Of a DNA stretch of 64,000 bases, positions 1-64,000 are shown in pieces (the first letter of the stretch is position 1; each line of letters starts with the position of its first letter). The notes beneath the pieces were generated by a model that saw only the letters and a program-made list of their open reading frames with translations, was not told the DNA's origin and searched no databases. The DNA is from Rhizophagus irregularis. Its lineage: Eukaryota; Glomeromycota; Glomeromycetes; Glomerales; Glomeraceae. The translations under genes were made by a program, and so were the position numbers. The stretch covers positions 1,736,001-1,800,000 of the forward strand of contig NC_089449.1 of assembly GCF_026210795.1 (NCBI RefSeq). Reading direction: 5' to 3'.

Positions 1-1953
1 TCGTCCTCAACATCCTTATCACCATCTGTACTACCAACACATAATGCATCGCCTAGATCATATAAAAAGACTTCAAATTCTCGATTAACATCTCACAGGC
101 GTCCTAGTTCGCGCCAAAAAACTCAGTCTCAAAATACTTCACATATTGAACAATCTTCAACGATTACAGAGCAAGATGAGGCAAAATCAAGTGTTACAAT
201 TCATGTTGGAGACACATTAAATTCTCGCGTTGATCCATCTCCTGTTGACAATTGTCAAGAGAGCAAAGGAGAAATCGATAAAATTGATAATAATCAAAAA
301 TTAGGAGATTTTATTCATGAAAATATTAATTCTTGGACTGAATCACAGCAAACTCCAACACCGATTTCAAATAGATGTGATAAAAATAGAGGTCTAAATT
401 CAGATCTTACATTTTTAGAATCTACAAATAGCGGGTCTTCTAAATTGCAAAAAAAGAATTCTTTGAAAGGGCATCAAAAGCAAAGTGCTCGTAATAAAGA
501 ACAAACTGTTGGTTTAACAACTCAAGAAAGCGATGGAGAAATTGATAGTATTATTTCAGATGATCATTCTGATAGCTTGATTCAACAAAGTGACGTATCT
601 GTACCTACCATACAGAAGAATATGCATGATTCTACTCAAGAAGAGACTTTCGTTAAAACTGGACATAAGAGACGAAGGAGGAGGACGAAAGGATCTAGGA
701 ATAATCAGCAAAAAACACAGCAAAATCAGCAAACACAAAATTCGGATCAACGTTCCTCGAAGCAAGAACAGCCAGGATCTTCACAAAAACAAGATATTTC
801 ACTACAAAGTTCTTCTAATGTACCTAAGTCACGTCATGTAAGTGAAAAAATCAATTCTAGATCGTATCATTTTTTACACGGTACATTGCATGGTCAAAAT
901 ACTCATTCACAACAGCATCAGTCGAATGAGATATCGAAGTCTCGTCAGTCCGTTGAAAAGTCGAAAGCAGACATTTTGGAAAGAAATCCTCAACAACACA
1001 TCGAATCTCAATCGTCACGCTCGGACCAAACGGTTTATTTTAACAAACGTACTAGTCAAATCTATCATTCTGCAAACCTGGATGATACAGCTATTCCAGC
1101 AAAAGCAACGCTCCTTGAGTCAAACAGAAAAACTGCAGTGTTCCCAAGGACGGATAATATACATTGGAAGCCAAATGTCATAACGGCACCATCTCAAGCT
1201 TCTAATTTTAATTCAAATATTTCAAATGTCCCCATATCGCGTTTTGCCACTTATGCTGATGTGATTGCTCCTCATAAATCCGCGATTATCGCTACACTTC
1301 CTCGTTCTAACACTTCGGGATTGTCCAACGGAAATAATATTACGACACCGGTCCCTGTAGCCTCTATGAATAACGCGACGAATCACCAATGGTATTCTCC
1401 ATTCGGATCAGGTCTTTCAATTCAACTTACTCCGCCAGCGTCTCCCCAGAACATTCATCGTCAATTGCCTTCTACTTCGTCTTCCGTGCAATCACAAGAT
1501 CGTAATCGAAATGTGATTGCGCCGCCTCCCTCGTTGTCCGCTTCAAATAATGTGTCCTCGTTTTCTTCTTCTCCGTCCTCTTCATTGTCGATGTTTACAT
1601 CGTCATCCTTTCCTTCACTCTCCAATTCTCTGTCTAATCAGGACCAAAGCAAAGTTATTGCCTCCCCTGCAAACTCATCATTCAGAGAATCCCTTTTTGG
1701 AAGAAAATATCCTGTCCAGGATCAAGAAAAAGGTGAATTATCTGACGAAGATGATGATTCGAAAAGTAGGAATAAAATAATGGAAGCATCAGAATTGACC
1801 AATCAGAGGACACAGAATGACGGTGCTTTACTTGTTAGAGAAGGAAAATGCGGGGAAGGGACAAAAAAAGAGAATGTCAACTGGCGTCGTGAACAAGAAT
1901 CTCAACAGCAATTCTCGTTATTTGATAAGCGGTTATCGTTCATGTATCCTTAA
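1..1953 (+). CDS. C-terminal part of a low-complexity Ser/Gln/Asn-rich protein (5' end outside window)
   Basis: The reading frame is open from the first base to a TAA at 1951-1953, about 650 codons with no stop, so the gene begins left of the window; no ATG in this part marks a convincing start. The product is extremely rich in Ser, Gln, Asn and Thr and looks disordered. A strongly basic patch (HKRRRRRTKG, encoded near 664-693) could be a nuclear localisation signal or RNA contact, and an acidic patch (GELSDEDDD) lies near the C-terminus. A Trp/Tyr-containing island (NHQWYSPFGSGLSIQLTPP, near 1380-1435) stands out from the low-complexity background and may be a short linear motif. I see no known domain and do not assign a function. 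It converges with the phosphatase gene downstream. Confidence 0.75.
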   Translation, partial: SSSTSLSPSVLPTHNASPRSYKKTSNSRLTSHRRPSSRQKTQSQNTSHIEQSSTITEQDEAKSSVTIHVGDTLNSRVDPSPVDNCQESKGEIDKIDNNQKLGDFIHENINSWTESQQTPTPISNRCDKNRGLNSDLTFLESTNSGSSKLQKKNSLKGHQKQSARNKEQTVGLTTQESDGEIDSIISDDHSDSLIQQSDVSVPTIQKNMHDSTQEETFVKTGHKRRRRRTKGSRNNQQKTQQNQQTQNSDQRSSKQEQPGSSQKQDISLQSSSNVPKSRHVSEKINSRSYHFLHGTLHGQNTHSQQHQSNEISKSRQSVEKSKADILERNPQQHIESQSSRSDQTVYFNKRTSQIYHSANLDDTAIPAKATLLESNRKTAVFPRTDNIHWKPNVITAPSQASNFNSNISNVPISRFATYADVIAPHKSAIIATLPRSNTSGLSNGNNITTPVPVASMNNATNHQWYSPFGSGLSIQLTPPASPQNIHRQLPSTSSSVQSQDRNRNVIAPPPSLSASNNVSSFSSSPSSSLSMFTSSSFPSLSNSLSNQDQSKVIASPANSSFRESLFGRKYPVQDQEKGELSDEDDDSKSRNKIMEASELTNQRTQNDGALLVREGKCGEGTKKENVNWRREQESQQQFSLFDKRLSFMYP

Positions 1954-2294
1954 AATCTTAGGTACCATGAAAATGTAGTCATAGTTAAGTGAGGGATTTG
2001 TTGAGTTTTTATTTACATACCTACATTTATTCGATATCAACCTCCTAATTAGAATGATTAGAATGGTTTTTTTTGCCTTTATATTAACTAGAAGTTTTGC
2101 ATTTAAAAAAATGGTTGTAAAAATTATTTTAAGTAAAAAAAAGCTTATCTTTGTATATTTTATTATACTTTATAGTATTTTTGCTTTCATAATTCTTATG
2201 TTTAGTGAATCTTGTACAGTACAATTTGTAAAAAAGTAAAATAACATCAATTTATTTAATATTACAAACTATTTAAAATAGATAAGTATAGTAA

Positions 2295-3014
2295 CTAGTC
2301 ACAATGATGGTGTGCCACAACTGTCTTTTCAAATTTTCGCAATTGCTCCACAAATCCCTGATTGGGTTTCACATTTGGTCTCTTCTCTTTAACTAAATTA
2401 AATGCTTGATTATAATGTATTTTTTGTGAATTCATCAGGTAGGCAATTACGATCGATGTAGATCGGCTTATTCCAGCTAGACAATGAACATAGACACGAC
2501 CGTTTGTTGACTTTGCGTTCTCGATAAAATCAATACATTCATGAAAATGTTTAGATATATTGGACGATGGGTCGTCCGTAATATTTATCTTGAGATACCT
2601 GAGAGGAACGATTTCATTATCTACCACTTTATCATTAATTTCATTTTCTACCGCTTTATCAATAAATTTATTATCTACCGCTTTACCAATAACAACAATT
2701 CCATTATCTATCACTTTATCCCCGATTTCATTACTCTCATTTGATGAGTCATTACTTTTTTTCAAAGACTGCTCTGAATCTTTAATTTGTTTTTTTTGTT
2801 GATCCAAAAACTTTAATATTTTTTCTTCAGTTTCCCAATAATTCGAACCACCAGATAAATTGATAACGTGAGTTATTTTATTAGATAAAAGGTGCGGAAA
2901 CCAACGAGCAGTTTTTGCATCACCCAAATAAAGAAATTCTGGGATAATAATATTGGGCGTGTTGCTACCTTTTGCCCCCGTTAAAGTTATATAGTCTAGT
3001 AGGTAGGAAGACAT
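2295..3014 (-). CDS. Dual-specificity protein phosphatase (DUSP) with repetitive insert
   Basis: A single-exon, 239-residue cysteine-based phosphatase expected to dephosphorylate Ser/Thr/Tyr residues. The P-loop HCLAGISRS (residues 177-185) gives the nucleophile Cys178 and the phosphate-binding Arg184, and the following STSIVIAYLM is typical of DUSPs. Asp147 or Asp148 in the NITDDPSSNI stretch is the likely general acid. The N-terminal core (FLYLGDAKTARW, residues 27-38, then THVINLSGG) is also typical. Between the core strands, residues ~70-136 form an insert rich in Lys, Asp, Asn and Glu, made of degenerate repeats around VDN-I-DK-VE, encoded by ~36-39-bp tandem DNA repeats. This makes it longer than the ~150-residue catalytic core. 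No transmembrane or signal segment is seen. The start ATG is the first in frame and leaves only a short leader before the core. Confidence 0.93.
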   Translation of the reverse strand: MSSYLLDYITLTGAKGSNTPNIIIPEFLYLGDAKTARWFPHLLSNKITHVINLSGGSNYWETEEKILKFLDQQKKQIKDSEQSLKKSNDSSNESNEIGDKVIDNGIVVIGKAVDNKFIDKAVENEINDKVVDNEIVPLRYLKINITDDPSSNISKHFHECIDFIENAKSTNGRVYVHCLAGISRSTSIVIAYLMNSQKIHYNQAFNLVKEKRPNVKPNQGFVEQLRKFEKTVVAHHHCD

Positions 3015-3148
3015 AATTCTTTTTTATTTAATTCTGCAAAGTATGAGACAACACGGTTTTGAATGTACATTTACCGTTTTTAATTGGATGATTCACATGA
3101 CGTACGACTTTTGTTATTAACTAAAAATGCCGTGCAACATATATCAAT

Positions 3149-4430
3149 TCATTGTTTGATTTCTAATTCTAGAATAAAATCATAGTGTTCTTTTTTCACA
3201 GGCTGTACTGATAAACGTCCGCGGTTCAATAACACCATATCCATCAATTTGTCCTTGTGAGCTTGCAATTCTTTAAGTGTGATAAAACGTTTGAATTTAC
3301 GAACAAATTTAATATCAACCTATTATTATTAAATTATGAGTATGGATAAAAAATTTCACTATTAAAAGTCGAATTTTTTTTTATTTTCTTTTTTTTTACC
3401 ATAAACCATCTTGGATTATCTTTATTTGACTTCGGATCATAATATGGATGAGACTCATCGAATGCGGTATCTACATTTTAAAGAAAAAAATTAATTATAT
3501 GTCCAGTAATGTTTATTTACTTAACTTACAATCTGGATAAGCCTCTTTCACTATCTGAAAGAAAATAATATTAAAATGGTTTATGTCTATAATAATTACA
3601 CAAATATTATGTATTTTGCATTATTACCTCTGCTAATCCTATAAAATATAATTAATCATATTAGGAATTATATAAATGATCCAAATTGAATTTAATAGAT
3701 TTCCTTTACCTGCTAATCCGGGTGTCTTGCAATTAGAGTGATAAAATAGTACCTACATATCATAAGTATTTAAAATTGAATGATCTTAAATAGTGTCAAA
3801 TAAAAGCTACATACTTTGTCTTTGACTTTCATTTTGTCTCTCATAATATTACGCGCTTCGTAATTTCTCTATAATAATAAACAATAATAATATTATTATT
3901 AAATTTAAAATAAACTATTTAAAGGAATGATTATTTATTTAAGCACATTTACCACACCATCCCATTGAGAGACACTATTGAAAACATAAGCAATAAATTA
4001 ACTAATAATAAATATTTTATAATATGAATTTAGACTAATCAAATCACATTACTAACCCGTCGGGCATATCGGCCAAATCATCTATGCTAATGAAATATAT
4101 ATTGTTAAAAAAAAAATATATATATATATGAACAAAATCTATATTCTTTTATAAGTCTAACCTAAACTTTACATCTTTTCCCTTTACAATCCGTGAATTA
4201 GGTTCAGCTTTCATAAGCCAATATTGAAAAGTTTCTACTTGTTTATTCGAGCTTTCATCAGGAGAATTAGTTGTTTTTACACGTTTATCAAACACGGAAC
4301 GAATCTCATAAACTGAAGTTCGTTTTCTCTTCTGTAATGTGAATTTAAAATAATTCTTAGTATCAATAAACTAATTTATAAAAGTATCATTTGTGTTTAC
4401 CAATTCCGCGGTTTCATTTTCCTGAGACAT
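3149..4430 (-). CDS. THYN1: THYN1-like EVE-domain protein, ten exons
   Basis: I assembled this from small exons on the minus strand. ATG is at 4428-4430 and TGA at 3149-3151. Exons that can be placed exactly are 4401-4430 (MSQENETAEL), 4162-4331, 4057-4086 (IDDLADMPDG) and a 22-nt microexon near 3953-3974 (VSQWDGV). Smaller exons follow, encoding RNYEARNIMRDKMKVKDK, VLFYHSNCKTPGLAG, LAE, IVKEAYPD, YTAFDESHPYYDPKS and the last exon VDIKFVRKFKRFITL to the stop. All junctions keep frame with GT..AG borders. YWLMKAEP, WDGVRNYEARN, FYHSNC, NPRWFMVDI and LSVQP are hallmarks of the EVE domain of thymocyte nuclear protein 1, which is thought to bind modified nucleic-acid bases. The N-terminal KRKR is a likely nuclear signal. 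Domain length and order are complete. Confidence 0.9.
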
Positions 4431-7180
4431 ATTTATTCAAATTTTTAATATCAACTTTAACGATAGAAACGATTGTAATGAAACGCGTCAGATCAGCAGA
4501 AATTTCGACCAGAATTATCATTTGATTATTTGAATGTATGAGTAATTATTGCAATAATAGGAATAATAGGGGCAATTTGTAAAATCATATGTTAAAGCTT
4601 ATTTTTATGTTCTACTAAAACTTCTTTGGTTCTCTTATTTTAAAAGATCAGTACTTTAATATGTTGTGTAAATTGAAATAGTAGAAAATAAAGAAAATTA
4701 TATTCTAATTATAATTTTACCAAAAATATTATAAATTTTATTTTCATAATAAAATACTGATTTTCACAAAGGTAATAGAAAAAAAAATTTTTAATTATAA
4801 TTTGCCCAGCATATTTTTGAAAAATTCACTTATCAGTTACAATTTTAACCAATTATAACTGGTTAATAATTGTAACTGTTACTATTTTTACATATATAAA
4901 AATAATAATAATTTAAATAGCCAATTATTTTTTTTTTATTTTACTACTGGTATATAACTGAAGATTTGAATGCTAATATATTAAATAATTAGTACTACAG
5001 ACTACAATATTAGGTATGAAGAATTAATTATATCATTTATTTAAAATATATAAATTATAAAAATAAACACCTTTTTTTGCAAGCATGTGATTGGTAAAAT
5101 TGATAAAAATGTTTATTTTTGCAATATCACATTTTTTAAATTAATTTACTTTTTAAAATCATATTTTTTTTAATTATAATTTATTTTATTTTTTAATGTA
5201 AGGAAAAAAAATTTTTTACATATTCAAAAACAAACTTTTTAACATAATAACTAATAAAAAAAGTGTTTAAAATTTAAACGCACCTGCGTTTGAATGCACC
5301 CCCATAGTATAGCTCAAAAATGAAGTTTGTTATAGTAAGTAAAGTTGTAGAGGAGGCAAAAATACGCATATAACATGAGTTTATTTATAGGTATATAAGG
5401 TAAAAATTGTGTTTATTCAAAAATCAGAAATTTGCCAGTATCACGTGATAAAATGATCAGCATTTTTATTATATAAAAATTTCCAAAAAAGGTGTGCGTT
5501 CAAACACAGGTGCGTTCAAATTTTAATCTCATAAAAAAATTTATGTAAAAAAATGCACTTTATAATTTATATAATAAAAAAAAAACTATTAATTGTTAAA
5601 TATGTTTAAAAAAACAGAAAAAATACTGCAGCAAAGCAGTTTAATTTAAATACTTTTATAATTGAAAAGTAGATTAACAAAAAAAATCATATAGAATCTA
5701 AAAGAAAATTTTTTTATTTTAAAGCAAAAATATTTTTTAAAAAAAAATCTATTATAAATATAAAACTTTTTTTTGCAATTTAATTGCTAGTTCATATATA
5801 AACAATAGACTAATTAAAATAAACACTTTGTACACATTTAGAATATATGATTTAGAGAGTGATACAAATTATTTTAAAGCATTAAAATTTATTTTTGTAA
5901 ATCAATAATTACTTAAAATTAGGTAATATTTACAGATTTTAAAATTATTAAATTAAATACAAAAAAAATCCATACTTTTTTAATTAATTTTTTTTAAAGA
6001 ATATATTAATATTTAAATATATATATAAAAGTATGTAAATATACAGTGAAATTTGATAAATTGGATCTTTAATTTGATAAATCAAATTTGAGCCTAAACT
6101 GAACTTTTTTGCTAAAATTAAATCACATATATTAAAATAGTTTTGATATATCAAAGTTATTAGTAAAAGTTTGATATTCAATATAAACCAATAACAGATT
6201 AATTTTCTAATTAGCTATAGTAGATAAATCAGATTATGTGATCATTAGCCAATAAAATTTAAATAATGTAATGTGGTAAATCTTAATTTTGACCAGAATT
6301 ATAAAAATCTTAATTTCAGTTAAAGTTATATACCATTTATATATTCAATTAAAAATTTTCAATATATCAAAATTTTAAATTAGATATTTTTAGTAGTATA
6401 AATAAATCTAATTTATTAAATTTCACTATGTATAAAATTTGAGACTTTTAAAGCAAAAAAAAAGTGGCATATATTTATTCAAAATATTGCTAATTTTAGC
6501 TAATTGGCAATATTTAAGAATTTTTTGTAAAATTTTAAGTTTTATAGTATTAAATATTAATATTAAATATTTGAATAAAAAAGATATAATTTCAAGATTT
6601 TTTCAATAAAAAGTTTTTAAGTAATTTAATTAAAAATTGATTAATTTATTTAATTTTAATTTGTTCAATTTATAGATAGATTTTTAAAATTTTGAGTTTT
6701 ATAAAATTAAAATACTTAATACTATAATTAACTGAAGTTACTTTAATATCTATATATGATTATGTAATTTTTAAATTTTAAAAATTCAAAATTATTATAT
6801 AATTATCTTATAGTAGTATAAAATGAAAAAATGTATTTGTAACGACCTATTACGAATATCCTTTTTTTAATAATAAACATCCCAATAATAAATTTAATAT
6901 GTGTTTCACAAATAAAATTTTTATATGTAAAATTTAATTTGAAAAACTTTTAATTAATGTACTTAAGACAGTTTCATAGATAAAATTTTAAGTTATAAGC
7001 AGTTTCTTGAAATTTTTTAAAAAATTCTTTTGTCTTAGTTACACAACTGATCTTTTGTTTTTGTTTACATTATGCCTGATCTTAAATTTTAATTGAATAA
7101 AATTGGAGTTGTTACAAATAAGACGTGTAACAGGCTGTTACAATTAGATTTATTCATAAAATAAAATAATATATTATTAT
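4431..7180. other. AT-rich intergenic DNA
   Basis: Very AT-rich, with poly-A/T runs and no open frame that looks coding. The only structure I can define is the inverted-repeat element at 5269-5524. Short ORFs here have no codon bias or recognisable motif. Confidence 0.6.
5269..5524. repeat. MITE-like inverted-repeat element
   Basis: The left end (AAACGCACCTGCGTTTGAAT) and the right end (read in reverse complement, GAACGCACCTGTGTTTGAAC) form ~32-bp imperfect terminal inverted repeats around a ~190-bp AT-rich core with no ORF. A shorter related hairpin lies at 22370-22495. No clear target duplication was found. Confidence 0.65.
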
Positions 7181-7315
7181 CTGATAGAAAAAAGTGAATA
7201 ACATTATTTTTACTTATTACAGGAAAATGATTGGCTGAAAATAAGCCACAAAGTGGCTTATTCAGTCAATTATTTTCCTGTAATAAGTAAAAATAATGTA
7301 ATCATTTTCTATCAG
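7181..7315. repeat. Near-perfect foldback element
   Basis: CTGATAG at the left end and CTATCAG at the right bound two ~62-nt arms that pair almost throughout. The shared core TTATTTTTACTTATTACAGG is perfect, and the loop lies around AAGCCACAAAGTGGCTT. With virtually no spacer it would extrude as a long hairpin. No coding content. Confidence 0.8.
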
Positions 7316-7964
7316 TTTACAGTTATCAGTAATTTAAAGAGATTTAATAGGACCCTGAATAATACTAATATAACTTACAAATAAACTTTAAGTACTGAAG
7401 TAAAAATACATTTTATGACATAACTCTATTAATATTAAAGCTAGGAATTCGATTTTACTATTATTAGAATCCTTTCATTGAGACAAATCTAATGATATAT
7501 ATTTCATTAAAATTGAATCACTAATTATGTTAAAAATAGGGTATGTAGGATAATGAAATTTTGAAAACACCCTTATAATACACAACTTTTGAAAAATTTT
7601 AATATAAACTCTATGCAAACTCAAATGTGAGTTGTATCAGTATTGTTCAGGTCCTGATTTAACTAATTTTTGTAATAATTTTAAATGGTATTATTAAGTG
7701 AATTTTAATAAAAATGATGATAAACTAATGACAATCTTCCAGATATTACTTAAATAAAAATAACTATATTATCATTACCATAATTGTTTAATTAATAATT
7801 CAATATACAAAAAACATTGGTATGATATAACATTAAATATATTTGTATATGTTAATTTTAATAATAAAATACATTTAATTTTATTTGCTTTAATTAATAA
7901 TGAAACTGAAAATAATTTTTCATGAATATTACAGAATCTTTACTAAACAACCAATTTTATTGAA

Positions 7965-8253
7965 TATAAAGTTATTTTTACAGATGGTAATCCTAGTTTT
8001 ATAAAAGCTATTAAAACAGTTTTTTTTTGTACTTTACATTTTGCATGTATTTATCATATTAAATAAATTTAAAAAAAAACTACAAAAAAAAACTTGAATC
8101 AAATTATAATTAATTCAAAAAAAAATTCTATAAAGTATAAAATAGTCTATATACAATTCAATTTGAATCATTATAAAATCAATTAAAAAATGATTGGATA
8201 GAAGCAACTAATTATTTAAATAAAACTTTAGAACTAATTAAAATCTTCTGAAC
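7965..8253 (+). pseudogene. Decayed MULE-type transposase fragment
   Basis: Conceptual translation with frameshifts gives TDGNPSFIKAIKTVFF, then LHFACIYHI, then FKKKFYKV-NSLYTIQFE and NDWIEATNYLNKTLE. This order (TDG-P--I-AI--VF, H--CIYHI, then FY--RNSL----FE--W) is the pattern of Mutator-like element (MULE) transposases around a catalytic Asp. Several stops and frameshifts show it is dead. It is cut by insertion of element copy A at 8254-8255. A weak continuation (VEIFNS) follows copy A near 12297. Assignment rests on pattern recognition only. Confidence 0.55.
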
Positions 8254-8551
8254 TATAGTCAACTCCCTCTATAGTCACTTCTGTTATAGTTACATTCTAC
8301 TATATAGTCATACCAGTTGAATGTTCAAAACACTTTATTATTAAAATCTATCCTATATAGTCACAATCTATCTATAGTCACTATCACACCTATCCTCAAA
8401 AATCTTATATTAAAAAGAACCGTTTATAATCACAGTTATATAAAGAATATATTAAATAACTTGGCATCTAATAATCGTACGAAAGTTGTATCATAGCTTG
8501 TTAGAATCGTCTCACCGAGACGAATCGAATGGTGGTAGTTTTATCCTTTTC

Positions 8552-9532
8552 TTTGCAAGTGTTTACGGCCAGACCACCCATTGCCTCTTATGGCGACTAA
8601 TCTCGTACGCGTCCTATCATCTTCAATGGGCAACCATTATACCGAAAGACTTAATTCCTCAGGTAACAGCACCACTATAGAAGACATCCCCCATCAGGCC
8701 ATTTAGCTGATCTGAAGCTTTAGGGACACGCCGCCTACTCATCCTATACCCATTGCATGATACCGATACTCAATTTATTTAACGACCTTTAGAAAGATCT
8801 ACTTTCAGAGGACTTTCGACAGGTAACATCAACCATCTAATACCCTTCCATACCACCATTTTAGGTACTAAGCCTCACTCAAAGGCCACTACAGCCTGCG
8901 ATTACCTAGCACCGATAGTACAGTTGTTTACCCCAAGTGGTATACTTTGTAGCTGACCACTGCACAGGGCGAGCAGGCATCTGTCCAGGATCACCCCTTA
9001 TGGTGGGTATCAACCACCAGGGATCACCAACCATGGACCCAAGAGTAGGGAACCGAACCCTATAGCCATGCCACCTGCTCGCAGCAGCTGAACACTTGGT
9101 TGGTCCAAGCACCTACAGAAGGTCACTCTACTAAGACATTGCACCCTCAGCTTTACCATCTAGGACGACCATCTAGCCATTACTGGCCCCAAGTGGTATC
9201 GTGAGTGACCACCGGACAGGAAGTCCCCCGCAAGTATAGTAGTGACTCAAACCGATTGCAGGACTGCGCATCATAGCCACCTCCCCCGCAGAACGCAAGA
9301 CACCAAGGACACGGTTTGGAAATTGTTGAAATGTGCGGCCTAACCGTACACACTAATTCACCATGATGCAGTCCAACTACACTAATCCCCGTACCTTCAC
9401 GCTATTGGTTGTAGCGTCCGCAGTAAAATTCTTTTTATTTCCGTGGTCATTAACGGACGAACCTGCGACCTCACCATACTCAGGCTTAATGAGGGTCTTA
9501 GTGACTAACCACCGAGATAGGGTGACCAACCC
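8552..9532 (-). mobile_element. X element, copy A (tRNA-like ~1-kb retroelement)
   Basis: Inserted in element copy A between two copies of TAGTTTTATCCTTTTC (8536-8551 and 9533-9548). That sequence occurs once, uninterrupted, at the same place in copies B and C, so the 16-bp repeat behaves as a target-site duplication here. On the minus strand the 5' end is tRNA-like (see X2). It has no long ORF. This copy is degraded in its tRNA-like head and in several GC-rich spots. It is GC-richer than the surrounding DNA. Confidence 0.8.
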
Positions 9533-10174
9533 TAGTTTTATCCTTTTCTGATCACTGGCTGACGAGTTATTCAACAAAATGTTAAACATCAGCATTATAA
9601 TATTTCTTGATTTCGTTTACTGCGCCATTTAAAATTTTGCTAGGTTTCTCAGTACCTAGTGATTGTGAAAAGACGATTTATAGCTCGTTGGAATCGCCTC
9701 ATCGAGACAAATCGAATGGTGATAAGCTTATCTCTCTGTGATCAATATTGACGGAGTTATTACTTAAAAACCATTTAATATTTTTTAATTTCAGAAATTG
9801 ATCTAGTGATTGGATTTCGATGTATCTTATACCATTAGATTCGTTTCATCAAGACGAATCGAATGGTAGTAAGATCGTCTTTCTAGGATCAATATTGGCA
9901 GAGTTATTACACAAAAACCATTAATATTTTTTTAATTTTGGAAATTAATCTAGTAATTGGATTTCGACGTATTTTATACCATTAGAACTGTCTCATCAAG
10001 ACGAATCGAATGGCGGTAAGATCATCTCTCTACAATTAATATTGGCAAAGTTACGATACAATAAAGTTTTAAGTATAATTCTGGCTGAAATTATGTTAAT
10101 TTTTGGCCAGAATTATGATATACAAATATAAGAAATTTTTTATATAGTCACATCTCTTTATAATCACCAAATAT

Positions 10175-12187
10175 TTCACATTGGATTGCGTCTTCGGTTG
10201 ATGACTTGCTTTCTGATTTTACTGCATGCCAAGGTTGTGCCTCTGCTCTGCCGCGGTCCTCTACCTCTCCCAAGACATTGCTTAAACGACGTCCTTCCCG
10301 AAGCGTTTCTCCCATGCTGCCTCTAATCGTTTCGATCCGTTATCCGACGAAACCTCGTACTTATATACATGCGGATACTCGCTCAGTTTCACTTTCTGCC
10401 TCGTTAGGCTATGCCAAATCTCTTTCACTATTTCATCTTTTTGCTCCGGATCGTTTACCTTCTATGAATGAACAAGTGCCTAGGATTTCCGATATCCAAC
10501 TTCCTTCTTCGTGTCTACACTTTATATTGATCGGTTCCTTCCTTCCTCCTTCCAGTCATCCGGTATCCTCGATGGCTTATGCATGGACTGCTTTAGATCC
10601 TGATGGATTTATTTTGGAATCCCACTATAATAATATTTCTTCTATTTTCCCTTCTGCTTTACGCTCAGAAATCTTTGCTTTATTGCATGGATTGGACTCC
10701 CTCCCTCGGAATTCAAAGATCACTGTTGCCACTGATTGTGCTCAATTACTTTCTTTATGGTCTTTGTATGTGGATGCTCCTTTTATTCCTAAATTGCTTA
10801 AAGAGCCTAACCACTTTCTGTGGTCCTTCATACGTGCTATCAAGTCACTAAAGAATTTGGATGTTACCTGTCAAGCGTTCCTGCTCACGTCGACGACCCT
10901 TGAACAATCATGTGGATGCATTAGCTAAAGCTGCTCATACGGACTCACATCTTTCCTCTCGTCCATCATTGAAATTGCTGGCTCCTTGCATTTTACACTT
11001 TAATTCCTTACCTGTGGATATGAATATCCGGAAATTTATTAGAGATATTTTTGACGCTAAAAGTCTTTTAACTCTTGCTATTTTACTAAGATTCCATTCC
11101 TCTTCTTCAACTTCTGATATTGATTGGGCTTGTACCAAATTTTGTCTCAATAACAACAAGCAATTTGTCTCTCATCGAAATGGCTGTTCTGAGTTTTGTG
11201 GTTTTCGTATGAAACTACTATTGGATATGCTTCTGACGCTTACGACTCTTCAGAGACGTAAGTCTCACCTTTATAATCCGAGTTGGCTTTGTCCTCGATG
11301 TAACTCTTCTCCTGAGACTTTAGACCATTTGTGGACTTGTCCTTATATTTTACTGGAATTTAGCCCTTTAAACACTTTTAAAATACTTTTGTCGGCTCTT
11401 CGCACAAATTGTCTTGACAAATTTATTTCCACGTCATCTTTATCACCTTTACCGGACTCTTTTGTTGCTGATTTTACAACTCTTGATTGTTGGGATTGTG
11501 ACCCTCCTTCATTTTCTTGCCTGAGACTCGCACGAGGACTTATACCGATATCCCTTACAGAATTTCTTGGAAATTATTTTTCACCATTTACCATATGGTC
11601 AATTTTCGATACACCTTTGCACGACTTTCATTTTGACCTTTATGTTCAAATTTGGTTGTGCTGTTCCATTTTCTTTCATCACTGGGAATCAGCTCAAGGC
11701 ATTACAAAAAAAATGAAATCGTCAGCGTTTAGGCCTTCTTCTATTCTTTGTCCTTCCTCTAACATTCCTCTTGACTCTTCGACACCTTCCCTGGCGACAG
11801 TTTCCTTGGATTCCTGGGTTTCTTGGGTTTCCTCTTATATAATCCGTGGGGGATCTTGGATTTCGCATTTGGATTTTTGGCGCCGCTTAACAGTTCAGCC
11901 TCTACTTAGGATTTCCTTTTGGTAACGGATCAGATCTTAGGATACGCTGGATAGTTGACTCACACTGGCCTTCGGGTAAAGATGGGGTATGCGTTTCTGT
12001 AATAGTTTAGTTTTTCTTTACTTAATTTTATTTTGTTTAGATTTCTTTACTTGTATGAATCGTGAAGCTAGTTCTTTTTATTTTTTGTTTTTGTTTAATT
12101 TTCTATATTCTGTAATATTGTTCGATTTGACTCTTGTACTTTTCGTTTAAAATTTAAAATAAAAGATAAAGTCAAAAGACTGTTTGC
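10175..12187 (+). pseudogene. 5'-truncated LINE copy (RNase H and C-terminal zinc motif)
   Basis: Flanked by a perfect 17-bp target duplication TTATAATCACCAAATAT (10158-10174 and 12188-12204) splitting element copy A, the hallmark of target-primed insertion with 5' truncation. It encodes the C-terminal third of the LINE ORF2 in two frames (10206-10928, then 10861-11925). These contain RNase H motifs AYAWTALDPDG, LRSEIFALLHGLD, TDCAQLLSLW and VDALAKAAH, followed by the zinc motif LCPRCN, DHLWTC. A frameshift near 10870-10920 and stops make it non-functional. Its 3' end AAGTCAAAAGACTGTTTG matches the 3' ends of LINE1 and LINE2, fixing the family terminus. It is clearly diverged from those two copies. 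Confidence 0.9.
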
Positions 12188-12245
12188 TTATAATCACCAA
12201 ATATGGACTGTCCCAAATGTGTGACTATAAAGAGAGTTGACTGTA

Positions 12246-12935
12246 TATTATATTTAAAGAGAATATTTATAGCAAATATTTAAAATACTTTTTGAGTTGA
12301 AATATTCAACAGTATTATTAAATTTATTATATTACATAATACAAATCTATATCAAGTCTAGTGTTCCGCACGAATCAAATTTCTCCTTTGACCTCCAAAA
12401 ATTATTATCTCAAGATCTAGTGATCTAATTTTGATGATCTTTTTTTTAATTGATAGGTCTCGTTATTCTGATCAAAATAAAAAAAGATTGATGAAATCGG
12501 ACTACTAGATCAAAATTTATTCGCAAAATACGGTTTTATTATTCAGGAGCAATCAGAGTCACACCATGTCACGAATCGATTCGTGCAGAACACTAATATC
12601 AACTTTTAATTTTTTAATAAATAAAGTTGAATTAAAAGTACAAAAATTCCATTATAAGTTATAAAAATAGTATAAACCTATTATTGAAATTTCAAATGTA
12701 TATGTAATAATTTTTAAGTCTATTGAGAGAGTGAGAGAGAAAGAAAGAGAGGACGATCAACTTAAAACTTATTACTTCACATATAAAGTCAAATATGACA
12801 ATAATTATCTGAAAGTTTTTTTTATAAAATTTATTTTTATCAAGGCATAGTTGAAAGATTAATTATTTGTTCTTTAAAATTTATTCTTAAATTTTGTAAG
12901 CGTCTAATAAGAAATTTTAATTTAGATAGACAATA
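12246..12935. other. AT-rich DNA between element copies A and B
   Basis: Contains a possible tail of the decayed MULE fragment near 12297 and the MITE at 12360-12595. A short GA-rich run (GAGAGAGTGAGAGAGAAAGA, near 12726) is present. No gene is supported. Confidence 0.5.
12360..12595. repeat. MITE with TAGTGTTC termini
   Basis: Terminal inverted repeats TAGTGTTCCGCACGAATC (left) and TAGTGTTCTGCACGAATC (right, reverse complement) differ at one position in 18. The 236-bp element has no ORF. The TAGTG-type ends resemble hAT-related MITEs, but I could not find a clean 8-bp target duplication. Confidence 0.7.
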
Positions 12936-13747
12936 CAGTCAACTCCCTCTATAGTCACTCCTGTTATAGTCACATTCTACTATATAGTCACACCAGTTGA
13001 ATGTTCAAAACACTTTATTATTAAAATCTATCCTATATAGTCACAATCTATCTATAGTCACTATCACACCTATCCTCAAAAATCTTATATTAAAAAGAAC
13101 CGTTTATAATCACAGTTATATAAAGAATATATTAAATAACTTGGCATCTAATAATCGTACAAAGATGTATCATAGCTTGTTAGAATCGTCTCACTGAGAC
13201 GAATTGAATGGTGGTAGTTTTATCCTTTTCCGATCACTGGCTGACGAGTTATTCAACAAAATGTTAAACATCAGCATTATAATATTTCTTGATTTACGTT
13301 TACTGCGCCATTTAACATTTTGCTAGATTTCTCGGTACCTAGTGATTGTAAAAAGACGATTTATAGCTCGTTGGAATCGCCTCATCGAGACGAATCGAAT
13401 GGTAGTAAGATCGTCTTTCTAGGATCAATATTGGCAGAGTTATTACACAAAAACCATTAATATTTTTTAATTCAGAAATTAATCTAGTGATTGGATTTCG
13501 ACGCATTTTATACCATTAGAACCGTCTCATCAAGACGAATCGAATGGCGGTAAGATCATCTCTCTACAATTAATACTGGCGAAGTTACGATATAATAAAG
13601 TTTTAAGTATAATTCTGGCTAAAATTATGTTAATTTTTGGCCGGAATTATGATATACAAATATAAGAAATTTTTTATATAGTCACATCTCTTTATAATCA
13701 CCAAATATGGACTGTCCCAAATGTGTGACTATAAAGAGAGTTGACTG
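12936..13747 (+). mobile_element. Non-autonomous TA-flanked DNA element, copy B (uninterrupted reference copy)
   Basis: TA flanks at 12934-12935 and 13748-13749 and ~25-bp terminal inverted repeats (CAGTCAACTCCCTCTATAGT and its partner). About 812 bp, with no coding region conserved by function. Inside are repeats of a palindromic motif around CGTCTCATCGAGACGAATCG, each followed by GAATGG. This copy shows the target sequence TAGTTTTATCCTTTTC (near 13215-13230) uninterrupted, and likewise the LINE target TTATAATCACCAAATAT. Confidence 0.85.
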
Positions 13748-14176
13748 TATTACCATTGAATATAATGAAAAATTTTTGAAGATAATTATATACATTTATA
13801 AAAATTTATTAAATGAAGTTGATCTATTGCAAATTGTTGAAATATGGCTAGTAAATAAATAATGAGCTTTTTTATATATCATTTAATTCTTTAATGATTA
13901 CTAGAGGTGCACCTTAATGACGCGACGTAACCTTAGTAAGTTTCACGTCATGTACGTATAACGCATATAACTCAAGAAGTAAATTTGACGTAACGACGTA
14001 CGCCATAACTTAAGACGCATACCATATTGCAACTTAAAATATAATAAATTGCCAAATTTGACATATGATTTATGAGTTTATTCAATAAATTTGAATTTAA
14101 TACAACAAATTAATAACTAACAAATTAGTTTTCTAAAATTTGGTTAACTAAATCAATAGGACTAAAATCCATATTT

Positions 14177-16527
14177 CTATCTATATTGATTTCTATCTAT
14201 ATTGATTTCTTCATTAGTATTATTATCCACATTTTCTGCATTTTCAAAGATTGGTTGTGTAAAATCAATAATGTCCTCCAATATTAAAGTAGTACGTTCT
14301 TGTGTACCTTCTCTTTCCTGATTTTCCTCTAATAGTAGATAATTAGTATCATTATCATTATCATCTAAAGCAATAATTTCGCAACTGCAGAGGTATTGGC
14401 AACTTCTCTTAATTCTGTTTCATCCAAATGTTTTCCATAATATGATAATTCATTTTTAATGCTTGCTAAGTAATAAGAACGAATTTTAGAAATACCTTCG
14501 AGCTTTTGAACATCAAGCCTTGTGCGTCTATCTCCAATAATCCATTTAAGTACAGAAAAATTTCGTTCACATCCTGCTTGTGAAACAGCAATACAAAATA
14601 AACGAAGTGCAAGATCTCGTAAATAATATGGTTTACTTCTTATAGAACTCCACCATAATTCGGGTGTATCCATATTTTTATCATAAGATAAATCATAAGG
14701 TTTAAGTTTTTGATCATATTTTCGGAATTGAGTAGAAGTTCTCTTACATTCTTGTTCAGAATATCCTAAATTTTGCCAGAGAGTTGTGGCAGTTATTGCT
14801 GCATTTCTAAATCCTTCATCATTAAGTCCTAGACCTAAAAAATCAAAATAATTTTTAGCAATAATGATTTTAATAATTAACTGAAAAATAGTAAATACCT
14901 CGATAATAAGGGTGAAGAAAATAACATAATAAGTAAGCAGGATGCTGAAATTCAAGATAACGATGATTAAAAATCTGAATTGCTGAAGCTTTAAAGGGAT
15001 TTGATGAAGGGAGACGAAATATAGCAATTGCTAATTTGATCATTTGCACGAAACAATCAGCTAAAGAAGCTGATTTTGCTGCAAGGATATTAATGCATTC
15101 CTTGATGGGAGCCCAAATTGAACGAATATGATGACAATTTGTAAAAAATTCTTCATCTTGAATTAAGAGATAAACGTTTGAATTTGTAACAATACCATTA
15201 TGTTCTAATAAAATCTATAGTATTTAATTGTTAGAATTATTATATAAAATAAAGAATATTAATAAACAATCAAAAAAATTATCTCACCCAGTCAAAAACA
15301 GGACGCGCACATAAAATTGAATCTGCTGTCATATACAATGAACCCCATCTAGTCTTACACCATATTTGTAATCTCTCAATATTAATCTTCATATCTTTTA
15401 AACCTTAAGCTAAAATTGCAGAACCTTGATGTGAATTATTAAAAAACCCTGTAATCATCCCACAATTTGAGATAAATTTCTTTATATCATTAAGTTTTAC
15501 TAAATCAGCTGCTATCAAGTTAATAGCATGAGCTGCATATCGTATATCCCAAATATGACCATATTTTTCTTCTATTATTCTTCTAGCAACTCGACAATTG
15601 GAAGCATTGTCGGTGACAACAGCTGTAAATTTGTCTAAACCAATTTTCTCTACAATATCTGATATTTCTGAAGCAAGAAATTCTCCTGTATGTGATTCCA
15701 TAGAATAATTGCGTAAAGCAACTAAATATTCTTTTCTATCGGAAGTTGTTATGACATAATTGTAAAGTGATTCATTTCGTTTGGATGTCCAACCATCCAA
15801 TGCTAATTATAAAATAAATGATGAGAATTAATAAATTAAAATAACTAATTAATAATTAACATAATTTAAAAATTAAAATTTCTTACTTAAAGTTAAACTA
15901 TCTGCTATCTCCAATTCAGATGTAACCTTTTTATTAACACGCGAAATTTCTTCATTTAAAAGTCTACCAGACAAAGTAGTTCGAGATGGAGGGATATATG
16001 CTGGATTTAAATTTTTGAATAAATCCAAAACAAAGGGAAAGGGATTCTCAACAACTTCAAAAGGAATCCTGCCATCATATCGCCTTTAATAAAGAACAAT
16101 CAATACGGTTATTTATTTCAGGAGGAAGTGGCTCATCTGAACTAAAATGGTTTACAATTTTGGTTTGTTTGTACTGAGGCTTTGGAATTTGGGTTTGATC
16201 TTGTGAAAAATGCATCTTTCAGGTGTAATTCACCGTATTTTCAGCAAGTTTATCACGCCAATATTTGCTAATATCTTCAGGACATGCCAAACATTCATTT
16301 GCCAAGTGAGCTTTTAAAGCTACTGGCCTTCCCCTTGACCACTCCTTTTTGCAATGATAACACGTAGCTTTATAATGACCTGGATTTAATTCTTCTCCTT
16401 GAGTAAAATATTGCCATACTTCATCAAATTTTGGGCCTCCTTTATTAGCTTTCTTTCGTGAAAGAGGAGTTTTGGATAAAGTGTCATTACTGCGTTTTTG
16501 TAAATCAGTTCTAGCTGTTTCTGTCAT
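14177..16527 (-). pseudogene. hAT transposase, left copy (BED finger, RNase-H-like core, dimerisation domain)
   Basis: Starts at ATG 16525-16527. A BED-type zinc finger comes first (KFDEVWQYF, then CYHC, then HLANEC, with the Cys/Cys/His/Cys set intact). The catalytic-core region follows, with LDGWTSKRNE and TAVVTDNASNC (15405-15800). The C-terminal hAT dimerisation block lies in 14365-15027 (ELWWSSIRS, SQAGCERNFSVLKWI, RRTRL). Short introns separate the parts, e.g. near 15808-15885 and 15215-15290. In-frame stops (TGA after NTVNYT near 16219 and TAA after GSAILA near 15405) plus frameshifts make it non-functional. Both stops are shared by the right copy, so the ancestor was already dead and was moved in trans. 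Most similar in type to DUF659/BED hAT transposases. Confidence 0.88.
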
Positions 16528-16889
16528 AATGAGTTGTAGGTCGTGACACGTAAAACAAAAGAAAGAAGTAAATTTCACGTTTATCGAATTTATTATGATT
16601 TATTATAAAAATAGAATCAGCATAACGCATTGTACTCCACAAGCATGCATTTAAAAAAATTTTTTAATAAAAAAGTATTTTTCGCAGAGATAAGATACAA
16701 TTTATTATCAAGTTACGTCAAATACAATGCGTCATACGTCACACTTTGCGTCAAATGTCATTAATTACGGCATTAGCTAGCATTATGTCAAACGTCACGA
16801 GTTGTAACATGCGTTATCCAGACGCATGTCATATAATACTACGTACGCAATGTTATAACCCATAAGGGGAGGGATAATTGTTACCTCTA

Positions 16890-16897
16890 GAAAAATA
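16890..16897. repeat. Octamer GAAAAATA abutting an inner hAT terminus
   Basis: The octamer directly follows the inner 5' terminus (TTACCTCTA ending 16889). Its reverse complement TATTTTTC directly follows the inner 3' terminus (19669-19676) and is present at its native place in the left copy (16676-16683). Eight bases is the hAT target-duplication length; here the duplicate is inverted rather than direct. Confidence 0.9.
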
Positions 16898-17045
16898 CTT
16901 TTTTATTAAAAAATTTTTTAAATGCATGCTTGTGGAGTACAATGCGTTATGCTGATCCTATTTTTATAATAAATCATAATAAATTCGATAAACGTGAAAT
17001 TTACTTCTTTCTTTTTGTTTTACGTGTCACGACCTACAACTCATT

Positions 17046-19380
17046 ATGACAGAAACAGCTAGAACTGATTTACAAAAACGCAGTAATGACACTTTATCCA
17101 AAACTCCTCTTTCACGAAAGAAAGCTAATAAAGGAGGCCCAAAATTTGATGAAGTATGGCAATATTTTATCTCGGATAAGAATTAAATCCAGGTCATTAT
17201 AAAAGCTACGTGTTATCATTGCAAAAAGAATGTCATGAAGGCCAGTAGCTTTAAAAGCTCACTTGGCAAATGAATGTTTGGCATGTCCCGAAGATATTAG
17301 CAAATATTGGCGTGATAAACTTGCTGAAAATACGGTGAATTACACCTGAAAGATGCATTTTTCACAAGATCAAACCCAAATTCCAAAGCCTCAGCACAAA
17401 CAAACCAAAATTGTAAACCATTTTAGTTCAGATGACCACTTCCTCCTGAAATAAATAACCGTATTGATTGTTCTTTATTAAAGGCATGGGTGATGGCAGG
17501 GATTCCTTTTGAAGTTGTTCGGGAATCCCTTTCGTTTTGGATTTATTCAAAAATTTAAATCCAGCATATATCCCTCCATCTCGAACTACTTTGTCTGGTA
17601 GACTTTTAAATGAAGAAATTTCGCGTGTTAATAAAAAGGTTACATCTGAATTGGAGATAGCAGATAGTTTAACTTTAAGTAAGAAATTTTAATTTTTAAA
17701 TTATGTTAATTATTAATTAGTTATTTTAATTTATTAATTCTCATCATTTATTTTATAATTAGCATTGGATGGTTGGACATCCAAACGAAATGAATCACTT
17801 TACAATTATGTCATAACAACTTCCGATAGAAAAGAATATTTAGTTGCTTTACGCAATTATTCTATGGAATCACATACGGAGAATTTCTTCACTTCGAAAT
17901 ATCAGATATTGTAGAGAAAATTGGTTTAGACAAATTTACAGCTGTTGTCACTGACAATGCTTCCAATTGTCGAGTTGCTAGAAGAATAATAGAAGAAAAA
18001 TATGGTCGTATTTGGGATATACGATATGCAGCTCGTACTATTAACTTGATAGCAGCTGATTTAGTAAAACTTAATGATATAAAGAAATTTATCTCAAATT
18101 GTGGGATGATTACAGGGTTTTTTAATAATTCACATCAAGGTTCTGCAATTTTAGCTTAAGGTTTAAAAGATATGAAGATTAATATTGAGAGATTACAAAT
18201 ATGGTGTAAGACTAGATGGGTTTCATTGTATATGACAGCAGATTCAATTTTATGTGCGCGTCCTGTTTTTGACTGGGTGAGATAATTTTTTTGATTGTTT
18301 ATTAATATTCTTTATTTTATATAATAATTCTAACAATTAAATACTATAGATTTTATTAGAACATAATGGTATTGTTACAAATTCAAACGTTTATCTCTTA
18401 ATTCAAGATGAAGAATTTTTTACAAATTGTCATCATATTCGTTCAATTTGGGCTCCCATCAAGGAATGCATTAATATCCTTGAAGCAAAATCAGCTTCTT
18501 TAGCTGATTGTTTCGTGCAAATGATCAAATTAGCAATTGCTATATTTCGTCTCCCTTCATCAAATCCCTTTAAAGCTTCAGCAATTCAGATTTTTAATCA
18601 TCGTTATCTTGAATTTCAGCATCCTGCTTACTTATTATGTTATTTTCTTCACCCTTATTATCGAGGTATTTACTATTTTTCAGTTAATTATTAAAATCAT
18701 TATTGCTAAAAATTATTTTGATTTTTTAGGTCTAGGACTTAATGATGAAGGATTTAGAAATGCAGCAATAACTGCCACAACTCTCTGGCAAAATTTAGGA
18801 TATTCTGAACAAGAATGTAGAGAACTTCTTACTCAATTCCGAAAATATGATCAAAAACTTAAACCTTATGATTTATCTTATGATAAAAATATGGATACAC
18901 CCGAATTATGGTGGAGCTCTATAAGAAGTAAAGCCATATTATTTATGAGATCTTGCACTTCGTTTATTTTGTATTGCTGTTTCACAAGCAGGATGTGAAC
19001 GAAATTTTTCTGTACTTAAATGGATTATTGGAGATAGACGCACAAGGCTTGATGTTCAAAAGCTCGAAGGTATTTCTAAAATTCGTTCTTATTACTTAGC
19101 AAGCATTAAAAATGAATTATCATATTATGGAAAACATTTGGATGAAACAGAATTAAGAGAAGTTGCCAATACCTCTGCAGTTGGTGAAATTATTGCTTTA
19201 GATGATAATGATAATGATACTAATTATCTACTATTAGAGGAAAATCAGGAAAGAGAAGGTACACAAGAACGTACTACTTTAATATTGGAGGACATTATTG
19301 ATTTTACACAACCAATCTTTGAAAATGCAGAAAATGTGGATAATAATCTAATGAAGAAATCAATATAGATAGAAATCAAT
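17046..19380 (+). pseudogene. hAT transposase, right (inverted) copy
   Basis: Same gene as the left copy, in opposite orientation, from ATG 17046. It keeps the shared TGA (after NTVNYT, near 17348) and TAA (after GSAILA, near 18157). It adds its own damage: the BED finger is scrambled around 17170-17245 and small indels occur near 17490-17530 and 18935. The dimerisation block survives in pieces (18537-18998, then SQAGCERNFSVLK in another frame near 18985, and 19138-19368). The C-terminal tail EVANTSAVGEIIALDDNDND with the acidic run is better preserved here than on the left. Confidence 0.87.
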
Positions 19381-19889
19381 ATAGATAGAAATATGGATTT
19401 TAGTCCTATTGATTTAGTTAACCAAATTTTAGAAAACTAATTTGTTAGTTATTAATTTGTTGTATTAAATTCAAATTTATTGAATAAACTCATAAATCAT
19501 ATGTCAAATTTGGCAATTTATTATATTTTAAGTTACGGCAATATGGTATGCGTCTTAAGTTATGGCATACGTCATTACGTCAAATTTACTCGAGCTTACA
19601 TGCATTATACGTTTCCTACGACGCGACTTAACTTGCGTTACGTCACGTACAGTAAAACTGCACCTCTATATTTTTCGCAGAGATAAGATACAATTTATTA
19701 TCAAGTTACGTCAAATACAATGCGTCGTATGCGCCTTTGCGTCGATGTCATTAATTACGGCGTTGGCGGTACCGCCGTTATGTCAGCCGATAAGCAGGTT
19801 GTAACGTGCGTTATCCGACGCATGTCATATGACGCGTAACTGCAATTATAACCAGTAGGGAGGGATAAGGCTGCACCTCTAATGATTAC

Positions 19890-20404
19890 ATATTCTTATG
19901 CATTTGTCTCATGATTATTAATTTTAGAATTTTATATTAGCATTTTTTCAGTTATAAAATACACAAATAAAGTTCAATTTTCAGTAAAAATAATCAACAA
20001 TCATTAGTATAATGAAGATTAATTTAATGAATCTAACTATATTTCAGATTTTATTACAATATGTTAAACTACAATTAATTCAAATAAAATAACAATTAAT
20101 AACCTAAAATTACAATCAATTGAAAAGTTAAATATCATTAAGCAATTTTGTGATGAAAAAACTTTTCTAAGCTACTTTAGAATTTTGCAAATCAAAATAA
20201 CAATATACAATTAAACTTTTATATAATAATATATTGAAATATATATAATTTTTAGAAAATATTATTATATCAAAATTATACTGATATTTATATATCCTCA
20301 TATATAGTGAAAAAATCAAATTTTATTAGTATATCAAATTTTTAACAATATATTAATATATCAAATATTAGTATATCAAAATTAGACTATATAAAAGAGA
20401 TGAG
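19890..20404. other. AT-rich intergenic DNA
   Basis: No coding pattern. TATATCAAA-like words recur near 20265-20390, but I cannot define an element. Confidence 0.5.
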
Positions 20405-20955
20405 TTTATGTAAAAAAATAGTTGATACTTGATACTGCATTAAAAATTAATGCATATAATGAATTATATAAAATATTAACATCAGATACCTGATATGTAT
20501 AAGATATGTGTAAATATACATATCATTTACATATCATTTACATATTATATATATATTAAATACTGATATATATATAATATATATATTTACACATATCTTA
20601 TATATATTAGATATCCAATTTTCTGCATTTTTACTACATATATTTGGATATATATAAGGTTGCTTGTCTAAACCTCTTCAAAATCCTACGATTAGTTTCG
20701 TCAAAATTTTACTATAGATTTATTATAGTTTCGGCAGAGTTTTGGCAGTTTCGGCATTTATAATAAGTTTCGGCAGTTTCGCCTTTCTCCAAAGTTTCGC
20801 CAGTTTTTTAATATAACTTTAATATAGTTTCAGCAGAATTTTGCTTTTCGGCAAAACGCCATCTTGCCTAAACCCCTAGGTTTTGGCAAGCAACCTTAGA
20901 TATATATCTGATACATATCTGCTACTGATAAATTAGTTTTTGACCAGTAAAAGTA
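20405..20955. repeat. Degenerate copy of the GATATGTG hairpin family, split by a MITE
   Basis: Repeated words such as GATATGTGTAAATATA and TTACATATCATTTACATAT, TTTTCTGCATTTTTACTACA and the end TTAGTTTTTGACCAGT match the much cleaner palindrome at 41181-41459. The copy is mutated and interrupted by the MITE at 20655-20898. Confidence 0.65.
20655..20898. mobile_element. hAT-type MITE with 8-bp target duplication
   Basis: Termini TAAGGTTGCTTGTCTAAACC and GGTTTTGGCAAGCAACCTTA form inverted repeats. Perfect 8-bp direct repeats GATATATA flank it (20647-20654 and 20899-20906). The interior carries scattered TTTCGGCAGTTTCG-like repeats and no ORF. Related elements are at 43469-43955 and, decayed, near 37130-37295. 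Confidence 0.85.
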
Positions 20956-21013
20956 ATTCAGAAATATTGAATAATTATAAATCAAGACAATGTAGAAATT
21001 GTAAAGAGTATGG

Positions 21014-21190
21014 TATACATGCCACCCAAATTATTTTGGACTACCATAATTATAAGTAAAATCCCAAATTCAATTATGGCATCCCAAATTATTTTGGCAC
21101 TTTACATAGTAAATTATATATAAACTGAATGAATTATAGCATCCCAAATTATAATTATGGCATCCCAAAATAATTTGGGCAGCATGTATA
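21014..21190. mobile_element. Small MITE with 8-bp target duplication
   Basis: Inverted termini TATACATGCCACCCAAATTA and TATACATGCTGCCCAAATTA, with perfect 8-bp direct repeats GAGTATGG (21006-21013 and 21191-21198). Interior copies of GCATCCCAAATTAT repeat three or four times. No ORF. Confidence 0.85.
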
Positions 21191-21198
21191 GAGTATGG

Positions 21199-22019
21199 AC
21201 ATTATAATAAAACTTATTCTGTATTAAATAAATAAAAGAGTATCAACTAAATATATTGCTTTTAATAAAAATTTTGATTTCTTTATATTTGTATTTTTTT
21301 GCTTTTTTAGTTATTTTTTTTAGTTGTTTAAATCATATCTTTAATAATCAAAGTGCAGTGTGGCTATTAGTAAATTATAAAAACACTAGCTAATATTACA
21401 AATATCTGACTAACATTAAGTAATTTTAGTGATTTTCTTAAATCATATATTATTTAATTATATTACTGCTGAAATCACTAGTAACATCAGTGAAATAACA
21501 TCTACAGTAATTTTAATTTTGATTAAAATTAGCAAATCTATTTATAAAAATTACATTAAATATTTGGATAAAAAAAATTAAATATTAAAGACCTTTTAAT
21601 AAAAATTTCAAGTAATTTAGTTAAATTAATTAACTTATTTATGGAAAAAATGTAAATTTCAAATTTGTGATAATTTTTCTATTTATTGTATGTATATTGG
21701 CAATTAAATATTATATATCCAATAGTAAAAGATAAAATTTCAAGAAATTTTTATTTGAATTAATTTTTTTATAAAAAAATTTGATTTATTATTAAGAAAA
21801 AAAACTAAAATATTATAAAAATTATTTAAAAATATAGAAGTAAAATTAGAAAAATTTAAGTAATTTATTATAAAATTAAATTTTAATTTAAACAGTATTT
21901 TTAATATGAATAAAATACTAGTTTAATTTAATATAATAGATAATATAATTATTAACAATTAACAAAAATGATATAATAGAAAAATTATTTTACAGTAATT
22001 TTTAATATATTTAATTACA
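21199..22019. other. AT-rich DNA, nothing recognised
   Basis: No ORF of note, no clear inverted repeat and no coding remnant that I can defend. Confidence 0.5.
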
Positions 22020-22029
22020 TGGTAAAAAA

Positions 22030-22275
22030 ATGATTTATCACTATATATGCATACAGTGTATAAATGCTAAAATGTATACATGATAATACTACATGTCTGT
22101 ATCGTTAATATATATATATCAGTATATCAGTCATGATAGGTATACTATATATAAATACCCGATATGTGTATGATATGTGTATTATTTGTGTATGATTTTC
22201 TACATTTTGAGTACCTGATATATGTAAGATATGTGTAGGATATGTGTAGGATAGACCATTTTTTTACCAGTGTTA
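22030..22275. repeat. Second degenerate copy of the GATATGTG hairpin family
   Basis: Contains CCCGATATGTGTATGATATG, GTAAGATATGTGTAGGATAT and the end ACCAGTGTTAGTAAT, matching parts of the palindrome at 41181-41459, but the arms no longer pair well. Confidence 0.5.
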
Positions 22276-22369
22276 GTAATATACTTTTTCTTTTGATTTA
22301 TTTTTTAATTATATTAATTTAAAATTTAACAAGTTAATAAAAATGGAAATAATAATTTTACGCAGGTGT

Positions 22370-22495
22370 GTTACAATGCACCACTCCTTTTTGGAAATTA
22401 TTAAATAGTAAATTTGCTGATCATAACATGATCATAAATAATCAACAAATTTACTATTTAAAAATTTTCAAAAAGGAGATACAGCATGCGTTGAA
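22370..22495. repeat. Hairpin MITE related to 5269-5524
   Basis: The arms CTCCTTTTTGGAAATTATTA.. and (reverse complement of the right side) CTCCTTTTTGAAAATTTTTA.. continue through AAATAGTAAATTTG, enclosing a ~35-bp loop. The outer GCAGGTGTGTTACAATGCAC resembles the ends of the element at 5269-5524. Confidence 0.65.
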
Positions 22496-22499
22496 TTTT

Positions 22500-24254
22500 A
22501 AACTCAATAAAAATATGTATTTATAGATAATATCAAATATCTTTTAATTTGTATTTTTAAATAAAAATAATCTTTTTATAGTCCAAAAAGTATTGTTTAT
22601 TAATTTTAGAAAAATGGATAAATGATATCAAATTTAATGAAAAATTATGTTGATTTTTTATTTAAACTTCATATATTTGAAAATTTGTCAAAAAATTAAA
22701 AAATTCTACTATAATGATATATGATTTATTTTGTGATTATTTAAAAAAAAATGTGAAATTAAATTTAAAACTATAACTTTTATTTAGCTATTATTTTAGT
22801 AAGATTAACTAGTATATACCAGTCTATACATATGGGTGTAATTTTTTCAGATAATTCAGCATTAAAGTAATGTAATAGTAAAATATATTATACTAAATTT
22901 TTGTTTAAAACATGATGTAATATCAAATTAGTATAATGTACCATAATATTTTAGCAGAAATTTTTTAATATATATTCTATAAGTATGTATATTCTACCAG
23001 AGTTTAGAAGTTATATATTTACATATGATAATATAGTGCAAAATCTCTATACTCAACTACTTATATATAGTAACAATTAATTGATTAAATTTCTAAAAAA
23101 AAATTTTTTTATATTAAAATAAAAAATTTAACTGATAATTTTTATAGATATGACCATTAACTTTAAAAATTATCAGTTATTTTTTTTTTTAAATTAAATT
23201 TTGGCTAAGTTTTAGCTGTTTAAAAATCTGTAATTTAAATATATTGATTAAATTTAGTAAAATTAAAATTAACCTAAATTTTTGTATTACAGATTTTTTT
23301 AGCCACATTTAATGTACAGAATTTTTTTTTTTAATATACTAAGAAAAAAAAAGTTCTAAAACTGCAAAAAAAGATTTAATAAATAAGATTGTTTAAATAT
23401 AAATCAATTTAATATTATAAATGATAATTATATACTATCAAGTGAATATTTAGAAGACAGTTCAGATGAATTTATAAATGAAAGAATTTAAAAACTAAGT
23501 AATTTTACTTTAATTTGGTTAAAAAATGCATATAATAAAATACAAATCTTATTATTATATATTTGATTCATTAGTTTATAATAAAATACAATGAATAAAT
23601 ATATTATATAAATTTTATATCATATAACTTATAAAATCCTAATTTCTAATTAGTTAATATATATATCACATAATGCTTATATAATCTGAAAACTTGAGAC
23701 TTTTTTATTTTATAAATTAATTTCTTTTAATAAATAAAGTTTAATTTTTTTTATAAAATTAAAATTCAATCATAGAATTAAATTTTATTTAAAATTTTTT
23801 TAAGTTTCTATTATAGAGATTCTACATCATATTAAATTTAACTCTAGCTAATGTAAATATTAATATTATATATATGATATATTAAAGATACTTATTTTAG
23901 CATGACTTAATTCAGAACTCTGCTTACTATTAAAATAAGTCACCTTATGGTCTAAAATAAGATTTACATATAAAACTTTATAAAGATTCTACTATAAAAG
24001 AAAATTTTATATTATATTATTATGATTATTTTTCTTTTTAGTTAATTAACCAATAGAATTTAAGCAAATCCTAAGGTAAGGTTTCATATAAAAGTGAAAT
24101 TTTTACTGGTAATATATCTTAATAGTAGGTGGGATTCTCTTGAACCTAATTCACCCCTATATATACTGCCAGTTACTTGATGTATCAATAAATAAGCTCT
24201 TTAAAGATAATATGTAAAAAAAATAGTATAAATAAATATACTGATTTAATAGTA
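22500..24254. other. AT-rich intergenic DNA
   Basis: Poly-A/T runs and no coding signal. Nothing beyond short local repeats is seen. Confidence 0.5.
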
Positions 24255-25631
24255 CAGTCAACTCCCTCTATAGTCACTCCCGTTATAGTCACATTCTACT
24301 ATATAGTCACACCAGTTGAATGTTCAAAACACTTTATTATTAAAATCTATCCTATATAGTCACAATCTATCTATAGTCACTATCACACCTATCCTCAAAA
24401 ATCTTATATTAAAAAGAACCGTTTATAATCACAGTTATATAAAAAATATATTAAATAACTTGGCATCTAATAATCGTACAAAGTTGTATCATAGCTTGTT
24501 AGAATCGTCTCACTGAGACGAATCGAATGGTGGTAGTTTTATCCTTTTCAGATCACTGGCTGACGAGTTATTCAACAAAATGTTAAACATCGGCATTATA
24601 ATATTTCTTGATTTACGTTTACTGCGCCATTTAACATTTTGCTAGATTTCTCAGTACCTAGTGATTGTAAAAAGACGATTTATAGCTCGTTGGAATCGCC
24701 TCATCGAGACGAATCGAATGGTGGTAAGCTCATCTCTCTGTGATCAATATCGACGGAGTTATTACTTAAAAACCATTTAATATTTTTTAATTTCGGAAAT
24801 TGATCTAGTGATTGGATTTCGATGTATCTTATACCATTAGATTCGTCTCATCAAGACGAATCGAATGGTAGTAAGATCGTCTTTCTAGGATCAATATTGA
24901 CAGAGTTATTACACAAAAACCATTAATATTTTTTTAATTTCGGAAATTAATCTAGTGATTGGATTTCGACGTATTTTATACCATTAGAACCGTCTCATCA
25001 AGACGAATCGAATGGCGGTAAGATCATCTCTCTACGATTAATATTGGCGAAGTTACGATACAATAAAGTTTTAAGTATAATTCTGGCTAAAATTATGTTA
25101 ATTTTTGGCCGGAATTATGTTATACAAATATAAGAAATTTTTTATATAGTCACATCTCTTTATAATCACCAAATATGGACTGTCCCAAATGTGTGACTAG
25201 GGATGGGAAAGTAACGGTTAATTATAAATTTGGTTAATTAACTGGTTAATTAACGGTTAATTAACGGTTAATTAACTTATAGTTAACTAATATATTAATT
25301 TTTTATAAATAATAAAATAAAACAATGAAATTTATTTATTTATTAAAATGATTATAATAAATCTTATATATTTTATTTATTCTTCATCATCTAAACTTAT
25401 TACATTTGATTCAAATTCAAGTATAGTACTATTATCACTATCACAGACTATACCATTTTTTACCAATAATTATCAAATTATAATTAAAATCACATGACTT
25501 AAATTCTGCATTTTTATTGGTTGATTTAAAGTAACGGTTAATTAACCATTTTAAACTAATTATAAAGTAACTTGTAATTAACGGTTAATTAACGCCCATC
25601 CCTATCGTGCGACTATAAAGAGAGTTGACTG
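24255..25631 (+). mobile_element. Non-autonomous TA-flanked DNA element, copy C, with a MITE inside
   Basis: Same termini as copies A and B, TA flanks included. Four palindromic motifs (near 24505, 24694, 24840 and 24988; spacing ~189, 146, 148 bp) are well preserved. The target TAGTTTTATCCTTTTC is uninterrupted near 24533. A hAT-type MITE (25198-25604) interrupts the right terminal inverted repeat. Confidence 0.85.
25198..25604. mobile_element. hAT-type MITE with TTAACGG repeats
   Basis: Termini TAGGGATGGG and CCCATCCCTA. Near both ends GGTTAATTAACGGTTAATTA-type repeats occur. The flanks TGTGTGAC (25190-25197) and CGTGCGAC (25606-25613) look like a target duplication in which two T/C differences and one extra base have arisen. 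No ORF. Confidence 0.8.
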
Positions 25632-25892
25632 TAGATGGTAATATAAAAAAAGCAAAAATTAGTAATATTGGTAGATAGATAAAGCATTTATGAAATGCAA
25701 TTTCAAATCAAATTATCTTTAATTCTTTAAAAATGTACTATTTCAAATATATTAAATAGTTAAAAAATATATATAGCCTGATAATTCTATATGTTTGTAT
25801 AAATACATAATTTGTAATCCTAATAATTAATTACAATTATATAAATAATTACATTATGTATACATGCTGCCTAAGTAACTTCACTTACTAAG

Positions 25893-26616
25893 CAGGGTTG
25901 GGAAAATATGGTGTATGAGGTAAAATTTCAGTACAGTACAGTACAGTTAGTACATTGTACTTAAAATTTTAAATACCATATATTTAATAAAGTTACTTCA
26001 AATGCTAATTCTGTCAATATTGATTCATTTATGATAAAATAAATACTATTAAATTCCTCTCATTGAGATGAATCTAATGAGCTTAATTTTATTGAAATCT
26101 AATCACTGGACTAGGGATTGGAACCGGTTAATGTTAACCGGTTAATTAACCGGTTAAGACGGTTAACCGGTTAAAGGATTTTGAAAATCGGTTAACCGGT
26201 TAAAACTATATTTATCATAATCCTAGTCAGATTTATATAATGCGGCCCAGAGATATGTAAATTGCGGCCACGTGTTCCTAAACTTGAAGTTTTAATGCCG
26301 AATTTTTTTCTATTTATTTATAATAATTTTAGTGATATATAGTCTTCCTATAACTAAATATGCAAGTAAAATCAAAAATTGGTACAATTTGCAGTAAAAA
26401 AAGTTTTTAAAATATTTTTAATATTAACCGGTTATTACCCGGTTAAGACCCTTGGTTAACCGGTTTTTAACCGGTTAAGGTTTTTTTGGATGGTTCCAAT
26501 CCCTACACTGGACCACTTAAAACCAGGGTATATATGATTAAAAATACCTCTGTAATTTATATAAAAAAAATGTACTTGTACTAAAAAAACTCAGTACAGT
26601 ACATTTCCCAACCCTG
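25893..26616. mobile_element. hAT-type MITE with CAGGGTTGGG termini, hosting a second MITE
   Basis: Termini CAGGGTTGGGAAA and TTTCCCAACCCTG, flanked by CTTACTAAG on both sides (8-9 bp; one base is ambiguous with the terminus). AGTACAGTACAGTAC-type repeats lie near both ends. The interior contains the MITE 26112-26505 and a degenerate palindrome TCCTCTCATTGAGATGAATC resembling the motif of element copies A-D. Confidence 0.82.
26112..26505. mobile_element. hAT-type MITE with CCGGTTAA repeats
   Basis: Termini TAGGGATTGGAACC and GGTTCCAATCCCTA are perfectly inverted, and CACTGGAC is duplicated on both sides (26104-26111 and 26506-26513). Many AACCGGTTAA units crowd the subterminal regions, the expected arrangement of transposase-binding sites. 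No ORF. Confidence 0.9.
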
Positions 26617-27200
26617 CTTACTAAGTATAAAAAATAATTTCATTTAACTAAAATAATAAAATTTCATTTTAAAATTAATAAATAAAAAATTTAAAAGTTA
26701 TAAAAAACAAATATCATATTTTAAAATCTTATAAAAATTTAAACATATAGGTATTTGAAAAAAAAGTTTTAATTTAAAAAGTTTATTATTTAACCAGAGA
26801 TATCAGAAATGAAAATAAATTATATAATTCTTAAAGTAATGCCAAATCAAATTTTCTTTTAGCTCAGCTTTATGTTCTTCACATGTTCTTTTCTGCCTTG
26901 GGTAAGATTTGCAAAATGACATTCTTTTTTTCGTAATTATAAAAGAGAATGGGAGAACCCCTTGGGTCAATTTATATCAATCCTTAGAAAGTGCATGATC
27001 TTAACCAAGATCTGGGTTAAAGACTAATCTGGAAAATTTGGCAAGTGATACATGAAATGTATAGCGCCTTCAACCAATTTTACTAGGCGATCATATATGC
27101 AGATTATTTAGCATAAAAAATAAAGTATAAGTTATACATTGCGCCTTTAGCTAAATGATATTAATCTTCAATAGTCTATAATTAATATATTTCTCAGTTA
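26617..27200. other. Intergenic DNA
   Basis: AT-rich. A short stretch at 26880-27110 is less AT-biased but has stops in all frames, and I see no recognisable gene. Confidence 0.45.
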
Positions 27201-28058
27201 TTAAATGAATGTGATTTTTGTACCATCTTTCAATCTTAATGCGGGTTGATTAAGATGGTCTATAGATGGTAATAAGTTATTTTGTTTAACATACCAAGAT
27301 GAGATAAATATTTTACTTGTAATCCCTTGCTCTGAGCGCCTTTGGCTAGGACTTGATGATTGATAAGAAGTTGGTAAAATTGTTTCTTGTCTAGTAGGTG
27401 AAATATAAGCTGGCTCGAAATTTGGAGCATTTGGCATAGTATCTTTTGCTTTAGATTGTGCATAATTTTTATAGCTAGCCGTAAAATTTCCATCAATATC
27501 ATATGATACCGATGCCAATTTATCCTTTTCTGAATGTGGAGTAGATTGGGATAAAAGCTCTAGCTGAAGACGATTAATTTTAGCCTCTTCTTGTAATATG
27601 TATTGTTTATATTGCCAGATCTGAAATTCCCTTGTATCAATAGATTTGAGAATTTCATTTCTTCTTGCATGTTCATTTGAAATAGTATTTCCAGAAATAC
27701 ATCTCTTCAAGTGGTTATCTCCATAGCGATCCTCAAAAAGACTATTTGCAGGTGTGAAAACTAAGGAGTTACATACACTGCAATATATATAATTGGTTGG
27801 ACGATTATGAATCCTATCATCTACATATAGCTTTCCATACATTGTAATATATCCATTCTTAGAAAGGATTCTTGGGTTCTCTTCTAGTATTTTCCTAAAT
27901 GGATCACAAATACGAGAGCACCACATTTCTGGTGTTTCATGATCATGTCTTTCTGCTAAAGGCAATATTGCAACAATAATTCTTATATATTCTTCAGAGC
28001 CTCCAACACTATTGTGTGCATGAATTAACTTGGAATAGGCTTTACTATCTAAATCCAT
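27201..28058 (-). CDS. Hypothetical protein with a CX2C..HX3C zinc-binding-like motif
   Basis: An intronless 285-residue ORF from ATG 28056-28058. Residues 88-120 contain NYIYCSVCNSLVF and DNHLKRC, giving Cys93-X2-Cys96-X19-His116-X3-Cys120, a plausible zinc site. Residues ~135-172 (IDTREFQIWQYKQYILQEEA onward) look helical and may form a coiled coil. The C-terminal ~110 residues are rich in Ser, Pro, Thr and Gln and probably disordered. No signal peptide or membrane segment is seen. I do not recognise the family. The even composition and length argue for a real gene, but a domesticated mobile-element protein cannot be excluded. Confidence 0.65.
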   Translation of the reverse strand: MDLDSKAYSKLIHAHNSVGGSEEYIRIIVAILPLAERHDHETPEMWCSRICDPFRKILEENPRILSKNGYITMYGKLYVDDRIHNRPTNYIYCSVCNSLVFTPANSLFEDRYGDNHLKRCISGNTISNEHARRNEILKSIDTREFQIWQYKQYILQEEAKINRLQLELLSQSTPHSEKDKLASVSYDIDGNFTASYKNYAQSKAKDTMPNAPNFEPAYISPTRQETILPTSYQSSSPSQRRSEQGITSKIFISSWYVKQNNLLPSIDHLNQPALRLKDGTKITFI

Positions 28059-28320
28059 ATTAGCGTTTTAGTAGATTATAACAGAATATAACGATTTTAT
28101 TGATTTATAGTTTATAGCCGATTTTGACTGATTTAGAGATATTATACTCTAATAAATATCAGATTCATTTTTATAAGCAACTTTATCGATTTGTAGCCGA
28201 TTTGAGAGACTACACACTACTAAACTCAAATTCATTTTTATTCGATTATAGGGATTTATATAGGGTCATATCCCTTCGGATTTTATATTTACATGCATAT
28301 GCACAGCGCTTTCGGCTAAA

Positions 28321-28685
28321 TCAGTTTGGCATAATGTACTGTATCCCTATAAAAAATTTTTCATAAAAATGATCACGTTCCTGTGTTTCTTCGGAATAAA
28401 AACTAGAAAATTGATCATTCATCGGAGTTTTTTCCGGAATTTTTTTCATAGGGTATATCGTATCACATGTATCACCTAGCTCCACTGCCAGTTCCTCGAT
28501 AGTTCTAGGAGTGTTCCAGGAGCTGGCGAGTTTCCATAAATCACGAGATGATCGGCCAATCAGATCCGATCTTTCTTGATTATCATTTCATTGATCAAAA
28601 TGTGCAAAAATATATGGGTTAGTACGCACTTGACATTCATATAACAAACACGGAAATTTCCACATAAATCTTACTTTTCCGACAT
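28321..28685 (-). CDS. Possible small two-exon gene, unknown function
   Basis: Minus-strand translation of 28321-28570 gives a clean coding-like stretch (SDLIGRSSRDLWKLASSWN, then TIEELAVELGDTCDTIY, then FSSFYSEETQERDHFYEKFF) ending at TGA 28321-28323. An upstream ATG at 28683-28685 (ATG TCG GAA AA) is followed by a GTAAGA donor, and an AAAG acceptor near 28575 would join it in frame to this exon. The product would be ~85 residues, acidic, with a helical LWKLASSW segment. The splice model is my inference; it could equally be the last exon of a larger or decayed gene. Confidence 0.4.
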
Positions 28686-28896
28686 GTTTCAGTGTTCACT
28701 ACAAGGTTGCAAAGATAAATGGCAAAAAATCACCAAAATAATACAATGCATTTGTCTGACAATATTATAATACCGTGAATATTGCTAATATTTTTATTAT
28801 TATACGTACAGCGCACATACATCAATATTATAAGTAATTACATTAACATAAAAGCACAATACTGTTAATTTCAAGTCAACATTTGAATTTGTGTGA

Positions 28897-31800
28897 TTAA
28901 ACTCTAACTATCGGTACACGAATTTTTTTAGGTGACGAATTCGACTTTCGACAATACAAGTGACCAGAGGATGACAATGGTTTAGATGAATTCATAGTTA
29001 CAATGGTGGATCTTATCCTTTCCTACATAATAAAAATAATTAGTGATTAAACTGCAAAGCAACTTGTTTGAACTATAAAGTAAGACCCTTACCAATAAAG
29101 AATAAAATGTAGAAATTACAGTAAGTATGTTTAGGAAATTCGCGTTTTCCGTTGGCAACAAGATTTTTGATAATTGATTATAACGGTATAAACCGTCAAA
29201 AGTTAAATCCATGCTAAATATCTTGATTTCGTTTCCTATTGGATTTAAATCTAATTAGCTCGGCATTAAAACATCATAAAGTTACAATAGTGATCGATAA
29301 CTTACCATGAATCAATACTCCATATGTTTCCAGACCGTCAACATAACCATAACTATTAATAATAAGGTCTAACGACCCTTTTGTGAATTCCGCCAACTTT
29401 ACAATACCTTTGTTTATGGAAGTTGAATTACTCGGAGGTTTGATCTCGCCGAATAAAAATTCCATATTTACGTCATCTATCTTCGAGAGTACACGAAAAT
29501 CGGGCTTCCTCCCGTGATTATTCCCATTTAGTATTCGTCTTTCTTTCGAACTTTCGGACTCTCCATTTGCCCTTTGTTCCGATGACAAAAAATATGAGCA
29601 TAGGTTGATATACTGTATAGTGTATTGTAATAATTTTACATGGAACTTACCAGATCAATGAAAAATCATCTTTGCTAAAAATTTCTTCGAGAATTCTATG
29701 ACATTATCGGTGCACGAAGGTATCCTCGTCCAGTTTTTTATCCTCATCGAAACTCACTGAAGACAGATATGTAAAACTGAAAAGCAACATACATACAGTA
29801 AATATCAACAACGTACAAAGATGTTCTCAATAATTAGAACTTACAAATTTTTCGTGACTTCTTGCGCACAATCGAAGATGGATTTATCCTCATCTGTTGA
29901 TAATGTACTCCATTTGACCCAATTTTCATGCCATTTTATGTCCAATAACTGTTTGTCGTTTAAAAACTAATCACAAATTATAACAAATTAATAATTTTGC
30001 CGATCATTTGTTAGAATTGATGAAAAACTTACCATATTATATTCAATTATTATTAACTGCACAACAGATGGCAACATCTTTGGAACTAAGGGTCTTGGCC
30101 GAATTTTATTCCATACTTTTTCGGAACATGTTACGAATTCTGGTTTGACTTCATTACAATACATTATAGACGACAGACACCTGCAGACATATACAAAAAT
30201 TAGATATTGAAACTGATTTGTTTGCGTAACAAACACTTACAGTATCCGATCTATATCTTTTGCGTACGAAAAAGTTTGATTGGTTTCTAATAGGTTTATC
30301 GATGTCAATTGAAATTCACGGAAATCAAGAGAAATGTTGTGACCATCTGCCACCCACTATAGGCAAGAAAAGATTATTACTATATCGGGAAAAGTGACTA
30401 TAAATTCATGATACTTCTCGATATTTACGTCATTTGTAGAAGCATCATTTATATAAATACGGTTTATGGCATGTTGCCATGATAGAATTGTCTTAAACTA
30501 TAATTAGAAATCGAATTAATTAATAAAAGGATTATATTAAGGACGTTTTATGAATAAAGATTCTTTACTTAATAATTGACAATACTGATTAATAATAACC
30601 TTATTATTGTTCCTTGATCCCTCTTCATAATTTGTGATGAAAGGATTTTCAACTTCGTCTTCATGAATCCCTGTATCCGACACGTCATGGCCGTTTGACT
30701 TTAAAGAGCAATGCAGATTAGAAACGAACTTATCACATCATATGAAAAACAAAACGAAGAAACATTACTGGAGAGGGAGTTGATGCTTCGGCGTCAAAAG
30801 AATTATCTACACTTTTATAGGATGGAGGGGGAGAACGACCGCGAAGGTTGGGGGCAGGTGTGATGATCGATGGAGCTTCTTCGGCTGGTCGTTTTTTGGA
30901 ATTTTCTTTTTTTGGATCTTCTGATGCTAACTTTAATGGACAGAACAAAATTAGAAATCTTTAATCTCGAGCTATGAATCTTGTTAAAGATACTCACAGC
31001 AGAGTGATTTTCGCCTTCCAGAAAGTCTGTATTATTTAGACGTCTCATATACTTCTCTCTTACAACTTGATCCTGTTGGAAAACTGAATTTGCAACCCCC
31101 GTGGTATGTTCTTCCTGTAACATCAGAAAGGTAGTGAATATGTTTAGTGTTTCTATAAGCCGTATGCTTTGACATAACAGCATCAAATGCTTCATTCCAT
31201 ACCATCAAAGCAGTTCGTTCGTGTATCGTTGCAACTTTCCGTTTTTGCGATGAAATAGCACCTTCCCAAAAATCTTTAACTAACTGTGATTTCTTTTCAT
31301 TCTATTAAGTAGTATGATGGCATTAGTAACAGCTAAAAGAAAACAGTACTCTTTGGGAAGTGGCATAAGACTAGAGTCAGGACAGAACCACCACGAGCCG
31401 TAGATCATCACATCCCGATCGTAATCAGGAAGTGTGGGTGGTTGAACGCAGATCGTAATCCCATCCAAAGAACTATCGTCCCTCAGACCTGTCCACTAAC
31501 AACCAGAAACAAAAATCACAGACAAGACGGAACCACCACGAGCCGTAGATCATCACATTCCGACCGTAGTCAGAAAGTGCGGGTGGTTGAATGCAGATCG
31601 TAATCCCATCAAAGGACTATTCCTTCAGACCCATCCATTATCAAACCAAAAGAAGAAATTACTTAACCTGAAATGTAGCAAGCGCACTTCCAGCCAGGTT
31701 TGCTATAGTTTCGTTTACTTGTTTCCTTTTCAATATGTTCGAGAGGTTGCGAATATATCGGGCGTGTTCTTCTTTCTTGTCAAACTGGAAATCACTCTGT

Positions 31801-31990
31801 TGTTGGCGGTAAAAAAGGAAGCTTAACAAAGACCAGCTGTGGTCAGAAGTGAAGTATGCGGGATCGAATACTTGGACTTCTAACAAGAAAGAAAAAAATT
31901 TTGTAACCAAGACAGAAATCTAAAAACAAATGTCCGAGAAGAGATACCTTCGTGTTCGGATTTTTCAAAGATAGGTGCGATTGTCAGCAT
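28897..31990 (-). CDS. Multi-exon lineage-specific protein, probably damaged by an internal stop
   Basis: Exons can be joined from ATG 31988-31990 to TAA 28897-28899, with ~13 pieces. Successive exons encode MLTIAPIFEKSEHE, VQVFDPAYFTSDHSWSLLSF, WTGLRDDSSLDGITICVQPP, LVKDFWEGAISSQKRKV, VREKYMRRLNNTDFLEGENH, a Lys/Pro-rich linker, then FKTILSWQHAINRIYINDAS, KVWNKIRPRPLVPKMLPSVV, WHENWVKWSTLSTDEDKSIF. The C-terminal module follows: EEIFSKDDFSLIWANGESES, GRKPDFRVL, MEFLFGEIKPP, DGLETYGVLIHG and IKIFSMDLTFDGLYRYNQLS. The C-terminal module is a pattern I associate with a large mycorrhizal-fungus family; its function is unknown to me. A TAA (29704-29706) interrupts FVHR-CHRILEEIF in frame. A GTGAGT..ATAG pair could splice around it, but would remove conserved residues. 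The exon near 31310-31330 is not resolved. Confidence 0.65.
31522..31640 (-). pseudogene. Decayed tandem duplicate of the WTGLRDD exon
   Basis: This stretch repeats 31379-31500 with ~85-90% identity by eye, including CCACGAGCCGTAGATCATCA and GATCGTAATCCCATC. Translated, it reads WMGLKE, then a TAG stop, then SFDGITICIQPPALSDYGRN, parallel to the functional exon. The stop and the lack of a clear acceptor indicate a dead exon copy inside an intron. Confidence 0.7.
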
Positions 31991-32666
31991 GGTTTCTCTT
32001 AGTTAACTCAGGTAATAATTCTTGTGAGAAAAAGAAAGAGATTTGATCTGATGGAATGGCGTAATCTTATCCCTGTCATTATCCACTTTAGGAAATACGA
32101 CCGTATGTGTTACGCAAAAGTGGTAAATCTTACCACACCACCTCGCGTAGTACAGGTGATGATTTTGTCACATGGTCACGTGATGGTGGCGGCGCGTTGT
32201 TTATATTTATCTCAGCGACTTAGAAAATTTTTTGTGGTCTGATCTCTATTTGTCACCAGCATAAAATGTCACTCCCCTTATGCAGTGTAACCAGCACTAT
32301 TAATATTCGTTGCACGTGTGGATCCTAAGCCATTTAGTGCTAGTCCCAGCATCTTTGCTCTCTCACATTAAGTTTAACGCTTAATTTTTTATTATATGGG
32401 CAAATGATAACTGATAAGCGAACACAAAATTTATTAGTACTGTATTCAAATAAAACACACACATTTAAAAAATTCGAAGTGAAATCTTTATTATATTTTT
32501 TTCATAAAATAATATATGAGAAATGGCCGGCCGGATAAGTAAAAATGAAAGTAAAAAATAATAGAGTAGCAGGATGTTTCAAGGGAGGAATAAAGCATAA
32601 ATGCCTGCCGAGCCCCAACCCATATAATGGCAGTTCCTTCCCCACTACTCCACATTATTATTAAAA
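31991..32666. other. Intergenic DNA upstream of the multi-exon gene
   Basis: No gene recognised. It includes a locally GC-richer patch (CACGTGATGGTGGCGGCGCG near 32179) and GGCCGGCCGG at 32525-32534. Any promoter of the minus-strand gene would lie in its left part, but no element is identifiable. Confidence 0.45.
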
Positions 32667-33305
32667 CTAGCTACCCATGCGTTGTATCTGATTAATTGTG
32701 CTAACTTTATTACCACTAACACCATTATAAAAATTTTTCACTGTTGAAATCTTAATATTTCCTCCAAGACTACGAATATCAACTACTACCGAGAAGCACA
32801 TCTCATCAAAAGTATAATTCCTCACCTTCATAAGTCGATCAAAGTGTTATTTAAAGCGAATTTTAATGTCTCCAGTAATATCAAAAATTCCAGATAAATT
32901 GGAACTTCCAGAAGAAGAGCTTGGAGACGAATTAGTTGAAGAGTCTCGCGAATTAGTTTCAGATTCATTGGTCGAATTAGCTTCAGATTCATTGGACACA
33001 CTTTGTTGGTCAAAATCGGATCTTTGAACTACTGCGTAATGTTGATTTGTTTCGTTTTGGAGATTTTCGATAACAACATTAATTCTGCTAAATTCATTAC
33101 GGCAGGCTTCTTCGACATTATTAACTTTCGTAGTTATGTTATTGACCATTGAAAAAATTTTCTGCGCCTCCCTAGTGAAGTCATCATCACGTGCCTTGTT
33201 TTTTTCGGCTTCCGCGGTAAGTTTACTATTAAGTTCGGTGTTAATTTTGCCGAACCCCGCATTAACTTCTTCATTAAGTTTATTATTAAGATCATTATTG
33301 ATCAA
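32667..33305 (-). pseudogene. Coiled-coil protein gene broken by an in-frame TAA
   Basis: A frame running 33305 to 32667 encodes a heptad-rich N-terminal region (NNKLNEEVNAGFGKINTELN, then KIFSMVNNITTKVNNVEEAC), a Ser/Asn/Glu linker and SNLSGIFDITGDIKIRFK. It hits a TAA near 32850 and continues in the same frame as HFDRLMKVRNYTFDEMCFSV, DIRSLGGNIKISTVKNFYN and NKVSTINQIQRMGS to a TAG at 32667-32669. Coding quality is equal on both sides of the stop, so one protein has been interrupted. Upstream, a TGA closes the frame just before 33305 and no ATG precedes the coil, so the true 5' exon is missing or unrecognised. No function is assigned. Confidence 0.6.
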
Positions 33306-33896
33306 AATACAAAATCATGTGATAGAGATGCCAAGTTTTGTAGATATTGAAATTTAAATAAAATATGAAGCTGAAATTTCATTATTTATCACATGGGTAA
33401 TTTCTTAATGCAGTTGGGAAAATGAAATTTTGTGCTGAGAATTCCGACTTATTTTGATTTCTTCTTATTACCTTTGACCATACTCGCATCAGGAGACCTT
33501 GATACGTTGTATGGCTTAAAAAAATCTTAATTTGGAAGAAATACCATGAGTAATATATAATTTTAAATCAGGTATTTTGCATCAATCCTGGGATATCTTG
33601 TGCAATAATTCTATGAAAAACTTTATCGCGCATGATACTGTGCAATGGATGCATTATTTTACTAAAATCTACAACTTATAAATTACAATATTCAATTTTT
33701 AATATAATTTCTAAAATTCCATTTTTTCAATATTTTTGATTCCACAGCATTAAAGCAAGGAAAAAACGTGTAAAAGAAAATTTGATTACAAAAAATTAAG
33801 GTGATGCTCCATAAAAAAATACTACTTTTGTCGGTATAATATACCGGTCATAAAATCTATATTTAAGTAAAAAAGGAACATATATGAATGTTCTAT
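33306..33896. other. Intergenic DNA
   Basis: AT-rich, no coding pattern. This separates the broken coiled-coil gene from the 3' end of the WD40 gene. Confidence 0.5.
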
Positions 33897-35926
<2,030 letters not shown>

Positions 35927-36879
35927 CTATGGCCCATTGACTTTTTTCCATTGTGATTGAGCACCCATAATAGAAGTAATAAAACCAGTAAGGCCAACCA
36001 ACCCATCTTCGAGATGGATATATCCGAGCGCTGTAGCTGGGATAGAACAATCAAGTACATCTTGAATAAGTTGTCTGATAGCGGCTTTACGTTCTCTGTT
36101 TTTGAGAAAAAAAGTTAGTGAGTATACTTTACTAGGAATTATTATTAAAAGAAAAGTGAATAATAAAAATAATATTCCTACTTCTTAAGTGTTGCAGTAT
36201 CTTTCGAACGTTCGCTAGTTTCCGCAATTTTGGCTTTGCTTATCAAAGAGCCACGTTGAGAATTAATTTGATGCAATTTATATAAACCATGAATAATTGA
36301 GAATAAAAGTCCCATAAGCCAAGCTTTATAAGCATTTTCATTTATTCTTTTTATTTGCTGGAACTTATATACTCCAGCGCTGTGAACCTATAATAAAAAT
36401 AAAATTAATAAATAATAAATAAATTAATTAAGACAAATAAATAATCTAATTACCTACCCAGCTAAATGTATCCCAGAATAGATAGACAGCATAACCAAGC
36501 TGTCGACCTATAGTAACATATTTCGCGAACTCGTCTTCTACATTAAGAGCTTTTGTAGCATGCTGCAAGTGTTCCATTGATTTTCCAAGTCTCATAACTT
36601 TATTCAAATTTTAAAATTTAATAAATCTATTTGATAGTGTAATGAGCCTAAATTATGCAGTTAAAACATACGTTTTCTTGAAAGCCCTAATGCACTTTTC
36701 AAATTACTGAGCCGTTGAATTATCTCTTTATTATTATAGTCTTGGCGCTTAAGATACCAAGCCAAAAAGCGTGCAAAGTATTGAACAGCTCTATAAACCT
36801 TATCACGACCCACTGTCGTGGAGGCATACTTTAGAGATCGGTCAACAGTTGGATGAAGAACTATTTGTTGAATTGGCAT
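35927..36879 (-). CDS. PEX11: Peroxisomal membrane protein PEX11
   Basis: Exon 1 (36672-36879) encodes MPIQQIVLHPTVDRSLKYAS, then GRDKVYRAVQYFARFLAWYL, the conserved N-terminal amphipathic region of PEX11. A GTATGT donor leads to an exon with LMRLGKSMEHLQHATKALNV, then YVTIGRQLGYAVYLFWDTF. Further exons carry INENAYKAWLMGLLFSIIHG, ERKAAIRQLIQDVLDCSIPA and LEDGLVGLTGFITSIMGAQS, ending at TAG 35927-35929. PEX11 tubulates and divides peroxisomes. The hydrophobic C-terminal segment around GLTGFITSIMG fits the family's last membrane helix. An in-frame upstream ATG (36979-36981) exists, but the 36877-36879 ATG fits family length (~240 residues) better. Confidence 0.9.
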
Positions 36880-37129
36880 GGCTGTATTAACTGTATAAAA
36901 AGAAAATTGAATTCTTTTTATTTGATTTGAAGTGGTACAGATCAACTGATGAGATGAAGATTTGTATATACTATTAGTCACTGATTATGCAAAATGATAA
37001 TAAGTTTTTGTCACGTGAATTACTTGATTTAGAAATATTTAATAAATCAAGATGTATGCTCATAAGATGAACGCATTATTAACAGGTTTATCATTTAAAC
37101 TCTGACTAGCTTCAAATTTTTTATATATG

Positions 37130-37295
37130 ATTTAAAGAGTTGTATACTGCTTGTCGAAATTAATTTTCTATTTCGTCATTTGCATTTTGGTCAGTTTTAA
37201 TAATAAATAATTTCGTCATTTCGTCATGTCGAAATTATCGAAATTATTTTTACCATTTCGGCAATGACTTTTTTATTTTCGACAAGCAACTTTAA
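37130..37295. repeat. Decayed MITE of the TTGCTTGTC family
   Basis: Left AGTTGTATACTGCTTGTCGA and right (reverse complement) AAAGTTGCTTGTCGAAAATA are recognisable inverted ends. The left one carries a short insertion. TTTCGTCAT repeats lie within. No target duplication remains. Confidence 0.5.
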
Positions 37296-37409
37296 ATTAC
37301 TGGAAGACAATGTGACAATTTATCGTACTTATAGCAGAGTGGTTTTAGTTCATAATATGCTTTATTTACGTAATACAAGATCATAAATATTTGCATAAAA
37401 AATGTCAAA

Positions 37410-39908
37410 TTATCGTTTCAATTGAAAATTTTGTTGAGAATCTACAAGTTTTTTTTGTCCGGTTTTAAATGCAATTTCCTAAAAATAGTTTCTCGGGTTG
37501 TTAGCGGTTTTAAAAGATCAGAGCACATTTGAGTATTTTACATTGTAATTAAATAAGTCCATTTAATTTTTTACCTTTAAGTCGTTAAAATACCTAGTAT
37601 TTGATGTCATCATACCCTCAAGAGCTGTGATATTAGCCTCTCTACACAATTCAATAGGTATTTTAAAGTTAAGTATAAATAAATATTCCTACTGAGCTTA
37701 CAATCGGGTCTGGCAAAAAAAAAAAGGATATAATCTACGTTCTCTTTAATCGAATCATATACTTTTCCAAAAGAGTTCTTTAGACTTGCAGTTTGGACAT
37801 TAGTAAAGTTATTAAGATATTTTGAAATATTTGTCAGTAATTCTTCCTTCATTTTAATCGATTTGGAGTTTTCTTCTTCTATAATCTTATTCAACATCAC
37901 TTTATGCTCCTTAAGGCAACGAACCTAAAAACATAGCAACTGGTAAGAATCCTAATTAAACCAAAAGACAGTCGTAATAAATATAAATACCTCCTTATCA
38001 GTTTTTTCCTTAACAATATTTTGACAAGCAGAGATAGCTTGATTTTGAGAGTTAACATGTCCCTCTGTTTCAGTCACTAAGGAAGAAATTTGGTCATCGA
38101 TTTTAGCTTGATAAACTTGCATCTTGATGTAATAATTAAATTTTCATCAGCATATACAGTATAGAATTAAATAAAAATTGTATAATAAAGCTATTTCCTA
38201 AACCTTAGTATATTGGTTTGCCAATTCATTACGCAAACTTTCAAGCATAACCTGATCTTTGCGTAATTCCTGAACTTGTACCATTAGACTTTCGTTTACT
38301 TTTCGTAACTCTTCAATCTCGTCTTTTCGACTTTGATTTTCGTCCATTAGTGCTTGATATGATTCATTTGTCATAAAACAACCATTTTTCTCTCGAGTAG
38401 CCTATAAATATATATGTAATATATATATTTTAACATAATCAATGTTTACAAAGCGTAATTTGAGATTATTTAAGCTTTAGAATCGTACTAGCAAATCCAT
38501 TTTTAAACGTTCAATCTCACTAATATATTCTTTAATCAAAGCCTTCTTCGTAACACGTTGATTAGCAACAGGCTTGTTACGAATGTTCTTTGCCCGGTGA
38601 GCATAATCTAGTGTTGATATAGTCTCATCATAACTTATTTTTGCTGGGGATATCGTAGCAATGATGCACGTCTTGGTTTTTCCTCCCAGGGAATCTTGCA
38701 AAAGACGAGTCAACTTGCTTTCTCTAATTGTTATTAAAGAATGTATAAATATAAATTAATAAATTATTGTTTAAAAGGATGTTGACCATAAATTCAAGTA
38801 TATACCTGAAAGGAATATGCAAGCAACGTTCATTAAGAGCGTTTATGCATCGACCTAATGTTAATAAGCTTTTGTTTATATTTCCAGCTTCTTTCGCCCT
38901 GTTGTTTTCAGCTCCTGATCGGCCAATACACTCTGATCCCGCCAAATCAACTAAATTAAGTTTTCCGACCTTAAGCAAGTCTTCTCCATCCGGCATTGTC
39001 TCTTTTATATGAACTGTGATTGAGAATACGGAGTGTGAACGACTGAGAGTAATATTATATTAGTAAAAACGAACATAACCATTGTAAAAAAATGTTAAAA
39101 ATTTTAATATTAAAGTTTTAATACCTCGAATTTTTATTATAGTTTGTTTGAGAAGCATGTCGTTTAATGGAGCCTTGTTTCAAGACTCGTATTCCATCAT
39201 TTGCATTCTTAACAAGTACTTCCTCATGACCAGTAAGTATGCCTTTTTTAGTTCCTTCGTCCTGAATCTTCAACTTTCTTGGATCATCGACAGATGAAAG
39301 CAGATCTTTAAGATCTTCGTTATAAAGTTCAATATAAGAGACCTTAACTGAGAAGTCTTGGGCATCTGCTTCCAAATCCCGAAAAAGACTGAAGAGAGTG
39401 CGTGGAATAATACCGGCTTCTTTACTTATTAGACCATCTATAGTGTTTAAGTCACCTTCCATTGTATACGTTTTGCCAGTTGAAGTTTGCCCGTAAGCGA
39501 ACAGAGTACAATTGTAACCCGCTTTAACTTCATGTAATATAGGGATAACTATATGATCAAAAATCCTAGCTTGATCTGCATCCGGTCCGTAAACCCTGTC
39601 AAACGTGTATGCTTTATCCGCTGGCGGCTGTCTTACGTAAATTTCGCGAGGAGTAGTTTTAATAATGACTGGCGAGTTTGCAGCGATTTCGCGGTCAATA
39701 CGGCCTCTATTTAATTTACCTTATTACATAACGACTTTTTTTAGAGCGTTAAAATAATAAATAAAAAAAAAACAAAATACCTGCAACGCACAACAACTTG
39801 AATATTAATTTCTTTTTCCTTTTCGCCATTTTTCATTATTGTTTCATTACTTCTTCTGCGTTTCCTTGCTCTCTCTAAACCACTTTCACTGCCGAAAGAC
39901 ATATCCAT
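37410..39908 (-). CDS. Kinesin-5 (BimC/Eg5)-like motor, short tail
   Basis: From ATG 39906-39908 ([29 protein letters not shown]) to TAA 37410-37412, about ten exons. The motor domain shows the P-loop [16 protein letters not shown], switch [17 protein letters not shown] (split by an intron), switch [12 protein letters not shown], then [20 protein letters not shown] and the neck [36 protein letters not shown] and the [13 protein letters not shown] style point to kinesin-5, the plus-end spindle motor. Coiled-coil exons follow ([51 protein letters not shown]), ending [18 protein letters not shown]. The tail is much shorter than in typical ~1000-residue kinesin-5 proteins and I see no BimC box. 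A run of 11 A at ~37713 may hide a frameshift or tiny intron. Confidence 0.85.
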
Positions 39909-41180
39909 TTTTAATAAGCAAAGAAGCTTTGAAGAAATATATATGAAGAATTAATATTTACAAGACTTGCATTATCTTTTTTCTTAAAATAATATTACCT
40001 TAATAGCAGATAAGAGTAAACAAAAAATTTCAGTAAGCTTTTATATTTATCGCACATTTTCATGTTTTTTTGTTGTTACGTCATCGACACGTAGAGACGC
40101 GATTTTTCCATGTTCATGTGACTTGAAGTTCATTAGTATTTTCCCGTGTACTGTGTAACTATTTTCCATATAAAATTAATGCACGTAGAGGTCAAAGATT
40201 CATATTTTTTCTTTATTGTAAGAAAAATAACATGATTTTTCTTGAAATATATCCTAATATTATACAAAAAAAAGTTTAAATAATATATTAGCATTACATT
40301 ATACTTTAAGTCTTTAACCTTTTAATAAAGTACTTGTTCTTATAAATTTTAACTTTTAATTTGAATAGTTATATACCAATTTTAATAATATGCAAACTAC
40401 AACATTTAAAAATATGTTAACTATTAATAAAAAAAGCTAAATAAAGTATATAAAGTTATAAAAGTGTTAAAAAAAATATAGAATTATACAGTATGATATT
40501 TTTATAATAAAATATTAAGTTTTATATATATTTTTTTATCTTTTTTTTACCATATTTGTTTATTAACTATCTATCAACTATCTATTATTTATTCTGATAA
40601 CTCTATATGTATAATATTAACAGCTGTATAGATAGACTATAGTATTAGTAAAAATCTGTACAAAAAATTAAAACTCTACTAAATTTTCTAATAATTCTAT
40701 AAAGTTTATTTATTAATTAGCAAAATGTCATGTTAATCTATTTAGCTGCATTTGATATTAAGATTTAATATCCAAATAATAACATGTAATTAACAAGTGT
40801 TAACTAAAATTAAAATAAATTTTCCAACTTATATTACTTCTTTTTATTGAATAATACTATAAACATCTTCATACAAAAATATTACCTTCTCTAAATTTAA
40901 TGGTAAATTTTATATATATATGACTTAAAGTAAGTCTTTGAACACTTTCAGCAATACTGACAGCTATTTGAACTTAATATTTAGAATTTTAATTTATCTG
41001 GCTACACTACTTTATTCCAGTTAAGTTTTTATATATTTTTGCAAAATTTAAATATTTCTTAGTATTTTTTTATTAGTAATAACTTCTTATATTTTACTCG
41101 AGCTACTAAACTATTTCTTTTTAATACCCTATGTATTATATTTATACAAAGCTTTAGTATTATTATTATTATTTCAAGTT
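39909..41180. other. Intergenic DNA upstream of the kinesin gene
   Basis: AT-rich with no gene. The right edge is the hairpin element at 41181. Confidence 0.5.
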
Positions 41181-41459
41181 AAAAACCAATATATCGGGTA
41201 GCAGATATGTATCAGATATGTACCCAATATGTGTAGTATTAATGCAGAAAATCGGGTACCCGATATGTGTAAGATATGTGTAAATATATATATCGTCTAC
41301 ATATCATTTACATATCATATACATATCGGTACCCGATATGTATATGATATATATATTTACATATATCTTACACATATCGGGTACCCGATTTTCTGCATTA
41401 ATACTACACATATTGGGTACATATCTGATACATATCTGCTACCCGATATATTGGTTTTT
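41181..41459. repeat. Near-perfect ~280-bp palindrome (GATATGTG hairpin family)
   Basis: AAAAACCAATATATCGGGTA at the left end and its reverse complement at the right bound two ~135-bp arms that pair almost without mismatch around CATATCGGTACCCGATATG (centre ~41323). Inner words such as TCGGGTACCCGATATGTGTA and ATGTGTAGTATTAATGCAGA recur as inverted partners. Degenerate copies lie at 20405-20955 and 22030-22275. No ORF. Confidence 0.85.
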
Positions 41460-43468
41460 GACCAGTGTTAATCATTAAAAATTTAAAACTGAACTGTATT
41501 AGAACATTAATTTGTTATTATACTTCTTATAATATTATATTCATTATATTCATTTAATAAATATAAACAGTCTAAACAGATTTATTTTCAACTTTACCTA
41601 TTTCTTTATATTTTACAATAGTTGTATAGCTTTTATAATCAACTTTAATGGCAATTTTCTTACTATATACCTCTTTTTAAATAATATAATAACTTGAGCT
41701 TTCTGTTCAATAAATAATTAGAACTTAAAAATAATTATAAATAAAAACATTTTTTTTTAAAGAGTATATATAAAAAAAATATAAATTTTTTATAAATATT
41801 ATTACATAAAATATAAAAAAATTTTAAAACATTGTTTTTTACATTTTTTACAAAGTATCAAAAAGAACACATCATAATTTTGAAGAAAAAAATAATATAA
41901 GCAATAATTGTATAATACAAAAAGAGTTTTTTATTTAATTTTAAAGATCTACAGGCATTCGGCAAAAATAATAACAGTCAGTTTTTTTAATATAGCATAT
42001 AAATTTTATAATAAAGCTATAAAATTTTTTTTTATTTTCAAGAAGAAGAGTCAAAAATACATATATTTTATTATTTGATAAATATTTGGTTTGCCCTCTA
42101 TTTGCATCAATACATACTTCAATTTGATTTTGCGTGCTTTATTACCAATAACCTTGCTATTAATAATTATGCTATTTTCAAAATTATTTTACTTTTTTCT
42201 AAATAAATTGAAAAATAGCTTGTAATTTTTTTTTTTTTGTATTACCATCTTTTTAATATACTGCTTCAAAAACAATCAAAAGTTCTCATTATAATCTGAG
42301 ATTTGGACTTCAAAATTATTATGAAAACTCACTATTGAAAGACAAATTTTCATACCAACTTAAATACTATGAAAATTGTTATTTTATATCTCTATTATAA
42401 TAATAAGCTTATCAATAGCTTAAAAAATTATTTGGTAAGTCAAAAATACACATATTTTAAAGTTTTCTTATTAAGAATTAAAATAATGTAAAAATGATCA
42501 TTATTTCAATTTGGCAATATTTTTTATGATGTAGTTTTAGTATTGACATTTAAAATAAAAATATTTAGAATTTTGGTATTTTTTATAAGAGATGTATATA
42601 TTGCTTACAGAAATGCAAAAAAAGTTTAATTCAATTAGAAAATTCCCAAAAATTTGTTTTAAAAAAAAGTTAATACTCTCATATATAAATTTAATTGTAA
42701 TGAGAGCTATTTTGAATAATAAAAAAAAATAATGTTAATATTTGAAATTACTTTTTTTTCATTGCTTTTTAAATGAGCATTTCACTGTTTAATTTGATAT
42801 AAAAAGTAATGCTTTAATTAGAATAGTTATGAAGTTATGATTAAATTAAGAAGTGGTATTCTCATTACCATTATTTTCACCAGAGATTGTATATTTATAT
42901 TACTTATTTTGAAAATATTAAACTAATTAGATTATTTTAATTAGTAGATATAATAATTTTGTGATTTATAAATTTTAATACATTTTTTTTAAAAGTCACT
43001 ATATATATATATATAATTTAGATTGGTATTTTAGAATTACCATTCATATTTACTAATAAATTCATCTACTTAAAAATGTAAAATATAGATATTAAATTTC
43101 AATTTGGATTAAAAAATTGGCCAGATTACAGATCAAAATACTAGTTTATTTTAATTACACAATATTTATTGAAATTATAATTAGTTATTATTTTTGTTAT
43201 ATTTATTTATATATTAAAATTTTAATTTTTTTATTAAAAAAAATTAAAACAGATTACTAAAAATATTATTTACTATTTAATAAGGTAGTGATATATACAG
43301 TTTATCCTTCTTATAGCAAATTTTGATATAACAAATCACATGACACTTAGCCAATAAAATATGTCAATTTTCCTTCACTATAACAAAGTAACCAATCAAA
43401 TTCTTCAAAGTTCAAATTCTTCATTAACTTGCTATAATGAATTTGAGGTAGTACTGTAAGGTTTTTAT
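41460..43468. other. AT-rich intergenic DNA
   Basis: Poly-A/T runs, no coding region and no clear transposon boundary. Confidence 0.5.
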
Positions 43469-43955
43469 TAAGGTTGCTAGGCGAAACTAGGTAGTTTAGC
43501 AAACTGTTGAAATGTTAAAATGGTTAAATTTGATGAAACTATATTAAAATATTAATAAAAAATTAGCAAAATTTGATGAAAGATGAAACTTATAGTAAAT
43601 TATATTAAACATCAAAAATAATAATAAAATATTATAAAAAAAATTGGCAAAACTGAAGTTTAGACATTTAGCCAAATTTAAAACTAGTTTAGGCAGGTCC
43701 AGTGTTAATTTTTTGATAAAAAGTTACTGTGCGGATGGCGCACAATTTATTGAGTCTTACTGTGCGGCAAAGTGGTATGGCTATACTACTATAATAGGCA
43801 CTGTAATACATATGCGTCCAATCATATAAGGATATTTCAAAATTTTTTGTGCGTATGCCGCATATCCTTTCTAAAAAAGGTGTGCGCAAAATTCTGATCA
43901 TGTGCGTTGCGCACATGCCGCACAGTGAAAAATAAACACTGGGCAGGTCACTTTA
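43469..43955. mobile_element. hAT-type MITE (outer) with a second MITE inside
   Basis: Termini TAAGGTTGCTAGGCGAAACT and (reverse complement of the right end) TAAAGTGACCTGCCTAAACT. Perfect 8-bp direct repeats GTTTTTAT flank it (43461-43468 and 43956-43963). It is related to 20655-20898 and interrupted by 43700-43941. Confidence 0.8.
43700..43941. mobile_element. hAT-type MITE (inner) with GTGCG repeats
   Basis: Termini CAGTGTTAATTTTT and AAAAATAAACACTG, with perfect 8-bp duplication GGCAGGTC (43692-43699 and 43942-43949). The interior repeats ACTGTGCGG/TGCGCACA words in both orientations. No real coding content. Confidence 0.85.
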
Positions 43956-43963
43956 GTTTTTAT

Positions 43964-45212
43964 AAAATTTTTATTGATATTTATAATAAAATTTTACCAT
44001 TAATTTTACACAAATAATTTATATTATCACCTGGCTACTAATTGGTATTTAGGATTTTTTCTGTCAATTATAAACTGGCAAACTAATTAGAATATTTAAA
44101 ATGATAAAAAAGTTACTAGTTTAGTATATAAATGGATCATTATTCTTTAGAAGATAACCCATTTACCTATATACTGCTAGATTAGTAATTAACTAATATT
44201 TATAAAAGATGAAATAATTTTATATAAAATACTTTTACCACTAAACTTTATTATTATAAATTAAATATAAGTATTTTCAAATAGTTTTTTTCATTTTTTC
44301 TAACAATATTTATATCTATTTAAATTAAATATTAAATTTGAATTTATTATACTAAACTATTTTATTCCAATTATTTACTATTCAATCTTTAAATTTTTTA
44401 GTAAACTTAAACTAATTTTTTAAATAAAAATAATTTTTTGAATTTATTCTAACTATTAAAAATATTAATATTAATTTTTTTTATTAATTTATAAAGATTT
44501 TTTTAATTAAATAGCATTAAATACTTTTATTATTTATTAAGCATTTATAATTGTTTATTCATTGTGTTTATTTATTATAAAAGAAGTTGCTAATTTGTTA
44601 AAAGAAGTTAAATAATCATATAACAGATATTGGATGGATTATTTTAATGATAAACAATCACAAATCAGTGTACATTGAAACATATACTGGTCCTATCTGA
44701 AAAATATTAATACTAGAAGAAATTGTACAAACTTTTACACTAATAAACAATTTATTCATTTTATCAAATGCTCAAATAATCTTCTCCTTATAGTAGATAA
44801 TCTGCATATCAGAAATAACGCTTACGACTTAATATTTTACTCATCCTATAACGAAACAAATGAATTCTTATCAGGTAATATAAAGATTTTTACTTCAAAT
44901 TATTGGTTATCACTGGTTAGAATTATTAATTTTTACTAGCATTATATTTTTTTAATATTGATTGATTATAATTTCAGCTATCAGTGATTATTACTTCTGG
45001 TAATAATTAGAAAAATTCTTATATAAAAACAAAAACTAGAAAAAAAAAATTAATATATATACTGTATATTAATTAAGATTCTATACTATTATATATTAAA
45101 ATATTATTATATACAATTTTAAATAAACATACAATAATAGATTGTTTATTAATATATATAAATACCACTTTATTTGATCAAATTATGTAGATTATTATTA
45201 CATATTGATATA
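43964..45212. other. AT-rich intergenic DNA
   Basis: No gene or defined repeat is seen before element copy D begins at 45213. Confidence 0.5.
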
Positions 45213-45510
45213 CAGTCAACTCCCTCTATAGTCACTCCTGTTATAGTCACATTCTACTATATAGTCACACCAGTTGAATGTTCAAAACACTTTATTATTA
45301 AAATCTATCCTATATAGTCACAATCTATCTATAGTCACTATCACACCTATCCTCAAAAATCTTATATTAAAAAGAACCGTTTATAATCACAGTTATATAA
45401 AGAATATATTAAATAACTTGGCATCTAATAATCGTATAAAGATGTATCATAGCTTGTTAGAATCGTCTCGCCTGGGGGCGAATCGAATGGTGGTAGTTTT
45501 ATCCTTTTCC
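45213..45510 (+). mobile_element. Non-autonomous TA-flanked DNA element, copy D, left part only
   Basis: TA flank and CAGTCAACTCCCTCTATAGT terminus. Nearly identical to copies A-C as far as the target TAGTTTTATCCTTTTCC (45494-45510), where it is interrupted. The right half is not found before the window ends. The first palindromic motif is altered here (CGTCTCGCCTGGGGGCGAAT), unlike in A-C. Everything from 45511 to the end of the window appears to lie inside this element. Confidence 0.8.
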
Positions 45511-46484
45511 TTTGCAAGTGTTTACGGCCAGACCACCCATTGCCTCTTATGGAGACTAATCTCAGGTACGTCCTATCATAAATCTGATGAGCAACCGGGT
45601 ATACGAATCTTAATTCTCAGGTAACAGCACCACTATAGAAGACATCCACCATCGGGCCATTTTAGGCTGATCTGAAGCTAGGTACACGCCGCCTACTCAT
45701 CCTATACCCATTGCATGATACTGATACTCAATTTATTTAACGACCTTTAGAGAGCATCTACTTTCATGAAGGACTTTCGACAGGTAACATCAACCATCTA
45801 GTACCCTTCCATACCACCATTTTAGGTACTAAGTCTCACTTTCCGAAAGGCCACTACAGCCCGCGATTACCTAGTACCGATAGTACAGTTGTTCCAGTGG
45901 TATCTTTTATAGTGACCACTCAGACAGGAAGTAGCAGGCATCTGTCCAGGATCACCCCTTATGGTGGGTATCAACCACCAGGGATCACCAACCAGGACCC
46001 AAGGAGTAGGGAATCGAATTCCATAGCCATGCTACCTGTTCTGTGCACGAACACCTTGGTTGGTCTAAGACCTAACAGAAGGTCTAACTACCACTCTGAC
46101 GTGCACCTCGCTTTACCATCTAGGACGACCATCTAGCCATTACTGACCCCAAGCGGTATCATAGAGTGACCACCCCAGACAGGAAGTCCCCCCCAAGGTA
46201 TAGTAGTGACCGCAAGGACAGGATGCACTGCCAATGGCCTCATAGGGAACGTTAGAAGGACCCATGACCGCCCTTAGTTGAAATGTGCGGCCTAACCGTA
46301 CACACTAATTCACCATGATGCAGTCCAACTACACTAATCCCTGTACCTTCATGCTATTGGTTGTAGCGTCCGCAGTAAAATTCTTTTTATTTCCGTGGTC
46401 ATGGGAATTGAACCTGCGACCTCACCATACTCAGGCTTAATGAGGGTCTCAGTGACTAACCACCAAGATAGGGTGACCAACCCT
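45511..46484 (-). mobile_element. X element, copy 1
   Basis: About 974 bp between TAGTTTTATCCTTTTCC at 45494-45510 and at 46485-46501. Same order of blocks as the other X copies. The tRNA-like 5' head (46391-46484, minus strand) has one change in its B box (GGTTCAATTCC). No ORF of significance. Confidence 0.82.
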
Positions 46485-46899
46485 TAGTTTTATCCTTTTC
46501 CTGTACAAACAGTCTTATGACTTTATCTTTTATTTATACTTTGGACTTCGAAAATATAATCGAACAATATTACAACAATAAGAAAATAAACTAATAAAAA
46601 ATAAAAAGAGTAGCTTCACGATTCATACAAGTAAAGAAATCTAAACTAAAATAAAATTAAAGCAAAGAAAAACTGAACTATTACAGAATCGCATACCCCA
46701 ACTTTACCCAAAGGCCAGTGTGAGTCAACTATCCAACATCCAAAAATCCAGTCCGTTACCAGAAAGAAATCCTAAGAGGTTGAACTGTTAAGCGGCGCAG
46801 AAAATCCAAGTGCGAGATCCAAGATCCACCCCGAATTATAGAAGAGGATATCCAAGAAATCCAGGAATCCTGAGAGACTGACGCCAAAGAAGAGTTGTG

Positions 46900-49800
46900 T
46901 TATTGTGGAGAAGTAGTATTAGGAGAAGAATTTGTAGATGGGCCACGTAATTTGGAAGCAGCCGAGATACCCTGCGACTCTTCCCAAGCATGGAAAAGAA
47001 CATTTCGACACAGCCAAATTTCACCATATAATTCGACTTGGAAGTCATTAAGAAGGGGAGAAATAATCTTGTATATAACAGAGAGAGGAAAGTGTTGATT
47101 CAAAAATGCCGTTAAATGCGCAAGCAACAATCCTCGAGTAAGCCAAAGACAGGATGAAGAAGGAGCTTCATAGTTCCAACAATCCAAAGCAAAGAATTCG
47201 GTATGAAAAGAAATATCCAAAGATTTCAAGGATAGAAAAGAAGATAAACAAGAATCTCTAAATTTAATGACTTCAGACCGGTGTGTTAAACAAGGATTTA
47301 AATCTGGTAAAATATAAGGACAAGTCCAAAGATGATTCAAATCTTCAGGAGCAGAATTACACTGCGGACAGAGCCAGTCAGGAGAATATAAGTAAGGTTT
47401 GCGTTGTTGAAGAGTAGTTAAGGTAGGCAACATATCCAAAAGAAGTTTAATGCGGAAGATCCAAAATTCAGGACGACCATTCCTATGTGAAGCGAAACCT
47501 TTAATTTGTGAAAGGCAAAAATATATACCAGCCCAATCAAAAAGTGAAGGAGAATCAAGAGCAGTAAAACGCGTTAGCGAACAGAAAGATAAAAGAGCAC
47601 GAGCATCTGCAATAGAGCGAAGAAAATGTCGAATATTCACGTCAATAGGCAAGGAGTTAAAAGTCAACAAGCATGGAGCATAACAAAATGTTGAAAGTAG
47701 AGTAGTGGGTTGTAAAGACGAATGAGCATCTTTTGCCAAAGAATCCGCTTGTATATTGTAGATATCATCGCCATGAGCAGGGACTTTAATCAATTCGACA
47801 TTAAGATTACGATCCATGATAAGTTGTCGAATAGAAAGCCAAAGAAGATGATTAGGTTCTCGGAGCAACTTCGGTGAGAAAGGAGCATCAACAAACCGTG
47901 TCCATAGTGAAATTAACTGACTACAATCAGTATGAATAGAGATTGACGAATCACGGAAAAGGGCGTTCAATCCTAATAGAACAGCAGAAATTTCGGAACG
48001 CAGAGCGGAAGGAAAGTAAGAAGGGAGATGCATGGAAGAAGATTCCAGAACAAGTCCAACATCATCAAGAGCAATCCAAGCAGAAGTCATGGAAGAAGGC
48101 GAAGAATCATTGGCGGGATGGAACGAACCACTGCGTACAAAGATTGCACAGAAAGTGGTAAGATAGTGTCCTTCAATTCTATCGATTCTATGCGCCTTAA
48201 AGAAAGGAGAAAGAGCGGGAGACGCGTTCGAAAAATGAACAAGAGCCAAGGAAGTCGCATAACTCCATGAAGTAGATAAAGTAATGGGAAGGTAAGCCGC
48301 GAAAACTTTGGCATTTCTGGTAGGATAGCCCACAGTATCCGATAGAGTTACATTAAAAAAACATTTCTCACTATTACAGCGTTGTCTGATGGCAGATTTC
48401 ATGGATAAGGCGGGAATGTTAAGAGCACAACCGGGACAAGGGTCATAGGATCATTCATCAGCCGAGGTAGTACATATGATCGATGACATAATAGCCGAGT
48501 TTTGTTTCTTATAAGTGATACACACACGACCAACAGATAAAGTTTGAGTAGCAGAGTCAAGATTAATAGCCCATTGAAGATAAAAAGAATAATCTTTAAC
48601 AGTATGATCTAATAAACAAGGAGAAGCTAAAGTAAAAGAAAATTTAATAAAATATGAAGATAAAAGTAAAGTAGAAGTAGAAGAAGAGAGAAAATTATTA
48701 TTGATAAAAGTAAACCAATTAGGGATCCGTCCTTTACGACCAACGATGCCAAGATAACGAAGGTCAGGCCAATTCATAAGATAACGTCCACAAGGAGAAA
48801 CCAACTGAGCAAGCACAAATATATTCAAGTTTTTCCAAAGTTTCCAACTCGATTGAAAAATGGAATGAGGTAGAATAGATCAGAGTGGCAGAGCAGGTTG
48901 TAGATCATGCCTCGGAGGCCGGAAGGAAAGAGACCACGTGATGTTCAAACGTGAAGAAAACAATAACGAATTAAACAAAGTGTGCGTTCGCAAAGAAATG
49001 ATCTGTGACCATGGTTCTAAGTTAATAGTAGTTGGGCAACTTTCAGCACCCAAATATCCTTGAAGATAGGAGATAGCATAAAGAGCAAAATCTTTGAAAT
49101 CAGGATGAGTGAAAATTTTTTGCCAAGATGCAATATGGGAAGAAAGAAAGCGATAGAAAGCATTTTGAATCGAAAAGGGAAGTTTGAGAAATAACAAGGG
49201 CAACAGAGTAGTCGTAGCAAGACCAGCTTTTCTTCGAAGTACTGAAAACAGAGGCTTGACAATTGATTGAATAGTACTTTCAGAGAAAAGGGTAGTTTGA
49301 AGACGAAATTCCAATCGCGGAAGAAGGACAGCATTATAGAGATAGGCCACATGTTGTGCTAATAATTTCTTCAGTCCCAGGAGAGCTGCCATATCTTTAA
49401 CCATGGAGCGCGCTTGTTTGAGAACAAAATCAGAAGAGGCGGATAAAGAAAACCAAACGCCTAAAAAGCGAAAGAAAGCATGCAAAGATAAAGAGGAAAG
49501 GGAAAGAGACAAATCAGAGAATAAAAAAGAAGGTGTAAGATCAAAAATAATCTTTGAAGAAGGGGAAGAAGATGAAAGAAGAACATATTTAGCTGAATTA
49601 GCTTGAACATTGTTTAAAGTATAAAATTCAGCAGTAATAGAAAGACGGTCTTCTATTCCAGATTTTGAAGAAGCAATAAGTGTAGAATCATCCATAAACG
49701 TTAAATGTGAAATTGGTAAAGAATGTTGTTCAAATTCAAGTGGAGAATAATTTAAAAGAGCTGAAGATTTTAAAATAAAAGGATCTCGTGCTTCTTGATT

Positions 49801-52191
49801 CAAAACAGTGAGTAAGGGATCCAAATAAATAACCCAAAGAAGAGGGGAAATGATTTCTCCTTGATCGATACCAACACGTACTCTATAAGCAGCTGTATCG
49901 CCATGACAAGTAATTATCTTATTATTTTGTCGTGTAAAAAGATTTAAAATAAATCGCACTAAAAGTGCAGGGATATGTAACCTATCTAAAGCTAATTTAA
50001 GCATATTTAAATCCATAGAATCAAAAGCTTTAGAGATATCTTGAGAAATGATCCATAGTGCCTGATCATCAGTAGAGTCATGTTTATGTTGATGGATAAT
50101 CACATCAAGCATTTTGATAGGGACATCAGTAGAACCACCAGGTAAGCCAGCAAAGTTACCACCTTGGAGAACTTTATTATCAGCAAGAATGTTGGACAGA
50201 CGATTCGTGATGACCTTAACTACACATTTTCGAACTGTTTCCAGAAAAGTAATAGGTCGAGTGTTCTTAAGTTGAGCATCAAATTCGTGAGGTTTAGGAA
50301 TAGGATAAACCACAGCTTCACGCCAGTCAGCAGGAATATCACCGTGAGAAAGGCAGGTATTGGCCAATAAAAGAGAGAAATCCAAGGCTTCACCGGACAG
50401 ATGTTTAATCATCTCATAAGAAATTTTTGAAGGGCCGGAAGCTTTGTTATTTGGCATGGAGGAAATCACAGTAGACCATTCTTGTAGCGAAATAGGCGCC
50501 AAAACAGGATCATATAGTGAAGCAGACACATTAGCAAGAGGAGTGTAAGTTTGTTGCCATCGGGCGGGAAATGAAATGATGGAAGAGTAACGGGTCAATG
50601 GAGGAGAAACAATTGATTGAAAATGAGAAACAGCTGCATGTTTAATATCCGAAGGATCCGTTAATAAAGTAGGAGTTGAGTCCAAAACGACCAAAACACG
50701 GTCAAGAACAATTGAACGTTTTTCTACTGATAAGGCAGAATCTATAAAGGTGCCGAGCGAGTTCAAAAAGTGTTCGTCACGTAGTGCAGTATAATATTCC
50801 ACTGAGTCCGTAAGGTGTTGGGCGAATTTAGTAGATAAAAAGGCAGAAACTAAATTCTTCTGTGATCGTAAAAACGATTTAAATACAGATGCAGGGGTTG
50901 TAGAATAGGTAGGAACTGAGTAATCAGGGAGTAAGGATGCAAGATTTTCAAGATGGGAGGGCAAAGTGGCAGTCATTTGCGCAATCTGAGTAGGCCGATT
51001 AGAACGACGAGTAGTAAGGCGATATAAAAATCGATCTAAAAACTTGTTAATAGCAATAAGTTTAGTTAATTCAGGAGAGTACGAATGTCGGTGTGTATTG
51101 GAGACTTTTTGAAAGGGTAAAGTTTCAATAGCAGCACTAATTATGGCAGCTTTCAATGCATGCCACATACGATCAAGAGAAAGAGAGGAGAAATCAAAAT
51201 TAGGGTGATATTGTCTATCTAAATAAACTCCAAGAGAATCATCTACTTCAGTGGTAAAATTATTCCATTGTTCAACTGAAGTGGAAGCGTAAGAGAAAAT
51301 AGTACGCAATTCTTTTTTTTGTTTAAGACGAGATTTAGCCAAGATAGCTAGGCAAGAACTGAAGTCAAAAACAGTTAAAAGAACTTTGTGATCGGTAAAA
51401 GGACGATCAAGAAGACCCGGGCAAGTAACCACTTGTGAAAAAAGACCAGGAGCAGGAAAACCAGGTGAAGACCAGATATAATCCAGTCTAGAAGATCCAT
51501 TATCATGAAAGAAAGTGGGATCAGGACCATTTGTAGAGGAGTGAGCTTGATGATCGGTAAAAAACCGAGAAGAAAGCAAGCGAAGAAGCTTAAAATGATT
51601 AGGTGAATAATTAGAATGAGCGATTACATCAGCATTGAAGTCGCCAAGAATAACTACAAAATAATTATTAGCTCGGGCATAATCGAGCCAAGAAAGAAGT
51701 TTGGCAATAAGATCATTGCAAATAGATTGATGAACAGAACCAGAAGGGGGATAATATATAGAAATAATAGAAATTTTAGTTTGATGAAAGAACAAGTCTA
51801 ATTTAAGAAGTCGACCGTTCCAAGGATCAATTGTTTGAACATGTTTATGAAGGGGATTACGTAACAAAATACCAACACCATCATGAGGGCGAGAAGAAGA
51901 AGATGAACAAGCCCAATAGGACTTAAAGTGATGTTGGGAGTGTTCATTTTTAAAAATAAATTTAGCATTTGAAGGGGAAAGACGCGTATCATTAATAGAT
52001 AAAGCACCAAAAGAGGAGTGAAGAAAAAAATTAAGCAAATGTTGTTGTCGAACTGGGGAACATAAACCATTAACATTTAATTGACCAAATTTGATAAGGG
52101 GAGAGGGGTGAGTGAAAAAATTATGTTTATTGTTGTCCATCATTATTACGCGCTGATAAATCGGTAATAAAGAAGGGGAAAAAAAGAACAA
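46900..52191 (-). pseudogene. LINE1 ORF2: APE endonuclease / reverse transcriptase / RNase H
   Basis: The first 1103 residues are intact (52191-48880; translation may begin at the MMDNNK Met pair near 52143). APE motifs are FGQLNVNGLCSP, VVILGDFNAD (~residue 183) and SSRLDYIWSSPG, then DHKVLL. RT motifs are NNKASGPSKISYEMIK, PIPKP, TRPITFLETVRK, SQDISKAFDSM, GIDQGEIISPLLW and LTFMDDSTL (~residue 832), with FMDD in place of the usual F/YADD. A CGA-to-TGA change at 48880-48882 stops it (LINE2 keeps CGA). A block near 48448-48472 shifts the frame. The rest (48402-46900) carries RNase H (TSAWIALDD, LRSEISAVLLGL, HTDCSQLISLW, VPAHGDDIYNIQADSLAK) and the zinc motif CPQC-X8-H-X3-C. The element is therefore not autonomous now. 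Confidence 0.9.
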
Positions 52192-52198
52192 TTATTGA

Positions 52199-54214
52199 TT
52201 AGCTTGGCCTTGTTGCCGAGCTAAGATGAGGTGTTGTTGTTGGACCTTCTTTAATCGAGCCGGCCAAAGAGGCAACAGTATCGGAAAGAGAGGAGAGGCG
52301 CTGTTCCATATCAATAGGGGAGGAAGGAGCGACGTTGGAAGGTGGAATGGGAGCAAAATGAGGAATCGGGGAAAAACCACTTGTTGATTGCAAAGGGGGA
52401 GAATTAACATCAACGAGGATATTATTATCAGTTCGATTCACTGTATCATCCCATCCTTGCATAGAGGAAGGGATGTAGGAAGGAGGTTTAGCGACAAAAG
52501 GTCCAGGAATAGGAGTACGAGCAGCCATAGCAGATTCCAAATTAGTGATGTGGCTGTTCATAGAAGCAAATTGTGTGGTAAGAAGGGCTAATTCTTCAAC
52601 TACTTTTTCAAGAGCAGCACCAATAGATTTCCAATCAGTAAGCACAGTAGGAGGAGCAGGGTATGTAACATCCATGCCATCAATATAGTAATCAAGTTCA
52701 TTTGCATCAGGAATACGACGACGTTGATTATTATTGTTGTTGTTAAGATTGTCGCGATTCCATGGTCGATGTTGAGAACCAGAACGAGATTGTTGTCAGT
52801 TATTAGGTCTGGATTTAGAACGATGGCGAGAAGCATTGGTACGGTTTTGTCCATCATTATTGTTATCAGGGCGGGCAAAACGGTTATGTCGTTTAGCAGG
52901 ATGAGAAGGAGGTAGATGCTTGTTATATAAAGCACGTAATTTATCATTAGATTGCCAAGGGCGAGAAGGGCGATTAGGTCTAGATGAAGAACCACATCGA
53001 TCAGGGTTACAATTAGGGTGACCACATCGATGACAAAGAGAAGTGACTTCATCCGGGGAATGCCAGGTAAGGCCAACTTTCTTGAGGGCACATGAAATAG
53101 ATTTAGCATTTTCCATAGCCGTTTCAAGCAGAAAATGGCAATAGGCGTAAGGTTTGGGATTGTAAGAATTCATAGAAAAGGGAACGTTGATAGATTTAGC
53201 GGAAATTTCATCGGCAATTTCAGCAAGATCGACCGCTATAGTACCACGCGGAGACCGGCAGAAGTAAAGCAACATAAGCGCGTGCTTTCAGCGCGTTGTT
53301 CGGAAGTGAGAAAGTAAGCGGGGGCAGATACGCAGGCAATGTACCTCCACAAGGGACCGCCCCAGGTGAAGTCGAGGTTCTGTAAAGCACCAGTAGATTC
53401 AAAGGTAATGTATGCAGTACGATAAAGTTTAGATAAACGGGTATAGCAACGAGTAATATTGCCGTAACGAGAAAAAGGTACCACGCAAAAGAGCGTCAGT
53501 TAGAAAAAGGGGGATATCGGTAACCACCAGGCGCGCGTGTTCATCAGCCTTAATAGCCTGGGGGTCATATGCATAAATGCAAGCCAAACAAAGAATCCAT
53601 AGGGGAGGCTGTGGCGTTGTCAGGATCTTCCTTTTTCGGAAGTGGACGATGATCCTCTTCAAATCGTTGGATCCACTACACGTGGCACGACGCCCAGTAA
53701 GGAGAACAAGGAAAGTTGTCGATCAACAGCGTCGCACACGTCGCGGTTCGAAGCGAAGTGATTCCAAAAGCCATCGACGTCATTAGGAGCGGCCGAGGCG
53801 TAGAAAAGTGTAGGTTGAGATTGTACTGCAGCTTGGGACGCGTCCGGAGAGGCAGCATGTTCAGGGAAGGAGACTGCGGAAGTAATTTCAGAGCTTTTGC
53901 CTTTATCATTGTTGTTAGCAGGGGCGTGTTGCGAAGCATCGAGAGAGGAGGTATCGGGTTGAGAAGGTATCAGGCGGAAGTTCGTCTCAGCAGGGCCAGG
54001 AGGCGTGAGAGGGTTTATCAACATCCATGACAGAGTCTTCAGCACTGACTCTGGTACGTTTATTAGTAGAGGTGGTCGAAGGTGGAGTGTTCGAAGGGCC
54101 AGACATAGAGGAACCTTGACCAGAAATATTGCCAGTTGGAGAGCTAGAGGCAGGACGTTTAGATGTAGTATCTTTGTTAGACTGGTTATTTTTCTTTTTG
54201 TTATCTTTACCCAT
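52199..54214 (-). pseudogene. LINE1 ORF1: nucleic-acid-binding protein, frameshifted
   Basis: Begins MGKDNKKKNNQSNKDTTSKR at 54214 and is broken into at least five frames. In order these are a Ser/Thr/Pro-rich basic N-terminus, an acidic/Gln stretch with NDVDGFWNHFASNRDVCD, an RRM-like fold (ARLVVTDIPLFLTD as RNP2; SKLYRTAYITFES as RNP1), EIADEISAKSINVPF, a CCHC-type knuckle region CHRCGHPNCNPDRCG, a Ser/Arg/Asn-rich basic segment, and a C-terminal helical part (IGAALEKVVEELALLTTQFA) ending near 52199. RRM plus knuckle is the usual ORF1 layout in many LINEs and would coat the element RNA. Frameshifts near 54000, 53660, 53470, 53260 and 52795 inactivate it, unless some are assembly errors. Confidence 0.8.
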
Positions 54215-54352
54215 TTGTAAAGTGTCGTAGTAGTTATCTAAAATAAAGAAATTATAAAAAAAAAGTAATAAAAAACTCCGAAAAAATTTTTTATTTTTTC
54301 GTAAATATTGTCAAGTGAGCAGAACGGGAGAGAGTTAGTTTTATCCTTTTCC

Positions 54353-55328
54353 TTTGCAAGTGTTTTACGGCCGACCACCCATTGCCTCTTGATGCACTAA
54401 TCTCGGGCGCGCGTCTATCATCTTCAATGGGCTGAACCATTATACCGAGTACTTAATTCCTGCAGGTAACAGCACCACTATAGAAGACATCCCCTATCGG
54501 GCCATTTTGGGCTGATCTGAAGCTAGGTACACGCCGCCTACTTATCCTATACCCATTGTATGATACTGATACTCAATTTATTTAACGACCTTTAGAGAGC
54601 ATCCACTTTCATGGAGGACTTTCGACAGGTAACATCAACCATCTAGTACCCTTCCATACCACCATTTTAGGTACTAAGTCTCACTCAAGGGCCACTACAG
54701 CCCGCGATTACCTAGCACCGATAGTACAGTTGTACCCCAAGTGGTATACTTTGTAGTGATTACTCGGAGCAAGTAACGAGAGGCATCTGTCCGGATCACA
54801 GCATGGTGGGTATCACCACCAGGGGATCATCAACCAGGGGAACCGAGAGTAGGGACGAACCCCATAGCCATGCTACCTGTTCTGTGCACGAATACCTTGG
54901 TTGGTCTAAGACCTAACAGAAGGTCTAACTACCACTAAGACATTGCACCCTCAGCTTTACCATCTAGGACGACCATCTAGCCATCATCGACCCCAAGCGG
55001 TATCGTAGAGCGACCACCCGGACAGGAAGTTCCCTTCAAGGTGCAGTAGCGACCCCAAGGACATGGACTGCGCACATGCCAATGGCCTCATAGGGAATGT
55101 TAGAAGGACATCATGACCTTCCAGTTGAAATGTGCGGCCTAACCGTACACACTAATTCACCATGATGCAGTCCAACTACACTAATCCCCGTACCTTCACG
55201 CTATTGGTTGTAGCGTCCGCAGTAAAATTCTTTTTATTTCCGTGGTCATGGGAATCGAACCTGCGACCTCACCATACTCAGGCTTAATGAGGTCTCAGTG
55301 ACTAACCACCGAGATAGGCGACCAACCC
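54353..55328 (-). mobile_element. X element, copy 2
   Basis: Bounded by TAGTTTTATCCTTTTC at 54336-54352 (LINE1's 5' side, with an extra C) and 55329-55344. The minus-strand 5' end folds like a tRNA: a TGGTCG/TGACCA-type acceptor pairing, D-arm CTCGG..CTGAG, an anticodon-like stem-loop CTCA-TTAAGCC-TGAG (in copies with the full sequence), and a perfect B box GGTTCGATTCC (near 55251). A second B box-like GGTTCGTCCC region and a TCTTAGTGGTAGTTAG A-box-like stretch lie ~400 bp in. No protein coding. The call is a long, tRNA-derived, SINE-like element; no family match can be verified. Confidence 0.75.
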
Positions 55329-55344
55329 TAGTTTTATCCTTTTC

Positions 55345-56329
55345 TTTTTGCAAGCTGTTTACGGCCAGACCACCCATTGCCTCTTATGAGACTAATCTCG
55401 GGTCTGTGTCCTATCATCTTCAATGGGCAATCATTATACCGAGTACTTAATTCCTCAGGTAACAGCACCACTATAGAAGACATCTCCCATCGGGCCATTT
55501 TAGGCTGATCTGAAGCTAGGTACACGCCGCCTACTCATCCTATACCCATTGCATGATACCGATACTCAATTTATTTAACGACCTTTAGAGAAAGATCTAC
55601 TTTCATGGAGGATTTTCGACAGGTAACATCAACCATCTAAGCACCTTCCATACTACCATTTTAGGTACTAAGTCTCACTCAAAGGCCACTACAGCCCGCG
55701 ATTACCTAGCACCGATAGTACAGTTGTTTACCCCTAAGCTGGTATACTTTCGTAGCCGACCACTGCATATAAGAGTAGAGGCATCTGTCCAGGATCACCC
55801 CTCCCCTGGCGGGTATCAACCACCAGGATCACCAACCAGGTCCTAAGAGTAGGGAATCGAACCCCATAGCCACGCTACCTGTTCTCCGCGCATAAACACC
55901 TTGGTCGGTCTAAGACCTAACAGAAGGTCTAACTACCACTAAGACATTGCACCCTCAGCTTTACCATCTAGGACGACCATCTAGCCATTACTGACCCCAA
56001 GCGGTATCGTAGAGCGACCACCCGGACAGAAAGTCCCCCCCAATATAGTAGTGACTGCTGGACAGGACTGCGCACATGCCAATGGCCTCATAGGGAACGT
56101 TAGAAGGACACCATGACCCTTAGTTGAAATGTGCGGCCTAACCGTACACACTAATTCACCATGATGCAGTCCAACTACACTAATCCCTGTACCTTCACGC
56201 TATTGGTTGTAGCGTCCGCAGTAAAATTCTTTTTATTTCCGTGGTCATGGGAATCGAACCTGCGACCTCACCATACTCAGGCTTAATGAGGGTCTCAGTG
56301 ACTAACCACCAAGATAGGGTGACCAACCC
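55345..56329 (-). mobile_element. X element, copy 3, in tandem with copy 2
   Basis: Bounded by the same 16-bp sequence at 55329-55344 and 56330-56345, and arranged head to tail with X2. Its second tRNA-like region keeps a perfect T-arm (GGGG-TTCGATT-CCCT, minus strand near 55855) and the first keeps GGTTCGATTCC (near 56253). Differences from X2 cluster in a few short GC-rich spots rather than being spread evenly. Confidence 0.8.
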
Positions 56330-56804
56330 TAGTTTTATCCTTTTCTCGTACAAACAGTCTTGTGACTTTATCTTTTATTTATATTTTGAACTTCGAAAAA
56401 TAATCGAACAATATTACAAAAATAAGAAAACAAACTAATAAAAAATAAAAAGAGTAGCTTCACGACTCATACAAGTAAAGAAATCTAAACTAAAATAAAA
56501 TTAAAGCAAAGAAAAACTGAACTATTACAGAATCGCATACCCCAACTTTACCCGAAGGCCAGTGTGAGTCAACTATCCAACATCCAAAAATCCAGTCCGT
56601 TACCAGAAAGAGATCCTAAGAGGTTGAACTGTTAAGCGGCGCAGAAAATCCAAGTGCGAGATCCAAGATCCCCCGAATTATAGAAGAGGATATCCAAGAA
56701 ATCCAGGAATCTGAGAAACTGCGCCAAAGAAGAGTTGTGTTGTTGTGGAGAAGTAGTATTAGGGAAAGAATTTGTAGACGGTAACGTAATTTAAGCAAAT
56801 TTAA

Positions 56805-59800
56805 TTATACCCTGCGACTCCTCCCAAGCATGGAAAAGAACATTCCGACACAGCCAAATTTCACCATATAATGCGACTTGGAAGTCATTAAGAAGGGGAG
56901 AAATGACTTGTATATAACAGAGAGAGGAAAGTATTGATTCAAAAATGCCGTTAAATGCGCAGGCAACAATCCTCGAGTAAGCCAAAGACAAGATGAAGAA
57001 GGAGTTTCATAGTTCCAACATTCCAAAGCAAAAAATTCGGTTTGAAAAGAAATATCCAAAGATTTCAAGGATAGGAAAGAAGATAAACAAGAATCTCTAA
57101 ATTTAATGACTTCAGACCGGTGTGTTAAACAAGGATTTAATTCCGGTAAAATATAAGGACAAGTCCAAAGATGATTCAAATCTTCTGGAGCAGAATTACA
57201 CTGCGGACAAAGCCAGTCAGGAGAGTATAAGTAAGGTTTACGTTGTTGAAGAGTAGTTAAGGTAGGCAACATATCCAGAAGAAGTTTAATGCGGAAGATC
57301 CAAAATTCAGGACGACCATTCCTATGTGAAGCAAAACCTTTAATTTGTGAAAGGCAAAAATATATACCAGCCCAATCAAAAAGTGAAGGAGCACCAAGAG
57401 CAGTAAAACGCGCAAGTGAACAGAAAGATAAAAGAGCACGAGCATCTGCAATAGAGCGGAGAAAATGTCGAATATTCACGTCAATAGGCAAGGAGTTAAA
57501 AGTCAACACGCATGGAGCATAACAGAATGTTGAAAGTAGAGTAGTGGGTATTAAAGACGAATGAGCATCTTTTGCCAAAGAATCCGCTTGTATATTGTAG
57601 ATATCATCGCCATGAGCAGGGACTTTAATCAATTCGACATTAAGATTGCGATCCATGATAAGTTGTCGAATAGAAAGCCAAAGAAGATGATTGGGTTCTC
57701 GGAGCAACTTGGCGAGAAGGAAAGCATCAACAAACCGTGTCCATAGTGAAATTAACTGACTACAATCAGTATAAATAGAGATTGACGAATCACGGAAAAG
57801 AGCATTCAATCCTAATAGAACAGCAGAAATTTCAGAGCGCAAAGCGGAAGGAAAGTAAGAAGGGAGATGCATGGAAGAAGATTCCAGAACAAGTCCATCA
57901 TCATCAAGAGCAATCCAAGCAGAAGTCATGGAAGAAGGCGAAGAATCATGGGCAGGATGGAACGAACCATCTGTGTACAAAGATTGCACCGAAAGTGGTA
58001 AAATAGTATCTTCAATTCTATCGATTCTATCCTTAAAGAGAGGAGAAAGAGCGGGAGAAGTGTTTGAAAAATGAACAAGAGCCAAGGAAGTCGCATAACT
58101 CCATGAAGTAGATAGAGTAATGGGAAGATAAGCCGCGAAAACTTTGGCATTTCTGGTAGGGTAGCCCACAGTTTCTGATAGGGTAACATTGAAAAAACAC
58201 TTTTCGCTGTTACAGCGCTGTTTAATGGCAGATTTCTTGGATAAGGCAGGAATGTTAACCGCACAACCAGGACAAGGGTTATAGGATCGTTCATCAGCCA
58301 CAGTAGAAACAGGAAGCCAATGAGACATAATAGCCGAGTTTTGTTTCTTATAAGTGATACACACACGACCAACAGATAAAGTTTGAGTAGCAGAGTCAAG
58401 ATTAATAGCCCATTGAGGATAAAAAAAATAATCTTTAACAGTATGATCTAATAAACAAGGAGAAGCTAAAGTAAAAGAAGAATTAATAAAATATGAAGAT
58501 AAAAGTAAAGTGGAAGAGGAAGAAGAAAGAAAATTATTATTAATAAAGGTAAACCAATTAGGGATCCGTCCTTTACGACCAACGATGCCAAGATAACGAA
58601 GGTCAGGCCAATTCATAAGATAACGTCCACAAGGAGAAACCAATTGAGCAAGCACAAATATATTCAAGTTTTTCCAAAGTTTCCAACTTGTTTGAAAAAT
58701 GGAATGTGGAAGAATAGATCGGAGTGGTAAAGCAGGTTGTAGATCACGCCTCGGAGGCCGGAAGGAGAAAGACCACGTGATGTTCAAACGCGAAGAAAAC
58801 AAAAGCGAATTAAACAAAGTATGCGTTCGTAAAGAAACAATATGCGACCATGGTTCTAGGTTAATAGTAGTCGGGCAACTTTCGGCACCCAAGTATCCTT
58901 CGAAGATAGGAAATAGCATAAAGGGCAAAATCTGTAAAATCAGGATGAGTGAAAATTTTTTGCCAAGATGCGATATGGGAAGAAAGGAATCGATAAAAAG
59001 CATTCTGAAGCGAAAATGGAAGTTTGAGAAATAATAAGGCCAACGGGGTAGTCGCAGCAAGACCAGCTTTTCTTCGAAGTACTGAAAACATAGGCTTGAC
59101 TATTGATTGAATAGTACTTTCAGAGAAAAGGGTAGTTTGAAGACGAAATTCCAATCGCGGAAGAAGGACAGCATTATAGAGATAGGCCACATGTTGTGCT
59201 AATAATTTCTTCGGTCCCAAGAGAGCAGCCATATCTTTAACCATGGAGCGCGCTTGTTTCAGAACAAAATCAGAAGAGGCGGACAAAGAAAACCAAACTC
59301 CTAAAAAACGAAATGAAGTTTTAAGAGGTAAAGAAGAAAGGAAAGAGACAAATCAGAGACTAAAAGGGAAGGTGAAAGTTCAAAAGTAATCTCCGAAGAA
59401 GGCGAAGAGGATGAAAGAAGAACATATTTTGCTCGAATTGGCTTGAACATTATTCAAAGTATAAAATTCAGCAGTAATAGACAGACGGTCTTCTATTCCA
59501 GATTTTGAGGAAGCAATAAGTGTAGAATCATCCATAAACGTTAAATGTGAAATTGGTAAAGAATGTTGTTCAAATTCAAGTGGGGAGTAATTTAAAAGAG
59601 CTGAAGATTTTAAAATAAAAGGATCTCGTGCTTCTTGATTCAAAACAGTGAGTAAGGGATCCAAATAAATAACCCAAAGAAGAGGGGAAATGATTTCTCC
59701 TTGATCGATACCAACACGTACTCTATAAGCAGCTGTATCGCCATGACAAGTAATTATCTTATTATTTCGTCGTGTAAAAAGATTTAAAATAAATCGCACT

Positions 59801-62039
59801 AAAAGTGCAGGGATATGTAACCTATCTAAAGCTAATTTAAGCATATTTAGATCCATAGAATCAAAAGCTTTAGAAATATCTTGAGAAACGATCCATAGTT
59901 CCTGATCATCAGTAGAGTCATGTTTATGTTGATGAATAATTGCATCCAGCATTTTGATAGGGACATCAGTAGAGCCACCAGGTAAACCAGCAAAATTACC
60001 ACCTTGAAGAATTTTATTATCAGCAAGGATGTTGGAAAGACGATTCGTGACGACCTTAACTACACATTTTCGAACTGTTTCCAGAAGAGTAATAGGTCGA
60101 GTGTTCTTGAGTTGAGCATCAAAATCATGGGGTTTAGGAATAGGATAAACCACAGCTTCACGCCAGTCAGCAGGAATATCACCGCGAGAAAGGCAGGTAT
60201 TGGCAAGTAAAAGAGAGAAATCCAAGGCTTCACCGGACAGATGTTTAATCATCTCATAAGAAATTTTTGAAGGGCCGGAAGCTTTGTTATTTGGCATGGA
60301 GGAAATCACAGCAGACCATTCTTGCAGAGAAATAGGCGCCAAAACAGGATCATATAACGAAGCAGACACGTTAGCTAGAGGAGTGTAAGCTTGTTGCCAT
60401 CGGGCGGGGAATGAGGTGATGGAAGAGTAGCGGACCAACGGAGGAGAAACAATTGATTGAAAATGAGAAATAGCAGCTTGTTTAATATCCGAAGGGTCTG
60501 TTAATAAAGTAGGAGTTGAGTCCAGGACAACCAGGACACGGTCAAGAACAATCGAACGTTTTTCTACTGATAAGGCAGAATCGATAAAGGTGCCGAGCGA
60601 GTTCGAAAAGTGTTCATCACGTAGTGCAGTATAATATTCCACTGAGTCCGTAAGGTGTTGGGCGAATTTAGTAGATAGAAAGGCAGAAACTAAATTTTTC
60701 TGTGATCGTAAAAACGATTTAAATACAGATACAGGGGTTGTAGAATAGGTAGGAACTGAATAATCAGGGGAGTAAGGATGCAAGATTTTCAAGATGGGAG
60801 GGCAAAGCGGCAGTCATTTGCGCAAGTTGAGTAAGCCGATTAGAACGACGAGTAGTAAGGCGATATAAAAATCGATCTAAAAACTTGTTAATAGCAATAA
60901 GTTTGGTTAATTCGGAAAGTGTTACGAATGTCGGTGTGTGTTGGAGACTTTTTGAAAGGGTAAAGTTTCAATTGCAGCACTAATTATGGCAGCTTTCAAT
61001 GCATGCCACATACGATCAGAAAGAAAGAGAAGAAATCAAAATTAGGGTGATATTGTCTATCTAAATAAACTCCAAGAGAATCATCTACTTCAGGTGGTAA
61101 AATTATTCCATTGTTCAACTGAAGTGGAAGCGTAGGAGAAAATAGTACGCAATTCTTGTTTTTGTTTAAGACGAGATTTAGCCAAAATAACCAGGCAAGA
61201 ACTGAAGTCAAAAACAGTTGAAAGAACTTTATGATCTGTAAAAGGATCGATCAAGGAGTATCCGCAAGTAACCACTTGCGAAAAAAGCACCAGGCAGGAA
61301 AACCAGGTGAAGACCAAACATAATCCAGTCTAGAAGATCCATTATCATGAAAGAAAGTGGGACTCATTTGGAATTTACACAGGAAATAGCCTTTGATGAT
61401 CGGTAAAAAACCGAGAAGAAAGCAAGCGAAGAAAAGCTTAAAATGATTAGGTGAATAATTAGAATGGGCGATTGCATCAACATTGAAGTCGCCAAGAATA
61501 ACTACAAAATAATTATTAGCTCGGGCATAATCGAGCCAAGAAAGAAGTTTGGCAATAAGATCATTGCAAATAGATTGATGAACAGAACCAGAAGGGGGAT
61601 AATATATAGAAATAATAGAAATTTTAATTTGATGAAAGAACAAGTCTAATTTAAGAAGTCGACCGTTCCAAGGATCAATCGTTTGGACATGTTTATGAAG
61701 GGGATTACGTAACAAAATGCCAACACCATCATGAGGGCGAGAAGAAGAAGATGAACAAGCCCAATAGGACTTAAAGTGATGTTGGGAGTGTTCATTTTTG
61801 AAAATAAATTTAGCATTTGAAGGGGAAAGACGCGTATCATTAATAGATAAAGCACCAAAAGAGGAGTGGAGAAAAAAATTAAGCAAATGTTGTTGTCGAA
61901 CTGGGGAACATAAACCATTAACATTTAATTGACCAAATTTAATAAGGGGAGAGGGGTGAGGGGAAAAATTATGTTTATTGTTGTCCATCATTATTACACA
62001 CTGATAAATCGGTAATAAAGAAGGGGAAAAAGAGAACAA
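56805..62039 (-). pseudogene. LINE2 ORF2, frameshifted
   Basis: The endonuclease half (62039-61251) keeps FGQLNVNGLCSP and VVILGDFNVD, then is scrambled at ~61360-61420 and again near 61255. The RT core (60792-59380) keeps SQDISKAFDSM, GIDQGEIISPLLW and LTFMDD, and shifts frame near 59430. A further frame (59286-58861) then joins a 751-residue stretch (59060-56805) with LQPALPLRSILPHS (undamaged where LINE1 has its stop), NPCPGCAVNIPALSKKSAI, RNase H (TSAWIALDDDG, YTDCSQLISLW, QADSLAK) and CPQCNSAPEDLNHLWTC. The two LINE copies are damaged in different places, so the parent was intact. Confidence 0.88.
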
Positions 62040-62046
62040 TTATTGA

Positions 62047-64000
62047 TTAGCTTGGCCTTGTTGCCGAGCTAAGATGAGGTTGTTTTGTTGGATTACTTCT
62101 TTAATCAGAGCCACAAAGAAGGAACGAGTATCGAAAGAGAGGAGAGCGCTGTTGCCATATCAATAGGGGAGGAAGGAGCGACGTTGGAAGATGGAATGGG
62201 AGCAAATGAGGAATCGGTGAAAAACCACTTGTTGATTGTAAAGGAGGAGAATTAACATCAACGAGGATATTATTATCATTTCGATTCACTGTATCATCCC
62301 AACCTTGCATAGAGGAAGGGATGTAGGAAGGAGGTTTAGTGACAAAAGGGCCAGGAATAGGAGCACGAGCAGCCATAGCAGATTCCAAATTAGTGATGCG
62401 GCTGTTCATGGTAGCAAATTGTGTGGTAAGAAGGGCTAATTCTTCAACTACTTTTTCAAGAGCAGCACCAATAGATTTCCAATCAGTAAGCACAGTAGGA
62501 GGAGCAGGGTATGTAACATCCATGCCATCAGCATAGTGATCAAGTTCCTTTTCATCAGGAATGCGACGACGTTGATCATTATTATTATTATTGAGATTAT
62601 CGCGATTCCATGGTCGGCGTTGAGAACGAGAACGAGATTGTTGTCGGTTATTAAGTCTGGATTTAGAACGATGGCGAGAAGCATTGGTACGGCTTTGTCC
62701 ATCATTATTGTTATCAGGGCGGGCAAAACGGTTATGTCGTTTAGCGGGATGAGAAGGAGGTAGATGCTTGTTATATAAAGCACGTAATTTATCATTAGAT
62801 TGCCAAGGGCGAGAAGGGTGATTAGGTCTAGATGAAGAACCACATCGATCAGGGTTACAATTAGGCGACCACATCGATGACAAAGAGAAGTGACTTCATC
62901 CGGAGAATGCCAGGTAAGGCCAACTTTCTTGAGGGCGCATGAAATAGATTTAGCATTTTCCATAGCCGTTTCGGAGGCAAAATGGCAATAGGCGTAAGGT
63001 TTGGGATTGTAGGAATTCATAGGAAGGGAACATTAATAGATTTAGCGGAAATTTCATCGGCAATTTCAGCAAGATGGCCGGCTATAGTACCACGTGGAAG
63101 ACCGGCAAAGTAAAGCAACATAAGCGCGTCTTTCAGCACGTTGGTCAGAGGAGAAAGAAGCGGGGCAAATTCGCAAACAATGTCCTCCATGAGACCCGCC
63201 CCAGGTAGAGTCGAGGTTCTGTAAAGCACCAGTAGATTCAAAGGTAATGTATGCAGTACGATAAAGTTTAGATAAACGGGTATGGCAGCGAACAATATTG
63301 CCGTAACGGGAAAAGTGCACCACGCAAAAGAAATACGTCAGTTATAAAAAAGGTGTGGATGTCAGTAACCTACCAGGGCAAGCGCGCGTTCATCTGCTTT
63401 AATAGCCTGGGGGTCGTATGCATGGAAATGCAAGCCAACAAAGAATCCATAGGGAAGCTGTGGCTGTGCAAGATCATCCTTTTTTCGGAAGTGGACGACG
63501 ATCCTCTTCAATCGGGGCCGGATCCACTACACGTGGCACGACTACCAAGAGAGCAGGAAAGTTGTCGATCAACCGCGTCGCACGCGTCGCGGTTCGAAGC
63601 GAAGTGATTCCAAAAGCCATCGACGTCATTAGGAGCGGCCGGCGTCAGAAAAGTGTAGGTTGAGATTGTACTGCAGCTTAGGGCCGCGTCGAGGCGCACG
63701 TTCGGGGAAAGAGACTGCGGGGAGTAATTTCAGGGCTTTTGCACTTTGTCGTTGTTAGCGGGGGCGTGTTGCGAGCGTCGAGAGAGGAGGTATCGGGTTG
63801 AGAAGGTATCTCAGCGGAAGTTGTCTCAACAGGGCCAGGAGGCGTGAGAGGTTTATCAACATCCGTGACAGAGTCATCAGCGCCGACTGCAGTACGTTTA
63901 TTAGTAGAGGTGGTCGAAGGTGGGGTGTTCGAAGGGCCAGATATAGAGGAACCTTGACCAGAAACGTTGCCTGCTGGAGAGCTAGAGGCAGGACGTTTAG
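62047..64000 (-). pseudogene. LINE2 ORF1, frameshifted and cut by the window edge
   Basis: Same modules as LINE1 ORF1: RNP1-like SKLYRTAYITFES (63066-63323), MNSYNPKPYAYCHFASETA with the CHRCG knuckle (frameshifted right after CHRCG, near 62880), a basic Ser/Arg segment (62101-62883) and the helical IGAALEKVVEELALLTTQFA. The N-terminal Met lies just outside the window. Confidence 0.78.

Follow-up and report, generated by a model that had tools for sequence, protein, structure and literature searches.

Known rearrangements of hAT elements

Elements of the hAT type possess short terminal inverted repeats with a YARNG-type start. In maize, the double Ds consists of one Ds lying within another in opposite orientation, with direct octamers and its parts in ordinary orientation; among the papers listed in our literature search, none addressed this element. 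The locus described here resembles the double Ds in having a hAT element inserted inverted into a copy of itself, and differs from it by the reversed loop that separates its inverted arms.

A second comparison is offered by the alternative transposition of maize Ac/Ds, for which sister-chromatid (SCT) and reversed-ends types have been described (PMC3744419). Shared with our locus are hAT ends, 8-bp target duplications at the rearrangement junctions and duplications adjoining the element, and the same source identifies, by structure, three instances at further hAT elements in the maize reference genome, as is attempted here (PMC3744419). The maize cases, as presented there, duplicate chromosomal DNA of the flanks by the reversed-ends mechanism and were recovered with reciprocal deletions (PMC3744419), whereas at our locus the element itself contains the target, there is no known reciprocal product and the same order can be reached by a simpler route.

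Structure of the composite element

The window, i.e. the whole stretch of 64,000 nucleotides that was analysed, matches the nanopore assembly of Rhizophagus irregularis DAOM197198, in which its portion from 13.8 to 20.0 kb corresponds to C21:1749.8-1756.0 kb. It contains an outer hAT element (13902-19881, hereafter the composite) in which two inverted arms of 2.77 kb flank a 222-bp loop (16676-16897). Junctions checked base by base give the segment order X-oct-Y-oct'-X'-oct-Y, where X stands for an arm, oct for the internal octamer, Y for a terminal segment and a prime for inversion; the octamers at the inner junctions read, in order, TATTTTTC / GAAAAATA / TATTTTTC. The features are as follows.

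13894..13901, + strand: left copy of the outer target-site duplication, ATGATTAC
13902..16675, + strand: arm X1, with the L terminus TAGAGGTGCA (from 13902) and the element body, transposase on the minus strand
16676..16683, + strand: octamer TATTTTTC in its native context, the internal target site
16684..16889, + strand: Y1, the transposase-5' terminal segment, with the degenerate R terminus GTTACCTCTA at its end
16890..16897, - strand: inverted octamer GAAAAATA, directly after the terminus ending at 16889
16676..16897, no strand: the 222-bp loop separating the inverted arms
16898..19668, - strand: arm X2, an inverted copy of X closing with the L terminus (which reads TGCACCTCTA on the plus strand)
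19669..19676, + strand: second direct copy of octamer TATTTTTC, directly after the terminus ending at 19668
19677..19881, + strand: Y2, the second terminal segment, with the R terminus TGCACCTCTA at its end (19881)
19882..19889, + strand: right copy of the outer target-site duplication, ATGATTAC

A preliminary description of this DNA had claimed a single perfect 8-bp duplication at the outer ends, and ATGATTAC is indeed identical at 8/8 positions on both flanks. It had also placed two inner termini immediately before octamers that are the inverse of each other; this was recovered, with GAAAAATA following the end at 16889 and TATTTTTC that at 19668, so that the inner junctions bear the 8-bp signature of transposition at exact termini, but the first of these ends has a degenerate sequence (GTTACCTCTA matches TGCACCTCTA at 7/10). 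That the octamer at 16676-16683 sits in its native context is borne out by C5, one of the single-copy relatives listed below, in which this context is the same; C7 is deleted there and C9 is different. The stretch 19669-19881, taken to be a leftover terminal segment, is of the right kind but far from an identical copy, since its alignment with 16676-16889 has 165 matches, 41 mismatches and 15 gap columns (75% identity counting gap columns, 80% without them). With joins at exact termini and an exact octamer, the inverted-arm arrangement looks real.

Pieces of a transposase were detected in both arms, the BED region having been analysed in arm 1.

14365..15030, - strand: hAT C-terminal dimerisation piece, arm 1 (PF05699, 25.1 bits, cut-off 21.4)
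15405..15806, - strand: DUF659 piece, arm 1 (PF04937, 76 bits, cut-off 34.7)
16219..16599, - strand: BED zinc-finger piece, arm 1 (PF02892, 22.7 bits, cut-off 20.6)
17830..18159, + strand: DUF659 piece, arm 2 (PF04937, 46.9 bits, cut-off 34.7)
18949..19368, + strand: hAT dimerisation-region piece, arm 2 (PF05699, 19.9 bits, under the cut-off of 21.4)

Transposase domains above cut-off thus place the composite among hAT elements, as had been proposed, by PF05699, PF02892 and PF04937 in arm 1 and by DUF659 in arm 2. All four of its termini carry TAGAG or the complement CTCTA, as expected of hAT terminal repeats, and the 8-bp target-site duplication, a hAT trait, is found at 8/8 positions in the composite, C7 and C9 and at 6/8 in C5.

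Single-copy relatives

Single full-length copies with nearly the same termini occur on three other chromosomes, none with an inverted arm.

C5:2628094-2631062: 97% identical, duplication 6/8
C7:2367709-2370949: 96% identical, perfect 8-bp duplication TTCTTTCC
C9:4735530-4738568: 82% identical, perfect 8-bp duplication ATAATTAC

Nested in the C7 copy is a 289-bp insert of a different kind, whose ends read TAGTGTTTGGAAT/ATTCCAAACACTA and which shows the duplication TTATAACC; this hAT family thus provides an instance of ordinary nesting accompanied by a duplication of 8 bp. A survey for further composites considered 34 sequence matches and two end patterns, with 19 occurrences (3 for the reversed-pattern control) and 10 (0 for the control), respectively; no second composite of the family was found in the subset of matches inspected, which was non-exhaustive. 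One candidate (L071, C6:4472600-4477200) was rejected, as it consists of two opposite-strand pieces of diverged relatives 2.6 kb apart, with a single inverted match of 48 bp and a local palindrome of 41 bp.

Divergence between the arms

Alignment of the arms (13902-16683 against 16890-19668) spans 2795 columns, of which 2691 match, 75 are mismatched and 29 hold gaps, far beyond chance. Divergence between them had been predicted to be uniform, as for a single event. Instead, with gap columns excluded, mismatches amount to 26/99 at the L end, 45/2659 in the interior and 42/168 in Y, i.e. ca. 25% at the terminal segments versus less than 2% inside, figures that base-calling error may inflate. The excess differences are grouped in tight clusters, and no such clusters occur in the interiors of the two close single copies. 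Nanopore reads are reported to be less accurate within inverted duplications (PMC7229812), and error of this kind is most likely the source of the clustered excess, although this is unproven. Local palindrome formation behind the clusters was unsupported in a test covering the 16 arm-specific clusters that contain three or more edits: the summed length of the longest stems was 64 before and 65 after the edits, against a random-edit mean of 58.4.

Relative to the state common to C5 and C7, 18 substitutions plus a tandem duplication of 16 bp are found in both arms; at 15 of these 18 substitutions the outgroup C9 agrees with C5/C7. In the arm interior only 9 isolated substitutions separate the two arms. 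Few interior differences together with shared changes are expected of arms of the same lineage or of arms homogenised by conversion; the lineage-specific changes common to both fit SCT and nested insertion equally well. Y1 and Y2 have no common substitution against C5 and C7, where only about 1 is expected from the rate in X. Descent of Y2 from an older subfamily was rejected: of the 25 substitutions seen only in Y2, C9 carries the family state at 22 and that of Y2 at 2, for which reason Y2 looks derived rather than ancestral. Among the matches listed, no relative of Y2 is closer than C5 (83%, whole length), C30 reaching 96% over 53 bases only.

Origin of the composite

The preliminary description held that ordinary insertion cannot give this structure, and attributed it to SCT. 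Enumeration of eight products from one element contradicts the first of these claims. Two of them match the observed order, namely SCT and an opposite-strand insertion followed by inversion of the 222-bp loop, here through exchange between the X arms. The SCT product and an ordinary insertion on the opposite strand at TATTTTTC are set apart solely by the orientation of this loop. When 16676-16897 is reversed in the letters of the window, the sequence reads TATTTTTC, then TAGAGGTAACAA...ACTGCACCTCTA, then TATTTTTC, that is, an opposite-strand copy with a perfect 8-bp duplication; only upon this reversal does a direct duplication around the opposite-strand element appear. A single loop reversal thus restores a canonical nested insertion, and the structure can be obtained by ordinary insertion plus recombination.

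On balance we favour nested self-insertion followed by loop inversion, which is somewhat the more probable account of the composite. Into a hAT element resident at ATGATTAC, another copy from the same lineage would have inserted in opposite orientation by ordinary cut-and-paste, at the internal site TATTTTTC, the likeliest source being a hop from the replicated sister. The product would be X-oct-[Y'-oct'-X']-oct-Y, in which the octamer is directly repeated as usual. At this stage the inverted arms of 2.77 kb would enclose the 222-bp loop oct-Y1-oct'. Arm-arm recombination would then have turned this loop round, or the assembler would have misoriented it, which gives X-oct-Y-oct'-X'-oct-Y. In budding yeast, both spacer inversion and gene conversion are reported for inverted repeats (PMC8748988). 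The nested route needs the flip as an extra step, which SCT does not.

SCT proper, in which the L (3') end from one sister together with the R (5') end from its partner would attack the internal TATTTTTC in a single event, the other chromatid being left with an empty site, is possible but clearly less likely. The enumeration agrees with the earlier proposal in that SCT into TATTTTTC gives the observed junction order exactly and in one event; the process is known from maize Ac/Ds, likewise hAT, and the lineage-specific changes common to both arms are compatible with it. The same order is however reached by nested insertion and loop inversion, and the uniform divergence expected of a single SCT event failed at face value. 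No match elsewhere among those listed extends as far as the junction (40 of 1480 and 40 of 1214 candidates scored, in flank searches of one strain), the left flank matches ending at or before 13778 and the right ones beginning at 20184 or later. The exotic SCT origin is thus indistinguishable from ordinary insertion with a subsequent small flip. A little less likely still is a bolder reading, by which one-step SCT of a hAT element into itself took place in an arbuscular mycorrhizal fungus, maize-type alternative transposition also shapes Glomeromycotina chromosomes and the mutation patches at the four ends are real scars of repeated aberrant cutting.

A structural artefact, in which chimeric or fold-back nanopore reads produced the inverted arm or even the entire composite, is improbable. 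The assembly was made with Shasta from MinION R9.4.1 rapid-kit reads (PMC10234402), for which the lower accuracy in inverted duplications mentioned above is relevant, but joins falling exactly on two element termini with an exact 8-bp overlap are not expected of fold-back chimeras, the outer duplication is intact, a second terminal segment is present and the read N50 of 24,957 bp is enough to span 6 kb (PMC10234402). Least likely of all is an inverted duplication made in the resident element by transposase-free fold-back or fork template switching, since, although fold-back priming at breaks is one proposed route to yeast inverted duplications (PMC10622511), it leaves the terminal-base breakpoints and the shared octamer unexplained.

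Significance

The composite is a known kind of arrangement. If SCT were true, the chromosome-rearranging side reaction of hAT transposase would extend to a fungal lineage in which, as described, one cytoplasm holds hundreds of nuclei (PMC6281316). As the evidence stands, the composite is a useful caution on the reading of nested elements: between long inverted arms, the orientation of a short piece need not record its origin, and inverted octamers in nested elements therefore do not prove that alternative transposition took place. The locus may also serve for a base-level quality check of inverted duplications in a nanopore reference, and for measuring the frequency with which long inverted repeats change orientation in nuclei of Rhizophagus.

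Structure of the composite element

The composite hAT element at 13902-19881 contains two 2.77-kb inverted arms around a 222-bp loop, and its segments occur in the order TSD - X1 - oct - Y1 / oct' - X2' / oct - Y2 - TSD, in which TSD is the 8-bp target-site duplication, X corresponds to 13902-16675, oct to TATTTTTC (oct' being its reverse complement) and Y to the remainder up to the R terminus, L and R designating the two types of hAT terminus. All junctions reported for this element in the preliminary description were found again upon re-examination of the sequence. The features are as follows:

13902-16675: arm 1 (X1), with its transposase on the minus strand
16676-16897: loop, oct-Y1-oct'
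16684-16889: Y1, an R-end terminal segment that finishes in a degenerate inner R terminus (16889)
19677-19881: Y2, the second R-end terminal segment
14173-14210, mirrored at 19355-19392: 16-bp tandem duplication

Given the strand of the arm 1 transposase, Y represents the transposase 5' terminal segment. In arm 1, Pfam cut-offs are exceeded by all three of the BED, DUF659 and hAT dimerisation domains; for arm 2, searched outside its BED region, DUF659 exceeds its cut-off and the hAT dimerisation piece falls slightly under. X1+oct and X2+oct align at 2691 identical positions, with 75 mismatches and 29 gap columns; the corresponding numbers for oct+Y1 and oct+Y2 are 165, 41 and 15.

The left flank (13100-13750) belongs to a high-copy repeat with at least 62 matches including its own place (best 40 of 1480 candidates scored), many of the listed ones stopping near 13750. 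Elsewhere in the window, a second inverted repeat (41150-41490; 156-nt arms 90% complementary, 29-nt spacer) is perhaps a fold-back element.

Related elements in the genome

The genome searched comprises 146,748,485 bases in 32 contigs, the window being G000:C21:1736001-1800000. PMC10234402 describes the R. irregularis DAOM197198 nanopore assembly GCA_026210795.1, taken here to be the genome searched, as 32 scaffolds of 146,773,001 bp (scaffold N50 5,085,394 bp). Shasta was used to build it from MinION R9.4.1 rapid-kit reads (read N50 24,957 bp), and polishing with both nanopore and Illumina data brought it to Q36.27. When 13902-16889 was used as query, 34 matches were listed, and three of those beyond its own locus span almost the entire query. 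These are single elements, named here after their chromosomes, with termini identical or almost identical to those of the composite.

Full-length relatives of the composite (identity; length; TSD)
C5: 97%; 2969 bp; GTTCTATC/GTTACATC, 6/8
C7: 96%; 3241 bp; perfect 8 bp
C9: 82%; 3039 bp; perfect 8 bp

Near its R end, the C7 copy (within L039, G000:C7:2367500-2371500) is interrupted by an element of 289 bp, which has TAGTGTTTGGAAT / ATTCCAAACACTA as its ends and a perfect 8-bp TSD of its own, TTATAACC, so that ordinary nested insertion into this hAT family is seen in the same genome. Short elements of 185, 93 and 194 bp with the family's L end (L074 on C31, L078 on C18 and L081 on C22) are probably non-autonomous relatives; 8-bp TSDs were found for L078 (GCTACAAC) and L081 (GTAGAACC), and that of L074 matches at 7/8. 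Diverged L-like ends at L077 (G000:C13:4643556), L079 (C21:1995223) and L080 (C21:1998528) share an identical preceding flank, GTATTGTAAT, and may therefore be part of a larger repeat; L079 and L080 point outward with 3.3 kb between them. The names hAT-19, hAT-Ac and hAT-Tag1 are given for R. irregularis in excerpts of PMC11075540. No account of the composite locus was found in excerpts of papers dealing with the assembly of R. irregularis, with Rhizophagus hAT elements, or with alternative transposition, whether maize or fungal.

Segment order

Eight products of one element were enumerated: ordinary insertion in either orientation, opposite-strand insertion followed by inversion between the X arms or between the Y arms, and sister-chromatid alternative transposition (SCT), for which each sister was considered as target and the ends were joined in both ways. 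Two of them fit the locus, with identical order. One is SCT in which the L end and the target come from the same sister; the other is ordinary insertion on the opposite strand and a later inversion between the X arms. The preliminary description was right that SCT predicts the observed order, and single-step SCT is a possible, though less likely, origin, but its claim that ordinary insertion cannot yield the locus is wrong. The two orders coincide because the starting products differ solely in the orientation of the loop, which is flanked by the inverted arms; indeed, once 16676-16897 is turned round, the window reads TATTTTTC / TAGAGGTAACAA ... ACTGCACCTCTA / TATTTTTC, as expected of a textbook nested insertion. 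Spontaneous inverted-repeat recombination in budding yeast leads to gene conversion and also to spacer inversion (excerpts of PMC8748988), and an assembler dealing with poor reads in the second arm could perhaps misplace the loop. Since the loop may have been flipped or misplaced in these ways, the inverted octamer is not diagnostic of SCT.

Divergence of the arms

Across columns 110-2900 of the alignment, which cover the X interior, both arms carry 18 common substitutions relative to C5=C7 (taken as ancestral) and the 16-bp tandem duplication, which indicates a joint history separate from C5 and C7; the duplication, missing from C5, C7 and C9, is a marker of the composite's lineage. No pair of the 18 lies within 5 bp, and 15 are C-to-T or G-to-A. 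The outgroup C9 sides with C5/C7 at 15 of these sites and with the arms at three, where the change may have occurred on the C5/C7 side. Isolated columns differing between the arms number 15, of which nine are substitutions, so that arm separation, or the last conversion, looks recent.

When all are counted, arm-private substitutions amount to 16 in arm 1 and 28 in arm 2, with neighbour distances of 5 bp or less in 10/15 and 16/27 cases; none of 20,000 random placements reached the clustering of either arm. In the same interval, C5 and C7 have 10 and 19 private substitutions, with zero and one such distances. C-to-T/G-to-A changes make up 13/44 arm-private versus 15/18 arm-common substitutions (Fisher p 0.00017), a weaker point than clustering because C7 private changes are likewise mixed (9/19).

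Between the arms, 26 of 99 positions mismatch at the L end and 42 of 168 within Y, and the uniform divergence expected in the preliminary description, which would date one event, failed to appear and cannot be obtained from the present letters. At the L end and in Y columns 2935-3090, C5 and C7 differ at 2 in 102 and 3 in 140 positions, arm 1 and C5 at 16 in 101 and 8 in 146, and arm 2 with Y2 and C5 at 14 in 100 and 28 in 141. Dense changes occupy four terminal stretches of the composite (13902-13990, 16734-16889, 19590-19668 and 19729-19868) and are absent at the C5/C7 L ends. C9 shows the family state at 22 of 25 Y2-private substitutions and the Y2 state at two; for the 14 private to the arm 1 L end, it shows the family state at nine and the arm 1 state at three. 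The seven private substitutions of C7 in Y are adjacent (6 distances) and located where the 289-bp insert disturbs the alignment. CpG counts are 18 in 175 bp for Y2, versus 9 for C5 and 11 for Y1.

In nanopore reads crossing an inverted duplication, accuracy falls past the junction, with bases miscalled and missed (excerpts of PMC7229812), and Illumina polishing is unlikely to have corrected two arms so similar. We think that the clustered arm differences are mostly consensus error and that the dense terminal changes are likely base-calling error, although Y2, the worst stretch, lies outside the inverted arms and is not directly predicted by this effect. A real process at the ends of the composite is a possible alternative.

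Origin of the composite

The composite is, with high probability, real in structure. Its most likely origin is ordinary transposition into TATTTTTC plus a loop flip: a sister or daughter copy of the element would have inserted in opposite orientation, and the loop would then have flipped, giving the observed order.
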